A DNA stretch of 64,000 nucleotides, taken from NCBI RefSeq assembly GCF_001767295.1, contig NZ_CP014944.1, positions 1,364,001-1,428,000 on the forward strand. Direction: 5' to 3'. Made by a program: the position numbers and the translations under genes. The notes under the pieces were generated by a model. The model had not been told where the DNA came from. It saw nothing but the letters and a program-made list of their open reading frames with translations, and did no database searches. The DNA comes from Colwellia sp. PAMC 20917 (GTDB lineage Bacteria > Pseudomonadota > Gammaproteobacteria > Enterobacterales > Alteromonadaceae). Shown piece after piece: positions 1 to 64,000 of this stretch (the stretch's first letter is position 1; each line of letters opens with the position of its first letter).

Positions 1-219
1 ATAAGGTTGAGAAATAGTTTGTCCCTGCCCAATAGGCAAAGCCGTATTGTCGTATGCTTTATGCGCTAAGATTTCAGGAACAAAAATATGTCGAGGTGAT
101 TGAGCAATTGCTTGCAACACCCGCTGATCACGTATCCCTTCTGCGTATAACTTTTGCGCTAATAGCTCGCCGCTACGACGTGATTTACCGCTCACATTGC
201 TCCCTACCCTTACATTCAT
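1..219 (-). CDS. pcm: Protein-L-isoaspartate O-methyltransferase, N-terminal part (cut by window edge)
   Basis: Reading leftward from an ATG at 219 the frame stays open for 73 codons to the window edge. The translation holds the family's N-terminal landmarks [14 protein letters not shown] and the segment [18 protein letters not shown], which leads into the S-adenosylmethionine-binding fold. Pcm methylates isoaspartyl residues in aged proteins so that they can be repaired. It lies 77 bases after surE in the same direction, the usual surE-pcm order in gammaproteobacteria. The catalytic half is outside the window, so intactness cannot be judged. Confidence 0.93.
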
Positions 220-296
220 AACCTGCTCTTTTTATTTTTTTTATTTTAAAATTAACATGTGATTTATCTAAAATTTAGCAATAACTCAACGGTAAC

Positions 297-1043
297 TTAA
301 ATGATTAAGTCGCCAACCCAACGAGTGATCGATGCCAAACTATCATGGGCGGTCATATCAACGGTTAACGGGGTTATCGATGCATAACCATTGGCAATAG
401 CATGAAAGTCTGTACCTTCGCCACAATCTTGCTCTTGGCCTAATCGACCGTACCAATATATATCACGTTGCCATGGGTCTTGCGTTTTTTCCATCATCTC
501 TGCTTTATGACGATTACCCAAGCGTGTCACCTTGACACCTTTTAATTCACTAAGCGGAATATCAGGGACATTAATATTGATAATTTGATCGACGGCTAAT
601 GGATGAGATTGTAAACGTTGAATAAATTTTGCCGTAACCACGGCAGCTGTTTGGTAATTTTGTTCACTTTGACCCACCAAGGAAACAGCGATTGCTGGCA
701 TCCCCATGTGCCGCCCTTCTGTTGCCGCCGCGACCGTACCTGAATATAAGGTATCATCGCCTAGGTTTGCGCCACAGTTAATACCGGCAACAACCAAATC
801 AGGTGTAAGCAGCTGACTGATGCCAAGATGAACTGAGTCGGTTGGCGTGCCGTTTACTGAAATGAAACCATTGTCTAATGTTTGAATGCGTAGCGGATTC
901 ATTAGCGTTAAAGAGTTACTGGCACCACTACAGTTTCTATCGGGTGCGACTACCGTTACCTCAGCTATTTTTACTAATTCGTCGTGTAAAACTTTAATGC
1001 CTAAAGCATGAACACCGTCATCGTTACTGAGTAATATTTTCAT
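297..1043 (-). CDS. surE: 5'/3'-nucleotidase SurE
   Basis: This is a 248-residue protein, the normal SurE length. The metal-binding NDDG motif is at residues 7-10, followed by [12 protein letters not shown] and [10 protein letters not shown], and then [16 protein letters not shown], all SurE signatures. SurE is a cytoplasmic metal-dependent phosphatase that removes phosphate from nucleoside 5'- and 3'-monophosphates and is linked to stationary-phase survival. Its ATG shares one base with the truD stop codon (TAATG), so translation is probably coupled. pcm follows downstream. Confidence 0.97.
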
Positions 1044-2077
1044 TAGTTTACCGCTCGCTCTGTCATATCTTGATAACTGATTAATTCACGCAAAATGGTG
1101 GTTGCATAACAACCAGAAGGTAAAAAGAAGCTCAATGTTATGGTGTCATCAACCGACTTTATACTGCCTTCAGTTAACGACAACCTAATTCTACGTCGTT
1201 CTTGCTTTAAGCCAAACTTAGCTAAACCTTGGCAAAAGTCAGCGTAACCATCGGCAACCTGCTGCTCTAGCTGTTGTGATTCGCCTTGCGACATTAATTC
1301 GCCAGCGCCCCACAGCGCTGCCGTTAAGTCGATATCTTTTTCTTGAAAGCGTTGACGAATGGTTGCGTCAATTTCATCAGCCAAAAATACCGACTGTGTG
1401 CCGCTTAACATAAAAACATCACCCGTTTGTAAAGATTCAAACTGATTTCTTTCAATACGAGTACTGATTATTTGATTAAAGATTTCTGAGCGAGCCGCCG
1501 ATAAATAAAGGCCACGTTTCTTTTTATCTTTTACTTTTTTACCTTGAAATAACTCCAACGCTCTTTCAAGGTTGCCGCCATTAATACCAAAGCGTTGTTC
1601 ACCAAAGTAGTTAGGCACACCAAATTGGCTAACCGCAGTCCAGCGGCGTAAGACATCATCGGTATTACTGACATTACGCAACACTAATTCGAAGCGATTA
1701 CCTGACAAGGCACCGATGCGTAATTTTTTGTTATGACGTTGTTGGGAAAGAACTTCAACACCTTCGATGGCTAAGTTACTTAAATCATAAATCGCTTTGC
1801 CTGGTAGGTGAATACCGAACCACTGCTCGGTAACAGCAAATCTGTCTTTTAAGCCGGCATAAGATACTAAGCCTTCTTTTACCTTAAAGTATTTAGCCAA
1901 CTCTCGGGCAACAACTAGCGTATTGGCGCCAGTTTTTCTCAGGTGAATAAATAAATGTTCGCCTTCGCCGCAAGGTTCAAAAGGTAATTTTTCAAAGACC
2001 TTAAAATCAGACATTTCACTACGAAGTTGGCCAGTGGCATTCGGTTGGGTATATAAATATTGTAATGACTTGCTCAT
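1043..2077 (-). CDS. truD: tRNA pseudouridine(13) synthase TruD
   Basis: This 344-residue protein converts uridine 13 of tRNA(Glu) to pseudouridine. The catalytic aspartate is visible in GLKDRFA (Asp78), and the family motifs NYFGEQRFG and RSEIFNQ are present further on. The length is typical for the family. It starts one base after the ispF stop and its own stop overlaps the surE start, so it sits in a tightly packed leftward operon ftsB-ispD-ispF-truD-surE-pcm, as in many gammaproteobacteria. Confidence 0.97.
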
Positions 2078-2078
2078 T

Positions 2079-2579
2079 TTATTGATTATTCTCTATAACG
2101 GCTGCAGAAGATTTTGTCAGTAAGACCACAGCGTGAACAGCCACGCCTTCTTTACGACCTGCATAACCTAACTTTTCAGTCGTGGTTGCTTTTACATTCA
2201 CTTGATCTAGCTCTGCTTGTAAGTCTTCACTTAAGCAAGTACGCATCGCCAATAAATGTGGTGCTATTTTAGGGGCTTGTGCAACGATAGTAATATCGGC
2301 ATTACCGAGTTGATAGCCTTTTTCAATCATTAAACCGACAACATGCTTTAATAAAATTCGACTATCGATATTTTCATACTGGCCATCTGTATCAGGAAAG
2401 TGATTACCAATATCGGCTAAGCAAAGCGCCCCCAATATTGCGTCACACAAAGCGTGAATTGCAACATCACCATCCGAGTGAGCAATAAAGCCTTGCGGAT
2501 AATCTATTTCTACACCGGCTAAAACAATAGGGCCTTTGCCACCAAATTTGTGTACATCAAAGCCGTGACCTATTCTCAT
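2079..2579 (-). CDS. ispF: 2-C-methyl-D-erythritol 2,4-cyclodiphosphate synthase IspF
   Basis: A 166-residue IspF, the fifth enzyme of the MEP isoprenoid pathway, which cyclises CDP-methylerythritol 2-phosphate and releases CMP. Metal ligands are visible in FDVHKF (Asp8, His10) and in the [15 protein letters not shown] segment, and the nucleotide-binding [12 protein letters not shown] segment is near the C-terminus. The start overlaps the ispD stop by four bases (ATGA), indicating coupled translation of two enzymes that act close together in the pathway. Confidence 0.97.
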
Positions 2580-3334
2580 GGTGTTTCCTGTAATATTGGT
2601 TTTTGTTGCTGTTGTTTTTGCTTAGCTAAGAAAAAAGCAGCTAAAGCGAGATCATCTGGATGAGTAATTTTTATATTTTCACTGCTTGCCGAAACTAACA
2701 GACTAGGTAAATTAGCCCGTTCAATTGCTGATGACTCATCAGTGAGTTCAGCTCCCTGATTAAGGCCATTAATAATCGCGGCTTTTAATTCTCGCACCGG
2801 AAACATTTGTGGTGTTAGCGCGTGCCATAAATGCTCTCGCGCTACCGTTGACAAAACTTGCGGACCATTTAACGTACTCAAAACCGATCGTTTCATGGTG
2901 TCTCGCACCGGTGCAGCTAATAATCCGCCCACTTCTTTTGCTAGGCAACGAGCAATTAACGTTGAAATATCATCATGAGTAACACAAGGTCTCGCGGCAT
3001 CATGCACTAAGACCCAAGAATGGTGCTCAGGGTCAATCGCTGTTAATCCAGCCAGAACTGAGTCAACTCGTTCTTTGCCGCCAATAACTGTTTCAACCTG
3101 AGCATTATTGATTAATGACGTTTGTGGATAATATTCATCATTTGCACTGAGCGCGATAATAACTTTATTTATCGACGGATGACTTAACAGGCGTTCAATG
3201 GTGTGTTCTAAAATTGTTTTATTATCAATAGTTAAATATTGCTTAGGGCAATTTGCCTGCATACGTTTACCTGCACCAGCGGCAGGGACAACAGCAATAA
3301 ATTGTTGAGTAGGCTCGGTTGGATTAATTAGCAT
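2576..3334 (-). CDS. ispD: 2-C-methyl-D-erythritol 4-phosphate cytidylyltransferase IspD
   Basis: A 252-residue nucleotidyltransferase that joins CTP and methylerythritol phosphate, the third MEP pathway step. The nucleotide-binding loop AAGAGKRM is at residues 18-25, followed by CPKQYL, and VHDAARP in the middle binds metal and nucleotide. The protein has a short N-terminal extension of about a dozen residues before the core and a glutamine-rich C-terminal tail (KQKQQQQK). It begins seven bases after ftsB and overlaps ispF. Confidence 0.97.
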
Positions 3335-3341
3335 AACGTTA

Positions 3342-3644
3342 TTATTCCGGGTCTATTTGCATGGTGTTTTTTTCAGAGGGTATTAAACGAAAAAATGTTT
3401 CGTTTTCTTTTATCATCCCTAACTCATTCCGAGCGCGCTCTTCAATAGCTTCAACGCCTGATTTCAAATCGTCGGTATCAGCATATAATAATTTATTACG
3501 TTGTTTGAGCTTGTCATTGTCTGCTACTTGACGTTGAACTTCTTGTTCCAAAGCTAGATAGTCAGGCACACTATTTTTACCGAACCATAGTCGGTATTGT
3601 AATAACATCAGAAAAACCAGTAAGAGTACGGTTATAGCGCGCAT
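3342..3644 (-). CDS. ftsB: Cell division protein FtsB
   Basis: A 100-residue bitopic protein with one membrane segment at about residues 3-20, an adjacent QYRLWFGKNSVPDY motif and a predicted coiled coil at about residues 28-65. The conserved stretch ARNELGMIKENETFFRL follows. FtsB bridges FtsL and FtsQ in the division complex. It is the first gene of the leftward operon. In many relatives eno lies directly upstream; here eno is about 22 kb away, with accessory genes between. Confidence 0.95.
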   Translation of the reverse strand: MRAITVLLLVFLMLLQYRLWFGKNSVPDYLALEQEVQRQVADNDKLKQRNKLLYADTDDLKSGVEAIEERARNELGMIKENETFFRLIPSEKNTMQIDPE

Positions 3645-3756
3645 AAAAACCTAATATAAAGCCTAAAATTTAGTCAGAGAAGTACCAGTACGGTTGCCAT
3701 TATAAATGGGTGTTTGCTGGTGTAAACATTATTAACGCATTTATAATTTTTAAAAA

Positions 3757-4374
3757 TCAAATTGCTAACGATTGCTTAAAGTTACGCCAGTTAATGGCAC
3801 AAGATAATAACAACTCACGCAAACTCGGTGTTAAAGGGTTTGCTCGATGGGCATTTAACCAACAATGGCCACTACAAGCTGCCGTCATCACTTTCTTATT
3901 CGGTTTGAGTAATTGCCCTATTGCTTGGTTTTGTTCAAGGTCGGTTAAAGAGAACCAACCATGAAGATTGGTTCGAAAACGCTGTTGCTCAAGATCAATT
4001 CTGTCAATAGAGTCTAATAATATCGTGGAATCTTTGGCAATAGGCACCACTAGGCCATGATGCAACGTTGCCGATAAATACCACTGTTTTACTGACTCGC
4101 TGTCTTGGCCATTTAATGGCATCTGTTTACCTTGTTTAGCTGACCAAGTTGCATTTTGCACATCAAGCTTTAGGGGTGTTTGCACCTGTAACATGGAGTT
4201 TGCCGTACGCTTGATATAATGAGGTAAACTTTTTAATCGCCCCTGCATCAATGGGGCTGATAAAAGAGGATCTATACTCAACTGCCCCAACTCTCTTTCA
4301 TATAGCGCATTACAAAGCTCAGCAAAATCAGCTGATTGATAGTCCCTTTGCCATATTGAGGTTTGTTCATTCAT
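3757..4374 (-). CDS. Conserved-looking protein of unknown function
   Basis: A 205-residue protein I do not recognise. No signal peptide or membrane segment is evident. The C-terminal third carries a compact Cys/His stretch (TAACSGHCWLN) followed by RANPLTPSLRELLLSC and INWRNFK, which looks like a conserved motif rather than drift. It begins with ATG and is separated from ftsB by 112 bases, reading in the same direction, so it may or may not be co-transcribed. A short frame on the opposite strand (3710-3964) overlaps it and looks spurious. Confidence 0.7.
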   Translation of the reverse strand: MNEQTSIWQRDYQSADFAELCNALYERELGQLSIDPLLSAPLMQGRLKSLPHYIKRTANSMLQVQTPLKLDVQNATWSAKQGKQMPLNGQDSESVKQWYLSATLHHGLVVPIAKDSTILLDSIDRIDLEQQRFRTNLHGWFSLTDLEQNQAIGQLLKPNKKVMTAACSGHCWLNAHRANPLTPSLRELLLSCAINWRNFKQSLAI

Positions 4375-4589
4375 GAATAATTGAGTGCTTTTTAATACGT
4401 TACTGGGTAGAATTCAACCTGAAGTTTAAGCATAACCTATTGGGTGAAAAAGATAAAATAAAGCTATAGTCTTTATTTATGGCTATTACCATACACATTA
4501 TTAGCTTTATCGCCCTTAATATTAACCAATAGCGCTATGCTGTTAATTGAACTCCACATAACCTAACACCGAAAACTCATGGAAAATAT

Positions 4590-5483
4590 ATGTTTGAAAA
4601 AGTAGCAAGTGAAAGCCCAGTAGTAGAAAAAACACTCTCTCTAGCGCCAACCGATTTATTACGACAAGAAATAGATCAGGTCAGTTATATTTATAATATC
4701 ATTGTTGATTTTTTTGCTAATTATACCTTCCAATTGATTGGCGCCTTCATCATTTTCGCGCTCGGTTATATCGTCGCAGGCAAAATATCCAATGTTGTAT
4801 TGAGACTATGTACAAAACATAAACTTGATATCACCTTAAGTCAGTTTTTGGCCAGTACCACCAAAATGCTTATCGTCATCATGATAACCGTTATCTCGTT
4901 AAGTAAATTAGGCATTAGTGTTACACCATTTATAGCTGCCATTGGTGCCATTTCTCTTGGCGCAGGTTTAGCCTTACAAGGTTTATTAGCTAACTATGCA
5001 GCTGGTTTTAATATTATTATTATTCGCCCCTTCGTGGTTGGTGATACCATAACTGTGCGCGGTGTTACCGGCATAGTCAAAGAAGTTCTCCTGGCTTATA
5101 CCATAATTCATGACCAAGACGGTGTTGCGATTACCATACCGAACAAACATATTGTTGGCGAGATATTACACAACTCCAAACATGACTCATTATTAGAGTT
5201 AACAGTGGGTATCGCCTATAAAGAAGATCCATTACAAGTGGTTACTATTTTAGAAAAAACGATAGAGGAACTCAATATCGTTGGTGAATCGCGCGAACCA
5301 CAAATTGGTATTAGCGAATTTGCTGACAGCTCTATCAATATTTCGATACGTTTATGGACACCCACGGCTAATTATTATGATGCTAAATTTAAAGCCTACA
5401 AAGCAATTTACTTAGCCCTGAAAGAAAACAATATCGAGATCCCGTTCCCACAACGCGATGTTCATTTAATCTCACAAGCTTAA
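4590..5483 (+). CDS. MscS-family mechanosensitive ion channel
   Basis: A 297-residue small mechanosensitive channel of the MscS type, which opens under membrane tension to release solutes on hypo-osmotic shock. Three hydrophobic segments (about residues 47-67, 90-106, 111-145) precede the cytoplasmic beta and alpha/beta domains. The pore-lining helix is recognisable as SLGAGLALQGLLANYAAGF, followed by RPFVVGDTITV, the classic start of the beta domain. The length is close to E. coli MscS (286 residues). It is a single gene, with a terminator directly downstream. Confidence 0.93.
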   Translation: MFEKVASESPVVEKTLSLAPTDLLRQEIDQVSYIYNIIVDFFANYTFQLIGAFIIFALGYIVAGKISNVVLRLCTKHKLDITLSQFLASTTKMLIVIMITVISLSKLGISVTPFIAAIGAISLGAGLALQGLLANYAAGFNIIIIRPFVVGDTITVRGVTGIVKEVLLAYTIIHDQDGVAITIPNKHIVGEILHNSKHDSLLELTVGIAYKEDPLQVVTILEKTIEELNIVGESREPQIGISEFADSSINISIRLWTPTANYYDAKFKAYKAIYLALKENNIEIPFPQRDVHLISQA

Positions 5484-5530
5484 TGTAAGGGTTAGAAAGT
5501 CTGACTTTCAGCCATAAATTCAGCGTATAA

Positions 5531-5557
5531 AAAACCACTCATTGAGTGGTTTTTTTT
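5531..5557 (+). terminator. Rho-independent terminator after the MscS gene
   Basis: A six-base-pair stem (CCACTC 5535-5540, GAGTGG 5544-5549) with a three-base loop is flanked by an A tract and followed by eight T residues. It sits 47 bases after the stop codon of the channel gene. A nearly identical stem recurs downstream of eno at 25959-25975. Confidence 0.85.
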
Positions 5558-5695
5558 CGAGGTAAATGGTAAATCCGGATAATTTTCGAAACTATCACTC
5601 GTCAAATGATGATTGAGTCTTAATAGACTTTTTTGCCACAAACATGACATAGTGCAGAAATAAAAAAGCAACCATTAAAGACTGCTTAGTGCCCA

Positions 5696-5849
5696 GCCTG
5701 TGTGAAAACTATTTCAAACTTGAGTAATTGGTAAAAACCAACAGAAAAAAGCTCTTTAGATTAAATTTTGTATTATATTTGATGTAAAGCTACCTATTAA
5801 TTTACGTAGCGTTGCATAAAAGTTTTCCTCCGGGAGTTTTTACACAGGC
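5696..5849. mobile_element. Candidate miniature inverted-repeat element
   Basis: A 154-bp segment is bounded by inverted repeats of 15 bases with one mismatch (5696-5710 and 5835-5849, core CCTGTGTGAAAACT). The hexamer AGTGCC occurs just outside both ends (5688-5693 and 5850-5855), as expected of a target duplication, though two extra bases separate it from the left repeat. There is no coding frame inside. A related single end, GGCTGTGTAAAAACT, occurs at 8910-8924. The remainder of the gap up to the transposase at 6037 shows no other clear feature. Confidence 0.45.
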
Positions 5850-6036
5850 AGTGCCATTAGCGGACGGTAGGATGTCTGGGCTATTTGCTATTTTCTTTTG
5901 CTATTCTTTCTAGGTAGTTCTTTTTCCTTTCATCCAATCCATAGATTATCCCCCATTAAGCCACCCATAATAACTTGTTTGTTTTTTCAACAATAAACTA
6001 CACTTAGTTTACCCTCTTATAAGTGTGGTGATTGTT

Positions 6037-7017
6037 ATGCCTAAGCCTCGTTCACAACAAATCAGTTTATCTGATACGCCGTATTATCATATTTGTAGTC
6101 AAACCGTTCGAAAAGCCTTTTTATGTGGTGTTGATAAAGAAACCGGTGTCAGTTATGAGCACAGGCGTCATTGGATTGAACAGCGCATTTTTACATTATC
6201 TCAGGTCTTTGCTATTGATATTTGTGCTCACGCTGTTATGAATAATCACTTACATTTAGTCCTTCATGTTGATAGTGAACAAGTTAACAACTGGACGACG
6301 TTCGAGGTACTGTCCCGTTGGCATAAGTTGTTTAAAGGCACCCTGTTAACCCGTCAATATCAGCGACAGCAATCATTAACGACATTCGAAATAGAAATGG
6401 TTGAAGAAACAGCACAGGTCTATAAACAACGCTTAATCGATATCAGTTGGTTTATGCGGGCATTAAACGAGCCTATTGCTCGACAGGCCAATAAAGAAGA
6501 TAAATGCACTGGGCACTTTTGGGAAGGACGCTTTAAATCACAAGCCCTGCTCGATGAAGGGGCATTACTTGCTTGTATGGCTTATGTAGATTTAAATCCA
6601 GTGCGTGCGGGTATTGCCCCAACACCTGAGCAATCGAGTTTTACCAGTATTCAACTGCGTATCAGAGCCGCCATTATCGGAGAGCAACCGACAACGTTAT
6701 TACCTTTTACTGGCCATGAACAGCAAGCTAAAACCTCCGGTATCCGCTTTAGCTTAAAGGACTATTTAACCCTTGTAGATGAAACAGGTCGCGTAATAAG
6801 AGCAGACAAACGAGGCGCTATCGATAACAAAACCGCAAATATACTGTCAAGACTTCACATCAGCGATGAAAGTTGGCTCAAACTCACCTCAAACTTTGAA
6901 GGTATATTCACTGGCGCGGTCGGCACCGCAGAGCATTTGTGTGAATTTACTGAGCACGTGGGGTTAAAGCGAGCACACGGGAAAGCAAATGCCCAAGCTT
7001 GTTTGAATAGCGCGTAA
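6037..7017 (+). CDS. REP-associated tyrosine transposase (RAYT), Y1/HUH family
   Basis: A 326-residue single-strand transposase of the Y1 type. The HUH metal motif is HLH at residues 71-73 within MNNHLHLVLHVD. The candidate catalytic tyrosine is Tyr183 in MAYVDLNPVRAG, and GHFWEGRFKSQ just before it is typical of this group. The ATG at 6037 is chosen over an upstream GTG at 6025 because the family N-terminus is MPKPRSQQISLSDTPYYH. RAYTs are domesticated relatives of IS200/IS605 TnpA that act on REP hairpins carrying a GTAG tetranucleotide; such hairpins follow at 7162-7489. Confidence 0.9.
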   Translation: MPKPRSQQISLSDTPYYHICSQTVRKAFLCGVDKETGVSYEHRRHWIEQRIFTLSQVFAIDICAHAVMNNHLHLVLHVDSEQVNNWTTFEVLSRWHKLFKGTLLTRQYQRQQSLTTFEIEMVEETAQVYKQRLIDISWFMRALNEPIARQANKEDKCTGHFWEGRFKSQALLDEGALLACMAYVDLNPVRAGIAPTPEQSSFTSIQLRIRAAIIGEQPTTLLPFTGHEQQAKTSGIRFSLKDYLTLVDETGRVIRADKRGAIDNKTANILSRLHISDESWLKLTSNFEGIFTGAVGTAEHLCEFTEHVGLKRAHGKANAQACLNSA

Positions 7018-7161
7018 ACTTAACTACAAGCTAAGACAGCACTAAGACAGCAAGAAAAATAAGGCTACCTTGGGGGAGAAGTAAACTTGCCTGAAATTCA
7101 CTGATTTAATCAACATCTATAACAATCGATATACAAAAGCCTACAAGATGAAGTACATGCA

Positions 7162-7489
7162 TTGTTGTTGACCAATGGATAGCGTGTTTCAGAGTATTAT
7201 TATTGTGTAGAATTATCATGGGTGGCATAGTAACTTTTGTGTAGCATTATCATGGGTGGCATAGTAATTTTTGTTGTTGACCAATGGATAGCGTGTTTCA
7301 GAGTATTATTATTGTGTAGAATTATCATGGGTGGCATAGTAACTTTTGTGTAGCATTATCATGGGTGGCATAGTAATTTTTGTTGTTGGCCAATGGATAG
7401 CGTGTTTCAGAGTATTATCACTGTGTAGAATTATCATGGGTGGCATAGTAATTTCTGTGTAGAATTATCATGGGTGGCATAGTAATTTC
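7162..7489 (+). repeat. Tandem array of GTAG-tagged hairpins (candidate cognate REPs of the RAYT)
   Basis: Three tandem copies of a 109-bp unit start at 7162, 7271 and 7380, the last slightly diverged. Each unit contains two hairpins that start with GTGTAG at 7205/7239, 7314/7348 and 7423/7457, so the spacing alternates 34 and 75 bases. The hairpin is ATTATCATG, loop GGTGG, CATAGTAAT, with seven Watson-Crick pairs in nine. GTAG followed by an imperfect hairpin is the hallmark of REP elements moved by RAYT enzymes. The array begins 144 bases after the transposase stop codon. Confidence 0.8.
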
Positions 7490-7508
7490 TCTTCATTGAT
7501 AACTTGGA

Positions 7509-8525
7509 TCAAGTGTTTTTTGAAATCGATTTTATCTGATACATTTTTTTATCAGCTAAATTAATTAGCTCATCCAAATGAGTGCCATCTTCAGGAAAAA
7601 CAGAATAGCCGGCAGAAAAGGTTATATCTAAGTTACTTTTATTGGCTTTTAGAAGCGTCCATTCTGCATCAATCTGATCAATTAATTTATGAATACAGTA
7701 TTCATCATTAACGTTAGATAGTAATAAAACAAACTCATCTCCACCTACTCTTGCGACAAGATCTGAACGCCTCAATATGTTTTTCAGACATAGAGAAAAA
7801 GAGATTAACGTATTGTCTCCCACGTCATGTCCAAACTGGTCGTTGATAGGTTTAAAGTTGTCTAGATCAATAAAAACAATTGCAACGCTTTGATTATTAC
7901 GCCGTGCAAGTGCCAATAAAGTTTCAGCATTAACTTCAAGTCCACGCTTATTGTCTATTTTTGTGAGAGGGTCAAGCAACGATTTTTCACGATAACTAAT
8001 ACGATCTAACGTAATTGATACAATTTTCGATAAGGCTGAAAAATAAGCTATTTCATCAAGAGACATTGGCCTGACACCTTCAGTCGCAAAGGATCCAGTC
8101 CCTATTAAACCAAGACTTTCTCCATGCAAGAATAACTGGCAGTTTATAAGTGTTCGATAGTCCAATGCATTAACGATTTTTTTATCTGTAGTCGGATCAC
8201 TTCGAGCATCTTCAACATATACAGGAAAATCACTATTAAAGATTTTTTCCATCATTTTATCGTTAGTAATATCTATATACGGATATTTAGATTCAACTTC
8301 TTTCTGGCCTTTCCCAACTACAGAAATGAGTTTAGAAGTCTTTTTACAATTACCTTCAAATGCATACAACCACGTTAAACTGAAACCAAATAATAATTCC
8401 ATTTCAGTTTGTAATAATGAAATCATTGAGCCGACTGTATCGACTTTATATATATCTTTGGTTAAGTTTCCAAGTGAATGGATTAGTGTTGATGCTGTGT
8501 TGATGTGAATCGTCCTTATTAACAT
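7509..8525 (-). CDS. GAF-GGDEF diguanylate cyclase
   Basis: A 338-residue soluble protein with an N-terminal GAF-like sensor (about residues 25-175) and a C-terminal GGDEF domain (about 180-335). The active-site motif GGDEF is intact at residues 261-265, and an inhibitory I-site RRSD lies at 252-255, exactly five residues before it. This predicts synthesis of cyclic di-GMP with product feedback inhibition. DPLTKIDNKRG and FGHDVGD are further family motifs. No membrane segment is seen, so the signal sensed is probably cytoplasmic. The upstream ribosome-binding site is weak. Confidence 0.92.
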   Translation of the reverse strand: MLIRTIHINTASTLIHSLGNLTKDIYKVDTVGSMISLLQTEMELLFGFSLTWLYAFEGNCKKTSKLISVVGKGQKEVESKYPYIDITNDKMMEKIFNSDFPVYVEDARSDPTTDKKIVNALDYRTLINCQLFLHGESLGLIGTGSFATEGVRPMSLDEIAYFSALSKIVSITLDRISYREKSLLDPLTKIDNKRGLEVNAETLLALARRNNQSVAIVFIDLDNFKPINDQFGHDVGDNTLISFSLCLKNILRRSDLVARVGGDEFVLLLSNVNDEYCIHKLIDQIDAEWTLLKANKSNLDITFSAGYSVFPEDGTHLDELINLADKKMYQIKSISKNT

Positions 8526-8599
8526 TTATTCATAGTAATTTAACTTACTTCAATTAGAAAATGAATTACAAGCAATTATTGTTAAATTGTCCTAAATTA

Positions 8600-8924
8600 A
8601 CCAAGGCCTGACCTGATCAACTAAATTCAGACACCTAGTTAAGTTCGTTAAGCTACCTTTTTAAATTCTCTTTCTTTACATTCAACTATTGTTAACTTCT
8701 TCTTGTGACATGAGTTAACAATCAGCAAAATACGAAGCTAATATTCAATCCCTTTAGCTTAAAAAGCAGCCAAAATCAAAGCCCCTGTTGAGGTTTGGCA
8801 TTCCAAATGAAGAAGCAGTACGGATGTTCATTTATGCCACCAAGAATACTATGGAAGCAGAACATCAAGATGGGGGTAAAGTAATTAGCTAAGGCTCACT
8901 AATGCTAAAGGCTGTGTAAAAACT
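8600..8924. other. Degenerate intergenic stretch with possible insertion-sequence remnants
   Basis: This stretch has no intact gene. On the minus strand a short frame ends at 8648 with ...TIVECKEREFKKVA, followed by sequence resembling an insertion-sequence end (GACACCTAGTTAAGTT on the plus strand). On the plus strand a 46-residue fragment ending at 8892 (RFGIPNEEAVRMFIYATKN, then a stop) has no start codon. At 8910-8924, GGCTGTGTAAAAACT matches the end of the candidate element at 5696-5849. I read this as debris of past insertions, with low certainty about the families. Confidence 0.3.
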
Positions 8925-8941
8925 CTCAGAGTAAATTTTTT

Positions 8942-8994
8942 ATCAGCACCGTCGAGAAAAATCGGTACTGGTACTTTAGTCCCGAGTAGTTCAC
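8942..8994 (+). repeat. Hairpin repeat with conserved GTAGTTCAC flank (copy A)
   Basis: This element reads CAGCACCGTCGAGAAAA, then a hairpin stem built on CGG/CCG, then GTAGTTCAC. It is an inverted copy of the element at 12344-12390, and members with different stems occur at 21203-21242 and 25861-25923. The flanks are conserved while the stem differs. It abuts the broken end of the NRAMP fragment at 9031. Confidence 0.65.
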
Positions 8995-9030
8995 GTGAAG
9001 CTACAAGAATTAACAGGTGGGTTTTACCTG

Positions 9031-9234
9031 TTAGACCAGCATATTTGGACCAAATAAGAAAAAAGGATACTTAACAACGTGAGCAAAAATAATAAAGCCC
9101 AATAACGCGAAGCCAAAATCAGCGCCCGCTCGCGTTGCTTGAACAATATGGGAAACACCGATACTCGTCGCAGCCCAAACAATGCTGAGCCCTAAAAGAG
9201 CGAAGTTCTTTGTAAATTCAATCGTATATGCGCT
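9031..9234 (-). pseudogene. N-terminal fragment of an NRAMP-family metal ion transporter
   Basis: A 67-residue open stretch without a start codon translates to LGLSIVWAATSIGVSHIVQ, then TRAGADFGFALLG, then KYPFFLFGPN. This is the characteristic first two helices of NRAMP divalent-metal transporters, whose full length is about 400 residues. The frame ends at 9031 immediately after the FGP motif, next to the hairpin repeat at 8942-8994, and no continuation is found further left. It is therefore a remnant, probably truncated by an insertion or deletion at that point. Confidence 0.75.
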
Positions 9235-9250
9235 TTAATACAACTTGTTT

Positions 9251-9877
9251 TTATATAGTTAAATAAGGCAATATTATTTTTGGTAGTTCAATAGAAAATT
9301 CGGCATCATCAATCTCACAGGCAATTGCGGGGGTTAGAGTTGGATAAAGAACCTTGTCTAAAAGACCGCTAATAATCATAAAAATAGCCACTTCAGCAAC
9401 TTTTGATTGATCTTTTGCTGTAATTTCTTGTCTAAATCTTAATAAAATTTCAACCAAACGTTGGTAAATTACTTTGCGGTCCACTGATTTATCTGAATCA
9501 AGTAATTCTGAATGGAGCCTTGAATTTAAGTGGAGTGTTCGAAATACACTTTTGCGTGTCGAAAGAAATTGATAAGTTTCAACGGATACCTTTTCTACAG
9601 CTTCCTTTAAATTTGCAAATTCGATAAGTTCGAGGTTAGTGACCCATTGAGAGAGATCGTTACCAAAGTCTTGATAGAGTAGTGGCAATAATGATTCTTT
9701 GTCTTTAAATCGTCGGTAAAAGGTGCCTACGGATACGCCAGCACGCGTGGATAATTCTTTAATAGTGATGTGCTCGAAAAACTTGTCTTGGAGACAAAAA
9801 TGTAAAGCGTTTAATAGTTTGCGTTGTGTATCTTGGCTTCTTTGCTGTTTTGGCAAGAAAACATTTTTTGTTGGCAT
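9251..9877 (-). CDS. TetR-family transcriptional regulator
   Basis: A 208-residue protein with an N-terminal helix-turn-helix (ITIKELSTRAGVSVGTFYRR, about residues 38-57) typical of TetR repressors, and a helical C-terminal ligand domain. I prefer the ATG at 9877 over the most upstream start at 9988, because the extension of 37 residues is hydrophobic and unlike the family. It lies downstream of the M20 hydrolase in the same direction and next to a broken NRAMP gene. Its target is unknown; a role in controlling the neighbouring hydrolase is a guess. Confidence 0.85.
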   Translation of the reverse strand: MPTKNVFLPKQQRSQDTQRKLLNALHFCLQDKFFEHITIKELSTRAGVSVGTFYRRFKDKESLLPLLYQDFGNDLSQWVTNLELIEFANLKEAVEKVSVETYQFLSTRKSVFRTLHLNSRLHSELLDSDKSVDRKVIYQRLVEILLRFRQEITAKDQSKVAEVAIFMIISGLLDKVLYPTLTPAIACEIDDAEFSIELPKIILPYLTI

Positions 9878-10027
9878 CGTTATCGCTATATATCCATTTA
9901 AGGTGAAACTAGTTGAATGATGCGATTTTTTAAGGAAAACAGCAATACCAAAATTCATTTGGGTAACTACTAGGGGTAATAATCCCAAATAATATTTTTA
10001 TATTGCCATACACTTTACTGGCAAATA

Positions 10028-11323
10028 CTATTTAGCTTGGGCCATATAGTCAAGGGTCAGTTGAGTCAATGTAGCAGTGCCCGTTTTAAATGAGGACTCG
10101 TCAGCAAAAAAATAAGGGGAATGGTTACTTGGTGCTGTTTTTTCGTCTTTATCACTTGGAGTTCCCCCTAAAAAAACGAATAAACCTGGTACCTCAAGGG
10201 CGTAAAATGAAAAATCTTCTGCACCGGTGATCTTAGGTATAATCATTACATTTTGCTTTCCGGCTGCTTTTTCCAAACTCGGTAACATTTGTGTGGTTAA
10301 TTCTGGGTTGTTTATCGTAACAGGGTAACCTTTGAAAATATTAACATCGGCCTTTGCTCCTGACGAGGCAGCAATATGCGTTGCCGTTGTTTTAATTTTT
10401 TCAAAAATTTGTTGCCTATTATCCATGTCAAAGTTACGAATAGTACCTATCATTTCGACATTTTCAGGAATAATATTATTACGCACACCACCCGAAATTT
10501 TACCAAAAGAAACGACAGCAGGTTCTTTGGTAATATCAATATGACGACTAACAATGAGGTTCACACCATTAACAATTTGAGCCGCCGCTGCAATGGGATC
10601 GACGCCGTTCCAAGGTGTAGAACCATGTGTTTGTTCACCATGGACATTAATTTCAAACCTATCTGCACTAGCCATAAATGGGCCACTTCGATAACCTATA
10701 GTTCCAGAAGGCAGGCTAGATGTTATATGTAAACCAAAAGCAGCATCAGGTTTATAACGTTTAAACATTCCTTGCTTTAACATCAGTTCAGCGCCACCTT
10801 CTTCACCTTTAGGTGCACCTTCTTCTGCGGGTTGGAATACAAACATGACATTACCATTGAGTTGATCTTTCATGCCAGCTAGTACTGAAGCTGTTCCCAT
10901 CAACATGGCAACATGGGTGTCATGGCCACAGGCGTGCATAATACCGACATCGACACCGCGGTAGTTAGTTGTTTTAGTTGACTTAAAAGGTAAATCGACC
11001 TTTTCTGTTACCGGTAAAGCATCCATATCGGCACGAAGCATTACCGTAGGGCCTGGCTTTGAACCTTTCAAAATCCCAACAACACCGGTATAGGCAATAT
11101 TGGTTTCCACTTCCATGCCAAGGCTTCTCAAATGCTCTGCAACTATTCCAGCGGTGCGAAATTCACGGTTTCCTAGCTCAGGATTTTGGTGAAAATCACG
11201 GCGCCATTCAATAACTTTATGTTCAACATTTTTAAGTAGTTCTTTCGGGCCAGTCGCAGCCTTAGCACCAAATGAAGACATTAATCCTAAAGCAACACAA
11301 CAAGATATTACTGATTTTTTCAT
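10028..11323 (-). CDS. Exported M20D-family amidohydrolase (N-acyl amino acid or hippurate hydrolase type)
   Basis: A 431-residue zinc amidohydrolase with a cleavable signal peptide (residues 1-22, ending AKA) for export to the periplasm. Metal-site motifs are present: RADMDALPV at 97-105, HACGHDTH at 130-137, and FQPAEEGAPKGEEGG, which includes the catalytic glutamate. A GAEDFSFY motif is near the C-terminus. The family cleaves acyl groups from amino acids or removes indole-acetyl or hippuryl groups; the substrate cannot be read from sequence. A good ribosome-binding site (AAGGA) precedes the start. It is part of a local cluster of peptide-processing genes. Confidence 0.9.
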   Translation of the reverse strand: MKKSVISCCVALGLMSSFGAKAATGPKELLKNVEHKVIEWRRDFHQNPELGNREFRTAGIVAEHLRSLGMEVETNIAYTGVVGILKGSKPGPTVMLRADMDALPVTEKVDLPFKSTKTTNYRGVDVGIMHACGHDTHVAMLMGTASVLAGMKDQLNGNVMFVFQPAEEGAPKGEEGGAELMLKQGMFKRYKPDAAFGLHITSSLPSGTIGYRSGPFMASADRFEINVHGEQTHGSTPWNGVDPIAAAAQIVNGVNLIVSRHIDITKEPAVVSFGKISGGVRNNIIPENVEMIGTIRNFDMDNRQQIFEKIKTTATHIAASSGAKADVNIFKGYPVTINNPELTTQMLPSLEKAAGKQNVMIIPKITGAEDFSFYALEVPGLFVFLGGTPSDKDEKTAPSNHSPYFFADESSFKTGTATLTQLTLDYMAQAK

Positions 11324-11388
11324 GTTTATTCCTTTTAATTTATTATTAGTATTATGATTTATTTTAAGTGATATTAACCGTTTTTGGA

Positions 11389-12225
11389 TTAATGTGAGCC
11401 AACAACAGACTTAGTCGTTGCCGGTATTTTTTCTATGTTATAGCCTATGCCGCCTTTAAAAACGACTGACCTATCACGAATAGCCGATGGATCTTTTGAT
11501 AAGTCACCATCAACCAATACTAAATCAGCACGTTTTCCTGTTTCATAGAGCCAATTAGATTTTCACGATGTAAATATTTAGCGGTATTAAGCGTAGATAT
11601 TTCAATGGATTCTTCCACGCTAAAACCTGCTTCTACAAGCAATTCAACAACCCGTTGATTAGAAAAACCAGCAATAACACCACTAAAAACTATTGGATCC
11701 GTTCCTACCATTAATTTTCCGTCAGCTTCAATAAATATCTTTCAAGCTTCATCATCTTTTTAAAGATAATAGACCAAGTAGCATGTTCTTGGTTGGCTAT
11801 TTTTTCCAAAATTGCTTCGTATTGATAGCGTACTTGTGGAATAAGGGCATCAAGTGCTTTAGGCTAAGCTTTTGGGCGGCCTTTAGTATAGATTTCAAAT
11901 ACAGTTAATATTGAGGTTAACGCAACATCTTTTTTATCAAAAATTCAATAAGGTCGTTAACTTCTTTAGAGTCTATATCAAGATCTACTAGCGATTGGTG
12001 TGATACTTTATAACTTGGGCATTCATCTTTAACTTTTCCTTTAACAACATCTGTTGAGGCAAAAAAGCCATGTTCTAAATTATCAAGACCAAGTTCAGCT
12101 GCTTCTCTGTAGGTGATAGAACATAAGTCACTGTCATTTGCATACAACTGTAACTAAGTAAAAGTGGCTAACAAGCATATGGCTTGAGCTGCTGATAAAT
12201 TCCTTGTGAAGATATTTTTTTTCAT
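11389..12225 (-). pseudogene. Decayed imidazolonepropionase-like amidohydrolase
   Basis: Reading leftward from an ATG at 12225 there is a signal-peptide-like start, soon stopped. Disconnected pieces of one amidohydrolase follow. The piece at 12147-11917 has YREAAELGLDNLEHGFFAST, the piece around 11711-11540 has VGTDPIVFSGVIAGF and LLVEAGFSVEESIEIST, and after a frameshift near 11540 the last reads GKRADLVLVDGDLSKDP and runs to a stop at 11389. The N-terminal metal-binding half is missing and at least two frame changes are needed. Total length is about 840 bases against some 1300 for intact relatives. Confidence 0.85.
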
Positions 12226-12343
12226 TCTGGACTGCTCATTATAAATTCACTAATCGCTTTTTATACTAACGAGTAATTATCAAAATGTTCGATAAATTAA
12301 GATTCACATTTTGATAGATGCACCCGTCATTGGTTATTTAATA

Positions 12344-12390
12344 GTGAACTACTCGGCACTAAAGTACCGAGTTTTCTCGACGGTGCTGAC
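12344..12390 (-). repeat. Hairpin repeat with conserved GTAGTTCAC flank (copy B, inverted)
   Basis: On the plus strand it reads GTGAACTA, then the stem ACTCGG (12351-12356) pairing with CCGAGT (12367-12372), then TTTCTCGACGGTGCTGAC. It is the inverse of copy A at 8942-8994, so the two bracket 3.4 kb containing the NRAMP fragment, the TetR gene, the M20 hydrolase and the amidohydrolase pseudogene. It lies about 110 bases upstream of the S9 peptidase gene. Confidence 0.65.
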
Positions 12391-12500
12391 AAATGTAAAT
12401 CTAAATTCACATAATTTTGTAATTTAAATAAATTATGTTAATTTAGCTTAGAGTTCAATCATGAATAATAGGGTTAAAGCTACCCATTTAAGGAATAATA

Positions 12501-14561
12501 ATGAAGGAAAACATTTGGGTAGCAGTAATAATTGCGCCGCTATTTTCAACAATGACCTTTGCTAAAGTCGAGCCTGTATTACAACTAGAAGATGTTTTTA
12601 CACTGGAGTATGCTTCTGGACTTGCTATAAATGCTGGCGGTGATGAAGTCTATTTTGTTCGTAACTATATGGATATTCATAGTGATAAAAAACTTGGCAA
12701 CATTTGGAAAGTTGACAAGAAAAAAAACTTAACTCCGGTAACTAATGGTCTTCATGTTGATTATTCGCCAAAGCTTTCTCCTGATAATACAAAACTAGCT
12801 TATATTTCTACGGCGAGTGGTAAATCTCAAATACATATGAAGTGGTTGCAAACAGGTAACGCTGGACAATTGAGTCACTTCACTAACGCACCTTCAAATC
12901 TAAGTTGGTCGCCTGATGGAAAACATTTAGCTTTCTCAATGTTTGTTGATAGTGAAACAAAGAGTGTTGTATCACTGCCAGGTATGCCTAAAGGAGCAAA
13001 ATGGGCTAAGCCAGCTGTGTATATTGATGACATGTATTATCGCTTTGATGGTGCAGGTTATAATAAAGCAGGTAATAGCCATATTTTTGTTATGTCAACT
13101 GATGGGGGAAATGCACGTCAACTTACAGAGGGTGAGTTCAATCATAATGAAAAAGTTAGTTGGAGTAAAGATGGAAGCAAATTATATTACTCAACCAACA
13201 AACGTTTAGATAAAGATCTAGAATGGACAGATAGTAATATTTACTCTGTGGATATTGAAACGCAAGAAGTTAACGTATTAACAGATCGTAATGGACCTGA
13301 TTCAAGCCCTATTATCTCGCCTAATGGTAAGTTGATTGCGTATTTAGGCTCTGATCAGCACTATAAAAATTACGAAAACACTGAACTTTATATCATGAAT
13401 ATTGATGGTTCAAATAAACATTCTATTACTGAAAATTTAGACCGTTCAATTAATAACATTCAATGGGCTAAGAACAGCAAATCCGTTTTAATGAGTTATC
13501 AAGATAAAGGAGAAACTTATGTTGCTTCTCAATCGTTGAGTGGCAAACGAAAAATTGTTGCGAGACAGTTAGGCGGGCTCTCTTACGGTAGACCATATAA
13601 TGGCGGTGAATTTGTTGTTTCAGAAGATGGAACTGTTGCTTTTACTTTTTCGAATCCTCAACGCCCTGCGGATATAGCAATAACGAAAAAGGGTAAAACA
13701 ACCCTACTAACTACACTTAATGAAGATGCATTAGGTTATAAAACTCTAGCTAGTATAAAAGAAATTAATACCAAATCTTCATTTGATAAACGCAATATTC
13801 AAGCTTGGATTGCTTACCCTCCAGGGTATGATACGGCTAAAAAAGCGGGTAAAAAATTTCCTTTGATCCTAGAAATTCATGGTGGTCCAGTCACAAATTA
13901 TGGACCTCATTTTTCTGCAGAAATTCAACTTATGGCAGCGAAAGGCTATGTCGTAGTTTATGCTAACCCAAGAGGAAGTGATAGCTACGGTAAAGAATTC
14001 TCTCAAACCATTCATAATAATTATCCAAGCCAAGATTATGATGATTTAATGTCTGTTGTTGATAATGTTATTAAGCAAGAAGCTATTGATGATGAGGCAT
14101 TATTTGTAACAGGTGGTTCTGGTGGTGGTGTTTTAACGGCGTGGATTATTGGCCATACTGACAGATTTAAAGCTGCTGTGGTCGCTAAACCTGTAATCAA
14201 TTGGATTAGCTTCGTACTGACCACTGATATTTATCCTTTTGTTATTAAAAATTGGTTTAACAAAATGCCATGGGAAGACAGCGAGCACTATATGAAGTTA
14301 TCACCTATTAGTTATGTTGGTAATGTCAGTACACCTACCATGCTACTAACAGGGGAAGCAGATCAACGAACACCCATTGCTGAAACTGAACAGTTTTATC
14401 AAGCGCTTAAATTACGTGATGTTGATACAGCCATGGTAAGAATACCAGACGCTTATCATGGTATTTATAAACGCCCTAGCAATTTAATGTCTAAAGTTGC
14501 TCATATATTATGGTGGTTTGAGCAATATAAAACGACTCCGAAATCAAAGGGAGGTTATTGA
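12501..14561 (+). CDS. Exported S9-family serine peptidase (prolyl oligopeptidase fold)
   Basis: A 686-residue protein with a signal peptide (about residues 1-21, ending TFA). An N-terminal beta-propeller follows, with repeated TolB/WD40-like motifs such as LSWSPDGKHLAFS and ISPNGKLIAYLGSD. The C-terminal alpha/beta hydrolase domain runs from about residue 430. The catalytic triad is complete: Ser540 in GGSGGG, Asp621 in GEADQRTP and His653 in AYHGIYK. Such enzymes release di- or acyl-aminoacids from peptides. The ATG at 12501 follows an AAGGA ribosome-binding site. Its neighbours are M20 and M28 hydrolases. Confidence 0.92.
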   Translation: MKENIWVAVIIAPLFSTMTFAKVEPVLQLEDVFTLEYASGLAINAGGDEVYFVRNYMDIHSDKKLGNIWKVDKKKNLTPVTNGLHVDYSPKLSPDNTKLAYISTASGKSQIHMKWLQTGNAGQLSHFTNAPSNLSWSPDGKHLAFSMFVDSETKSVVSLPGMPKGAKWAKPAVYIDDMYYRFDGAGYNKAGNSHIFVMSTDGGNARQLTEGEFNHNEKVSWSKDGSKLYYSTNKRLDKDLEWTDSNIYSVDIETQEVNVLTDRNGPDSSPIISPNGKLIAYLGSDQHYKNYENTELYIMNIDGSNKHSITENLDRSINNIQWAKNSKSVLMSYQDKGETYVASQSLSGKRKIVARQLGGLSYGRPYNGGEFVVSEDGTVAFTFSNPQRPADIAITKKGKTTLLTTLNEDALGYKTLASIKEINTKSSFDKRNIQAWIAYPPGYDTAKKAGKKFPLILEIHGGPVTNYGPHFSAEIQLMAAKGYVVVYANPRGSDSYGKEFSQTIHNNYPSQDYDDLMSVVDNVIKQEAIDDEALFVTGGSGGGVLTAWIIGHTDRFKAAVVAKPVINWISFVLTTDIYPFVIKNWFNKMPWEDSEHYMKLSPISYVGNVSTPTMLLTGEADQRTPIAETEQFYQALKLRDVDTAMVRIPDAYHGIYKRPSNLMSKVAHILWWFEQYKTTPKSKGGY

Positions 14562-14746
14562 TTACTAATATAAAGTAGAGGTGATGAACTAAATGCAAAA
14601 TAGTAATCTCTTAGTTCTTTAATCATCATAGTTGTGTCGCCATTGGTTATTGAGATAGTGATTTCCTTTAATCAATGATGATATTTTTCAATCAGTTGTC
14701 AGGTGAAAATATACATTTTTTCCTTTGTAATAAGCGAGTTTAAAAT

Positions 14747-16126
14747 ATGCGGAATTTATACCCTATAGCGGCGTGTAGCTTAATCGTCTCAGCATTAACG
14801 ATTACTTCGGCGTTAGCTGAAGTTAAATACACGGATCAAGTAAAGCTACATCAAATAGCTGAGCAGGTATCAGCTGATAATATCGAAAAAGACATTAGGA
14901 AACTCGTCGGCTTTGGCACCAGACATACTTTATCAGAAACTCAATCTGAATCACGCGGTATCGGCGCTGCAAGACGTTGGATTAAATCTGAATTTGAAGC
15001 TATTTCGAAGGCTTGCGGAGAGTGTCTTGAGGTGTATTTTCAACGTGATGTGATATCGGGTGAAAAACGTATACCAGAGCCTACCGAAGTGGTGAGTGTC
15101 ATCGCGATATTGAAAGGTAAAACGGATGATAATCGCTATGTCATTATGTCAGGCGATATTGATTCTCGTGTTAGTGATCCTATGAATGCTACCTCAGACT
15201 CTCCGGGCGCCAATGATAATGCTTCAGGTGTTGCAGGCGTTTTGGAAGCGGCAAGAGTACTATCTAAGCATGAATTCAATGGCTCAATTGTGTTTGCTGC
15301 CTTAGCTGGTGAAGAGCAAGGGCTCTTTGGCGGTAAAATTATGGCTAAGCAAGCGCAAAAAGATGGTTGGCGAATTAAAGCGGTGCTAAATAATGATATG
15401 ATCGGCAATATTGAAGGGATTAATGGCGTTATTAATAATACAACCGCAAGAATATTTGCTGAAGGCACTCGCCAAAAAGAAACACAAAAGCAGGCAACTA
15501 AAAGACGTTTTACAGGGGGAGAGGTCGATTCACCTACTCGTAACTTAGCTCGTTATATTGACTGGATGGCAGATAGGTATATTCCTAATTTAGACACTAT
15601 GATGGTTTACCGTTTAGATAGATTTGGACGTGGTGGACACCACCGTCCGTTTAACGACCTTGGTTATCCTGCGGTTCGAATTATGGAAACGAATGAGAAC
15701 TACAACCGACAACATCAAGACCTTAGAACAGAAAATGGTGTCAACTATGGCGATACTATCGACGGTATCAACTTTAACTATGCGGCAAAACTTACGGCAC
15801 TCAATGCAGTTTCTTTAGCTGGCATGGCATGGGCTCCTAATCCACCCGTTAACGTTGAAATAAGCGGAGCAGTGCAACCCAGTACTAAACTTGCTTGGGC
15901 AAAGGCAAATAAAAATGAAAAAAATATTATTGCAGGCTATAAGATTTACTGGCGATTAACGGATGCTTCACAATGGCAAAACAGCCGTTTTGTTGGTAAT
16001 GTAACAGAATACACTTTGGAAAATATTGTTATAGATAATTACTTTTTTGGCGTGGTTAGTGTCAGTAAAGATGGCTTTGAAAGCCCTGTTGTTTTTCCTG
16101 GTGATGCGGGTTCATTTGGTAACTAG
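14747..16126 (+). CDS. Exported M28-family metallopeptidase with C-terminal fibronectin-like domain
   Basis: A 459-residue secreted protein: signal peptide to about residue 24 (SALA), M28 peptidase domain at about 40-365, and a C-terminal fibronectin type III-like domain at about 370-455. The PGANDNASG metal motif and the catalytic ALAGEEQGLFG segment are present, as are FNDLGYPAVRIMETNENYN and a late HQDLRTENG. The first metal motif reads SGDIDSR, with Asp137 where many M28 enzymes have histidine (GHxDS). It follows the S9 gene by 185 bases in the same direction and may work with it in degrading peptides outside the cytoplasm. Confidence 0.9.
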   Translation: MRNLYPIAACSLIVSALTITSALAEVKYTDQVKLHQIAEQVSADNIEKDIRKLVGFGTRHTLSETQSESRGIGAARRWIKSEFEAISKACGECLEVYFQRDVISGEKRIPEPTEVVSVIAILKGKTDDNRYVIMSGDIDSRVSDPMNATSDSPGANDNASGVAGVLEAARVLSKHEFNGSIVFAALAGEEQGLFGGKIMAKQAQKDGWRIKAVLNNDMIGNIEGINGVINNTTARIFAEGTRQKETQKQATKRRFTGGEVDSPTRNLARYIDWMADRYIPNLDTMMVYRLDRFGRGGHHRPFNDLGYPAVRIMETNENYNRQHQDLRTENGVNYGDTIDGINFNYAAKLTALNAVSLAGMAWAPNPPVNVEISGAVQPSTKLAWAKANKNEKNIIAGYKIYWRLTDASQWQNSRFVGNVTEYTLENIVIDNYFFGVVSVSKDGFESPVVFPGDAGSFGN

Positions 16127-16355
16127 AACACCCATAGTTACTATATATTCAGCGAAAGAAAATACGTTAACCTATAAGTTAAACTCAATAGTGTCGGCTA
16201 TTTTGAAAAGTGGTGAATAATATCGCTCACCATTTTTCAATTGGCTACTGGCTATTCGAACGTACCAAACACCTTATACATTCTCTTAGGGTATTATTTC
16301 ACCGACAAGGTTCACTGAGTGTTATTTAATCACTGTTATTTTCAATTTTTATCTC

Positions 16356-16601
16356 TTAACGACCTAATCCTAAAAACTTTAAACTCAAAGCAAGTAATAA
16401 AATAGAAACAGGCAATATTAATATCTCCCATGTGAGGCTATTTAAGTTAATCAAAATGATTTCAAAAAACTTAACAAACAAGATAATAACAATGACTTCA
16501 CCCAGAATATTCTTTAAACGACCAATATTTGGTGTGCTTATCCATTTTAGAACAGAGGTTTTATTCGTAACTTTCTTATCACAAATAAAACTGCTGCGAT
16601 A
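16356..16601 (-). pseudogene. Fragment of a small membrane protein, unrecognised
   Basis: An 81-residue open stretch without a good start codon encodes two hydrophobic segments (GEVIVIILFVKFFEIILINL and a second ending in LPVSILLLALSLKFLGLGR) before a stop at 16356. A stop at 16602 closes the frame upstream. It resembles the C-terminal part of a small integral membrane protein, but I cannot name the family. The gap between the M28 gene and fghA (16127-16640) holds nothing else I can support. Confidence 0.35.
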
Positions 16602-16640
16602 TCATCCATGACACGGCATTTTTATCTAAGATTAGGATGA

Positions 16641-17492
16641 CTAGTTATTTAAGTGCTTTGCATGGAAGCGCAAGTGCTCTTCAATAAAGCTCGAAATAAA
16701 GTAATAGCTGTGGTCATAACCTTCGTGAATTGACAGCTCTAATGGATAATTATTGACGTTTGCTGCCGCTTCTAGTGCTTCTGGCTTTAACTGTTCTTTC
16801 AAAAAATCATCAGCTCCACCTTGATCAACTTTAGCCGGAATAAACGTGGTCGCTCGACGCATTAAATTACTGGCATCATAATTGTGCCAAGTTGCTTTGT
16901 CTTTACCGAGGTAAGCGGCAAAAGCCTTTTTCCCCCAAGGTGCATTCATTGGATTGCAAATGGGGCTAAACGCCGACATTGAGCGATAACGTTCCGGGTT
17001 TAGCATAGCAATAGTCAGTGCGCCATGCCCGCCCATAGAATGGCCGCTAATGGCGCGTTTATCTGACACAGGAAACGCCGCTTCGATTATCTGAGGCAAC
17101 TCATTAACGACATAATCGTACATGTGGTAATGACGATTCCAAGGTGCTTGAGTTGCGTTTACATAAAAGCCAGCGCCTTGACCTAAATCATAACCTTCGT
17201 CATTCGCTACGTCGTCACCACGAGGGCTAGTATCAGGCGCAACAATGGCAATACCTAATTCGGCAGCCATGCGCAGTGCTCCTGCCTTTTGCATAAAGTT
17301 TTCATCGGTGCAAGTCAGGCCCGAAAGCCAATACAACACTGGCACTTTTTCTCCGTTGGATACTTGTGGCGGCAAGTAAATAGCAAATCGCATGTCGCAG
17401 TTTAATACTTTGGAATGATGGCTATATTGTTTGTGCCAGCCACCAAAGCTTTTGTTTACACTTACGTTTTCTATTAAAGGGGCAGTTGTCAT
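16641..17492 (-). CDS. fghA: S-formylglutathione hydrolase
   Basis: A 283-residue cytoplasmic esterase of the alpha/beta hydrolase fold that splits S-formylglutathione to formate and glutathione. The nucleophile is Ser152 in GHSMGGHGAL. The family segments LSGLTCTDENFM and PDTSPRG are visible, and YDHSYYFISSFIEEH near the C-terminus carries the catalytic histidine. The ATG follows a GAGG ribosome-binding site. It lies 121 bases after frmA in the same direction; together they complete glutathione-dependent formaldehyde oxidation. Confidence 0.96.
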   Translation of the reverse strand: MTTAPLIENVSVNKSFGGWHKQYSHHSKVLNCDMRFAIYLPPQVSNGEKVPVLYWLSGLTCTDENFMQKAGALRMAAELGIAIVAPDTSPRGDDVANDEGYDLGQGAGFYVNATQAPWNRHYHMYDYVVNELPQIIEAAFPVSDKRAISGHSMGGHGALTIAMLNPERYRSMSAFSPICNPMNAPWGKKAFAAYLGKDKATWHNYDASNLMRRATTFIPAKVDQGGADDFLKEQLKPEALEAAANVNNYPLELSIHEGYDHSYYFISSFIEEHLRFHAKHLNN

Positions 17493-17613
17493 GGTAAAAC
17501 CTCAAGACGTTACTCCTTATCATTTATTCTATGTAAGGAGTAACTGACTAGCTATTAAGACGGATTAGTATTACCTATCAAAATCGCTAGTGATTATTTA
17601 TCGAAATGGCTAA

Positions 17614-18765
<1,152 letters not shown>

Positions 18766-18879
18766 TTAAATATTGGTTTAAATAATAATCATGTAAATAA
18801 CCTTTGAGTTACTCACTTTCAGTTTTTGTAATAATTAGCATTAAGCCTATTATTGAATGTTTTTACTCTAGCATGTCAC

Positions 18880-19206
18880 TTAGTGTGCATGCCCTTGAGA
18901 TAAATTAATTAATACAACCCCTGTGGCAACAAGTGCCATACCTGCCCAGGTCGTTAAATCTAAGTGTTGGCGATAAACGATAGTTGATAATAACGTTACA
19001 CTTACAATCGCTAATCCAGCCCATAAAGCATGAACAATACCAACCGGCATCCCTTTCATTGCTTGCGACAAAAACATAAAAGCCGCAAGGTGCCCTATTA
19101 ACACCAAAGCACTTGGTATCGGGCGGGTAAATCCCTCTGTTTCTTTTAACGCAACGTGAGATAATGTTTCAGCGATAACGCCTAATAAAAGAAATAACCA
19201 GCTCAT
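18880..19206 (-). CDS. Small multidrug resistance (SMR) family transporter
   Basis: A 108-residue protein with four hydrophobic helices, the size and layout of EmrE-like pumps. The essential membrane glutamate is Glu13 in GVIAETLSHVALKETEGF. HALWAGLAIVSV and AGMALVATGVVLINLS match family positions in helices 3 and 4. Such dimers export cationic drugs, guanidinium or polyamines by proton exchange. It is transcribed away from the LysR gene at 19357 with a 150-base shared control region, so the regulator may act on it. A GGGTGA ribosome-binding site precedes the ATG. Confidence 0.9.
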   Translation of the reverse strand: MSWLFLLLGVIAETLSHVALKETEGFTRPIPSALVLIGHLAAFMFLSQAMKGMPVGIVHALWAGLAIVSVTLLSTIVYRQHLDLTTWAGMALVATGVVLINLSQGHAH

Positions 19207-19356
19207 GTATTCACCCTTATAAATATAGTCATAACCTAGCTCAAAACTTTATTTTTTTAATAGGTTGCGCTTTGTTGATGGAAGCTATTATAACTATCTT
19301 ATAAAAAATGATAATATACTGTTTTAGTAAATCACTTGTACACAGGGGTAACAATC

Positions 19357-20223
19357 ATGCAATGGGATGGTATTAGCGAATTTGTTTATGTTGCGGAAAA
19401 TGAGAGCTTTACGCTCGCTTCAAAAAAAATGGCGATATCAACAGCGCAAGTGAGTCGCCAGATCAGTGCGCTAGAAAAGCGCCTTAATATCAAATTATTT
19501 TATCGCACAACACGCAAAGTATCCTTAACCGAAGAGGGACGTGTTTTTTATCAGCACTGTCGTAGCGTACTCGATGGATTAGATGCAGCAGAACGTGCTA
19601 TTACAAACTTGCAATCTAAACCTCAAGGGAAAATTAAGTTAACAGCCCCAGTAACCTATGGTGAGAAACAGGTATTGCCCCTTGTGAATAATTTCATGAA
19701 ACAATATAACGATGTAGAAGTGTCTGCTTATTTAAGCAATCGTCAAATTGACATCGTTGATGAAGGGTATGACTTAGCTATTCGTCTGGGTAAATTAAGC
19801 GATTCGACAATGATGGCAAAAAAATTAGGTAAGCGAACAAACTATGTTTGTGCCTCGCCAAGCTATCTAGAAAAACAGGGGATACCACATTCTATATCAG
19901 AGCTTAATAAGCACAGTTGTTTATTGGGGACAAATGATCACTGGCATTTTAGAGAGTCAGGCAGAGAAAAAAGTATCCGAGTAACGGGGAGGTTACGATA
20001 CAACAATGGTTATAGCTTAACCGATGCAGCACTCAAAGGTTTAGGGATAGTGCAGTTACCAGATTACTATGTTCAACATCATATTCAACGTGGCGAACTG
20101 GTTACCTTGTTAGACAGTTATCGTGCGCCTGACGAAGGTATATGGGCGGTTTATCCTCAAAACCGCCATTTATCACCTAAAATTAGATTACTTGTTGACT
20201 ATTTAGCTGAGCAACTACTTTAA
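19357..20223 (+). CDS. LysR-family transcriptional regulator
   Basis: A 288-residue regulator with an N-terminal winged helix-turn-helix (FTLASKKMAISTAQVSRQIS, then LEKRLNIKLFYRTTRKVSLT) and a C-terminal periplasmic-binding-like effector domain beginning near residue 85 (GKIKLTAPVTYGE). The ATG at 19357 follows AGGGG; an upstream TTG at 19336 would only add seven residues. Its position opposite the SMR gene suggests that gene as a target. The VOC gene at 20751, with its own palindrome, is another possibility. The effector is unknown. Confidence 0.92.
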   Translation: MQWDGISEFVYVAENESFTLASKKMAISTAQVSRQISALEKRLNIKLFYRTTRKVSLTEEGRVFYQHCRSVLDGLDAAERAITNLQSKPQGKIKLTAPVTYGEKQVLPLVNNFMKQYNDVEVSAYLSNRQIDIVDEGYDLAIRLGKLSDSTMMAKKLGKRTNYVCASPSYLEKQGIPHSISELNKHSCLLGTNDHWHFRESGREKSIRVTGRLRYNNGYSLTDAALKGLGIVQLPDYYVQHHIQRGELVTLLDSYRAPDEGIWAVYPQNRHLSPKIRLLVDYLAEQLL

Positions 20224-20243
20224 ACTCATTCTTTTCTGAACTG

Positions 20244-20509
20244 TATACCCAAGCCACTTGAATATGCAGGATTCAGCAAGTCGAGAAAGGGTTAGCACCA
20301 AGGCATTAATTGAAGAGAATGGTTGTTCCATTTTCGAAATCAATAACGTAGGAGATGACCCTTTATCGGCTTGCCCGTAGGGAGTTAAGCTAGAAAACCA
20401 GCCCAGCGTTGCACTACTTGATAATGGAATAACCATTCTCTTCGTATCGCGCCTTGATCTGATTTCCTAGCTTAGCTCTGAAACTGCATCTTCAAGTGGT
20501 TTGGGTATA
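20244..20509. repeat. 266-bp palindromic element with nested inverted repeats
   Basis: The ends are inverted repeats of about 25 bases: TATACCCAAGCCACTTGAA at 20244 and its near-complement ending TTCAAGTGGTTTGGGTATA at 20509. A second, inner pair of about 21 bases matches at 20 positions (GAAGAGAATGGTTGTTCCAT near 20310 and its inverse near 20425-20446). There is no credible gene inside; a 73-codon minus-strand frame is an accident of the repeat. The structure suggests a non-autonomous mobile element or a structured RNA. I recall similar ends in other marine gammaproteobacteria but cannot verify this here. Confidence 0.75.
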
Positions 20510-20660
20510 TACCCAGATCCTATATAGCACATCAATGTATGTCGTGCATATCCGCCACTGCATACAAACTCCCCCTTCTTTATTTGTTTTCTAATCAAGT
20601 GTCATTGTTACCATCAGGTAAAGGTAATTTACATATTTAGGTATTATCATTTATTTGGAA

Positions 20661-20675
20661 AGGTATATTATACCT
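20661..20675. promoter_or_regulatory. 15-bp palindrome upstream of the VOC gene
   Basis: AGGTATATTATACCT is a perfect 7-1-7 palindrome located 76 bases before the VOC protein start, in the expected promoter zone. It could be an operator for a dimeric regulator, perhaps the neighbouring LysR protein, or simply a -10-like AT-rich symmetry. No matching site was found in the SMR-LysR intergenic region. Confidence 0.35.
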
Positions 20676-20750
20676 CCATCGAAACGAGCCGTAGCAATTT
20701 AGCTACACATCGATAAGCAAATAATTAACTTTACTCTATGGAGAATATAA

Positions 20751-21134
20751 ATGAGCATATTTACTCATGTAACTGTTGGTACTAACGACTTAACTCAATC
20801 ACGCACTTTCTACGATAACGTTTTAAAGACAATTGGCCTTAAGCGCATCGCTGATTTAGATGAAAATGGCACTATTTGGGGCGTAGATGCACCATCATTC
20901 TTCGTTTTAAAACCAGCCAATGGTCAATCAGCTAGTGTTGGTAATGGTGTTACTGTCAGTTTTGAAGCGCCGAACCGCGCAGCGATTGACGCATTCCATG
21001 CCGCCGCAATAGCTGCTGGTAGCCCTGATGAAGGCGCTCCTGGTACACGAGATTGGGCACCAAATGCATACGCGGCGTATACTCGCGACCCTGATGGCAA
21101 CAAGCTAGCAGTCTACTGCTTTAAAGAAGCTTAG
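20751..21134 (+). CDS. VOC-family (glyoxalase/bleomycin-resistance fold) protein
   Basis: A 127-residue single-domain protein of the vicinal oxygen chelate superfamily. It opens with IFTHVTVGTNDLTQSRTFYD, with a candidate metal-ligand histidine at residue 6, and ends with YTRDPDGNKLAVYCF, the usual C-terminal strand. The fold works as a dimer in lyases, dioxygenases and drug-binding proteins; the reaction here cannot be assigned. A GGAG ribosome-binding site precedes the ATG. It stands alone, followed by a terminator-like hairpin. Confidence 0.9.
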   Translation: MSIFTHVTVGTNDLTQSRTFYDNVLKTIGLKRIADLDENGTIWGVDAPSFFVLKPANGQSASVGNGVTVSFEAPNRAAIDAFHAAAIAAGSPDEGAPGTRDWAPNAYAAYTRDPDGNKLAVYCFKEA

Positions 21135-21171
21135 ATTAACGCACTCTATTAGTGAAACGTCAAAAAAGATT

Positions 21172-21201
21172 AATCAAGTAGCGAAAGCCGCTTGATTTTG
21201 A
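21172..21201 (+). terminator. Hairpin after the VOC gene
   Basis: AATCAAG (21172-21178) pairs with CTTGATT (21191-21197), with an inner GC/GC pair around a GAAA loop, followed by a short T run. It lies 38 bases after the VOC stop codon and is probably its terminator. Confidence 0.55.
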
Positions 21202-21202
21202 A

Positions 21203-21242
21203 GCTCGGCCATTTATGGCCGGAGTAGTTCACTAAGAGACTA
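21203..21242 (+). repeat. Hairpin repeat with conserved GTAGTTCAC flank (copy D)
   Basis: The stem CGGCCAT (21206-21212) pairs perfectly with ATGGCCG (21215-21221), and AGTAGTTCACTAAGAGACTAGT follows in two parts: GTAGTTCACTAA and then GACTAGT. The same trailing flank follows an unrelated stem at 25861-25923. It lies between the convergent ends of the VOC and RND genes. Confidence 0.6.
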
Positions 21243-21308
21243 GTAATAAGCGACTCACGTCTGCTAGGCTTTTTTCATTTAAACATTTAAACCACTAGGC
21301 CATTAGCT

Positions 21309-24300
21309 TTACTGTTCAATTTTATTAGCAATCGCCTGCGGAGAGCCTGTATTACGACATAACCAATAATATGCGCCTGGCACAATAAATAAGGTAAATA
21401 TACTCGCTAGTGATACACCCGCAAAAATCACCACGCCAATCACCATTCTACTTTCAGCTCCAGGACCGACCGCAAACACTAAAGGAATAGCACTGGTTAC
21501 CGTTGTAAATGTTGTCATAACAATAGGGCGTAATCTTTGCTGTGAAGCACTAATTAATGCTTCTTCAAAAGCAATCCCTTTGTCACGTAACTGGTTGGCA
21601 AATTCTACAATTAAAATACCATTTTTAGCTGCTAAGCCTATTAGCATGATAATACCAATTTGGCTGTAGATATTTAAACTCATGCCCATTAACTCGAGCC
21701 CAGCAAGTGCACCAACCAGTGCTAACGGTACGGTAAGTAAAATAACAAAAGGATGAATAAAGCTTTCAAACTGGGCAGCTAACACCAAATAAGTAATTAA
21801 TAGGGCCAACAAAAAAACAAACATGATGGAATTACCTGATTCTTTTAGCAATAGCGACTCGCCTTTATAATCCACTTGCACATGTTCTGGCAGTTTATTT
21901 TTAGTCACATCGACAAGGAAATCTAGTGCGTCACCTAAAGCATAACCATCAGCCAAATTTGCAGTAACAGTAATACTACGCAAGCGGTTATAACGATTGA
22001 GTTGAGACGAGGTTGCATTTTCACCAATATTTAAAACACTCGCTAATGGTATTAATTTGTCGGTAGTACGAGAGCGAATATATAAATTTTCAATGTCTGC
22101 CGGGCTTTGAAATTGCTTTTCATCACCTTCAACAATTACATCATACTCTTCACCTCGATCAACAAACGTTGTAACACGACGTTGACCTAGCATGGTCTCT
22201 AGGGTTTGGGCGATATCACCCACTGTCACACCTAAATCATAGGCACGTTCACGATCTATTTGAACTAATAACTGAGGATATGTTTCTTGATAATCACTGT
22301 TGATATTCGACAATTTAGGATTTTTTTGCGCTTCTGTGATCAAAATATCACGCCACTGTGCTAGCTCTTTAAAGGTGTTCCCCTGTAAAACAAAAGACAC
22401 AGGGTTATCACCACCGCCACCGCCACCAATGCCACGGCGCATGATGGCAAAGGCTCGTACATCAGTCACACTTTGCATATCTGCGTTTATTTTATTAATA
22501 AAACTGAATGTATCAATACTACGTTTATCCCATTCAGGTAAGCCAACAATAGCAACACCACCGCTCCCACCAAAACCAGGTACACGCACTAACACTCGGT
22601 CTAACTCACCTTGAGCTTGATAAGCTAGAAGCTTTTCTTCAATTTCATGCATATTTTTAACGTTGCTTTCATAACTTGCGCCTTCAGCGCTTTGCATCAT
22701 TAAAAAGAAATTGCCACGGTCTTCTTTCGGTGTGTATTCAGAAGGTAATTTATTAAACAGCAAAAACACTGCGGCTAGTGCTAAGCCCAACACGAGTACG
22801 ATAAGCATGGGTTGATGAATACTACTTTTAAGGGCGCGACCATAAGATGCTTCAAAACGAGCAAAAGCACGATCTAGCTTTTGACCAAAGGAAGAGCTCC
22901 GCTCTCTGTGTTTTAACATTTTTGAACACATCATTGGTGTAAGCGATAAAGCAGTCAGGCTTGAAAATATTACTGCGGCGGATATAGCGATAGCAAATTC
23001 GGTAAATAATCGGCCCATATTACCCGATAAAAAGACAAGAGGTACAAATACGGCTACTAACACCAACGTAGTTGCAACAACAGCAAAAGCAACTTCACGA
23101 CCCCCCTCATATGCTGCCATCAATGGTGTTTGACCATTTTCGATACGACGATAAATATTTTCCAGTACAACAATGGCATCATCAACGACCAAGCCAATTG
23201 CGAGTACTAAGGCGAGTAAGGTTAATAAGTTAATAGAAAAACCAAACCATGACAGCGCCATCATTGAACCAATTAAAGCGACGGGTACTGTAATTGCGGG
23301 TATAAGAGTAGCTCGGACATTACCTAAAAATAAAAAGATAACCAATACCACCATCAACATGGCGATAATTAACGTGTTATAGACTTCATCAATCGAGCCT
23401 TGAATGAAAACAGAGCTATCGTAACTATTAGTAATAGTGGTACCAACAGGTAGCGTATTACGAATAGCGATCATCTCTTTTCTTGCTGACTTAACAACAT
23501 CTAAGGTATTCCCCTTAGATTGCTTAATAACACCCAAGCCAACCATATTTTTGCCATTACCACGAAACATGTTTTCATCATCTTGCGCGCCAATAAAGAC
23601 TTCAGCAACATCACCTAAACGTACCAGTGAATTACTTTCAGAACGATCAATAACCATATTGGCAAAATCTTGTTCTGATAAATAACTGCGCTCTACACGA
23701 ATAGAGAAATCTCGATCAACTGACTCAATGCGTCCCGCTGGTAATTCAACATTCTCATCACGTAAAGTACGTTCAATATCCTGTACTGTAATATTACGCG
23801 CTGCCATTGACGCACGGTTTAGCCGTATTTTCATTACATAAGTACGTCCACCACCAACCCGTATGCGAGCAACACCATCAACCACAGCAAAACGGTCTAC
23901 AATATATCGATTAGCATAATCAGTTAGCGCTAGTGTGCTCATGGTTTCACTTTGTAAAACAAACCAAACAATAACGTTTTCATCATCATTGGCTTTAGAT
24001 ACTTCTGGAGGATCGGCTTGCTCTGGTAAGTTATTTAGTGCTCGAGAAATACGATCGCGTACATCATTAGTCGCCGCATCAATATCTCGATCTAAATTAA
24101 ATTCAATGGTTATACTAGAACGACCAACACGACTGTTTGAGTTAATAGTTTTAACGCCTTCAACGCCACTGATTCTGTCTTCAAGTAATTGGGTTATTTT
24201 AGTCTCGACAATCGCCGCTGACGCGCCGGGGTAATTAGTACTGATATTAACAATAGGAGGGTCAATATCAGGGTACTCTCGTAATGGCAGCATTAAAAAA

Positions 24301-24383
24301 GCAACAATACCAAAAGTAATGATAAGCAAATTTATAACGGTAGCAAAAACCGGTCTTTTAACCGATAAGTCAGACAATATCAC
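21309..24383 (-). CDS. RND-family efflux pump, inner-membrane permease
   Basis: A 1024-residue proton-driven exporter of the HAE1 (AcrB/MexB-like) group with twelve predicted membrane helices in two repeats and large periplasmic loops. The proton-relay aspartates are in GLVVDDAIVVLEN in the fourth helix. The N-terminal MILSDLSVKRPVFATVIN and the late GLAAKNGILIVEFANQLRD are family signatures. The start is a GTG sharing one base with the stop of the upstream adaptor gene (TAGTG), so translation is coupled. No outer-membrane channel gene is nearby; a TolC encoded elsewhere is presumed. Confidence 0.93.
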   Translation of the reverse strand: MILSDLSVKRPVFATVINLLIITFGIVAFLMLPLREYPDIDPPIVNISTNYPGASAAIVETKITQLLEDRISGVEGVKTINSNSRVGRSSITIEFNLDRDIDAATNDVRDRISRALNNLPEQADPPEVSKANDDENVIVWFVLQSETMSTLALTDYANRYIVDRFAVVDGVARIRVGGGRTYVMKIRLNRASMAARNITVQDIERTLRDENVELPAGRIESVDRDFSIRVERSYLSEQDFANMVIDRSESNSLVRLGDVAEVFIGAQDDENMFRGNGKNMVGLGVIKQSKGNTLDVVKSARKEMIAIRNTLPVGTTITNSYDSSVFIQGSIDEVYNTLIIAMLMVVLVIFLFLGNVRATLIPAITVPVALIGSMMALSWFGFSINLLTLLALVLAIGLVVDDAIVVLENIYRRIENGQTPLMAAYEGGREVAFAVVATTLVLVAVFVPLVFLSGNMGRLFTEFAIAISAAVIFSSLTALSLTPMMCSKMLKHRERSSSFGQKLDRAFARFEASYGRALKSSIHQPMLIVLVLGLALAAVFLLFNKLPSEYTPKEDRGNFFLMMQSAEGASYESNVKNMHEIEEKLLAYQAQGELDRVLVRVPGFGGSGGVAIVGLPEWDKRSIDTFSFINKINADMQSVTDVRAFAIMRRGIGGGGGGDNPVSFVLQGNTFKELAQWRDILITEAQKNPKLSNINSDYQETYPQLLVQIDRERAYDLGVTVGDIAQTLETMLGQRRVTTFVDRGEEYDVIVEGDEKQFQSPADIENLYIRSRTTDKLIPLASVLNIGENATSSQLNRYNRLRSITVTANLADGYALGDALDFLVDVTKNKLPEHVQVDYKGESLLLKESGNSIMFVFLLALLITYLVLAAQFESFIHPFVILLTVPLALVGALAGLELMGMSLNIYSQIGIIMLIGLAAKNGILIVEFANQLRDKGIAFEEALISASQQRLRPIVMTTFTTVTSAIPLVFAVGPGAESRMVIGVVIFAGVSLASIFTLFIVPGAYYWLCRNTGSPQAIANKIEQ

Positions 24384-25507
24384 TAGATCTTGCTCCCATT
24401 TTCAGGAATATCTGTTTCAGCTTTTTGACCACTAATACTTACAGCAGAGCCATCACGAAGTTTCAGTGCTCCTTCTACAACAACTTCTTCACCGGCAACT
24501 AAGCCTGATATAACTTCTACCACTCCGGGGTGACGTCGACCAATCTTTATCGCTTTACGTACAGCTTTGTCTTCTCTAACAACAAAAACGTAGTGAATAT
24601 TCTCTATTGGAATAATACTGCTTTCAGGTAATTGCAAAATATTTTCTACTTGTAATAACACGCTAATATTAAGCAACATACCAGGTCGCAGTTTTAACGC
24701 TTTATTATTGATAGTAGCGCGAACTTTAATACTGCGCGTGCTTGCATCAATACGGCTATCAATCGCTGTAATTTCACCAATAAACTCTTTACCTTGATAG
24801 GCGCTATTAAAAGCAGTCACTTGTTGACCCACATGAATATGAGTGAGTAAACGCTCAGGTAAATGAAAATCTACCTTAACACTGCTCAGGTCATCTAAGC
24901 TGGTAATAATATCACCCGCATCAAGATAAGCTCCTTTACTCACTTCACGAAAACCAAGAACGCCAGCAAATGGTGCACGAATAATTAAATCATTTACTTT
25001 ACTGTTTGCACTCACAAGTTGTGCTTCAATCGCTTTAGTTTTTGCTTCTTGCTGCTCGACTAGAGATTTAGAGGTTGTGTTGCTAGAAAGCAGCTTAGTT
25101 AAACGCGTTAAATGTGCCTGTGATTCTGACAAGTTGGCGGTTAACTCGTTAACTTTAGCCAGCTCTTCTTGATTATTCAGCTTAACTAACACAGCACCTT
25201 TTTTTACTTTTTGACCATCGTCAAAATTAATCGCATCAACAAGATCTGAATATTTACTGGTAATAATCACTTGTTCATTAGCGCGCGCTGTACCGACAGC
25301 TTCAACACTCTCAATAAATTCAGTAAGTACCACTGGCAGCATTTTTACCGCAACAACACGTTCAAATTTACTTTCTTCCTGCTTAGCTTCAGGCCACTGC
25401 AAATAAACAATTAAGACGACTAAAATAGCAACTAAAATCAATAAAGGTAGTCGGTTGGTAAAAGTAGAAGTACTTGTTGGTGCTGTAGATACAGGCTTAT
25501 TTGACAT
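24383..25507 (-). CDS. RND efflux periplasmic adaptor (membrane fusion protein)
   Basis: A 374-residue HlyD-type adaptor. A single hydrophobic anchor (LLILVAILVVLIVYL, about residues 19-33) is at the N-terminus and there is no lipobox, so it is held by a membrane helix rather than a lipid. A biotinyl-lipoyl half (VNELTANLSESQAHL begins the helical hairpin; APFAGVLGFREVSKGAYLDAG) is followed by beta-barrel and membrane-proximal domains. It precedes the RND permease and links it to an outer-membrane channel. The start at 25507 is preceded by GAGA. Confidence 0.93.
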   Translation of the reverse strand: MSNKPVSTAPTSTSTFTNRLPLLILVAILVVLIVYLQWPEAKQEESKFERVVAVKMLPVVLTEFIESVEAVGTARANEQVIITSKYSDLVDAINFDDGQKVKKGAVLVKLNNQEELAKVNELTANLSESQAHLTRLTKLLSSNTTSKSLVEQQEAKTKAIEAQLVSANSKVNDLIIRAPFAGVLGFREVSKGAYLDAGDIITSLDDLSSVKVDFHLPERLLTHIHVGQQVTAFNSAYQGKEFIGEITAIDSRIDASTRSIKVRATINNKALKLRPGMLLNISVLLQVENILQLPESSIIPIENIHYVFVVREDKAVRKAIKIGRRHPGVVEVISGLVAGEEVVVEGALKLRDGSAVSISGQKAETDIPENGSKI

Positions 25508-25826
25508 AAAAGTTCTCTGAAAGCATATTAATAATGAGGTTAAGCAGTAAGTTTAGCGAGCATGTTCGCACAAAGATTATAACCTAAAGCCTAATTAATA
25601 GCATTTAACTAGCCAGTAACTTAGCCCAGAATATTAACCACTTAACGTAATCAAATTGCATCGAGTTAGGCCGGCTAAAATCCTAAAAGATATAGTAGAA
25701 GTGTCTGTAAAAAGCTTTCAAAAGACACTACCCTGCCCCTAACTTATTACTATCTCGACAGTCTGCTACCACTGCAATTATTAAGTGTCTATATTTCATA
25801 TTGTTAAGCATCAATAGATACAAAAA

Positions 25827-25852
25827 AACATCAATCATGACAATTGATGTTT
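25827..25852. terminator. AT-flanked hairpin upstream of the efflux operon
   Basis: ACATCAAT (25828-25835) pairs with ATTGATGT (25843-25850), with an A tract on the left and TTT on the right, so it could terminate in either direction. A second inverted repeat (AGTGTCT 25700-25706, AGACACT 25723-25729) lies nearby. The gap 25508-26117 otherwise holds the hairpin repeat at 25861-25923 and the eno terminator, and no gene. Confidence 0.45.
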
Positions 25853-25860
25853 TATCGAAC

Positions 25861-25923
25861 CTGTCGAGAAAACCCCGTGATCCGAGCGAAGCGAAAGTCG
25901 CGGGGTAGTTCACTAAACTAGTC
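25861..25923 (+). repeat. Hairpin repeat with conserved GTAGTTCAC flank (copy C)
   Basis: It begins CTGTCGAGAAAA like copies A and B. The stem is CCCCGTGA (25873-25880) against TCGCGGGG (25898-25905), enclosing CGAGCGAAGCG, and GTAGTTCACTAA with ACTAGTC follows as in copy D. Thus C shares its left flank with A and B and its right flank with D, tying the four into one family. Confidence 0.65.
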
Positions 25924-25952
25924 TCCTGTCTAAATCAGTTATCCCTAAAAAT

Positions 25953-25982
25953 AAAAAACCACTCAAATGGAGTGGTTTTTAT
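25953..25982 (-). terminator. Rho-independent terminator, probably of eno
   Basis: CCACTC (25959-25964) pairs with GAGTGG (25970-25975) over a five-base loop, with A and T tracts on the two sides. It is about 140 bases beyond the eno stop codon on the minus strand. The stem is the same as in the terminator at 5531-5557. Confidence 0.75.
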
Positions 25983-26117
25983 AACTATATTTATAACTCA
26001 AATAACGAATTAAAATATGAGTTAGTTCAAACTACCACTAGGCAGACGCACGGAGTTGACGATAGTCAATGAGTACTTCTAACAACGTGGTAGGAAGAAA
26101 TAAACATAGTTTAATCG

Positions 26118-27440
<1,323 letters not shown>

Positions 27441-27574
27441 CTACAGCGAATGAACCGCTATTAAGTTGGTAATAGTTTTTAGTTTACATTTTACTGATAA
27501 AACATTTTGCCATAAATAATTATGCCAGAAAGCAAAACCGCAGCACTATGCTACGGTTTTATTAATTTTCAGGT

Positions 27575-29290
<1,716 letters not shown>

Positions 29291-29503
29291 TTAACGAATA
29301 ATGAGGTAAGTTTAGTCATGATTTTGAAAAACGCACCAACCTAGCAGGACGGGAAAACATTATACTTAAAACTAGCTACCACGACAATATGATCAACCGA
29401 TCAATTTCTGTTATTTTGACAAAAACATTTAATCACTGTGTTTATTTTATCGATAAAAAGCTAACATATTGTTTTAATTCACCCTAGGCATTGGATACCC
29501 TTT

Positions 29504-30103
29504 ATGACTTCATCTCGTTTAACCGCCGTACTTTGTGCAATCGATAAAATAAATAGTGAAGATCCCAATCAAACACTTGTTAATGGGCATCCTCAAGCCA
29601 ATGAATTACTTTATGGTCAATACATGACTTCTTGTCTTGAGCAGTACTTTCCTCAGTCAAATGAATTATTACAAATAGCTGTGCGGGCACAGCATATTAA
29701 ACGCTGGGACTTAAAGCGTACCGAATTTGATGAAGGCAAAGCTGGCTATTATCAATGGCGAATTTCCCAAGGAAAGTTCCACGCTGAGCTCACTAAGTCA
29801 TTAATGTTAGAAAATGATTATTCTGAGCATGAGGCTGAATTGACCGCTTGTATTTTAAGAAAAGAACAGCTCAAAACAAATGCCAACACGCAAACGTTAG
29901 AGGATGTCGCTTGCTTAGTATTCTTACAATATTACTTTGACGCTTTTGCCGCTAAATATACTGAAGCAGACAACGAAGCTAAAATCATTAGGATAGTAAA
30001 GAAAACTTGGGGAAAAATGTCAGCACGTGGTCACGAAATAGCACTTTCATTAACACTCCCTAACCATTTAGCGACCTTAGTGGGTAAAGCACTCGCTGAT
30101 TAA
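29504..30103 (+). CDS. DUF4202-family protein
   Basis: A 199-residue soluble protein matching the uncharacterised DUF4202 family as I recall it. Landmarks are INSEDPNQTLVNGHPQ, the histidine-containing RAQHIKRWDLKRTEFDEGKA and GYYQWRISQGKFHAELT, then LEDVACLVFLQYYFDAFAAK. The conserved histidines, aspartates and glutamates recall HD-type phosphohydrolase helices, but this is only an impression. It stands alone on the plus strand between pyrG and a convergent DUF454 gene. No function can be assigned. Confidence 0.75.
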   Translation: MTSSRLTAVLCAIDKINSEDPNQTLVNGHPQANELLYGQYMTSCLEQYFPQSNELLQIAVRAQHIKRWDLKRTEFDEGKAGYYQWRISQGKFHAELTKSLMLENDYSEHEAELTACILRKEQLKTNANTQTLEDVACLVFLQYYFDAFAAKYTEADNEAKIIRIVKKTWGKMSARGHEIALSLTLPNHLATLVGKALAD

Positions 30104-30113
30104 TAATTAACAG

Positions 30114-30500
30114 TTAAGTTTGTTGTTCCTCTGCTGAAAGAGGTAAACGCCATAGAAAAATAAAGGGCCCTGCAACTAAAACGATGACCAACACTCGCAG
30201 TAGGTTATTGTCTAATTGATAGCACGAACCCATGGTGGCTAAGATAATAGTACTTAAAGCGATTGTTTTAGCCCTTTTAGGAATACTGCCTGATGTTTGC
30301 CAATGGTAAATCAAGGGGCCAAAAACTTTATGTCTAAGTAATATTTTATTCATACGTGGCGAAGACTTAGCAAAACAACTCGCCGCAACTAACAGAAAAG
30401 GTGTGGTAGGAAGAATCGGCAATACCACACCCAGTAGAGCAAGACCTACAAAGAACAAACCAGTAAGTTTTAAGAGCCGCTGTGCTAGCAGTTCGTTCAT
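30114..30500 (-). CDS. DUF454 (YbaN-like) inner-membrane protein
   Basis: A 128-residue membrane protein with about three hydrophobic segments. Near the N-terminus it has the family signature GVVLPILPTTPFLLVAASCF, followed by a FAKSSPRMNKILLRHKVFGP segment. The ATG at 30500 overlaps the stop of the upstream binding protein by four bases (ATGA) and is preferred to a TTG at 30512. The biochemical role of the family is unknown. It appears to be co-transcribed with the solute-binding protein gene at 30497-31237. Confidence 0.85.
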   Translation of the reverse strand: MNELLAQRLLKLTGLFFVGLALLGVVLPILPTTPFLLVAASCFAKSSPRMNKILLRHKVFGPLIYHWQTSGSIPKRAKTIALSTIILATMGSCYQLDNNLLRVLVIVLVAGPFIFLWRLPLSAEEQQT

Positions 30501-31237
30501 TCTATTTGCCAATCATTATAGACAAAGTCAACTGAGGATAATAACTGCTGTAGCTCTCCTGACAAGCGCATTTCATTAACAATTACACTGAGTGCTTTAT
30601 TCAGACTTTGTCCTTTCTCTGTCTTAGGAAAAACCATTTTAACTTCAAACTTTTTATAAAGTTGACGTTTAACAGCAGCTAACAACGGCAAATTTTCACG
30701 TAAAAGAGGATCGGTGGAAGAATCAGCAAAAATATAACCGTCGGTCATTTTGTGCTGCACTTTCTTTAAACTACAAAGGATACAACTAGAACCCATCTTT
30801 AATTCACTAAAAAAAGGCAGGTGAGCAGCATCAGTTTCAATTTTATAATTTACCAGTTTAGTGAGATCAACAAACCTATCTTTATGGGTATAAAGTACAA
30901 AGTTGACATGAAAAATAGTTTCGTCTGAGTAAATAAAGTTATCTTGAGGCGAATTCTCAGCTTGGGGCTTAATAAAGGGTAAATGAAAATCAACTTGATT
31001 AGTAATAACATAATAGATAGAACGCGAAAAAGGCACTATCTGGATTTCTATATTTTGGTCTAGTTTCTTGGCAAGCACTTTAACAAAATCGACCAAAACC
31101 CCTTCATCTTTACTTACCGCATGAACTGGCATTTGAGGAATACTGACACGTAATATATCTGTCGCAATACTGGTATTACAGTAAAACAACACACTCAAAA
31201 GGCAAATAAACTTAATAAACACACGATTGGTAATCAC
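30497..31237 (-). CDS. Periplasmic solute-binding-like protein (SBP type 3 fold)
   Basis: A 246-residue exported protein with a signal peptide (about residues 1-25, ending SIA) and a type-3 extracellular binding fold: LRVSIPQMPVHAVSKDEGVLVDFVKVLAKKL at its start in two parts (binding strand, then first helix). Such proteins bind small polar ligands or serve as sensor-like relatives of amino-acid binding proteins. No transport permease is beside it. A CILC pair of cysteines in the second lobe may be a disulfide. The GTG start has an AAGGA ribosome-binding site. Confidence 0.75.
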   Translation of the reverse strand: MITNRVFIKFICLLSVLFYCNTSIATDILRVSIPQMPVHAVSKDEGVLVDFVKVLAKKLDQNIEIQIVPFSRSIYYVITNQVDFHLPFIKPQAENSPQDNFIYSDETIFHVNFVLYTHKDRFVDLTKLVNYKIETDAAHLPFFSELKMGSSCILCSLKKVQHKMTDGYIFADSSTDPLLRENLPLLAAVKRQLYKKFEVKMVFPKTEKGQSLNKALSVIVNEMRLSGELQQLLSSVDFVYNDWQIE

Positions 31238-31361
31238 TAATAACTATCCTTAATTGCTATAAATTAAGCATAATATATTTTATCTAATAAAAAAATATTT
31301 TTAAGCGCTTTAAATTTCATTGATTTATAACAAGGTTATCTTTGCTCAACAGCGAGGTATT

Positions 31362-31399
31362 ATCGATAACACTCCTAACGATGAGGGGGTGTTATCGAT
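31362..31399. other. Strong intergenic hairpin
   Basis: ATCGATAACAC (31362-31372) pairs perfectly with GTGTTATCGAT (31389-31399), with CCT/AGG extending the stem. A second inverted repeat (GAGACCTA 31417-31424, TAGGTCTC 31438-31445) follows. They lie between the ABC permease end and the solute-binding protein start. The first stem is followed on the plus strand by GGTTTTTG. It may be a terminator or a regulatory RNA structure. Confidence 0.4.
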
Positions 31400-31466
31400 G
31401 GTTTTTGTCACGCAACGAGACCTAGTATAATGATTAATAGGTCTCACTATAAAACAGCAACCGCTA

Positions 31467-32471
31467 TTATCGCTCGGTATTCCAACTAAATAAGTAAGAG
31501 CCTAACGCTAAAAAGATAGTACTCATAATCAAAAGTGCGGTCAGGTGATAACTGATATCAGCTAAGGTTGCACCTTCGGTGATCACTTTTCTCGCTCCAG
31601 CCACTAAATGAGTTAAAGGTAAAAAGTCAGCAAAAACTTTTACCGCATTGGGCGCACCTTCTAAACTAAACCAAACACCTGATAACAACATCATTGGCCA
31701 TGAGGTCAAATTAAGTAAACCGCCAATAAGCTCTTCACTCTTACTTCTGCTCGCAACCAGCAAACCTAAAGATATTAAGCTAATAGCGCCTAAAACTGCG
31801 ATAATAAATAGATCAAAATAGCTGCCCAGCATGTAAAAATCAAAAAAGAAATTACAGCCAATATAAACAACACTCGACATAAACATCACAATAAAGATGC
31901 GTGACACTAATTGTGCTGATACAAATTCAAACGCTGAAAGCGGTGTCGCTTTTAAACGTTTTAATACTGCATTTTTACGATAACGTACTATCACGTAGCC
32001 AACACCAAATAGGCAACTGAACATCATGTTCATTCCAAGGATCCCAGGCAGCACCCAATCGACATAACGAATTTTCTTACCATAGGTTTCTAGGCGTTGA
32101 AAGTTATTGTGCTGTCCTAAAAAGATTTTTTCAACCAGGTAACTGTTTGGCGAACCTTGGTTAACCCAATAACTTTTTTGGCTAAAGTCGACTAAAAAAT
32201 CAATAGCATGCTGTTCTAATTTTACGGTTGCTAACGCCTTATCTTGATAGTCGATAAAGTCAACGTAACGTGTTTCCATAAAACTTGATTGAACGGTTTT
32301 ACTGTCGATAACCCCCACTTTATAAACGGCTTTTCCGTCACCAGAAAAAACAAAAGATAAACCCGCTAACATAAGAATAGGGAAAAACAAATTCCATCCT
32401 AATGATGAACGATCGCGAAAAAATTCAATATTACGGGCTTTGACTACCGCAAAAAAACGTTTGAAATTCAT
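31467..32471 (-). CDS. ABC-2 type transporter permease
   Basis: A 334-residue integral membrane protein with one N-terminal helix (about residues 25-43), a long extracytoplasmic loop (about 50-140) and five or six C-terminal helices, the layout of ABC-2 exporters in the DrrB/YhhJ group. It begins five bases after the ATPase gene, so the two make one exporter. The substrate is not apparent. Exporters of this type move drugs, polysaccharides or antibiotics. Confidence 0.88.
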   Translation of the reverse strand: MNFKRFFAVVKARNIEFFRDRSSLGWNLFFPILMLAGLSFVFSGDGKAVYKVGVIDSKTVQSSFMETRYVDFIDYQDKALATVKLEQHAIDFLVDFSQKSYWVNQGSPNSYLVEKIFLGQHNNFQRLETYGKKIRYVDWVLPGILGMNMMFSCLFGVGYVIVRYRKNAVLKRLKATPLSAFEFVSAQLVSRIFIVMFMSSVVYIGCNFFFDFYMLGSYFDLFIIAVLGAISLISLGLLVASRSKSEELIGGLLNLTSWPMMLLSGVWFSLEGAPNAVKVFADFLPLTHLVAGARKVITEGATLADISYHLTALLIMSTIFLALGSYLFSWNTER

Positions 32472-32476
32472 ATCTT

Positions 32477-33391
32477 TTATTCTCTCAATGAATGGCCGGT
32501 TAATTTTAGAAAAAGATCATCAAGATTAGGAGACTTTACTTGTAAACCTTCTAATGGAATTTTTTCAGCAATTAACAAGCTAATAGTTTCTTCCACATGT
32601 TGCGTCGTTATTTCGACGCGCTCGTGTTCGATAGTCCAATGATGTTTTTCAATTAATGGCTGCGGTACTTGCTCTTGAGGTAAATAAATAAAGACCTCTT
32701 GAAAATGCTTAGCAAGTAATCGATTAGGTGTACCACTTTCAATAATTTTACCATTGTCCATAATAACCACTTCATCACAAAGTTGTTCCGCTTCGTCCAT
32801 GTAATGAGTGGTTAAAATAACCGTCTTATTTTGAGCTTTAATATTTTTTATTAACTGCCAAAAATTACGTCTCGCCTGTGGATCAAGCCCCGTAGTGGGC
32901 TCATCAAGAAAAATAATATCGGGGTCATTAATTAACGCCAGTGCTAATAATAACCGTTGGCGTTGTCCACCCGACAACAAACGATTATCTCTATCTAAAA
33001 AATCTTTTAAGCCACAGAGCTCAATTAATTGCTGATGAGGTACAGTGTTGTCATAAAATGCGGTGAATAAATTTAAGGTCTCTTGTACCGTTAAAAAATC
33101 TTGCAAAGCAGTACTTTGAAATTGAATGCCAATTTGCTGACTTATATCCTTACCTATGCTTTTTCCTGAATAAAGCACTTCACCACTGGTCGCTGGAATT
33201 ATCCCTTCCATTATTTCAATGGTCGTCGTTTTTCCTGCACCATTTGGCCCTAACAAACCAAAACAATGCCCTTTAGTAATGGTGAAACTAATATCATCAA
33301 CCGCTTGCACACCTTTATAACTTTTAACTAAATGATTAACTTCAATAACATCGTTTTTTGTTTGACCAACCCGTTGCTGACTCTGTGTCAT
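32477..33391 (-). CDS. ABC transporter ATP-binding protein (ABC-2 exporter)
   Basis: A 304-residue ATPase with Walker A GPNGAGKTTT, signature LSGGQRQRLLLA, Walker B IIFLDEPTTGLD and the switch histidine in ILTTHYMDEA. The C-terminal extension after about residue 230 is typical of drug-exporter ATPases (DrrA-like). AGGAAAG precedes the ATG. Its start is about 90 bases from the Fur-box-like site at 33486-33504, which also faces two divergent small genes, so iron may control the exporter. Confidence 0.92.
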   Translation of the reverse strand: MTQSQQRVGQTKNDVIEVNHLVKSYKGVQAVDDISFTITKGHCFGLLGPNGAGKTTTIEIMEGIIPATSGEVLYSGKSIGKDISQQIGIQFQSTALQDFLTVQETLNLFTAFYDNTVPHQQLIELCGLKDFLDRDNRLLSGGQRQRLLLALALINDPDIIFLDEPTTGLDPQARRNFWQLIKNIKAQNKTVILTTHYMDEAEQLCDEVVIMDNGKIIESGTPNRLLAKHFQEVFIYLPQEQVPQPLIEKHHWTIEHERVEITTQHVEETISLLIAEKIPLEGLQVKSPNLDDLFLKLTGHSLRE

Positions 33392-33485
33392 AACTTTCCT
33401 AATAATACCTAATGCTTGCTCGTTATTGTAATGGGATATGTGTAAAAATCACATCACTAAAAATAATAAAACACCTAACAATACA

Positions 33486-33504
33486 AATGATAACAATTAT
33501 CATT
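33486..33504. promoter_or_regulatory. Fur-box-like operator
   Basis: The 19 bases AATGATAACAATTATCATT form an inverted repeat with eight of nine arm positions complementary, and closely resemble the classical Fur box (GATAATGATAATCATTATC). It lies 82 bases before the small gene at 33570 and 95 bases before the ABC ATPase start at 33391 on the other strand, so it could repress either or both when iron is plentiful. Confidence 0.75.
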
Positions 33505-33569
33505 TGCATTATGGTAACTATTACATTAAATTAAATCTAACGTTATCGGCAAAGCAAAGGAGTTTCATC

Positions 33570-33800
33570 ATGGGTGCGCAACAATACTCTATCAATAGAA
33601 AAAATATCCAAGACAATTATCACCAAACACACACTGAAAAGGCAAAAGTTGAATTGCCCATCATATTATTAGAAAAGTTAATCTTGTCTGGCGCTTTGCC
33701 TGGTAATGAGTGCAGGTGCTTAGATGATGCTGCACGTAAAACATTGTGGCAATCACTCTTACAAAGCAGCTTGCAGGGAGAGCAATCAAGATGTCGTTAA
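33570..33800 (+). CDS. Small protein of unknown function, probably Fur-regulated
   Basis: A 76-residue protein with no signal peptide or membrane segment. The ATG at 33570 has an ideal AAAGGAG ribosome-binding site eight bases away; an upstream in-frame ATG at 33438 lies before the operator and lacks one. The C-terminal half reads LPGNECRCLDDAARKTLWQS, with a Cys-x-Cys pair that could bind metal. It overlaps the next gene by ten bases. I recall iron-regulated small proteins in related bacteria but cannot place this one in a named family. Confidence 0.75.
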   Translation: MGAQQYSINRKNIQDNYHQTHTEKAKVELPIILLEKLILSGALPGNECRCLDDAARKTLWQSLLQSSLQGEQSRCR

Positions 33801-34048
33801 CTTATTCAGCGAGCTCTCATAAAGACAGTATTCATTGCGCTATTGCTTATTCAAGTGAGCTTTATCAAATAGAAGATTGGTTGAGCGTATTAACCAAAAC
33901 TTATGCGCAACATCCCAGTAATGAATTAGCAAAGGTGATCAGCTATTATTTAACTCGCCTTATTAAACATGACGACTTCACCGCTTTCGCCAGTCAGCCT
34001 TGTCATTATTTTACTATGCTTAAATTTTGGCAACAACAGATCGCCTAG
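33791..34048 (+). CDS. Small protein of unknown function, second gene of the Fur-box unit
   Basis: An 85-residue protein starting with ATG at 33791, inside the last codons of the preceding gene, with GGGAG about ten bases upstream as ribosome-binding site. The sequence is helical-looking and rich in His, Tyr and Ser (HKDSIHCAIAYSSELYQIED, then ISYYLTRLIKH and SQPCHYFTMLKFWQQQ). No domain is recognised. The overlap implies coupled translation and therefore a joint role with the first small protein, plausibly in iron limitation. Confidence 0.7.
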   Translation: MSLTYSASSHKDSIHCAIAYSSELYQIEDWLSVLTKTYAQHPSNELAKVISYYLTRLIKHDDFTAFASQPCHYFTMLKFWQQQIA

Positions 34049-34060
34049 GCGATTGAATAG

Positions 34061-36289
34061 CTAGTGCGCTTGCGCTTGAGCCTGCGCAATGTAATCAATT
34101 AGGGCCTGATTTAGCATTTTTTTACCAGTTAACTGATGATTCTTACATACTTCATCAACGGGCTTTTTCTGTAAAATACGTTCAATTAACACGAGTATAC
34201 TTGCTTGATAATTTTCTTTACAGTGTAAAAGACACCAATAATGTAACGCTTTTACGCAATGACTAAACTGCCGTTTTTGTTGAACAAAGTCGCTAATACT
34301 GCTTAGCTGATGGGCGCTTAGCTGTGGTAAACTTTTATCCGGGCAATGATGTAATATTTGCCACACTAACTTAGGTGATAAACCTTTGTATTCATCGGTG
34401 AGTAAATAATCGAATGAACTATAAAATTCACTGGCAATCTTTCGTTGAAAAAATTGCCCCCGGTCGCTCATTGCAGAAACCACTAGCGCGGAATGCTCAC
34501 CACTGGCTTGGTCTTTAGTAAAACCTATTCGAGCAATTTGATAATCAGCATCTTGCCAAAACTTAAGTAACTGCGCATTGGCACCAAAACTCGCGCCAAT
34601 AAAATCAACTTGCTGCTTTTTTGCAAAATTTTCTAGCGCTTTAATAAAACAACGGCCAAAACCATATCCTTGATATTGTGGATGAATAGCTATGCGTAAA
34701 ACCCGCAAATATTGATAACTAAAACTTTCACTAAAACCACAATGAGTTAATAAAGATTGGGGAATAAACTGATTTTTTAGTCGACGTTGATTTGTTGCTA
34801 TCGCTTGAATATCGGCTGTTTTATTACACCCTTCTTCAAGAAGTAAGGCAACACCGACAATATCATCACCTAATTTGGCAACAAATAATTGTAGCGCTTT
34901 ATTGTCTAGTAATAGCGTAATATCGTTTGGTGACGTTTGATAATGAGCAGTGACCAGCACAGCAAAAACTTGCTTTAATAACGCTGTGTCTTCAATCAAC
35001 GAGGTTGATGATACTTGGCTAAAAGATAACGACTCTTTAGCCAACTGCACTGTCGATGATTGGCTTAAGGTTGTTTTATTGAAAGAAATTTCGCTTACAG
35101 GCTGAGTTAGTAACGGCAATTCTGTTAACTTGGCGTTGAGTAAACAACTTTCAAAAACAAAGACTTCTAGCGGATCGTCTTGACGCCAGCGAATAGGCTG
35201 ATGCATATGAAAGCTTCGCCACTGCGGCACTTGCTTTGTTAACGCTTGTTGAAACTTTACCGTAAAGCCGCGCCCTGCTCCTTCATAACCATGAACCGTA
35301 CTTGAAAAAACAACACGAGAAAAAAGGGCCGTTAAGCTTGTTAATAAAGGCACCGGAATGGCAGCTGCCTCGTCAACCAGTAATAGCGAAATATTCAATG
35401 AATCATCGCGGCGAATGAGTTGATCGACCGCAACAAAAGTTATCGACCCCAAAGGGTGAACCAAGGCGGTTTTACTGGTATTAGCATAGTCAAATTTTTC
35501 GCCAAGTGCCGCTAATGAACAAGCAAGTTGACGGTAAAAAACCGATAAAGAACGAACATGGGGTGCGGTAATAACAATATTAATTTTTTCATGGCCCATA
35601 GCGGTGTTATTTGCAATGAGCTCAACACAAGCAATAGCAAGCGCTGATGATTTTCCACGACCACGATCAGCGGTTAGCACTAATGGGCGGTTTCGATGAC
35701 CTCGGCTGACCTTAATAATATGTTCAACGGCTATTTGTTGTTCTTTGGTTTTACATTGATATAAAAAATCACTAGAGACGGTCGATATTGCTGGTGCTAT
35801 ATCATCTAACAACGGAAACGTTTGTTCGTCACTTTGTGAAATCGTAATTAACGCTTTATTGTCGAGTAGTTGTCGATAAAAATACTTAAGTGAAGCTTTC
35901 TTTGTTTGCTCAATCGCTTGTATTAATGGTTTTTCAAGCCATAAACACATAACACCGCCAGCGACTAGCGTGCCAGAGAGCGCCGCAAAAGCATCCAAAT
36001 TGATACTATTAAGCGCAGAACAGTCGCTATTTTCAACACCTGAAAATAATATTCGACTATGCTCACTACCGAGTTGCTGAGCAAAGTGTTTGTTGTTGAT
36101 CGTGGCAGAAATTTCGGGGTGGTGACTAAACACCAGCCAAGCGTCTTTACTCTGGTTTTGTTCATTAAGTTGCAGTAACTGCTTTACCCAGCAAGCATCA
36201 CCGACCAGTAACACCAGTTGTCGCTGAAATTTGCTCAAAGCCTGACATTGCATTTCTTCAAGCCATTCGACGAAATTACGGTTAGACAT
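34061..36289 (-). CDS. tmcA: tRNA(Met) cytidine acetyltransferase TmcA
   Basis: A 742-residue enzyme that forms N4-acetylcytidine at the wobble position of elongator tRNA(Met), using ATP and acetyl-CoA. An N-terminal DUF1726-like domain precedes a helicase-like domain with Walker A ADRGRGKSSALAIA and Walker B LLLVDEAAAIPVPLL. A GNAT acetyltransferase domain follows (LRIAIHPQYQGYGFGRCF binds acetyl-CoA) and then a C-terminal tRNA-binding region. It is somewhat longer than the E. coli enzyme (671 residues). It converges with the small genes at 33570-34048. Confidence 0.95.
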   Translation of the reverse strand: MSNRNFVEWLEEMQCQALSKFQRQLVLLVGDACWVKQLLQLNEQNQSKDAWLVFSHHPEISATINNKHFAQQLGSEHSRILFSGVENSDCSALNSINLDAFAALSGTLVAGGVMCLWLEKPLIQAIEQTKKASLKYFYRQLLDNKALITISQSDEQTFPLLDDIAPAISTVSSDFLYQCKTKEQQIAVEHIIKVSRGHRNRPLVLTADRGRGKSSALAIACVELIANNTAMGHEKINIVITAPHVRSLSVFYRQLACSLAALGEKFDYANTSKTALVHPLGSITFVAVDQLIRRDDSLNISLLLVDEAAAIPVPLLTSLTALFSRVVFSSTVHGYEGAGRGFTVKFQQALTKQVPQWRSFHMHQPIRWRQDDPLEVFVFESCLLNAKLTELPLLTQPVSEISFNKTTLSQSSTVQLAKESLSFSQVSSTSLIEDTALLKQVFAVLVTAHYQTSPNDITLLLDNKALQLFVAKLGDDIVGVALLLEEGCNKTADIQAIATNQRRLKNQFIPQSLLTHCGFSESFSYQYLRVLRIAIHPQYQGYGFGRCFIKALENFAKKQQVDFIGASFGANAQLLKFWQDADYQIARIGFTKDQASGEHSALVVSAMSDRGQFFQRKIASEFYSSFDYLLTDEYKGLSPKLVWQILHHCPDKSLPQLSAHQLSSISDFVQQKRQFSHCVKALHYWCLLHCKENYQASILVLIERILQKKPVDEVCKNHQLTGKKMLNQALIDYIAQAQAQAH

Positions 36290-36504
36290 AAGCAGGCGCT
36301 AAATTCAGTAAAACTAAAGTGAAAGCAGTTTATCAATCTGCTACCGCAATTCAAATAGTTTATTTTTATCTGCGGTTATTTACTAAAAAATAATGGCATT
36401 AATAGTAGGCGATTGAGCTAATTTATTGAAATTTTCTCAGTTGTTGCCTATCTTGAAATTAATCCTTATTAATAAAAATACTTAACCGTGAGAAAAACAC
36501 GATA

Positions 36505-36672
36505 ATGGCAGATGAATATAAAGCAAATGACGAGTCTGATAACTACGACAAAGATCTCGCCACCGGTAAAAAAGCAGATAAAAATAGCAAGGTGCGTAAA
36601 CGTATCGATGATTTGCTAGAAAAAAAGCGCCTTCGTGAAGCATTAGACTTCAGTGATGATTGGGAAATATAG
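36505..36672 (+). CDS. Small PA3496-type conserved protein
   Basis: A 55-residue charged protein starting with ATG at 36505. Its C-terminal half KVRKRIDDLLEKKRLREAL, then DFSDDWEI, matches the short basic helix of the family named after Pseudomonas PA3496, which has been linked to envelope integrity. The N-terminal half is acidic and low in complexity. It precedes the PdxH-like gene in the same direction. The family assignment rests on recall of the motif. Confidence 0.65.
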   Translation: MADEYKANDESDNYDKDLATGKKADKNSKVRKRIDDLLEKKRLREALDFSDDWEI

Positions 36673-36787
36673 TCATCACTGCTTTAACTTTTGATTGCAT
36701 TAAGCCGATAATCTCTTATTGTCAGATAAAACATTCATGCTACTATCTAACGAACTTATTCTCCCTACATCATTTAAATTTACCGTT

Positions 36788-37459
36788 ATGACATTATTTG
36801 AAAAATTACGTTGCTTATTAACATTTGGTCAAGGTGTTGCCTTACCACTTCCCGATATTTCTGAACAAACAACACCCATTGAATTGTTTGGCCGATGGTT
36901 TGATGACGCGAAAAAATCAGGCATTTTATTACCTGAAGCGATGTCTGTCAGCAGCTGCGATCAAAACGGACAACCTAGCTCACGTATGGTGTTGTTAAAA
37001 GAGTTTAATGACGATGGTTTCGTTTTTTATACTAATTACGCCAGCCGAAAAAGCCAAGATTTAAATGAGAATAATAAGATAGCCTTATTATTTCATTGGA
37101 ATGTACTGCAACGCCAAGTCAGGATAGAAGGCAGAGTAGAAAAAGTAACGCCTGAACAATCAGAACAATATTTTCATAGCAGAGACCGCGGTAGCCAAAT
37201 TGGCGCATGGGCGTCAAAGCAAAGTTCACCACTGGCGAGTAAAGAAGCATTAAAGCAGAGCGAAGCTTATTACACTGAAAAGTTTGCTGGTCAAGAAGTC
37301 CCCTTACCTGAATTTTGGGGCGGTTGGCGAATAAAACCTCATTACCTTGAATTTTGGCAAGGTCGAGCTAATCGTTTACATGACCGTATTTGCTTTGAAC
37401 AAGAGCAAAATCAAGATGACAAAAAGGTACTATGGCATCAATTTAAATTGAACCCTTAA
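36788..37459 (+). CDS. pdxH: Pyridoxamine 5'-phosphate oxidase
   Basis: An FMN-dependent oxidase that makes pyridoxal phosphate from pyridoxamine or pyridoxine phosphate. Family motifs are SSRMVLLKEF, VFYTNYASRKSQDL, YFHSRDRGSQIGAWASKQSS, PEFWGGWRIKP and EFWQGRANRLHDR at the C-terminus. The ATG at 36788 gives 223 residues, close to the usual 212-218; upstream starts (ATG 36737, TTG 36719) would add 17-23 unusual residues. None has a clear ribosome-binding site. The stop overlaps the next gene's ATG. Confidence 0.93.
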   Translation: MTLFEKLRCLLTFGQGVALPLPDISEQTTPIELFGRWFDDAKKSGILLPEAMSVSSCDQNGQPSSRMVLLKEFNDDGFVFYTNYASRKSQDLNENNKIALLFHWNVLQRQVRIEGRVEKVTPEQSEQYFHSRDRGSQIGAWASKQSSPLASKEALKQSEAYYTEKFAGQEVPLPEFWGGWRIKPHYLEFWQGRANRLHDRICFEQEQNQDDKKVLWHQFKLNP

Positions 37460-38304
37460 TGGCTATGTTTAAATATTCAAACGGTATTTATAGGATGTCT
37501 ATTTTGAACAACATATCAATGCTATATAAGGTTGTCGGTGTTGCTGTTTTATGTGCTTTATTTAGCGTTAAGCCATTAGCCAACCCTACTAATATTTTAG
37601 TTGGCTTGGAGCCATTTCCTCCTTTAGTAAACGAAGACGGCACTGGTTTTGTTATTGATATGCTTAATGGCCTGCAAGAAAATTCCACACTAACGTTTAA
37701 TTATCAAATAATGACCTATGCTCGCGCGAAGCTAGAATTAAAAAGTTACCGTATCGACATGGTAGGTTTAACGCCTAAAGATAGTGAAACAGAAAGCTTT
37801 TACCAATACGCACAAGAGTTATCTTGGCACTTTGACACTACCGTTGATCTTTATTCAACATCCCCCGCTAACTTTGACATCAAAAATTTGCCTGAAGGGA
37901 GTATAGGTACACTAATTGGTAATGCTGATTTTTTCGCTGAATTAGCGCAAGTTCCCAGAGAAAAGTTTGTTGAAATAAGTAGTTTAGCGAAATTAATTAT
38001 GATGATGGCACGCGGGAGACTTAAAGTGATACTTTTCGAACGGGTGGCTATGATGTCAACGATTAAAGAATTACAAGACGATCTCTCCACCAAAGTTCCA
38101 ACAGAATTCAATTCCCCCGAAAGCCCACAAAAAATTTATTATCAAAAGTTTAAAGTTATTGCAGCCAGTCTTGCTGTTGCAAACGATGCAGTAGGAGCAA
38201 AGCTAAAAAAACAATTAGATGCGTTACTGTCTGACGATACCGCTCACTACTTTAAAAAAATAGCTCCTTACGCCCAATTGCCTGATAACGGTATAATTGA
38301 GTAA
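37459..38304 (+). CDS. Periplasmic solute-binding-like protein (SBP type 3 fold)
   Basis: A 281-residue protein whose hydrophobic stretch at about residues 22-41 (YKVVGVAVLCALFSVKPLA) is a signal peptide, followed by a type-3 binding fold (ILVGLEPFPPLVNEDGTGFV, then MLNGLQE). The most upstream ATG overlaps the pdxH stop (TAATG); internal ATGs at 37495 or 37519 would give a more usual signal peptide. It is a distant relative of the protein at 30497-31237. No permease is adjacent, so it may be a stand-alone binding or sensory protein. Confidence 0.7.
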   Translation: MAMFKYSNGIYRMSILNNISMLYKVVGVAVLCALFSVKPLANPTNILVGLEPFPPLVNEDGTGFVIDMLNGLQENSTLTFNYQIMTYARAKLELKSYRIDMVGLTPKDSETESFYQYAQELSWHFDTTVDLYSTSPANFDIKNLPEGSIGTLIGNADFFAELAQVPREKFVEISSLAKLIMMMARGRLKVILFERVAMMSTIKELQDDLSTKVPTEFNSPESPQKIYYQKFKVIAASLAVANDAVGAKLKKQLDALLSDDTAHYFKKIAPYAQLPDNGIIE

Positions 38305-38374
38305 AAGATAGCTAAGCTAGCAAATATGTCATTTGTTGTCGTAGCTGGGTATTAGCCTAGCTAAGATGAAAAAA

Positions 38375-38397
38375 AACGGGAAGCATTGCTTCCCGTT
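38375..38397. terminator. Bidirectional rho-independent terminator
   Basis: AACGGGAAGC (38375-38384) pairs perfectly with GCTTCCCGTT (38388-38397) around a three-base loop, with A residues before and T residues after. It separates the convergent ends of the solute-binding protein gene and oadB and can serve both. Confidence 0.9.
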
Positions 38398-38431
38398 TTT
38401 GTTAGTTAACGCGTTAAGCGTACCACAATTT

Positions 38432-39562
38432 CTATCCCACTAATGCTAGTAAGATACCTGCCGCAACCGCTGAACCAAGCACACCGGCAACGTTAGGCCC
38501 CATCGCATGCATTAATAAGAAGTTGTGTGGATTAGCTTCTAAACCCACTTTATTAGCAACACGTGCCGCCATAGGTACGGCTGAAACACCGGCAGCGCCA
38601 ATAAGAGGATTAATAGGTGTTGATGAAAGTTTATTCATTAACTTAGCCATTAATACCCCAGAAGCAGTGCCAATTGAGAATGCCACGGCACCTAAACCTA
38701 AAATACCTAAGGTTTCTATATTCAAAAAGGCTTCGGCACTTAATTTAGAGCCAACCCCTAAACCTAAGAATATGGTGGTGATATTAATTAACTCGTTCTG
38801 CGCTGTTGAGCTTAATCGTTCAACCACGCCAGATTCTCGCATCAAATTACCCAAACAGAACATGCCAACTAAAGGTGTTGCTGATGGTAAAAAGAAAATA
38901 GTCATCATGAGAACACCTAATGGGAATACTATTTTTTCAATTTTTGTTACTGGGCGTAATTGCGCCATTTCAATTTTACGTTCAGCATCAGTGGTTAATG
39001 CGCGCATAATAGGTGGCTGAATAATTGGCACTAAAGCCATATAAGAATAAGCAGCAACGGCAATAGCACCTAATAATTCTGGCGCTAGTTTTGATGCTAA
39101 AAATATCGCTGTCGGGCCATCTGCACCACCAATAATAGCAATAGCTGATGCATCTTTAAGCGTAAATTCAATACCAGGTATTGCGTTTAAAGCAATAGCA
39201 CCAAATAAGGTGGCAAAGATACCGAATTGGGCAGCAGCACCAAGTAACAAGGTTTTAGGGTTAGCGATTAACGCGCCAAAGTCGGTCATTGCACCCACCC
39301 CCATAAAGATAATCAACGGGAATATCCCCGTATCAATACCCGCATAGTAGATGAAATGTAATAAACCACCAACTTCTGAAAATCCAGCCAATGGTATATT
39401 GGTTAATATCGCACCAAAGCCCATAGGTAATAACAATAACGGTTCAAAATTACGTGCTATTGCAAGATAAAGTAGCAAACAGCCAACTATCATCATGATC
39501 ACCTGACCTGACTCGAAGTTAGCTAAGCCAGTAGACAACCAAAGTTTATTTAACGAATCCAT
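38432..39562 (-). CDS. oadB: Oxaloacetate decarboxylase, sodium-pumping beta subunit
   Basis: A 376-residue membrane protein with about nine to eleven helices, the sodium-channel subunit of the decarboxylase. It carries the essential aspartate in [16 protein letters not shown], as well as [15 protein letters not shown] and [18 protein letters not shown]. It decarboxylates carboxybiotin and uses the energy to export sodium. It begins six bases after oadA in the order oadG, oadA, oadB. Confidence 0.95.
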
Positions 39563-39568
39563 TATTAT

Positions 39569-41350
39569 CTATCCTAAACTCAATAAAGCTTGACCAACAG
39601 TTACAGAATCGCCTTCTTTAATATCCACTGAAGTGACGGTACCTGAGTTAACTGCACGAATTTCAGTTTCCATTTTCATTGCTTCCATAATGATAACAAC
39701 TTCACCGGCTGCAACTTCATCACCTTCATTAACTAACACTTTAAATATATTGCCAGCAAGTGGTGCATTTAACGCTTCAGAAGTTGATGAGGACGGTTTT
39801 GATGACTGCGATGATGATTGACTACTACTAGGCTGAGTAATTTGGCTAATATCGCCTCCAGGGCCTACAACGACGTCAAACACCTGACCATCAACACTAA
39901 CGGCATAACTTTCTGGCGCGGTTGAACTTTTAGCGGGTGCAGAGGCTGCTACCGCATCTTCAATCGTAGGCACAGGTTCAAATGCATCCGGGTTATTTCT
40001 ATTTTCTAGAAATTTCAGTCCTATTTGCGGGAACAATGCATACGTTAAAACGTCATCAATCACTTCATCGGCTAAATCAATCTGTTTCTCTTTAGCAAGT
40101 TCTTCTAATTCTGCAGTAAGATTATCAAGTTCAGGTTTAATTAAATCAGCAGGACGACAAGTTATCGCTTCAGCGCCATCTAAAACACGCGCTTGCAATT
40201 CGGCATTAACTTTATCGGCAGTTGCGCCATATTCACCCTTTAAAACACCGGCTGTTTCTTTAGTGATTGACTTGTAACGCTCACCCGTCAATACATTTAA
40301 TACCGCTTGCGTACCAACAATTTGCGAGGTTGGCGTCACTAATGGGATATAACCTAAATCTTTTCTTACTTTTGGAATTTCAATTAATACTTCATCAAGC
40401 TTGTCTGCAGCGCCTTGTTCTCTTAACTGCATTTCCATATTTGTTAACATGCCGCCAGGAACTTGTGCAAGTAAAATACGCGCATCGATACCTTTTAAGC
40501 TACCTTCAAATTTGGCATACTTTTTACGAACTTCACGAAAGTAAGTGGCAACTTCAGCAAGCTTCACCATATCTAAACCAGTATCTCGTTTGGTACCTTC
40601 AACAATCGAAACAATCGTTTCTGTCGGTGAATGACCATAAGTCATACTCATTGAAGAAATAGACGTATCGATAACATCTACATCGGCATCAATAGCCTTC
40701 ATGTGAGTAGCAATACTTAAACCTGTGGTCGCATGACAATGTAAAGCAATAGGTAAAGAGACCGTTTCTTTTAGACGACCAATCAATTCTTCAGCGTCGT
40801 AAGGTTTTAATAAACCAGACATGTCTTTGATACATAAAGAATGCGCGCCCATATCTTCAATTTGCTTAGCCATCGTCAGCCAACCTTCAAGGGTATGCAC
40901 TGGACTCTCGGTATAGCTTAATGTGCCTTGCGCATGAGCGCCGACTTTTACTGCTGATTTAATCGCTGTTTGTAAATTACGTACATCATTCATTGCATCG
41001 AAAATGCGAAACACGTCAATACCGTTAACATGAGCACGTTCAACAAACTTCTCGACCACATCATCAGCATAATGACGGTAGCCTAAAATATTCTGACCGC
41101 GAAATAACATTTGTTGTTTAGTTTTTGGCATCGCTTTTTTTAATGCGCGTAAACGTTCCCAAGGATCTTCACCTAAATAGCGAATACAAGAGTCAAACGT
41201 AGCACCACCCCAAGACTCGATTGACCAAAAACCAATTTCATCAAGTTTTGGCGCAATGGGTAACATATCCTCAAGGCGTAAACGAGTGGCGAGCAATGAT
41301 TGATGACCATCTCTTAAAACAACTTCAGTGATACCTAATGGCTTTGTCAT
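39569..41350 (-). CDS. oadA: Oxaloacetate decarboxylase alpha subunit (biotin-dependent)
   Basis: A 593-residue cytoplasmic subunit that moves the carboxyl group from oxaloacetate to biotin. The N-terminal carboxyltransferase barrel has [13 protein letters not shown] and the metal ligands in HCHATTG; the conserved PYC/OADA domain follows. A Ser/Gln/Pro-rich flexible linker (about residues 500-520) leads to the C-terminal biotinyl domain with the target lysine in EAMKMET. It is the middle gene of oadGAB. Confidence 0.96.
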
Positions 41351-41360
41351 GAGTTTATTC

Positions 41361-41651
41361 CTATTTAGTTTTATGGTTGCTTAAGGGTTGATTATGTTGT
41401 TTTCGGTATTGCGATACAGCAGAAGTAATTGCTGCCACCATTTTAGGTGAAACACCATCAACATTTTGTTTTGTTTTTTGATTTGAGCGGGTAGATCTTG
41501 TTTGGACAACGGCATCTGGAAATTTGATGGCGAGGCGTTTTAAAACGACATTAATAAAAACAATCATTAATCCCAAAAAGATAAAAACGAAGACCATGCC
41601 AGCAAACATTAACGTGCCCGCTTCTACAAATAATTGATTTAGGTGTTCCAT
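41361..41651 (-). CDS. oadG: Oxaloacetate decarboxylase gamma subunit
   Basis: A 96-residue protein with one N-terminal membrane helix ([20 protein letters not shown]) and a hydrophilic basic tail, the usual gamma layout that joins the alpha and beta subunits. The ATG at 41651 has GAG about four bases beyond a short gap and matches the family start better than the ATG at 41663. It is the first gene of oadGAB, ten bases before oadA. Confidence 0.9.
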
Positions 41652-41814
41652 GAAAAGTCTCATTCAAACAAAAAGTTTTATTAGAATAATCACTCCAATG
41701 CCTAAAAAGCAAACTAATTATTGCAGTTTCATAAAAATAATTTCGTGTCAATCTAGATTAGAGTAAATATTCAGTATTTTTAGCACTTTATTAAGAAAAA
41801 ACTGTATATTTACC

Positions 41815-41830
41815 ATATTGTATACAATAT
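41815..41830. promoter_or_regulatory. Palindromic operator-like site upstream of oadGAB
   Basis: ATATTGTATACAATAT is a perfect 16-base palindrome 164 bases before oadG, with a half-related ATATACAATATAC at 41875-41887. The core TTGTATACAA is a common type of operator for GntR-family regulators of organic acid metabolism, so control by such a protein is plausible. No GntR gene lies in the window. The sequence from here to 42030 holds nothing else I can name. Confidence 0.45.
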
Positions 41831-42029
41831 AGTATTCTGATATTGCTGAGCTAGCGAGATAAAAGCCAGCATAATATACAATATACACATAGTTTTGATT
41901 TATTCTAAATATGTGCATAAATATATAAAGGGGGTTTAATTAACAAATAATCAACTGCTTTAGCATGTGTATGAGATAACTATTTTGAACAAAGTAAACA
42001 CAAGATAGCACAGTCAAAAACCCTGAATG

Positions 42030-42960
42030 TTACTCCGTCATCCTGAACTTGTTTCAGGATCTGAACTTAGAACCAAAACGCAGATACTGAAATGAATTCA
42101 GCATGACGACAAGAGTACCAAACAGTCCCAAATACGACTTCGAAATTCGAAACATAACACTGCCCGCCTGAAACAACACCATCACCCTGAACACATCTCC
42201 GTCATCCTGAACACATCTCCGTCATCCTGAACTTGTTTCAGGATCTGTACTTAGAACCACAAAACGCAGATACTGAAATGAATTCAGCATGACGACAAGA
42301 GTACCAAACAGCCCCAAATACGACCTCGAAATTCGAAATACAACACTGCCCGCCTGACACAACACCATCATCCTGAATTCATTTCAGGATCTGTACTTAG
42401 AACCAAAAACACAGATACTGAAATAAATTCAGCATGACGACAAGAGCGTAAAGCGAACACCCTCATATTGAACACGACACCGTCACCCTGAACACGACAC
42501 CGTCAACCTGAACACACCTCCGTCATCCTGAACTTGTTTCAGGATCTGTACTTAGAACCAAAAAACAGATACTGAAATGAATTCAGCATGACGACAAGAG
42601 TACCAAACAGCCCCAAATACGACTTCGAAATTCGAAACACAACACTGCCCGCCTGAAACAACACCATCACCCTGAACACATCTCCGTCACCCTGAACTTG
42701 TTTCAGGATCTGTACTTAGAACCCAAAAAGCAGATACTGAAATGAATTCAGCATGACGACAAGAGCGTAAAGCGAACACCCTCATATTGAACACGACACC
42801 GTCAACCTGAACACACCTCCGTCATCCTGAACACAAAACCGTCATCCTGAACTTGTTTCAGGATCTGTACTTAGAACCACAAAACGCAGATACTGAAATA
42901 AATTCAGCATGACAAAAAAATAAATTCAGTATGACAACAAGAAAAATCAATTCAGCATGA
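42030..42960. repeat. Palindromic repeat cluster 1 (six inverted pairs)
   Basis: The basic unit is a short hairpin, GTCATCCTGAAC then TTGTTTCAGGATCT, followed after a spacer of about 23 bases by a diverged inverted copy (AGATACTGAAAT, then GAATTCAGCATGAC). Six such pairs occur, at about 42049, 42233, 42379, 42534, 42698 and 42853 (position of the first loop). Between them are half-units (CCGTCATCCTGAACACAT and similar) and longer shared segments such as GACTTCGAAATTCGAAA. Spacer type here: TGTACTTAGAACC. The cluster lies 3' of the GMC gene and upstream of oadG. Confidence 0.9.
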
Positions 42961-43045
42961 AGAAAATTGTGCTAATAATTATAATTCGGTCTATTTTTCA
43001 TCGTAAGTTTAGTTGTTTTCTTGCCTGACGCCAAAAATAAAACCT

Positions 43046-44656
43046 TTATGATTCATTCAATTTTTTAGCAAGTTTGTTCGCTTGTTTACAAACTAAGCCA
43101 TAAATAGAAAGTTGTGGGTTAGTACCAATAGAGGTAGGAAAAACAGAACCATCAAATACCCATAAATTATCTAAATAATGGTACTTACAATCGCTATCAA
43201 CTAAGCATAGTGCTTTGTTTTCACCCATCGCTAAGCCTCCCATAACGTGAGCGCTACCAATTAAGTTGTTACTGACTTTATGCTCAAGTTCATTAAAACC
43301 GGCTTTAAAAGACTCAAAGCTTTCAAACCATTGTCCGTGTTGATGTGCGGGGCGAACTCTTTTAGCACCAGCAGCAAACTGCACTTCAGCCATAGATAAA
43401 TAAGCGCGTTTAACCCCATCAAATAAATAATCATTCATCGGATAATCAACAATCGGGCTACCGTCATCAGAAAGCGTTATTTCAGCGCCTTCACTATCAG
43501 CGTCAAAGCCATCACGTAACAAGGCTAACATTGCATGGGTATTATTCAGCTTTGCCATATCCTCAACATGTTTAGTGCCATGGCCCATTAACATAATTGA
43601 GGACATAGCCGGGTGTAATGGCGGTACCTCTAACTTATAACTTAACGGCCCGGTAGCACCATTTTGCCATTGATAATGATCACTATAAATAGTTTGTGGC
43701 GCACCATAAAAAGGCGATATTTCTTTATCAAATTGAGCAAAGGAGAAAACAGTTGGATGCAAGAAGGTTCTTTTACCAATACGATTATTTGGATCTGGCG
43801 CTTTAGAGCGTAACATCAGTGCTGGGCCGTTAATCGCACCAGCTGCTAAAATAATATAAGGTGCTTTGGCGATGATCTTCTTCGCTGTCTTTTTCTTATT
43901 ATCATCGAGCGCAAAACATTCTACGGCTGTTATTTTTTTATTTTCAATAATTAACCGTTCGACACGAGTTTGATAAAGTAATGTGGCACCATGTTCAAGC
44001 GCATCTGGGATAGTGGTAACTAGCATCGATTGTTTTGCGTTGGTCGGGCACCCCATACCGCAGTAACCTAAGTTCCAGCAGCCTTTAACATTGCGCGGAA
44101 TAACTTTCCATGGAATATTGAGTTGCTCACAACCTTCTTTTAGCACCGCATTATTTTCATTCGCTCCACCTTGCCATGGCGTGACATTTAAGCGCTTTTC
44201 CATTTTTTCAAACCAAGGGACCATATCGCTGGTGCTACAGCCTTTTACCTGAAATGTTTTTTGCCAATAATCTAGGGTTGGTGACGGTGTTCTAAAGCTT
44301 GAGGTCCAGTTGATTACCGTAGTTCCGCCAACACAGCGCCCTTGCAAGATACCAATGCCACCATCTTTTGTGGCTCGCCCAGCATTTTCTTGATACAAAT
44401 CGGCATAGGCAGTTCGTTCATCCATTTTGAAGTCACGGGTCGACTTTAATGGTCCTTCTTCTATCATCAACACCTTTAGCCCTGCCTGCGCCAGTATTTC
44501 AGCACTTGTGCCACCACCAGCCCCAGTGCCAATAATAATGACATCGGCGCTAATAATATTGGTATCTAGCTGATTAGCATTGACCGTTTGCTTAGTGATC
44601 GCTTTATTTGCTGAGTACGGATCGCTAATACCACGAATTTCAGAGACTATTTTCAC
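43046..44656 (-). CDS. GMC-family oxidoreductase
   Basis: A 536-residue FAD-dependent dehydrogenase of the glucose-methanol-choline group. The dinucleotide-binding motif is VIIIGTGAGGGTSAEILAQAG at about residues 39-59 (split: VIIIGTGAGG, GTSAEILAQAG), GRCVGGTTVINWTSSF is the family signature, and the active-site histidine and asparagine lie in SAHVMGG and GTNPQLS at the C-terminus. The GTG start follows CAGGAA. It is coupled to an exported partner three bases upstream, as in membrane-bound sugar or alcohol dehydrogenases. The substrate is unknown. Confidence 0.9.
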   Translation of the reverse strand: MKIVSEIRGISDPYSANKAITKQTVNANQLDTNIISADVIIIGTGAGGGTSAEILAQAGLKVLMIEEGPLKSTRDFKMDERTAYADLYQENAGRATKDGGIGILQGRCVGGTTVINWTSSFRTPSPTLDYWQKTFQVKGCSTSDMVPWFEKMEKRLNVTPWQGGANENNAVLKEGCEQLNIPWKVIPRNVKGCWNLGYCGMGCPTNAKQSMLVTTIPDALEHGATLLYQTRVERLIIENKKITAVECFALDDNKKKTAKKIIAKAPYIILAAGAINGPALMLRSKAPDPNNRIGKRTFLHPTVFSFAQFDKEISPFYGAPQTIYSDHYQWQNGATGPLSYKLEVPPLHPAMSSIMLMGHGTKHVEDMAKLNNTHAMLALLRDGFDADSEGAEITLSDDGSPIVDYPMNDYLFDGVKRAYLSMAEVQFAAGAKRVRPAHQHGQWFESFESFKAGFNELEHKVSNNLIGSAHVMGGLAMGENKALCLVDSDCKYHYLDNLWVFDGSVFPTSIGTNPQLSIYGLVCKQANKLAKKLNES

Positions 44657-44659
44657 GTT

Positions 44660-45199
44660 TTATTCCTGCGATGGATATATTTTAGGAGGGCCTGGGTATC
44701 CCGCTTGTAAATAATTTTCTGACTGAGCATACCAACTCATAATAATCAGCTTGCCTAAAGAAGCGTAGCCAGTACGTTTTAATGAAAATAGGCTATTTTT
44801 CCAACCTTGTAGAAAGCTTTCAATTTCTTTCGTTGGGGTTGTTGTCCAATCACTGGTCGGTGCACCAACAAGATAACGAAATGTCGTCGATGACATTAAA
44901 TCAAACAGCTGCCGTAATTGCTTTTGGGAGTGTTCACCTAAAGTAATTATTTGTTGGTCAACAGCCATTAATAAGCGCATTCCAGCGTCTTCTACTAATA
45001 CACCGGGATAGTTACTCTTTAACATAACAGGGGCAAGCGCTAATAAAAAATCAGCATCAGATGCTTGAAGAAAATCAAACTTTTGTAGGTTTTTTGTACT
45101 TGGGTTGGCTAGTGCTATAGCAGACAAGCTACTGCCAACCAACAAGATGGCACTGCCAAGCAGACTAACTTTAAAGAATTCTCTACGACTTGTATTCAC
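44660..45199 (-). CDS. Tat-exported small subunit of a GMC-type dehydrogenase
   Basis: A 179-residue protein with a twin-arginine signal (NTSRREFFKVSLLGSAILL, residues 2-20) and a body resembling gluconate 2-dehydrogenase subunit 3. It probably folds in the cytoplasm with the GMC flavoprotein and carries it across the membrane as a passenger complex. GMC and subunit are three bases apart. The usual cytochrome c third subunit is not present here. Confidence 0.8.
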   Translation of the reverse strand: MNTSRREFFKVSLLGSAILLVGSSLSAIALANPSTKNLQKFDFLQASDADFLLALAPVMLKSNYPGVLVEDAGMRLLMAVDQQIITLGEHSQKQLRQLFDLMSSTTFRYLVGAPTSDWTTTPTKEIESFLQGWKNSLFSLKRTGYASLGKLIIMSWYAQSENYLQAGYPGPPKIYPSQE

Positions 45200-45320
45200 A
45201 CAGCCACCAAAATTATAAAAGATAATACCAACTGGTATTACCTGTTAATTAATCATCAAAAGATAAAGGATAATAGCGACAAAGTCTAGTGGCTTAAATT
45301 GAGTGCTGTTTTTGATGTGT

Positions 45321-46196
45321 TTATGTTAGCGTGACTTTCTGCCCGATCATCACGGTCTCATTCACTTGGACAACTTGCCTGTCAGTATTAGCTGCCTCTA
45401 AACAAATAAATTCTTTTTCAGCGCCAACATGAAGATCTTTCATTCGCTGAGCAACCTCAACGCCGGGGTTCCATAAAACCCACTGCTGACAATTTGTTGA
45501 CGATACTGTAAGCGTTCTTTGCCATTGTTTATCTTCGATTAAGCATTGTTGGTTAGTGTAATAAATACGATCGACTTCACCCAGACAATTTTCTAAAGCA
45601 GCATGCTGCTGTTCTTTACCCGTAACTTTGTCATCAAAGGGAAACTCAGCTAACGGCGCTACCGTAATATTTTCTGGTGCACTAACGGCAAAGTAACTGT
45701 GTAATGCCGCTGAATATTCAAACGCCTTGGATGATAAGTTACTGATAAATAATTTTTGTTCAAATTGATCAGAAAAAATCAACTGCTGCTTCAATTGGTA
45801 TTGATGAGGCCATAATGGGTGCTCATTTTCTCCAGACAAAGATAAAGTTACCGTAACCCTGTCTTTAGCAACGATCACGTCATCAAGTTGCCAATTTCGT
45901 TGACGAGCAAAACCATGATTACCCGCTTTTTCACCACTAGGTGCTTGATATGGACCAAACCATGGCCAACATAAAGGGATCCCACCTCTAATAGGCGTTC
46001 CCTGTTCAAAAATAACGTCATCACTTAGCCAAAATACCGGCTTTTGGTTAGCCGGTTGCCAAGCGAGAACATGACCACCATATAAACTTATTTTTGCGGT
46101 ACAAGTATTATGGATAATTTCTAGTGCATTTATCTGATCGGTAAGCGAAACTTGCTTAATTTGACCAAATTCATTTTCAGCAATAATTGATGACAT
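45321..46196 (-). CDS. D-hexose-6-phosphate mutarotase (YeaD-like)
   Basis: A 291-residue aldose-1-epimerase-fold protein that speeds interconversion of the anomers of glucose 6-phosphate. Family motifs are YGGHVLAWQPANQKPVFWLS, PIRGGIPLCWPWFGP, NHGFARQRNWQL with the catalytic histidine, ALHSYFAVS and WNPGVEVAQRMKDL. The length is typical. It stands alone downstream of repeat cluster 2. Confidence 0.93.
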   Translation of the reverse strand: MSSIIAENEFGQIKQVSLTDQINALEIIHNTCTAKISLYGGHVLAWQPANQKPVFWLSDDVIFEQGTPIRGGIPLCWPWFGPYQAPSGEKAGNHGFARQRNWQLDDVIVAKDRVTVTLSLSGENEHPLWPHQYQLKQQLIFSDQFEQKLFISNLSSKAFEYSAALHSYFAVSAPENITVAPLAEFPFDDKVTGKEQQHAALENCLGEVDRIYYTNQQCLIEDKQWQRTLTVSSTNCQQWVLWNPGVEVAQRMKDLHVGAEKEFICLEAANTDRQVVQVNETVMIGQKVTLT

Positions 46197-46254
46197 ACAA
46201 CCCCAAACGGTATTTAGAAAGTAGAGAACAAATCATTATAACGATAATACAAAT

Positions 46255-47160
46255 AACCGTCATCCTGAATACAAATAACCGTTATCCTGAATACAAATAA
46301 CCGTTATCCTGATACCATTTACGTCATTCTGATACAATCTCCGTCATCCTGATACCAACCCCGTCATCCTGATACCATCTCCGTCATCCTGATACCATCT
46401 CCGTCATCCTGAACTGGTTTCAGGATCTGTACTTACAACCACAAAGACCAGATACTGAAATAAATTCAGCATGACGACAAGAGTGTAAAACGAGCTCCGT
46501 TATCCTGAACATTACTCCGTCATCCTGAACATTACTCCGTCATCCTGATACCATCTCCGTCATCCTGATACCATCTCCGTCATCCTGAACTGGTTTCAGG
46601 ATCTGTACTTATAACCACAAAGACCAGATACTGAAATAAATTCAGCATGACGGCAAGAGTGTAAAGCGATCTACGTTATCCTGATACCATCTCCGTCATC
46701 CTGATACAATCTCCGTCATCCTGAACTGGTTTCAGGATCTGTACTTATAACCACAAAGACCAGATACTGAAATAAATTCAGCATGACGACAAGAGTGTAA
46801 AGCGAGCTCCGTTATCCTGAACACTACTCCGTCATCCTGAGTACTACTACGTCATCCTGATACCATCTCCGTCATCCTGAACTGGTTTCAGGATCTGTAC
46901 TTATAACCACAAAGACCAGATACTGAAATAAATTCAGCATGACGACAAGAGTGTAAAGCGAGCTCCGTTATCCTGAACACTACTCCGTCATCCTGAGTAC
47001 TACTACGTCATCCTGATACCATCTCCGTCATCCTGAACTGGTTTCAGGATCTGTACTTGCAACCACAAAGACCAGATACTGAAATAAATTCAGTATGACG
47101 ACAAGAGAAATAAATTCAGTATGACGACAAGAGAAATGAATTCAGCATGACGACAAGAGA
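46255..47160. repeat. Palindromic repeat cluster 2 (five inverted pairs with 20-bp half-unit tandems)
   Basis: Five inverted pairs have their first loop at 46415, 46591, 46727, 46883 and 47039, so the spacings are 176, 136, 156 and 156 bases, differing by exact multiples of 20. The intervening half-units are 20-base tandems (CTCCGTCATCCTGATACCAT). The loop variant here is ACTGGTTT and the spacer type is TACTTATAACCACAAAGACC. The cluster fills the gap between the amidohydrolase end (47273) and the mutarotase start (46196). Confidence 0.92.
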
Positions 47161-47199
47161 AATAAACTCTGCATCACGGCAAAAATGCTAAACAACAAA

Positions 47200-47242
47200 G
47201 CGCAAAAAAAAGGCATTAAACGAATTATCGTTTAATGCCTTT
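47200..47242 (-). terminator. Rho-independent terminator of the amidohydrolase pair
   Basis: AAAGGCATTAAACGA (47209-47223) pairs perfectly with TCGTTTAATGCCTTT (47228-47242) over a four-base loop, and on the minus strand it is followed by a run of T residues. It is 31 bases past the stop codon at 47273, and shields repeat cluster 2 from read-through. Confidence 0.92.
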
Positions 47243-47272
47243 CGCTATCGAATAGCAAACTGCCAATAAGGG

Positions 47273-48559
47273 TTACTTCGTGTAACCTCTTGGCATATCA
47301 CTCTCAGTGGTATAGCGTTTACGTAACTCATCTTGACGACTCTGCGTTGAGACTTCTTTGCCGTTAATCCACATTTTATCTACTTTCGTACTAAGCTCGA
47401 AAGGGTCAGCACTCCATAAAACTAAATCGGCTTTTTTACCAACGGCAATACGACCCGCATTAATGTTAAAAGCATCGGCAACATTGGCAGTAACAGCGGC
47501 AAGTGCTTGGTCTTTAGTTAAACCATTAGCAATTGCATTACCCGCTTCGAAACGCAGTTGATACAAGTTATGTGCGTCGTGTATAGCTAAAGCAACATTG
47601 ATACCGGCTTGAGTTAATTTCGCCGTATTGTCTAACGACGAATGTAGCGAATCAAAACTACTCGGTAAGTTATCTAAAGCGCCAAATATAACTGGAACTT
47701 TCGCTGCAGCTAATTGCTCGGTAATTAATATCGCATCAGCACCGCCAGCAATCACTAAATCAAGATTAAATTCAGCTTTTAATTTCAGTAATTCTAGTAA
47801 GTCTGTGGCGCGATCAGCATAAGCTACAAGTGGTTTATCACCGGCTAATAAGGCGTTAATAATTTTTTCATCACGCTTTAGTTCTTTTGGTTCTTTTGGT
47901 TCTTTTTGCTTCTCGTCAGCCTTTTTGTCTTTTTTCGCTGTTTTAGCGTCTTCAGCAGCCTTGGTTAAGGCCTTTTGGGCGTCTTCAAGCGTGTAACGCA
48001 GTTTTTGTAAGTTTAGAGCGCGTGAACCACTGCTTTTAGCACCAAGATCTATGATGACGGCATTTTCTTTAATGTAAACACTGTCAAAATCGCCTGAGAG
48101 GTCTGTTACAAAGGTTTGCCCTTTGAACATACTATCACCACCGCTAGGTACTGAAACGTTACTGGTGATACCACCTTTGCGTGTATAAGGCACAACCGTT
48201 GAGCGTGGGTTAAAAGCGATTGATGCATCAAAAGTGATGTCTGCTTTTTTATCACTAGCATCACGGGTTCTTGATACGGCATTTACCTCAACCAAACCTA
48301 ATGTATTCATTGAACCAATTAAACCCGGTGTCAATATTTTCCCCATCGCATCGAAGGTTACATCAGCAACAATCTTTTCAGGGTTAATCGCAATAATTTT
48401 TCCGTCATCAATAACAACCGTGGCATTTGTTAAAACACCCTGTTCAGTAACCGTATGAATAGTGGCATTGGTTATTGCTAAACTTTCTGCGTTAGCATGG
48501 CTTATTGCCGCTAAAGCAAGTGCAACTAACGAGGCTTTAAATAACTTAATTTTTTTCAT
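47273..48559 (-). CDS. Amidohydrolase-like protein lacking the HxH metal motif
   Basis: A 428-residue exported protein (signal peptide to about residue 24, ANA) with the amidohydrolase overall pattern: N-terminal beta sandwich (IDDGKIIAINPE), barrel, and C-terminal GRIAVGKKADLVLWSADPFEL. At the place of the usual PGLIDxHxH it has PGLIGSMNTLGL, so both first metal-binding histidines are missing. Residues about 200-232 are a Lys/Glu/Pro-rich low-complexity insert. It follows the active-looking amidohydrolase by two bases, suggesting a non-catalytic partner or a protein with changed function. Confidence 0.85.
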   Translation of the reverse strand: MKKIKLFKASLVALALAAISHANAESLAITNATIHTVTEQGVLTNATVVIDDGKIIAINPEKIVADVTFDAMGKILTPGLIGSMNTLGLVEVNAVSRTRDASDKKADITFDASIAFNPRSTVVPYTRKGGITSNVSVPSGGDSMFKGQTFVTDLSGDFDSVYIKENAVIIDLGAKSSGSRALNLQKLRYTLEDAQKALTKAAEDAKTAKKDKKADEKQKEPKEPKELKRDEKIINALLAGDKPLVAYADRATDLLELLKLKAEFNLDLVIAGGADAILITEQLAAAKVPVIFGALDNLPSSFDSLHSSLDNTAKLTQAGINVALAIHDAHNLYQLRFEAGNAIANGLTKDQALAAVTANVADAFNINAGRIAVGKKADLVLWSADPFELSTKVDKMWINGKEVSTQSRQDELRKRYTTESDMPRGYTK

Positions 48560-48561
48560 GA

Positions 48562-49986
48562 TTACTGCCCTCCCTTTTTAGGTAAAGCCGGAACTTCAGC
48601 TTGCCCTAACATAAAGTCACTTGTTGCTTGGTATTTATCATCAAAACGGTCATACACTTTTGCACCATCAACAAATACTTGTTCAGCTTGTGCATAAACG
48701 CTGAAAGGACTTTGATTCCAAAGCACCACATCCGCATTTTTACCCACTTCTAAACTACCGGTTTTATCATCAATTCCTAACGATTTAGCTGCATTTAAAG
48801 TGATCCAACGGATCGCTTCTGCTGGTTTTAAGGCAAAACCATTCTCGTTAGCACGGTACATTACTTTACCTGCTTCTTGGTTTAAACGCTGAATAGTACT
48901 GTTTGAGTCTGAGTGAACAATCGCACAAGAGTTTTTCACTGCGTTAACAACTGCAACGTTTTCGTGGATCATGTCGTAAGCTTCCATTTTGAAACCCCAC
49001 CAATCAGGCCACATGGCTGCACAGTTTCCATTTTCAGCTAATAAGTCAGCAATTTTGTAACCTTCAATCGCATGATGAAAAGTCCCTGACTGGTAATTAA
49101 ACTCTTTACCCAGATCAATCATCATCGCCATTTCTTCAGCTTTGTAACAATGATTGTGAATTAAAATTTCACCGTCAAGTACGCCACGAAGGGTATCAAG
49201 CTCTAAATCTCGTGCTGGCGCTAAAGGATTTTTCCCCGCTTCGTAGTCACGGTCGTATTTTTCCCAGGCATGTTTATACTCAGTCGCTTCTGCCCAAGCC
49301 ATGCGGTAACCTGCCATGTTACCCATACGAGTTGAGGGTAATATTTTACGGCTACCATAAACACGCTTAGGGTTTTCACCACAAGCCATTTTTAAACCAT
49401 AAGGCGCTTCTGGAAACTTCATGCCTTGCATCGTGTGGCTTGATACATTACGAAGCGTTACACCACGTCCACCAAATAAATTAGCCGAGCCAGGTAAAAT
49501 TTGCATTGTAGTAACACCGCCAGCGCGGGCAGCATTAAAACCAGGATCTTGTGGCCAAATACTATGCTCAGACCAAACTTCAGAAGTATTGGGCGAACTC
49601 ATTTCATTACCGTCTGAGTGTGACTCAGCCGACGGGCTTGGATAAACCCCTAAATGCGAATGCACATCGATAACACCAGGCGTAACCCACTTATCAGTTC
49701 CATCAATTTCGACAGCACCCGCAGCGGACAAGTTTTTGCCAACTTGAGATATTTTTCCATCAGTCATCAATACATCAGCATTATCAAAACGCTCACCATT
49801 ACCAATTAATACCGTGGTATTTTTGATTAATGTCGTTTGCTTAGGTATAGGTTGATAAGTACTCGGATAAGGGTTTTTATTAATAGATACTTTTGGGTCT
49901 TGCTGCTCAGACTCTAAACAGCCAGATAACGCGAGTGATACGCTAAGCGCCAACAACGTAGGCGCGATGCTTTGCTTGATATGCAT
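48562..49986 (-). CDS. Amidohydrolase lipoprotein (imidazolonepropionase-like)
   Basis: A 474-residue envelope protein. The signal peptide ends in a lipobox (ALSGC, cysteine at about residue 23), so it is lipid-anchored. The metal ligands are all visible: HSHLG after PGVIDV, HNHCY, HHAIEGYK and the aspartate in VHSDSNST. The C-terminal GSLEVGKNADVVLWNQSPF closes the beta sandwich. It probably hydrolyses cyclic amides or peptides outside the cytoplasm; the substrate is unknown. It is the first gene of a two-gene unit with 47273-48559. Confidence 0.9.
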   Translation of the reverse strand: MHIKQSIAPTLLALSVSLALSGCLESEQQDPKVSINKNPYPSTYQPIPKQTTLIKNTTVLIGNGERFDNADVLMTDGKISQVGKNLSAAGAVEIDGTDKWVTPGVIDVHSHLGVYPSPSAESHSDGNEMSSPNTSEVWSEHSIWPQDPGFNAARAGGVTTMQILPGSANLFGGRGVTLRNVSSHTMQGMKFPEAPYGLKMACGENPKRVYGSRKILPSTRMGNMAGYRMAWAEATEYKHAWEKYDRDYEAGKNPLAPARDLELDTLRGVLDGEILIHNHCYKAEEMAMMIDLGKEFNYQSGTFHHAIEGYKIADLLAENGNCAAMWPDWWGFKMEAYDMIHENVAVVNAVKNSCAIVHSDSNSTIQRLNQEAGKVMYRANENGFALKPAEAIRWITLNAAKSLGIDDKTGSLEVGKNADVVLWNQSPFSVYAQAEQVFVDGAKVYDRFDDKYQATSDFMLGQAEVPALPKKGGQ

Positions 49987-50179
49987 TTAATGCTTCCTGT
50001 GCGGATTATTATTTTGGGTTTTAATAGGCAACAATAAAATGATTTGAACAATACAGCAAGTGAAGCTTAGCCAATTACGTTCAATGGTTATACATTCAAG
50101 GTGAATGGAGAAAGAAGCAAATAAATAAGTGTAATTCCGAGACTAAAAGCACATAGTAAATTTGCCTTCTGGTTTTACT

Positions 50180-51045
50180 CACTCCCATGTCGTCATACTG
50201 AATTTATTTCAGTATCTGGTCTTTGTTCACTCCCATGCCGTCATGCTGAATTTATTTCAGTATCTGGTTTTTGTAGAGCAAGTACAGATCCTGAAACGAG
50301 TTCAGGATGACGGAAAGTCGTTTGTTTATTACTCGTGTTTTTTCACTCCCATGCCGTCATGCTGAATTATTTCAGTATCTGGTTTTTGTAGAGCAAGTAC
50401 AGATCCTGAAACGAGTTCAGGATGACGGAAAGTAGTTTGTTTATCATTCGCATTTTCTCACACCCATGCCGTCATACTGAATTTATTTCAGTATCTGGTT
50501 TTTGTAGATCAAGTACAGATCCTGAAACCAGTTCAGGATGACGGAAAGTGGTTTGTTTATTACTCGCATTTTCTCACTCCCATACCGTCATGCTGAATTT
50601 ATTTCAGTATCTGGTCTTTGTTAACTCCCATGCCGTCATGCTGAATTTATTTCAGTATCTGGTTTTTGTTCACTCTCGTGCTGTCATGCTGAACTCTTTT
50701 CAGTATCTGGTCTTTGTAGAGCAAGTTCAAGATGACGGAGAGTGGTTGGTTTATGACTCGCATTTTCTCACTCCCATGCCGTCATGCTGAATTTATTTCA
50801 GTATCTGGTTTTTGTAGAGCAAGTACAGATCCTGCAACGAGTTCAGGATGACGGAGAGTGGTTTGTTTATTATTCGCATTTTCTCACTCTCATGTCGTCA
50901 TACTGAATTTATTTCAGTATCTGGTCTTTGTTCACTCCCGTGCCGTCATGCTGAATTTATTTCAGTATCTGGTCTTTGTAGAGCAAGTACAGATCCTGAA
51001 ACGAGTTCAGGATGACGGTGCTCGTTCAGGATGACAGAGTATTTT
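50180..51045. repeat. Palindromic repeat cluster 3 (opposite orientation)
   Basis: The same paired unit occurs inverted relative to the other clusters: GTCATGCTGAATTTATTTC, then AGTATCTGG, a spacer TTTTTGTAGAGCAAGTAC, and AGATCCTGAAACGAG with TTCAGGATGACGG. Second arms lie at 50300, 50415, 50531, 50841 and 51005, with a degenerate one near 50725; the closest spacing is 115-116 bases. Single first arms are also inserted in tandem. Open frames through it (50162-50365, 50548-50790) only translate the repeat. It lies upstream of the amidohydrolase pair and past the DUF1289 gene end. Confidence 0.9.
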
Positions 51046-51077
51046 CTAGGCTCAAGAGTCTGTTGAGAATGATAGTC

Positions 51078-51383
51078 TTAGAGTTCAAAGTCACCAAAAT
51101 CAAGATCTGTTGAGGTATCTGGTTTTGCTTTTGATTGGGGATCAAGTAACGAAGGTTGCTGCGTTTCTATCTGGGTTGGAATAACTTTAACTTTCGGTTT
51201 GGCATTTTTACGTTTTTTGCGTTGCAAGCAGCGTTTAACTACTTTTTGTTTGTTATCAGAGGTTAAATTTATCCACGTTTGGCGTTCTTCACGCGTGCGG
51301 TAGCAGCCAAGACAATTGCCTTTTTCATCAGACTGACACACACCCATACAAGGGCTGGGAACATCAAAAAACTCTAATTGCAT
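51078..51383 (-). CDS. DUF1289-family small cysteine-rich protein
   Basis: A 101-residue protein with the N-terminal family signature SPCMGVCQ, then GNCLGCYRTREERQTW. The four cysteines probably bind metal. A basic stretch (KRCLQRKKRKNAKPKVK) and an acidic tail complete it. The function of the family is not established. It is 56 bases downstream of the SulP gene but beyond that gene's terminator, so it may have its own promoter. Confidence 0.88.
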   Translation of the reverse strand: MQLEFFDVPSPCMGVCQSDEKGNCLGCYRTREERQTWINLTSDNKQKVVKRCLQRKKRKNAKPKVKVIPTQIETQQPSLLDPQSKAKPDTSTDLDFGDFEL

Positions 51384-51401
51384 AAAAACCTTCGGCCAAA
51401 C

Positions 51402-51431
51402 TTAAAAAGCCTATACATAATGTATAGGCTT
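51402..51431 (-). terminator. Rho-independent terminator of the SulP gene
   Basis: AAGCCTATACA (51407-51417) pairs perfectly with TGTATAGGCTT (51421-51431) over a three-base loop, and on the minus strand a T run follows. It ends nine bases before the SulP stop codon at 51440. Confidence 0.88.
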
Positions 51432-51439
51432 GTATCATA

Positions 51440-52969
51440 TTAGTCTAATTTATCAGTAGCAATATGATAGTCCGGGTCTTCAATCACGTTGATTTCAACT
51501 AGACTACCCGCTTTGGTTAATAACTCTGTACATTCACTGCTTAAGTGTCTTAAGTGCATGGTTTTGCCGCGCGACAAATAACGGTCAGCTAAGGTATCAA
51601 TCGCTTCGATAGCAGAATGGTCAACAACGCGTGAATTTTTAAATTCAACGATAATGTCGCTACTTGCTTCATCCATATCAAACTGCTCTAAAAAGTTTGC
51701 AACTGAACCAAAAAATAACGGTCCCTTTACATCATAAACGGTTGAGCCATGTTCGTTAGTTGAACGATGCACAGTAACGTGTTTTGCGTGTTCCCAAGCA
51801 AAAACTAACGCTGAGACAATAACACCAACAACAACAGCAATAGCAAGATCTGAATAAACGGTCACACCCGAGACAAGAATTATCACAAAGGCATCAGCCT
51901 TCGGCACTTTGCCTAAAATGCGGAAACTTGACCATTCAAAGGTACCAATAACAACAATAAACATAACACCGACTAAGGCCGCTAGAGGGATTTGTTCAAT
52001 TAACCCTGAGGCAAATAAAATAAAGCCAAGTAATGCTAATGCCGCAGTAATACCTGATGCTCGACCTCGACCACCCGAGTTCACGTTGATCATTGATTGA
52101 CCAATCATTGCACAACCACCCATACCACCAAAGAAACCCGTAACAGTATTTGCTGCACCCTGTGCAATACATTCTTGGTTACCGCGGCCACGAGTACCGG
52201 TTAACTCATCAATAAGGGTTAACGTTAATAATGACTCAATTAAACCAATCGCTGCTAATACAATAGCGAATGGAAAGATGATTTTTAACATTTCTAAATC
52301 AAAGGGTACGCTAGGTATGCTAAATGTTGGTAATCCGCCGGCTATAGAGGCAACATCACCCACTAACTTAGTATCTAGGTTAAGGCCGAAAACTAAGAAT
52401 GATACAGCAACTATCGCAACCAATGTTGACGGTACCGCTTTAGTTAACTTAGGGAAAAAATGAATAATTGCCATGGTTAAAAGAATTAACCCTGCCATGG
52501 TATACAGAGGTGCTCCTTGCATCCATTCTAATTCACCCGCGTCATTAGTAAATTTGAATTGACCAAGCTGAGCTAAAAATATAACGATAGCTAAACCATT
52601 AACAAAGCCAAGCATAACCGGATGGGGTACTAAGCGGATAAACTTACCCAGTTTAAAGATACCAGCAAGAATTTGCAGTAAGCCAGTTAATACCACCGTA
52701 GCGAATAAATACTCAACACCATGAATAGCCACTAGACTCACCATGACAACAGCCATAGCGCCGGTTGCACCAGAAATCATGCCAGGGCGTCCACCGAAAA
52801 CAGAGGTAATTAAACCCACCATAAAAGCAGCATATAAACCAACAAGAGGGTCAACACCAGCAACAAATGCAAAAGCAACAGCTTCGGGCACTAGCGCTAA
52901 GGCGACGGTAAGTCCTGAAAGAACATCGTTCTTCAGGTTAGAAACTTTACTGGCATGTAATTCGAACAT
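51440..52969 (-). CDS. SulP-family anion transporter with STAS domain
   Basis: A 509-residue transporter with about twelve to fourteen helices. The N-terminal [21 protein letters not shown] is the SulP signature, [15 protein letters not shown] lies in the anion-binding region, and a cytoplasmic STAS domain runs from about residue 400 to the end (VVEFKNS-type strand with [11 protein letters not shown]). Members import sulfate, bicarbonate or dicarboxylates; the ion here is not decided by sequence. No carbonic anhydrase gene is next to it. Confidence 0.92.
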
Positions 52970-53112
52970 TGCACTCTCATTTTATGGATAGTGGGGTGTA
53001 ACCTGACGACGTCCTAATAATAGGAAAACTTAACAAGAAGCGTTAATTGACTTATTTGAGGGTATATCAAGGTAAAAGCGCGGGAATACTATAGATTTGC
53101 CGTGAAAAAGTC

Positions 53113-53141
53113 AATAACTAGCCACTTTTATGACTAGTTAT
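53113..53141 (-). terminator. Terminator-like hairpin after pgi
   Basis: AATAACTAG (53113-53121) pairs with CTAGTTATT (53133-53141), and on the minus strand it is followed by CTTTTTC. It lies 17 bases beyond the pgi stop codon. Confidence 0.6.
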
Positions 53142-53157
53142 TGTTCATATTTCAATG

Positions 53158-54777
53158 CTACTTATTAGTAGAACTATTAAAACGTTTGATTAGATTTTGG
53201 CTTGAAGCTGACAGCATTGACATTTCGCCACCATTGATTGCTGATAAAATACTGTTGCCTAATTGTTTGCCTAGTTCAACACCCCATTGGTCAAAAGAAT
53301 TTAACTGCCAAATAACACCTTGCACAAAAATTTTATGCTCGTAAAGTGCAAGTAATGCCCCTAAATTTTCGGGTGTCATTTCTTCAAGTAATAAGGTGTT
53401 ACTGGGTGTATTACCTTTCATGGTTTTATGTGACGCAAGTGTAGATATTTCGTCCGGTGTTAAGCCTGCGGCGTCAAGTTCACCTTCAACTTCTGCTAAG
53501 GTTTTACCGCGCATTAACGCTTCACTTTGCGCAAAACAATTAGCTACTAATACTTGATGATGCTCAGGTAAATGGCTCGCGCCTTTTAAACAGACAATAA
53601 AGTCGGTAGGAATAATGTCATCGCTTTGATGCATTAATTGCATAAAAGCATGCTGACCATTCGTCCCCTCTTGACCAAAAACTGTGGGGGCGGTTTGCCA
53701 CGCTAATTTCTCGCCAGTATTAGACACCGACTTACCATTACTTTCCATATCTGTTTGTTGTAGATAACCGGGTAAAGCCCGCAAAGAATGGTCGTACGGT
53801 AAAATAGCAAGGCTTGAATACTGCAAAGCATTACGATTCCAAATACCAAGCAGTGCCATTAACACCGGCATATTCTGCTCAAAGGGAGCATTTTGAAAAT
53901 GCTGGTCCATTTGATAAGCCCCCTGCTTCAGTTTATTGAAATTTTCATTGCCAATCACTAAAGCCAGCGGTAAACCAACAGCAGACCAAAGAGAAAAACG
54001 GCCACCTACCCAATCCCACATCGGAAGAATGTTTTTTTCTAAAACACCAAACTCAGTCGCTTTAACGATATTAGTACTAACCGCAAACCACTGTTTTCCA
54101 ATAATGTCAGAACAAGTTGAATGCTTAATCATCCAGTTTTTAACCGCAAGCGCATTTAATAATGTTTCTTGGGTGGTAAAGGTTTTAGAAATAACAACAA
54201 CCAAAGTGCTAGCAACATTCAGCTTAGCGAGTTTCTCTTCAACTGCAGCGCCATCAACATTGGCAATAACATGGGCATTCAAGCCGGTGGTATGAAAAGT
54301 ACTTAATGCAGAAAGCGCAACTTTAATACCGTAATAAGAGCCACCAATACCAATCGCGATAATGTCAGTGAACTTTTCACCAGAAGCTGAAAGTAACGTT
54401 CCTGAGCTAATATCATTAACAATGTCGGCCATGTGCTGCTCAGTGGCAATAACTTCGTCAGCTTGTGCACCTAATATTGCTTGTTTTTTTTCATCTGGGG
54501 CACGAAGAACGGTATGAAGCACGGCACGCTTTTCAGTATTATTGATAACCTCGCCACAGAACTGCGCGTTTATTTTTTCAGCTAAACTAGACTTTTCTGC
54601 TAAGTCAAAAAGCTGATTAAGTTCTGTTACGTTAATGTTTTGTTTAGAGAAGTCGAGGTATAGACCAGCATTGCTAGTTGAGTATTGCTCAACACGGGTT
54701 TGGTCAGTGGAGAACAATGAAACAATTGCCCGAGACTTAGCCGCTTTAGAAAGCGCTGATAAAGAAGATATATCCAT
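53158..54777 (-). CDS. pgi: Glucose-6-phosphate isomerase
   Basis: A 539-residue cytoplasmic enzyme that interconverts glucose 6-phosphate and fructose 6-phosphate. Signatures are AIGIGGSYYGIKVAL, VVVISKTFTTQETLLNA, VGGRFSLWSAVGLPLAL, EGTNGQHAFMQLMHQ with catalytic residues, and KIFVQGVIWQLNSFDQWGVE, GVELGKQLG at the C-terminus. The length is near the usual 549. Repeat cluster 4 lies directly upstream, between it and galU. Confidence 0.97.
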   Translation of the reverse strand: MDISSLSALSKAAKSRAIVSLFSTDQTRVEQYSTSNAGLYLDFSKQNINVTELNQLFDLAEKSSLAEKINAQFCGEVINNTEKRAVLHTVLRAPDEKKQAILGAQADEVIATEQHMADIVNDISSGTLLSASGEKFTDIIAIGIGGSYYGIKVALSALSTFHTTGLNAHVIANVDGAAVEEKLAKLNVASTLVVVISKTFTTQETLLNALAVKNWMIKHSTCSDIIGKQWFAVSTNIVKATEFGVLEKNILPMWDWVGGRFSLWSAVGLPLALVIGNENFNKLKQGAYQMDQHFQNAPFEQNMPVLMALLGIWNRNALQYSSLAILPYDHSLRALPGYLQQTDMESNGKSVSNTGEKLAWQTAPTVFGQEGTNGQHAFMQLMHQSDDIIPTDFIVCLKGASHLPEHHQVLVANCFAQSEALMRGKTLAEVEGELDAAGLTPDEISTLASHKTMKGNTPSNTLLLEEMTPENLGALLALYEHKIFVQGVIWQLNSFDQWGVELGKQLGNSILSAINGGEMSMLSASSQNLIKRFNSSTNK

Positions 54778-54829
54778 ATTTATACTTTTCTTATAGTAAA
54801 TTTAAAATAGGTGAAAGCTAGTCATGCTG

Positions 54830-55490
54830 ATACCAACACCGTTATTCTGGGGGATAAACGTCATCCGTTGGGATAACAGTCATCCTGATACCATCACCGT
54901 CATCCTGAACACAACACCGTCATCCTGAACTTGTTTCAGGATCTGTACTTACAACAACAAAGACCAGATACTGAAATAAATTCAGCATGACGACAAGAGT
55001 GCCTCTACAAAAAGTGGCCGTTACCGTCATCCTGAAGCAGTATACCGTTATCCTGAACTAACATACCGTCATCCTCAACACTACTCCGTCATCCTGAACT
55101 TGTTTCAGGATCTGTACTTACAACAACAAAGACCAGATACTGAAATAAATTCAGCATGACGACAAAAGGACTAAACGATTAACGACTCCCTGATACCAAA
55201 ACAGTCACCCTAAAGAACAAACATCATCCTGCGGGATAACCGTCATCCTCAACACTACTCCGTCATCCTGAACTTGTTTCAGGATCCGTACTTACAACAA
55301 CAAAGACCAGATACTGAAATAAATTCAGCATGACGACAGAAGGACTAAACGATTAACGACTCTCTGATACCAACACCATCATCCTGTGGGATAAGAACAC
55401 TACTCCGTCATCCTGAACTTGTTTCAGGATCTGTACTTGTAACAGCAAAGACCAGATACTGAAATAAATTCAGCATGACGACAAAAGTGC
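54830..55490. repeat. Palindromic repeat cluster 4 (four inverted pairs)
   Basis: Four inverted pairs have their first loop at 54931, 55100, 55274 and 55419, all with the spacer type TACTTACAACAACAAAGACC. They are mixed with half-units and short variants such as CATCCTGCGGGATAA. The cluster fills the gap between galU and the start of pgi, so any pgi promoter must lie within or just after it. Confidence 0.9.
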
Positions 55491-55528
55491 AAAAGTACAT
55501 AAAGTACAAAAGAGTACAAAAATAGTTG

Positions 55529-56428
55529 TTACTTCATCAAGTCGGTTAAATATGCTCTGAAATCATCAGCTAATTCTGGGTGGCGTAAACCGTATTCAAC
55601 GTTCGCTTTCATGTAGCCTAGTTTTGAACCACAGTCATGTGACTTGCCTGTCATATGGAAAGCTTCAACCGTTTCTTTTTCCATTAACATCGCAATAGCG
55701 TCAGTTAATTGAATTTCATCACCAGCACCTGGAGGGGTTAACTTTAATAAATCCCAAATTTTCTCAGAAAGGACATAGCGACCAACAACGGCTAAGTTTG
55801 ATGGCGCGTCTTCCATCGCTGGTTTTTCAACAATAGCCGTCATAGTTTTTGACTCACCGGGGGCAAGCTCAACACCACCACAATCAACCACACCATAACT
55901 ACTTACTTGCTCCATTGGCACAGGTTCAACCATAATCTGGCTGTAGCCACCAACTTCGTTATAACGCGTTAACATCGCTGCTAAATTTTCGGTTTTCAAA
56001 TCTGCTGTAGCATCATCTAAAATAACATCAGGAAGTACCACAACAAAAGGTTCGTTACCAATAATAGGACGGGCCTTCATTACAGCATGACCCAAGCCTT
56101 TCGCTTCACCTTGTCGAACATGCAGTATAGTAACGTCTTTCGGGCAAATCGCTTGAATTTCATCTAACAACTGTCGTTTAACACGGTTTTCAAGGGTAGT
56201 TTCAAGCTCAAAAGATTTATCAAAGTGGTTTTCAATAGCATTTTTTGAAGAGTGCGTTACTAGCACAATTTCTTTAATACCTGCTGCAACACATTCATTA
56301 ACAATATATTGGATCATCGGCTTATCGACGATAGGAAGCATTTCTTTTGGTATAGCTTTTGTCGCTGGCAACATACGTGTACCTAACCCAGCAACTGGAA
56401 TTACCGCTTTCGTTATTTTATTATTCAT
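55529..56428 (-). CDS. galU: UTP-glucose-1-phosphate uridylyltransferase
   Basis: A 299-residue enzyme that makes UDP-glucose from UTP and glucose 1-phosphate. The active-site motif is [19 protein letters not shown], followed by [15 protein letters not shown]; later motifs are [21 protein letters not shown] and [17 protein letters not shown]. The ATG at 56428 has TAAGGATG at the right distance; an ATG at 56434 directly abuts AAGG and is less likely. It closes the rhamnose gene block and supplies precursor for surface sugars. Confidence 0.96.
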
Positions 56429-56518
56429 TTTCATCCTTAATTTATATGCTTAATTTTATATTAAAGAGACTCTTATCAATTGTCACGGTCAAAAATAATT
56501 TTTTTCTATTAAAATGCA

Positions 56519-56544
56519 AAAACGATATCAATTGATATCGTTTT
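56519..56544. terminator. Perfect palindrome between rfbB and galU
   Basis: A 26-base perfect palindrome built on ACGATATCAATTGATATCGT with A residues before and T residues after forms a terminator-like hairpin 30 bases past the rfbB stop. It could end or attenuate transcription into galU from the rhamnose genes. Confidence 0.65.
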
Positions 56545-56572
56545 ATTGCTAATAAATTTGAATGTTTATCAC

Positions 56573-57673
56573 TTATTCGTATTGAGATGCAATCCAGTTT
56601 TGGTATGAACCATCCATAACACTTTGCCACCAAGACTCATTGTTTAAATACCACTGAACAGTTTTAGCAATGCCCGTATCAAAACTTTCTTTAGGTACAT
56701 ATCCTAATTCTTCATTCGTTTTAGTCGCATCAATAGCATAACGACGATCATGCCCTGGACGGTCTTTTACGTAAGTAATTAAAGACTCAGTATTCTGCTC
56801 AATGGCAGCTCTAGCAGCAGGAAAGCGAGTAGCTAAATCAGAATTTTTAACAAATTCTTGTTCAACTAATTTAGAAATAGTTTTAACAATATCAATATTG
56901 GCCCACTCATTATTACCGCCAATGTTGTAGTTTTCACCGATTCTGCCATTTTGTAAAACTAGATCGATCCCATAAGCATGGTCTTCAACATACAACCAAT
57001 CGCGTATTTGCTGTCCATCACCATAAATAGGTAAAGCTTTATCATGAAGGATATTAGTAATAACCAATGGAATTAATTTTTCAGGGAAATGAAATGGTCC
57101 ATAGTTATTTGAACAATTACTGGTCGTAACATTTAAACCATAAGTATGGTGATAAGCACGTACTAAATGGTCACTTGCTGCTTTACTCGCAGAATAAGGA
57201 GAATTAGGTGCATAAGCCGTATCTTCAGTAAAAGGTGCTTCAGTAGGCGTTAATGTGCCATAAACTTCATCAGTAGATACATGATGAAAACGATGACCTT
57301 CCAATATACTCTCACCGTCTAACCAAACTTTCTTAGCTGCTTTTAATAAGCTGTAAGTACCTAAAATATTAGTTTCTATAAACGCATCAGGACCTGTAAT
57401 AGAACGATCAACATGTGACTCTGCGGCAAAGTGAACTAGAGTATCAATGCTATGCTCAACTAATAACGTTTCAATTAACGCTTGGTCACAAATATTACCG
57501 TGCACAAAGGTAAAGTTACCTTCATCTTTTACACAGTCTAAATTGGCGATATTACCTGCGTAAGTTAATGCATCTAGTACGACGATTTTATCTGCTGGGT
57601 ATTTGTTCATCCAATAATGAACAAAATTAGCACCTATAAAACCTGCACCGCCTGTAACTAATAATTTTTTCAT
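56573..57673 (-). CDS. rfbB: dTDP-glucose 4,6-dehydratase
   Basis: A 366-residue short-chain dehydrogenase-type enzyme, the second step in dTDP-L-rhamnose synthesis. The NAD-binding loop is VTGGAGFIGANFVHYW, STDEVYGTL holds the catalytic Thr/Asp/Glu, and YSASKAASDHLVRAYHHTY has the Tyr-x3-Lys pair. RDWLYVEDHAYGI and RPGHDRRYAIDATK are further signatures. It follows rfbD by 30 bases in the leftward order rfbC, rfbD, rfbB, galU. Confidence 0.97.
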   Translation of the reverse strand: MKKLLVTGGAGFIGANFVHYWMNKYPADKIVVLDALTYAGNIANLDCVKDEGNFTFVHGNICDQALIETLLVEHSIDTLVHFAAESHVDRSITGPDAFIETNILGTYSLLKAAKKVWLDGESILEGHRFHHVSTDEVYGTLTPTEAPFTEDTAYAPNSPYSASKAASDHLVRAYHHTYGLNVTTSNCSNNYGPFHFPEKLIPLVITNILHDKALPIYGDGQQIRDWLYVEDHAYGIDLVLQNGRIGENYNIGGNNEWANIDIVKTISKLVEQEFVKNSDLATRFPAARAAIEQNTESLITYVKDRPGHDRRYAIDATKTNEELGYVPKESFDTGIAKTVQWYLNNESWWQSVMDGSYQNWIASQYE

Positions 57674-57703
57674 AATAATTCTCTAAAAATTTAATATATA
57701 AAC

Positions 57704-58579
57704 TTAAGACTGATCAGCCTTTAAGGCTTTCATCATAGTTTGTAATTGAGTTTGCCAATGTACGAAAGAAAGTTCGGGTAAAGCGTTAACTAAACTAGAT
57801 TTGTCTAAAACACTGTAATGTGGTCGTTCAGCAGGTGTTGGATACTGCGAAGTTGAAATGGGCTTAATCGGAATTTTTTTATCTAACAAACCTAAATCGA
57901 AACCAATCGATTGTATCGCCACAGCAAAATCAAACCAGCTAGCAACACCGGTGTCAGTATAATGATGAATACCTACTAATTTATTTTCCAGAGCAAGAAT
58001 ACAAGCCTCAGCTAATCCTTTCGCATAGGTTGGCGATCCTATTTGGTCACTAATAATGCCAAGTTCAGGTTTAGTATTCATCAAGTTCAGCATAGTTTTC
58101 ACAAAGTTATTACCATGCGTAGAATAGACCCAAGAGGTTCTAATAATAGCGCTATTATTAGGGTGGATATCAGTAATTAACTGCTCACCCTCTGCTTTAC
58201 TAGCACCATAAACACCTAATGGATTAATTTTGTCATTCGGTAAATAAGGAGCGCCTTTATCACCATGGAAAACGAAATCAGTAGATATATGAACCAATGG
58301 CAGAGATAATAATTTACACGCTTGTGCTAAATGCCCTACCGCTTTAGCATTAAGTTCATATGCATTATCAATATCACTTTCTGCTTTATCTACAGCGGTA
58401 TAAGCTGAAGCATTAATAATAGCTTCAGCTTTATGAGTTTTTAAAGTTTCACTAACCGATAAAAGCTCATTAAGATTAATATCCTTTCGGCCTAAACATA
58501 CAATTTCATGCTTAACTGATGAAAGTTGGCTTAACTCCCAAGCTAATTGACCTGACTTACCTATAACAATTATTTTCAT
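57704..58579 (-). CDS. rfbD: dTDP-4-dehydrorhamnose reductase
   Basis: A 291-residue reductase that completes dTDP-L-rhamnose. The nucleotide-binding loop is GKSGQLAWELSQL, HISTDFVFHGDKG matches the family STDYVF motif, and YGASKAEGEQ holds the catalytic Tyr and Lys. It lies 33 bases after rfbC. The length and motifs are normal. Confidence 0.96.
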   Translation of the reverse strand: MKIIVIGKSGQLAWELSQLSSVKHEIVCLGRKDINLNELLSVSETLKTHKAEAIINASAYTAVDKAESDIDNAYELNAKAVGHLAQACKLLSLPLVHISTDFVFHGDKGAPYLPNDKINPLGVYGASKAEGEQLITDIHPNNSAIIRTSWVYSTHGNNFVKTMLNLMNTKPELGIISDQIGSPTYAKGLAEACILALENKLVGIHHYTDTGVASWFDFAVAIQSIGFDLGLLDKKIPIKPISTSQYPTPAERPHYSVLDKSSLVNALPELSFVHWQTQLQTMMKALKADQS

Positions 58580-58612
58580 AAAGTTTTATCTATCCGTTCT
58601 ATAATACTAAAG

Positions 58613-59161
58613 TTATGAAAAAGAAGGTGCGTCTTTAAACAATAATCCGACTTCGTCTTTTGCTGATAACGAAGGTAAAATTTCATCTACTAGTGGCCAT
58701 TGAATATTTAATGCTGGGTCATTCCATAATAATGATACTTCATGCTCTGGAGCATAATAATCAGTACATTTATAGACAAACTCTGCTGATTCACTCATCA
58801 CGTAAAAACCATGAGCAAAACCTTCTGGCACCCAAAGCTGGCGTTTATTTTCACCTGAAAGAATAACACCTACGTGTTGTCCGTAAGTAGGAGATGACTT
58901 TCGCATATCAACCGCAACATCATAAACTTCACCAGAAGTAACGCGCACTAATTTACCCTGAGTATTTTTCAGTTGGTAGTGTAAACCACGTAAAATACCG
59001 TGACTAGATTTACTGTGGTTATCTTGTACAAAGGCATGTTCAGAACAATGCTCTTTAAACTCATCAACGCGAAAGGTTTCCATAAAAAAACCGCGTTCAT
59101 CGCCAAACACGTTTGCTTCAATAATTTTCACATCAGGGATATTAGTATCCAAATACTTCAT
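58613..59161 (-). CDS. rfbC: dTDP-4-dehydrorhamnose 3,5-epimerase
   Basis: A 182-residue cupin-fold epimerase, the third step in dTDP-L-rhamnose synthesis. Motifs are GDERGFFMETFR, FVQDNHSKSSHGILRGLHYQ with the catalytic histidine, VPEGFAHGFYVMSE and YAPEHEVSLLWNDPAL. It is separated from rfbA, normally its close neighbour, by the 1.6-kb repeat cluster 5, yet reads in the same direction. Confidence 0.97.
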   Translation of the reverse strand: MKYLDTNIPDVKIIEANVFGDERGFFMETFRVDEFKEHCSEHAFVQDNHSKSSHGILRGLHYQLKNTQGKLVRVTSGEVYDVAVDMRKSSPTYGQHVGVILSGENKRQLWVPEGFAHGFYVMSESAEFVYKCTDYYAPEHEVSLLWNDPALNIQWPLVDEILPSLSAKDEVGLLFKDAPSFS

Positions 59162-59224
59162 TAATTATTTCCTATTATCTTAAAAATTAACACAGTCGTC
59201 TTAAACAACAAACGCTTTACTAAG

Positions 59225-60820
59225 CAAGTATCCCATCATTCTGAAGCAGCATACCATCATCCTGAACTTGTTTCAGGAACTCGTACTTAAACAGCAAAAC
59301 CAGATACTGAAATAAATTCAGCATGACGACAAAAGTGCCTATACAGAAAGTGGCAGCTTCCCCCCATTCCGAAGGAGCATACCGTCATCCTGAACTTGTT
59401 TCAGGATCTCGTTCTTAAACAGCAAAACCAGATACTGAAATAAATTCAGCATGACAACAAAAGTGCCTCTACAAAAAGTGTCCGTTACCATCACTCTGAA
59501 GCAGCATACCGTCATTCGGACGCAACATACCGTCATACTGAACTTGTTTCAGGATCTCGTTATTAAACATCAAAACTAGATACTGAAATAAATTCAGCAT
59601 GACGGCAAGAGTGCCTCTACAAAAAGTAGCAGTTTCCCTCATTCCGAAGGAGCATCCCATCATCCTGAATGGACATACCGTCATCCTGAACACGACACCG
59701 TCATCCTGAACTTGTTTCAGGATCTCGTTCTTAAACAGCAAAGACCAGATACTGAAATAAATTCAGCATGACGACAAAAGTGCCACTACAGAAAGTGGCC
59801 GTTACCGTCACTCTGAAGCAGCATACTGTCATACTGAAGGAGTATACCGTCATTCTGAAGCAGTATACCGTCATTCCGACGCAACATACCGTCATCCTGA
59901 ACTTGTTTCAGGATCTCGTTCTTAAACAGCAAAGACCAGATACTGAAATAAATTCAGCATGACGACAAAAGTGCCACTACAGAAAGTGGCCGTTACCGTC
60001 ACTCTGAAGCAGCATACCGTCATTCCTGAAGCAGCATACCGTCATACTGAAGGAGTATACCGTCATTCCGACGCAATATACCGTCATCCTGAACTTGTTT
60101 CAGGATCTCGTACTTAAACAGCAAAGACCAGATACTGAAATAAATTCAGTATGACGACAAAAGTGCCTCTAAAAAGTAGCAGTTTCTCTCATTCCGAAGG
60201 AGCATCCCATCATCCTGAATGGACATACCGTCATCCTGAACACGACACCGTCATCCTGAACTTGTTTCAGGATCTCGTTCTTAAACAGCAAAACCAGATA
60301 CTGAAATAAATTCAGCATGACAACAAAAGTGCCTCTACAAAAAGTGTCCGTTACCATCACTCTGAAGCAGCATACCGTCATTCGGACGCAACATACCGTC
60401 ATACTGAAGGAGTATACCGTCATTCTGAAGCAGTATACCGTCATTCGGACGCAACATACCGTCATCCTGAACTTGTTTCAGGACCTCGTATTTAAACAGC
60501 AAAGACCAGATACTGAAATAAATTCAGCATGACGACAAAAGTGCCTCTACAAAAAGTGGCAGTTACCGTCATTCCTGAGGAGCATACCGTCATCCTGAAG
60601 CAGTATACCGTCATCCTGAACTTGTTTCAGGATCTCGTTCTTAAACAGCAAAGACCAGATACTGAAATAAATTCAGCATGACGACAAAAGTGCCACTACA
60701 GAAAGTGGCCGTTACCGTCATTCCTGAGGAGCATACCGTCATCCTGAACTTGTTTCAGGATCTCGTTCTTAAACAGCAAAGACCAGATACTGAAATAAAT
60801 TCAGTATGACGGCATAAGGC
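59225..60820. repeat. Palindromic repeat cluster 5 (ten inverted pairs)
   Basis: The longest cluster: ten inverted pairs with first loops at 59268, 59396, 59544, 59712, 59903, 60095, 60262, 60473, 60622 and 60750. Spacings are 128, 148, 168, 191, 192, 167, 211, 149 and 128, close to 128 plus multiples of 20-21. The spacer type is CTCGTTCTTAAACAGCAAAG, shared across the cluster. Longer segments are duplicated inside it (around 59630-59735 and 60175-60285). It splits rfbA from rfbC; frames through it translate only repeats. Confidence 0.92.
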
Positions 60821-60838
60821 GCCTATTTCCTATTAATG

Positions 60839-61723
60839 TTAAAAAACACGACCTTCAATTAACTGTATAAGATACTCACCATAGCCACTTTTACGTAAAG
60901 GCTGCGCAATCTCACGTAATTTTTCTTCACTCAACCAACCATTACGAAAAGCGACTTCTTCAGGGCAATTAACTTTTAAGCCTTGGCGTTTTTCAATAGT
61001 CGAAATAAAGTTAGCAGCAGCGAGTAAATCATCATGAGTTCCGGTATCAAGCCATGCTGTGCCGCGTCCCATAATTTCAACTTTCAATTCACCTGCTTTT
61101 AAGTACTGTTCAATAACATCAGTTATTTCTAATTCACCACGAGCAGAAGGCTGAACATTCTTAGCAAATTCAACCACACGATCATCAAAGAAATACAAAC
61201 CAGGAACTGCGTAATTAGACTTAGGCACTTCTGGTTTTTCTTCAATAGATACTGCTGTACCTGATTCGTCAAATTCAACTACACCGTAAGAGCGCGGATT
61301 TGAGACATGATAACCAAACACAGTTCCGCCAGATAGTTGAGCATTTGCGTTCTGTAAAGACTTAGTCAAATCATGGCCATAAAACATATTGTCGCCAAGA
61401 ACCAGCGCAGCAGCCGAGCCATTAAGAAACTCTTCGGCTAGAATAAAGGCTTGTGCCAAGCCATCAGGACTAGGTTGAATTTTGTAAGATATAGCGACAC
61501 CAAAATTAGATCCATCGCCTAATAGCTCTTCAAAACGATGAGTTTCTTCAGGTGTAGATATAATGAGTATCTCTTGAATACCTGCTTGCATTAACGTTGC
61601 GAGCGGATAATAAACCATAGGTTTGTCATAAACTGGCATAAGCTGCTTACTGACAACTTTCGTGAGGGGGTAAAGGCGAGTACCACTGCCTCCTGCTAAA
61701 ATAATTCCTTTTCTTCTCATCAT
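60839..61723 (-). CDS. rfbA: Glucose-1-phosphate thymidylyltransferase
   Basis: A 294-residue enzyme, the first step of dTDP-L-rhamnose synthesis. The motif is [20 protein letters not shown], then [17 protein letters not shown]; later, [19 protein letters not shown] and [13 protein letters not shown] are family features. The ATG at 61723 is chosen because GGAG lies six bases upstream and the size fits the family; more upstream codons belong to the end of the preceding glycosyltransferase gene. Repeat cluster 5 begins right after its stop. Confidence 0.97.
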
Positions 61724-61724
61724 A

Positions 61725-62489
61725 CTAAACTCCAAAAATTCGTTTTTTAAAATATCTACAAATACTAGTAATGTGCCAAATAAAGTGCATTGAAAAAATA
61801 GACCTGTTGGCATGCTGGGCTAAATGAATGGCTTTAATGTTAGGGCAATATAAAACCTGTTCATTATATTGGATTGAGGAGCGATAACAAATATCTAAAT
61901 CTTCACAATACATAAAATAACCTTCGTCAAATCCTCCCAATTGTTCATAATGGCTTAAAGTAAAACATAAAAATGAACCTGCAGCCCATGGCGCGAAACA
62001 AGGGGTGTCTATTTTATTTTTATTTATTATCGATGGATTGTTCTTAAATATGAATGACTTTATAAAATCAGATAGCTTTGGAAAATTCCGTATGGAATTG
62101 TCAGGATCTTTAAACTCTATATCTTTATAGAGGTCAATTGCAGCTAACTTAGCTTTATTACTTTTCATTGTAGTTATAAGTTCAAATAACTGTGCTTCAT
62201 TGATTGCTACATCTGGATTTAAAACCACAAAATAGCCATTATCTAGTGTTGGTAGTTCTTTTTTAAAGCTTGAAAAAACAATATTATTATTCTGACCAAA
62301 ACCCAATTGCTGATTATTACATTGATAATTAATATTATTATCTAAACACCACTCTTGTAAGCCGGGCTCATTAGAATTATCTTGCAGTTTTATTATTATA
62401 TTCTTATTTTTTGCAAGAATTGGTAATGTGTTTAATTTTTTTAAAATAGCCAAATGACAATGAGATACAACTGATATACAAATGTTCAT
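61725..62489 (-). CDS. Glycosyltransferase family 2-like protein
   Basis: A 254-residue GT-A fold glycosyltransferase. [15 protein letters not shown] begins it, [14 protein letters not shown] and [15 protein letters not shown] are the nucleotide-sugar region, VVLNPDVAI is the DxD-type motif, and [19 protein letters not shown] is the acceptor segment typical of rhamnosyltransferase relatives. Its stop is one base from the chosen rfbA start, and its ATG overlaps the previous gene's stop. The C-terminus has little hydrophobicity, so it is probably membrane-associated rather than integral. Confidence 0.88.
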
Positions 62490-63379
62490 TATTTACCCGT
62501 TTTTTTTATATATTCCAACTTACCTTTACTTCCTTTGATACCATGCAAAAGGCCAATTGCTCCATATTTAATATATTCTTTTCTCTTACCTTTTTGAGTT
62601 ATGACTAATAACAATTGATGAATTATCGAGAATGTAACTTCTCTGATGCCCAAAAAAATCGGGATATGTTTAAGCCTTAACATCACAAAAGAGTTTCTCA
62701 CTCTGTAATATCTTCGATAAGCAGAGTGCACAGGTACCGTAAAGCCAAGAACATTAAAAGACTTATCACCAATAGAATGTATCATTTGATTGTCTGGTAA
62801 AATTAATACCTTTATACCAGCGTGGTGACACCTTAAACACCACTCGGTATCAACATAATCGATAAACAAATTATCCAGCATCTTCCCTACTATATTGAAC
62901 ACAGAAGTCTTAACAGCTGTACCACTTGATATAGCTGTATTAGTGTAGAAAGAAGCAGAATTTTTAGAAGGTATTATTTTTGTTCTTAATCCAAACTTTG
63001 AAACTGACACTATTGGATAAATAAAGCCTTTTTCTGCATCAACGAAAGTGGGTGCAACTATATTTTCATTTTCATTTAATATAGGCGCAATTAATTTTTC
63101 GATAAATCTTTCAGAAATAACACTGTCTTGATCAAAAAAAACTATGATATCAGCATCTTGCTCAAGGCAATAATCAATTCCTACATTTTGGGCTGTTGCT
63201 ATTCCCTTATTTTCACCTAAAAAGATAATGTTACTGTTATCGATAGTTGTATCCTTCAATGGAACTTCACTATTATCAACAATAACTGTGCTGACTCCAG
63301 ATACGGAAAGCTGATGCGTTAATAAACGAACTGCCTGCCAATCTGGGTTATATGTAACTATTACTGAATAAGTATTCAA
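62489..63379 (-). CDS. Rhamnosyltransferase-like glycosyltransferase (family 2)
   Basis: A 296-residue glycosyltransferase. TYSVIVTYNPDWQAVRLLTH and NSNIIFLGENKGIATAQNVG resemble RfbF/WbbL-type rhamnosyltransferases, and DIIVFFDQDSVISERF carries the DxD motif. LFIDYVDTEWCLRCHHAG follows. With dTDP-rhamnose genes adjacent, transfer of rhamnose to an O-antigen or capsule intermediate is likely but not proved. The start overlaps the wzy-like gene by four bases (ATGA). Confidence 0.88.
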   Translation of the reverse strand: MNTYSVIVTYNPDWQAVRLLTHQLSVSGVSTVIVDNSEVPLKDTTIDNSNIIFLGENKGIATAQNVGIDYCLEQDADIIVFFDQDSVISERFIEKLIAPILNENENIVAPTFVDAEKGFIYPIVSVSKFGLRTKIIPSKNSASFYTNTAISSGTAVKTSVFNIVGKMLDNLFIDYVDTEWCLRCHHAGIKVLILPDNQMIHSIGDKSFNVLGFTVPVHSAYRRYYRVRNSFVMLRLKHIPIFLGIREVTFSIIHQLLLVITQKGKRKEYIKYGAIGLLHGIKGSKGKLEYIKKTGK

Positions 63380-64000
63380 ACTACTTCCTTAATTTCAAGA
63401 ACCTTAGACCAAAACCAAAGTATTACAAGAATACCATATGAGTTTAGTAAAATTGGATTTGTAAAAGACATAAGAAGATATAAAATAAATATCAAATATA
63501 AGATGGGAAGTTGTTTATACCTTCTAATTAATGTTATTTTATTCTTATTATTTAACCTCATTGGTATTAATAAAAGTAAAAAAAACAACAACGTGCCCAA
63601 TATGCCGAAATATCTTATTGAATCGAGAAGAAATACTTCTGTTTGTCCTGTGATTTTGTCAAAACCTACTGAATAATATAGTGATGCTAAACCATCCCCA
63701 ACGATAACTTGCTTAACGTTTAATTGTTCTATGAATGAAATAAAGTGCCCTACTTTAACGCTATTAGACTTCTCAGTAGGTGAGAATAAAGTAAAATCCG
63801 TTTCTAAATTAGTTATGATAAAAGCACATGCAAGGGCTAAAATGAAGATGAGACTTAATTTTGTTTTAATTCCTACCCTATAGAAGTAAATAAGCATTAT
63901 ACCTATTAAAGAGAAAGCAACAATCCCTCGAGAACCACTAAGTAAAATTGCCGTTAAAACAATTAAAAATAGTATGAAATTTTTTAATTTTGTCTCCCTT
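63376..64000 (-). CDS. O-antigen polymerase/ligase-like membrane protein, C-terminal part (cut by window edge)
   Basis: The frame is open from the window edge to a stop at 63376. It encodes hydrophobic helices, first FILFLIVLTAILLSGSRG with the SGSRG motif typical of Wzy/WaaL proteins, a soluble loop (about 63560-63810) and two or three final helices. The internal ATG at 63897 is not the start, since the frame continues upstream in the same hydrophobic pattern. Such proteins join O-antigen or polysaccharide repeat units in the inner membrane. Four-base overlap with the next gene implies one operon. Confidence 0.8.
   Translation of the reverse strand, partial: RETKLKNFILFLIVLTAILLSGSRGIVAFSLIGIMLIYFYRVGIKTKLSLIFILALACAFIITNLETDFTLFSPTEKSNSVKVGHFISFIEQLNVKQVIVGDGLASLYYSVGFDKITGQTEVFLLDSIRYFGILGTLLFFLLLLIPMRLNNKNKITLIRRYKQLPILYLIFILYLLMSFTNPILLNSYGILVILWFWSKVLEIKEVV

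Follow-up and report, generated by a model that had tools for sequence, protein, structure and literature searches.

In the genome of Colwellia sp. PAMC 20917, a gene for a tyrosine transposase is followed by an orderly tandem array of six short repeats, and the locus raises the question of what these repeats are and how the array came about. The original prediction, made from the sequence alone, read them as the cognate REP hairpins of a RAYT enzyme. We analysed the stretch of 64,000 nt that contains the locus (the window) together with the rest of the host genome and with related copies from other genomes.

The window copy of the element extends from about 5945 to 7490 (1.55 kb). According to sequence, alignment and predicted structure, its gene is that of a Y1/HUH transposase and occupies positions 6037-7017 on the plus strand, encoding 326 aa from an ATG; an alternative GTG upstream, at 6025, would add 4 aa. 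The gene is followed on the same strand by a right subterminal region (7018-7161), alike in the eight near-identical copies of the host genome, and then, 144 nt past the stop codon as had been described, by the array (7162-7488, plus strand), which self-comparison and a tandem repeat search resolve into three right-end units of 109 bp with 100%, 100% and 94% identity to the reference. The six GTGTAG-led terminal repeats that it carries are also present as described; they read GTGTAG[A/C]ATTATCATGGGTGGCATAGTAA, their starts are spaced by 34, 75, 34, 75 and 34 nt, and a pattern search places their GGGTGGC cores, all on the plus strand, at 7220-7226, 7254-7260, 7329-7335, 7363-7369, 7438-7444 and 7472-7478. 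From the breakpoint tally given below, the outer joining point of the sixth repeat would lie at about 7488-7491. On the other side of the gene, the left terminal repeat is found at 5956-5973 on the minus strand, with its GGGTGGC core at 5960-5966. This inverted relative had been noticed near 5960 and called weak; it is indeed present, but it is closer than was thought, since TTATTATGGGTGGC at 5960-5973 (minus strand) fits exactly the common 14-mer TTATYATGGGTGGC. Allowing up to two mismatches, the 14-mer has 8 matches in the window against 0.8 expected, seven at the element and an unrelated one at 55571. Several alignments to genomes of the same genus start at window positions 5955-5957, by the left terminal repeat. 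Outside it, comparison of the genome copies delimits a left tip, ATTATCCCCCA (5945-5955), which also occurs in the copy at 1252998, whose flank beyond it differs, while other copies have other tips. A search for known RNA families over 5500-9000 gave no match at E <= 1.

The enzyme is an intact HUH/Y1 transposase, as proposed: the two histidines of its HLH motif at residues 71-73 and Tyr183 are invariant across 43 aligned sequences, the window protein among them. The profiles of this group are matched below their cut-offs, NCBIfam REP_Tyr_transpos with 42.1 bits (cut-off 80) and Pfam Y1_Tnp with 17.7 bits (cut-off 23), and Y1_Tnp matches at E <= 0.01 in 32 of the 43 aligned relatives. Sequence searches of the PDB returned nothing relevant (one gave four tRNA synthetase matches at E 0.15-0.17, another none). 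A structure search with the predicted model (mean pLDDT 82) gave as top match 4er8, a REP-associated tyrosine transposase (RAYT) on its REP hairpin, with E 3.7e-5; this is the nearest solved structure, and the ISDra2 and IS608 structures follow with E above 0.02. The model places helices at residues 80-132 between a strand (71-78) and a helix (136-154), and H73 is separated from Y183 by 110 residues. FWEGRF and YVDLNP motifs are present in all 43 aligned sequences. The tyrosine motif is Y---NP and not Y---Q in the window protein and its aligned relatives. The HuH motif is NHLH in 29 sequences, including the window protein, NHTH in 10, NHIH in two, and NHVH and NHSH in one each. Of 246 genomes sampled from the GTDB family of the host, 106 have homologues at E <= 1e-70.

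The fold, the GTGTAG ahead of all six units and the inverted copy upstream are what speaks for the array being a set of REPs served by a RAYT, that is, a REPtron. The distribution of the repeats in the host genome (4.68 Mb, single contig) speaks against it. The transposase gene is itself multicopy: eight copies at seven sites have 96-100% protein identity, two more have 79% and another two 54%, which makes 12 full-length genes, and several fragments are present besides. A genome-wide search for the unit, with a 27-base pattern and up to 3 mismatches, found 25 matches, every one on the plus strand, against 0 for the reversed control; 24 of them lie at the right ends of the eight near-identical copies, and the last is some 1.6 kb beyond the copy at 346874. 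The REPs dispersed through the genome that were expected of the array are thus not found. At looser settings 4 of 35 unit matches are away from the gene, two of these with 3 mismatches; a unit without the tag, at 1254211, appears only at these settings. Counted by eye and in genome order, the eight copies carry 2, 1, 3, 3, 3, 4, 3 and 6 units. Beyond the copy at 346874, at 4955-5625 of locus L075, there are also repeats with a GGGTGTCTTGATAA end, with 98 nt duplicated at 95%, which are perhaps a remnant or a non-autonomous relative.

The six hairpins were not borne out either: shuffled DNA folds as well as the units do. Folded as single-stranded DNA, the three right units reach -0.3, -0.3 and -1.4 kcal/mol, the upstream unit 0, and the six stretches 0 to -1.4; the best fold (-1.4) has a z of -0.79 relative to dinucleotide shuffles, 38 of 200 of which are at least as good. 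Arm pairing was compared across the family, over 88 right ends and 98 left ends. An arm pairs no better with its cognate arm than with one taken from another copy (z -1.7 right, -0.2 left); it does pair slightly better with its cognate arm than with a letter-shuffled 3' arm, at -1.13 against -0.86 +/- 0.085 for right arms and -1.55 against -1.34 +/- 0.088 for left arms, a weak point in favour of REPs. A hairpin stabilised by the protein would be compatible with these values. The tag is carried, in the form GT[AG]G, by 6 of 6 window units and by 16 of the 25 units of the genome, but it is rare in the family: GTAG stands ahead of the first exact core at 10 of 99 ends on the right and at 1 of 114 on the left, and GT[AG]G at 11 of 99 and 1 of 114. 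Of the claim that these are the cognate REPs of the enzyme there remains that the repeats belong to the transposase and that its nearest structure is a RAYT on a REP hairpin; their identity as REPs is not supported, and we regard a REPtron as highly improbable.

What the ends are instead emerges from comparison across the family. We assembled 157 distinct copies from the best-scoring matches to the window protein (in one search the best 80 of at least 594), a sample that leans to close relatives because it was chosen in this way; the set excludes copies with no recognisable start, those with less than 150 nt of left or 350 nt of right flank, and exact duplicates. In Colwellia, Shewanella and Marinomonas, the closer pairs of copies from one genome are alike up to about 77-90 nt ahead of the gene and 200-270 nt behind it; more diverged pairs lose their similarity sooner on the right. 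Near these limits lies a core, GGGTG[GT]C. On the right it is found at a median of 207 nt past the stop codon (exact in 95, with one mismatch in 42, absent in 20, n=157), and on the left, inverted, at a median of 76 nt ahead of the start (exact in 109, with one mismatch in 19, absent in 29, n=157). The opposite-strand control, which applies to exact cores and leaves the one-mismatch hits without a control, has the heptamer in 3 of 157 right and 0 of 157 left arms. The two ends of a copy agree with each other: the sixth base of the core, G or T, is equal at left and right in 77 of 81 copies, where shuffling gives 45 +/- 4, and similarity exceeds that of shuffled pairs in the 12 nt inside the core (z 5.4) and in the 12 nt outside it (z 4.4), statistics in which kinship among copies is still included. 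Outside the core there is a weak consensus common to both ends, with T at +5 in 100/124 and 107/124. This comparison supports reading the ends as terminal inverted repeats, short and built around a GGGTG[GT]C core, and not as REP hairpins.

That the array arose by tandem duplication, as originally suggested, is confirmed, and the same process can be followed throughout the family. Exact tandem duplications with a unit of 8-399 nt were counted in the arms of the 157 copies. Of the 164 found, 100 are at the tips, with an outer end 0-25 nt past the core; 48 lie at other places outside the gene, 10 in the stretch from gene to core, and 6 belong to arms that have no core. The density is 7.7 per kb at the tips, compared with 0.16 per kb at those other places, 0.23 per kb from gene to core and 0 in 157 kb of gene ends; the tips are thus about 47 times denser than other DNA outside the gene. 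The 100 tip duplications come from 76 of 276 arms and cannot be counted as independent. They have a variable inner start, often GGGTG/GC (the slash marks the break), and a fixed end about 9-15 nt outside the core. In fact, the outer breakpoint can be placed at +9 to +15 past the core in 92 of the 100, in a zone common to both ends and to several genera, and the inner one ranges between a point just outside the core and one about 350 nt inside it, with a hotspot at -1 that is possible in 27 of 100 (next position 11) and at which the duplicated unit therefore begins with GC. Duplications at left and right ends are mirror images. In the window, the 34-bp units end 10-12 nt past the core and the 109-bp units 10-19 nt past it, the ranges reflecting alignment ambiguity. 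The six-repeat array is best read as the right end of the element after repeated tandem duplications in place, and the outer point would correspond to the site of cutting or joining by the transposase. The hotspot at -1 may reflect a further cut, or a staggered cut whose other strand is broken there.

Units could also be multiplied by ordinary replication slippage or by homologous recombination among repeats, processes in which the transposase would take no part, and once two units are present unequal crossing-over can alter their number. Against this speak the single outer breakpoint zone at both ends in several genera and the concentration of duplications at the tips; a control of nine IS4 loci from genome G129 has 3 events in 31.4 kb. 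Moreover, microhomology is not in excess: it is zero in 55 of the 100 tip duplications, which is the chance level (0.526 expected from base composition). A chimeric unit, the second right-end unit of locus L078, is a trace of recombination between copies, its first 120 nt being 98% identical to the copy at 687032 and 80% to the neighbour, and its last 150 nt 100% to the neighbour. On balance we find it unlikely that such processes explain the arrays by themselves.

The array might instead be kept because having several repeats strengthens binding by the transposase or controls the gene, while the duplications as such are random. At least two right cores within 700 nt are found in 69 of the 157 copies, as retention would have it, but one core is found in as many and none in 19, and in a first-pass tally (135 copies, 67 events) 39 of the 67 duplicated units were of 15 nt or less, too short for a core and tip; selective retention appears very unlikely as the explanation.

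Copies at corresponding sites show that the ends change without moving. When all flanks were compared with one another, seven pairs of copies proved alike on both sides, and four of these pairs were aligned. Tip units differ in three of these, two comparing the host genome with a congener (L083/L094 and L084/L097) and one comparing strains of Pseudoalteromonas shioyasakiensis (L270/L271); in the fourth (L128/L228) both copies have one unit per side. Since orthologous copies differ in their tip units, the units turn over in place. In genome G058, four copies with bodies 98-99.6% identical have different tips, each repeated within the units of its own site. In the host genome the right tips are conserved, and the left tips fall into three types common to different sites, being shared by the copies at 1252998 and 1370037 and by those at 586701 and 689110; tips may therefore also travel. 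The idea that tips are purely target-derived DNA, which G058 suggested, was dropped on account of these shared left tips.

Extra units could also be separate truncated insertions at the tip of an older copy, a view that gains from partial copies of greater length (as much as about 930 bp) that adjoin an element tip. Among the eight larger partial copies, five are closest to the adjoining full copy (97 v 94, 97 v 85, 96 v 95, 94 v 92 and 99 v 96% for the neighbour and the other copy), with one tie, one closer to a copy elsewhere and one chimeric. The last two are what independent insertion would give, whereas the five and the locus-specific tips repeated inside units are not, and we judge this origin quite unlikely. 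Because not all partial copies match their neighbour and one is chimeric, recombination between copies also acts.

The reading that we consider likely is that of a multicopy IS-like element, present at unrelated sites, whose ends have undergone repeated breakage and rejoining at a fixed point; its own transposase is probably responsible. The transposase would nick the tip at the fixed outer point, and the free 3' end would then be ligated, with no need of homology, to a break lying deeper in the end on a sister strand; alternatively, a staggered cut would be filled in and then rejoined. Either way the end would gain one more copy of itself. In the reciprocal product the tip would be lost, and this could account for the differing tips among near-identical copies. 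A more specific version is possible and is put forward tentatively: the end repeats may be scars of a Y1 enzyme that acts on hairpin-free repeats and cuts at two fixed places per end, 9-15 nt outside the core and at GGGTG/GC, homology-free rejoining both growing the ends and swapping the tip. If true, this would be a self-renewing transposon end. The breakpoint pattern predicts the cleavage positions to within a few nucleotides.

Insertion sites were examined for traces of transposition. No target duplication of 3 nt or more was found at any fixed offset in 124 copies, offsets with few matches being unlisted; the largest excess of a 2-mer at a fixed offset was 26 of 124, against 16.6 expected. 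A clean empty site was sought along several lines, and none was found. The right flank of the window copy matched over less than 70 nt only in five genomes of the same genus; the site in strain CF6-2 is too diverged; Pseudoalteromonas chromids and, separately, the genus relatives of G058 gave no empty site; and an IS4 interrupted by copy L295 did not resume within 0.9 kb beyond it. In a copy from Pseudoalteromonas sp. NC201, the adjoining 40 nt or so (about 3923-3962 of L269) recur in many Vibrio plasmids and resemble an integron attC site.

The eight near-identical host copies (161714-1371014) all lie on the plus strand and in one replichore; dnaA is at 2425336, where the GC skew changes sign. 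Across genomes, no overall replication-strand bias was seen. Orientation was counted over 17 genomes from 125 matches, minus 17 that were partial and weaker than E 1e-80, plus the 12 own copies; with the terminus assumed to be opposite dnaA, 10 of the 120 copies, near origin or terminus, were set aside, and 51 of the remaining 110 are co-directional and 59 counter-directional with replication. Orientation does vary between genomes beyond chance (simulated p 0.0002 for 120 copies, which are not independent).

Among known systems, the enzyme appears closest to subclass 2.3 of the TnpAY1 proteins, of which PMC6006769 was the only treatment among the literature matches listed. As far as the excerpted text of that study goes, the subclass (224 proteins in 2018) shares with the window protein a length of about 325 residues, 110 residues from HuH to Tyr, the FWE and YVDLNP motifs, an insert of about 55 aa after strand 3, a home in Alteromonadales and several copies per genome. 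The HuH consensus is NHYH there and NHLH here, NHYH being present in 0 of 43 aligned sequences, and we therefore write "closest to" rather than member of the subclass; mean copy identity is 74.8% there, compared with 96-100% within one genome here. In the same excerpts the subclass has no REP-like flanks by automatic or manual searches (Quentin et al. 2018, PMC6006769). Candidate ends are now proposed for it, so that binding and cleavage become directly testable.

With REPtrons the element shares the Y1 fold, inverted repeats flanking the gene and, in the window, GTAG before the right repeats (PMC2817692 and PMC8266576, in part); it differs in having no stable hairpin, no dispersed repeats and a multicopy gene; for RAYT genes, Nunvar 2010 (PMC2817692) reports no multiple copies. 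To the RAYTs, described as domesticated, the element adds a relative that is multicopy and apparently mobile. TIRtrons, according to the portions seen of Di Nocera 2013 (PMC3733652), likewise have a RAYT-like gene (TIRYT) between terminal inverted repeats that are not REPs, but the motif common to some of their TIRs is GGGGWSAS, compared with GGGTG[GT]C here. The same portions describe REP clusters reiterated in tandem with variable-length flanking DNA, and no tip-anchored duplications of TIRtrons were seen in them. More generally, no description of tip-anchored duplications or of self-renewing ends of HUH transposons was found among the matches listed, subscription papers lying mostly outside the search. 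The IS200/IS605 elements (IS608, ISDra2) resemble ours in the HUH/Y1 fold, in being multicopy and in that no target duplication was found here. To our knowledge, the IS200/IS605 family makes none. Unlike them, our element has Y---NP in place of Y---Q, extra domains and no stable subterminal hairpin. As to the lagging-strand orientation bias of that family, the sample shows no overall bias, with the differences between genomes given above.

Other repeats of the window belong to different families. About 180 nt to the left of the element (5675-5860) have many matches in four of five genomes of the same genus and at least one in the fifth, and a part of them recurs inverted at 8899-8943, which makes them another dispersed repeat family. 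Large tandem arrays at 42033-47182, 50168-50979, 54879-55099 and 59233-60748 consist of CCGTCATCCTGAA / TTCAGGATGACGG-like units, again of a different repeat family.
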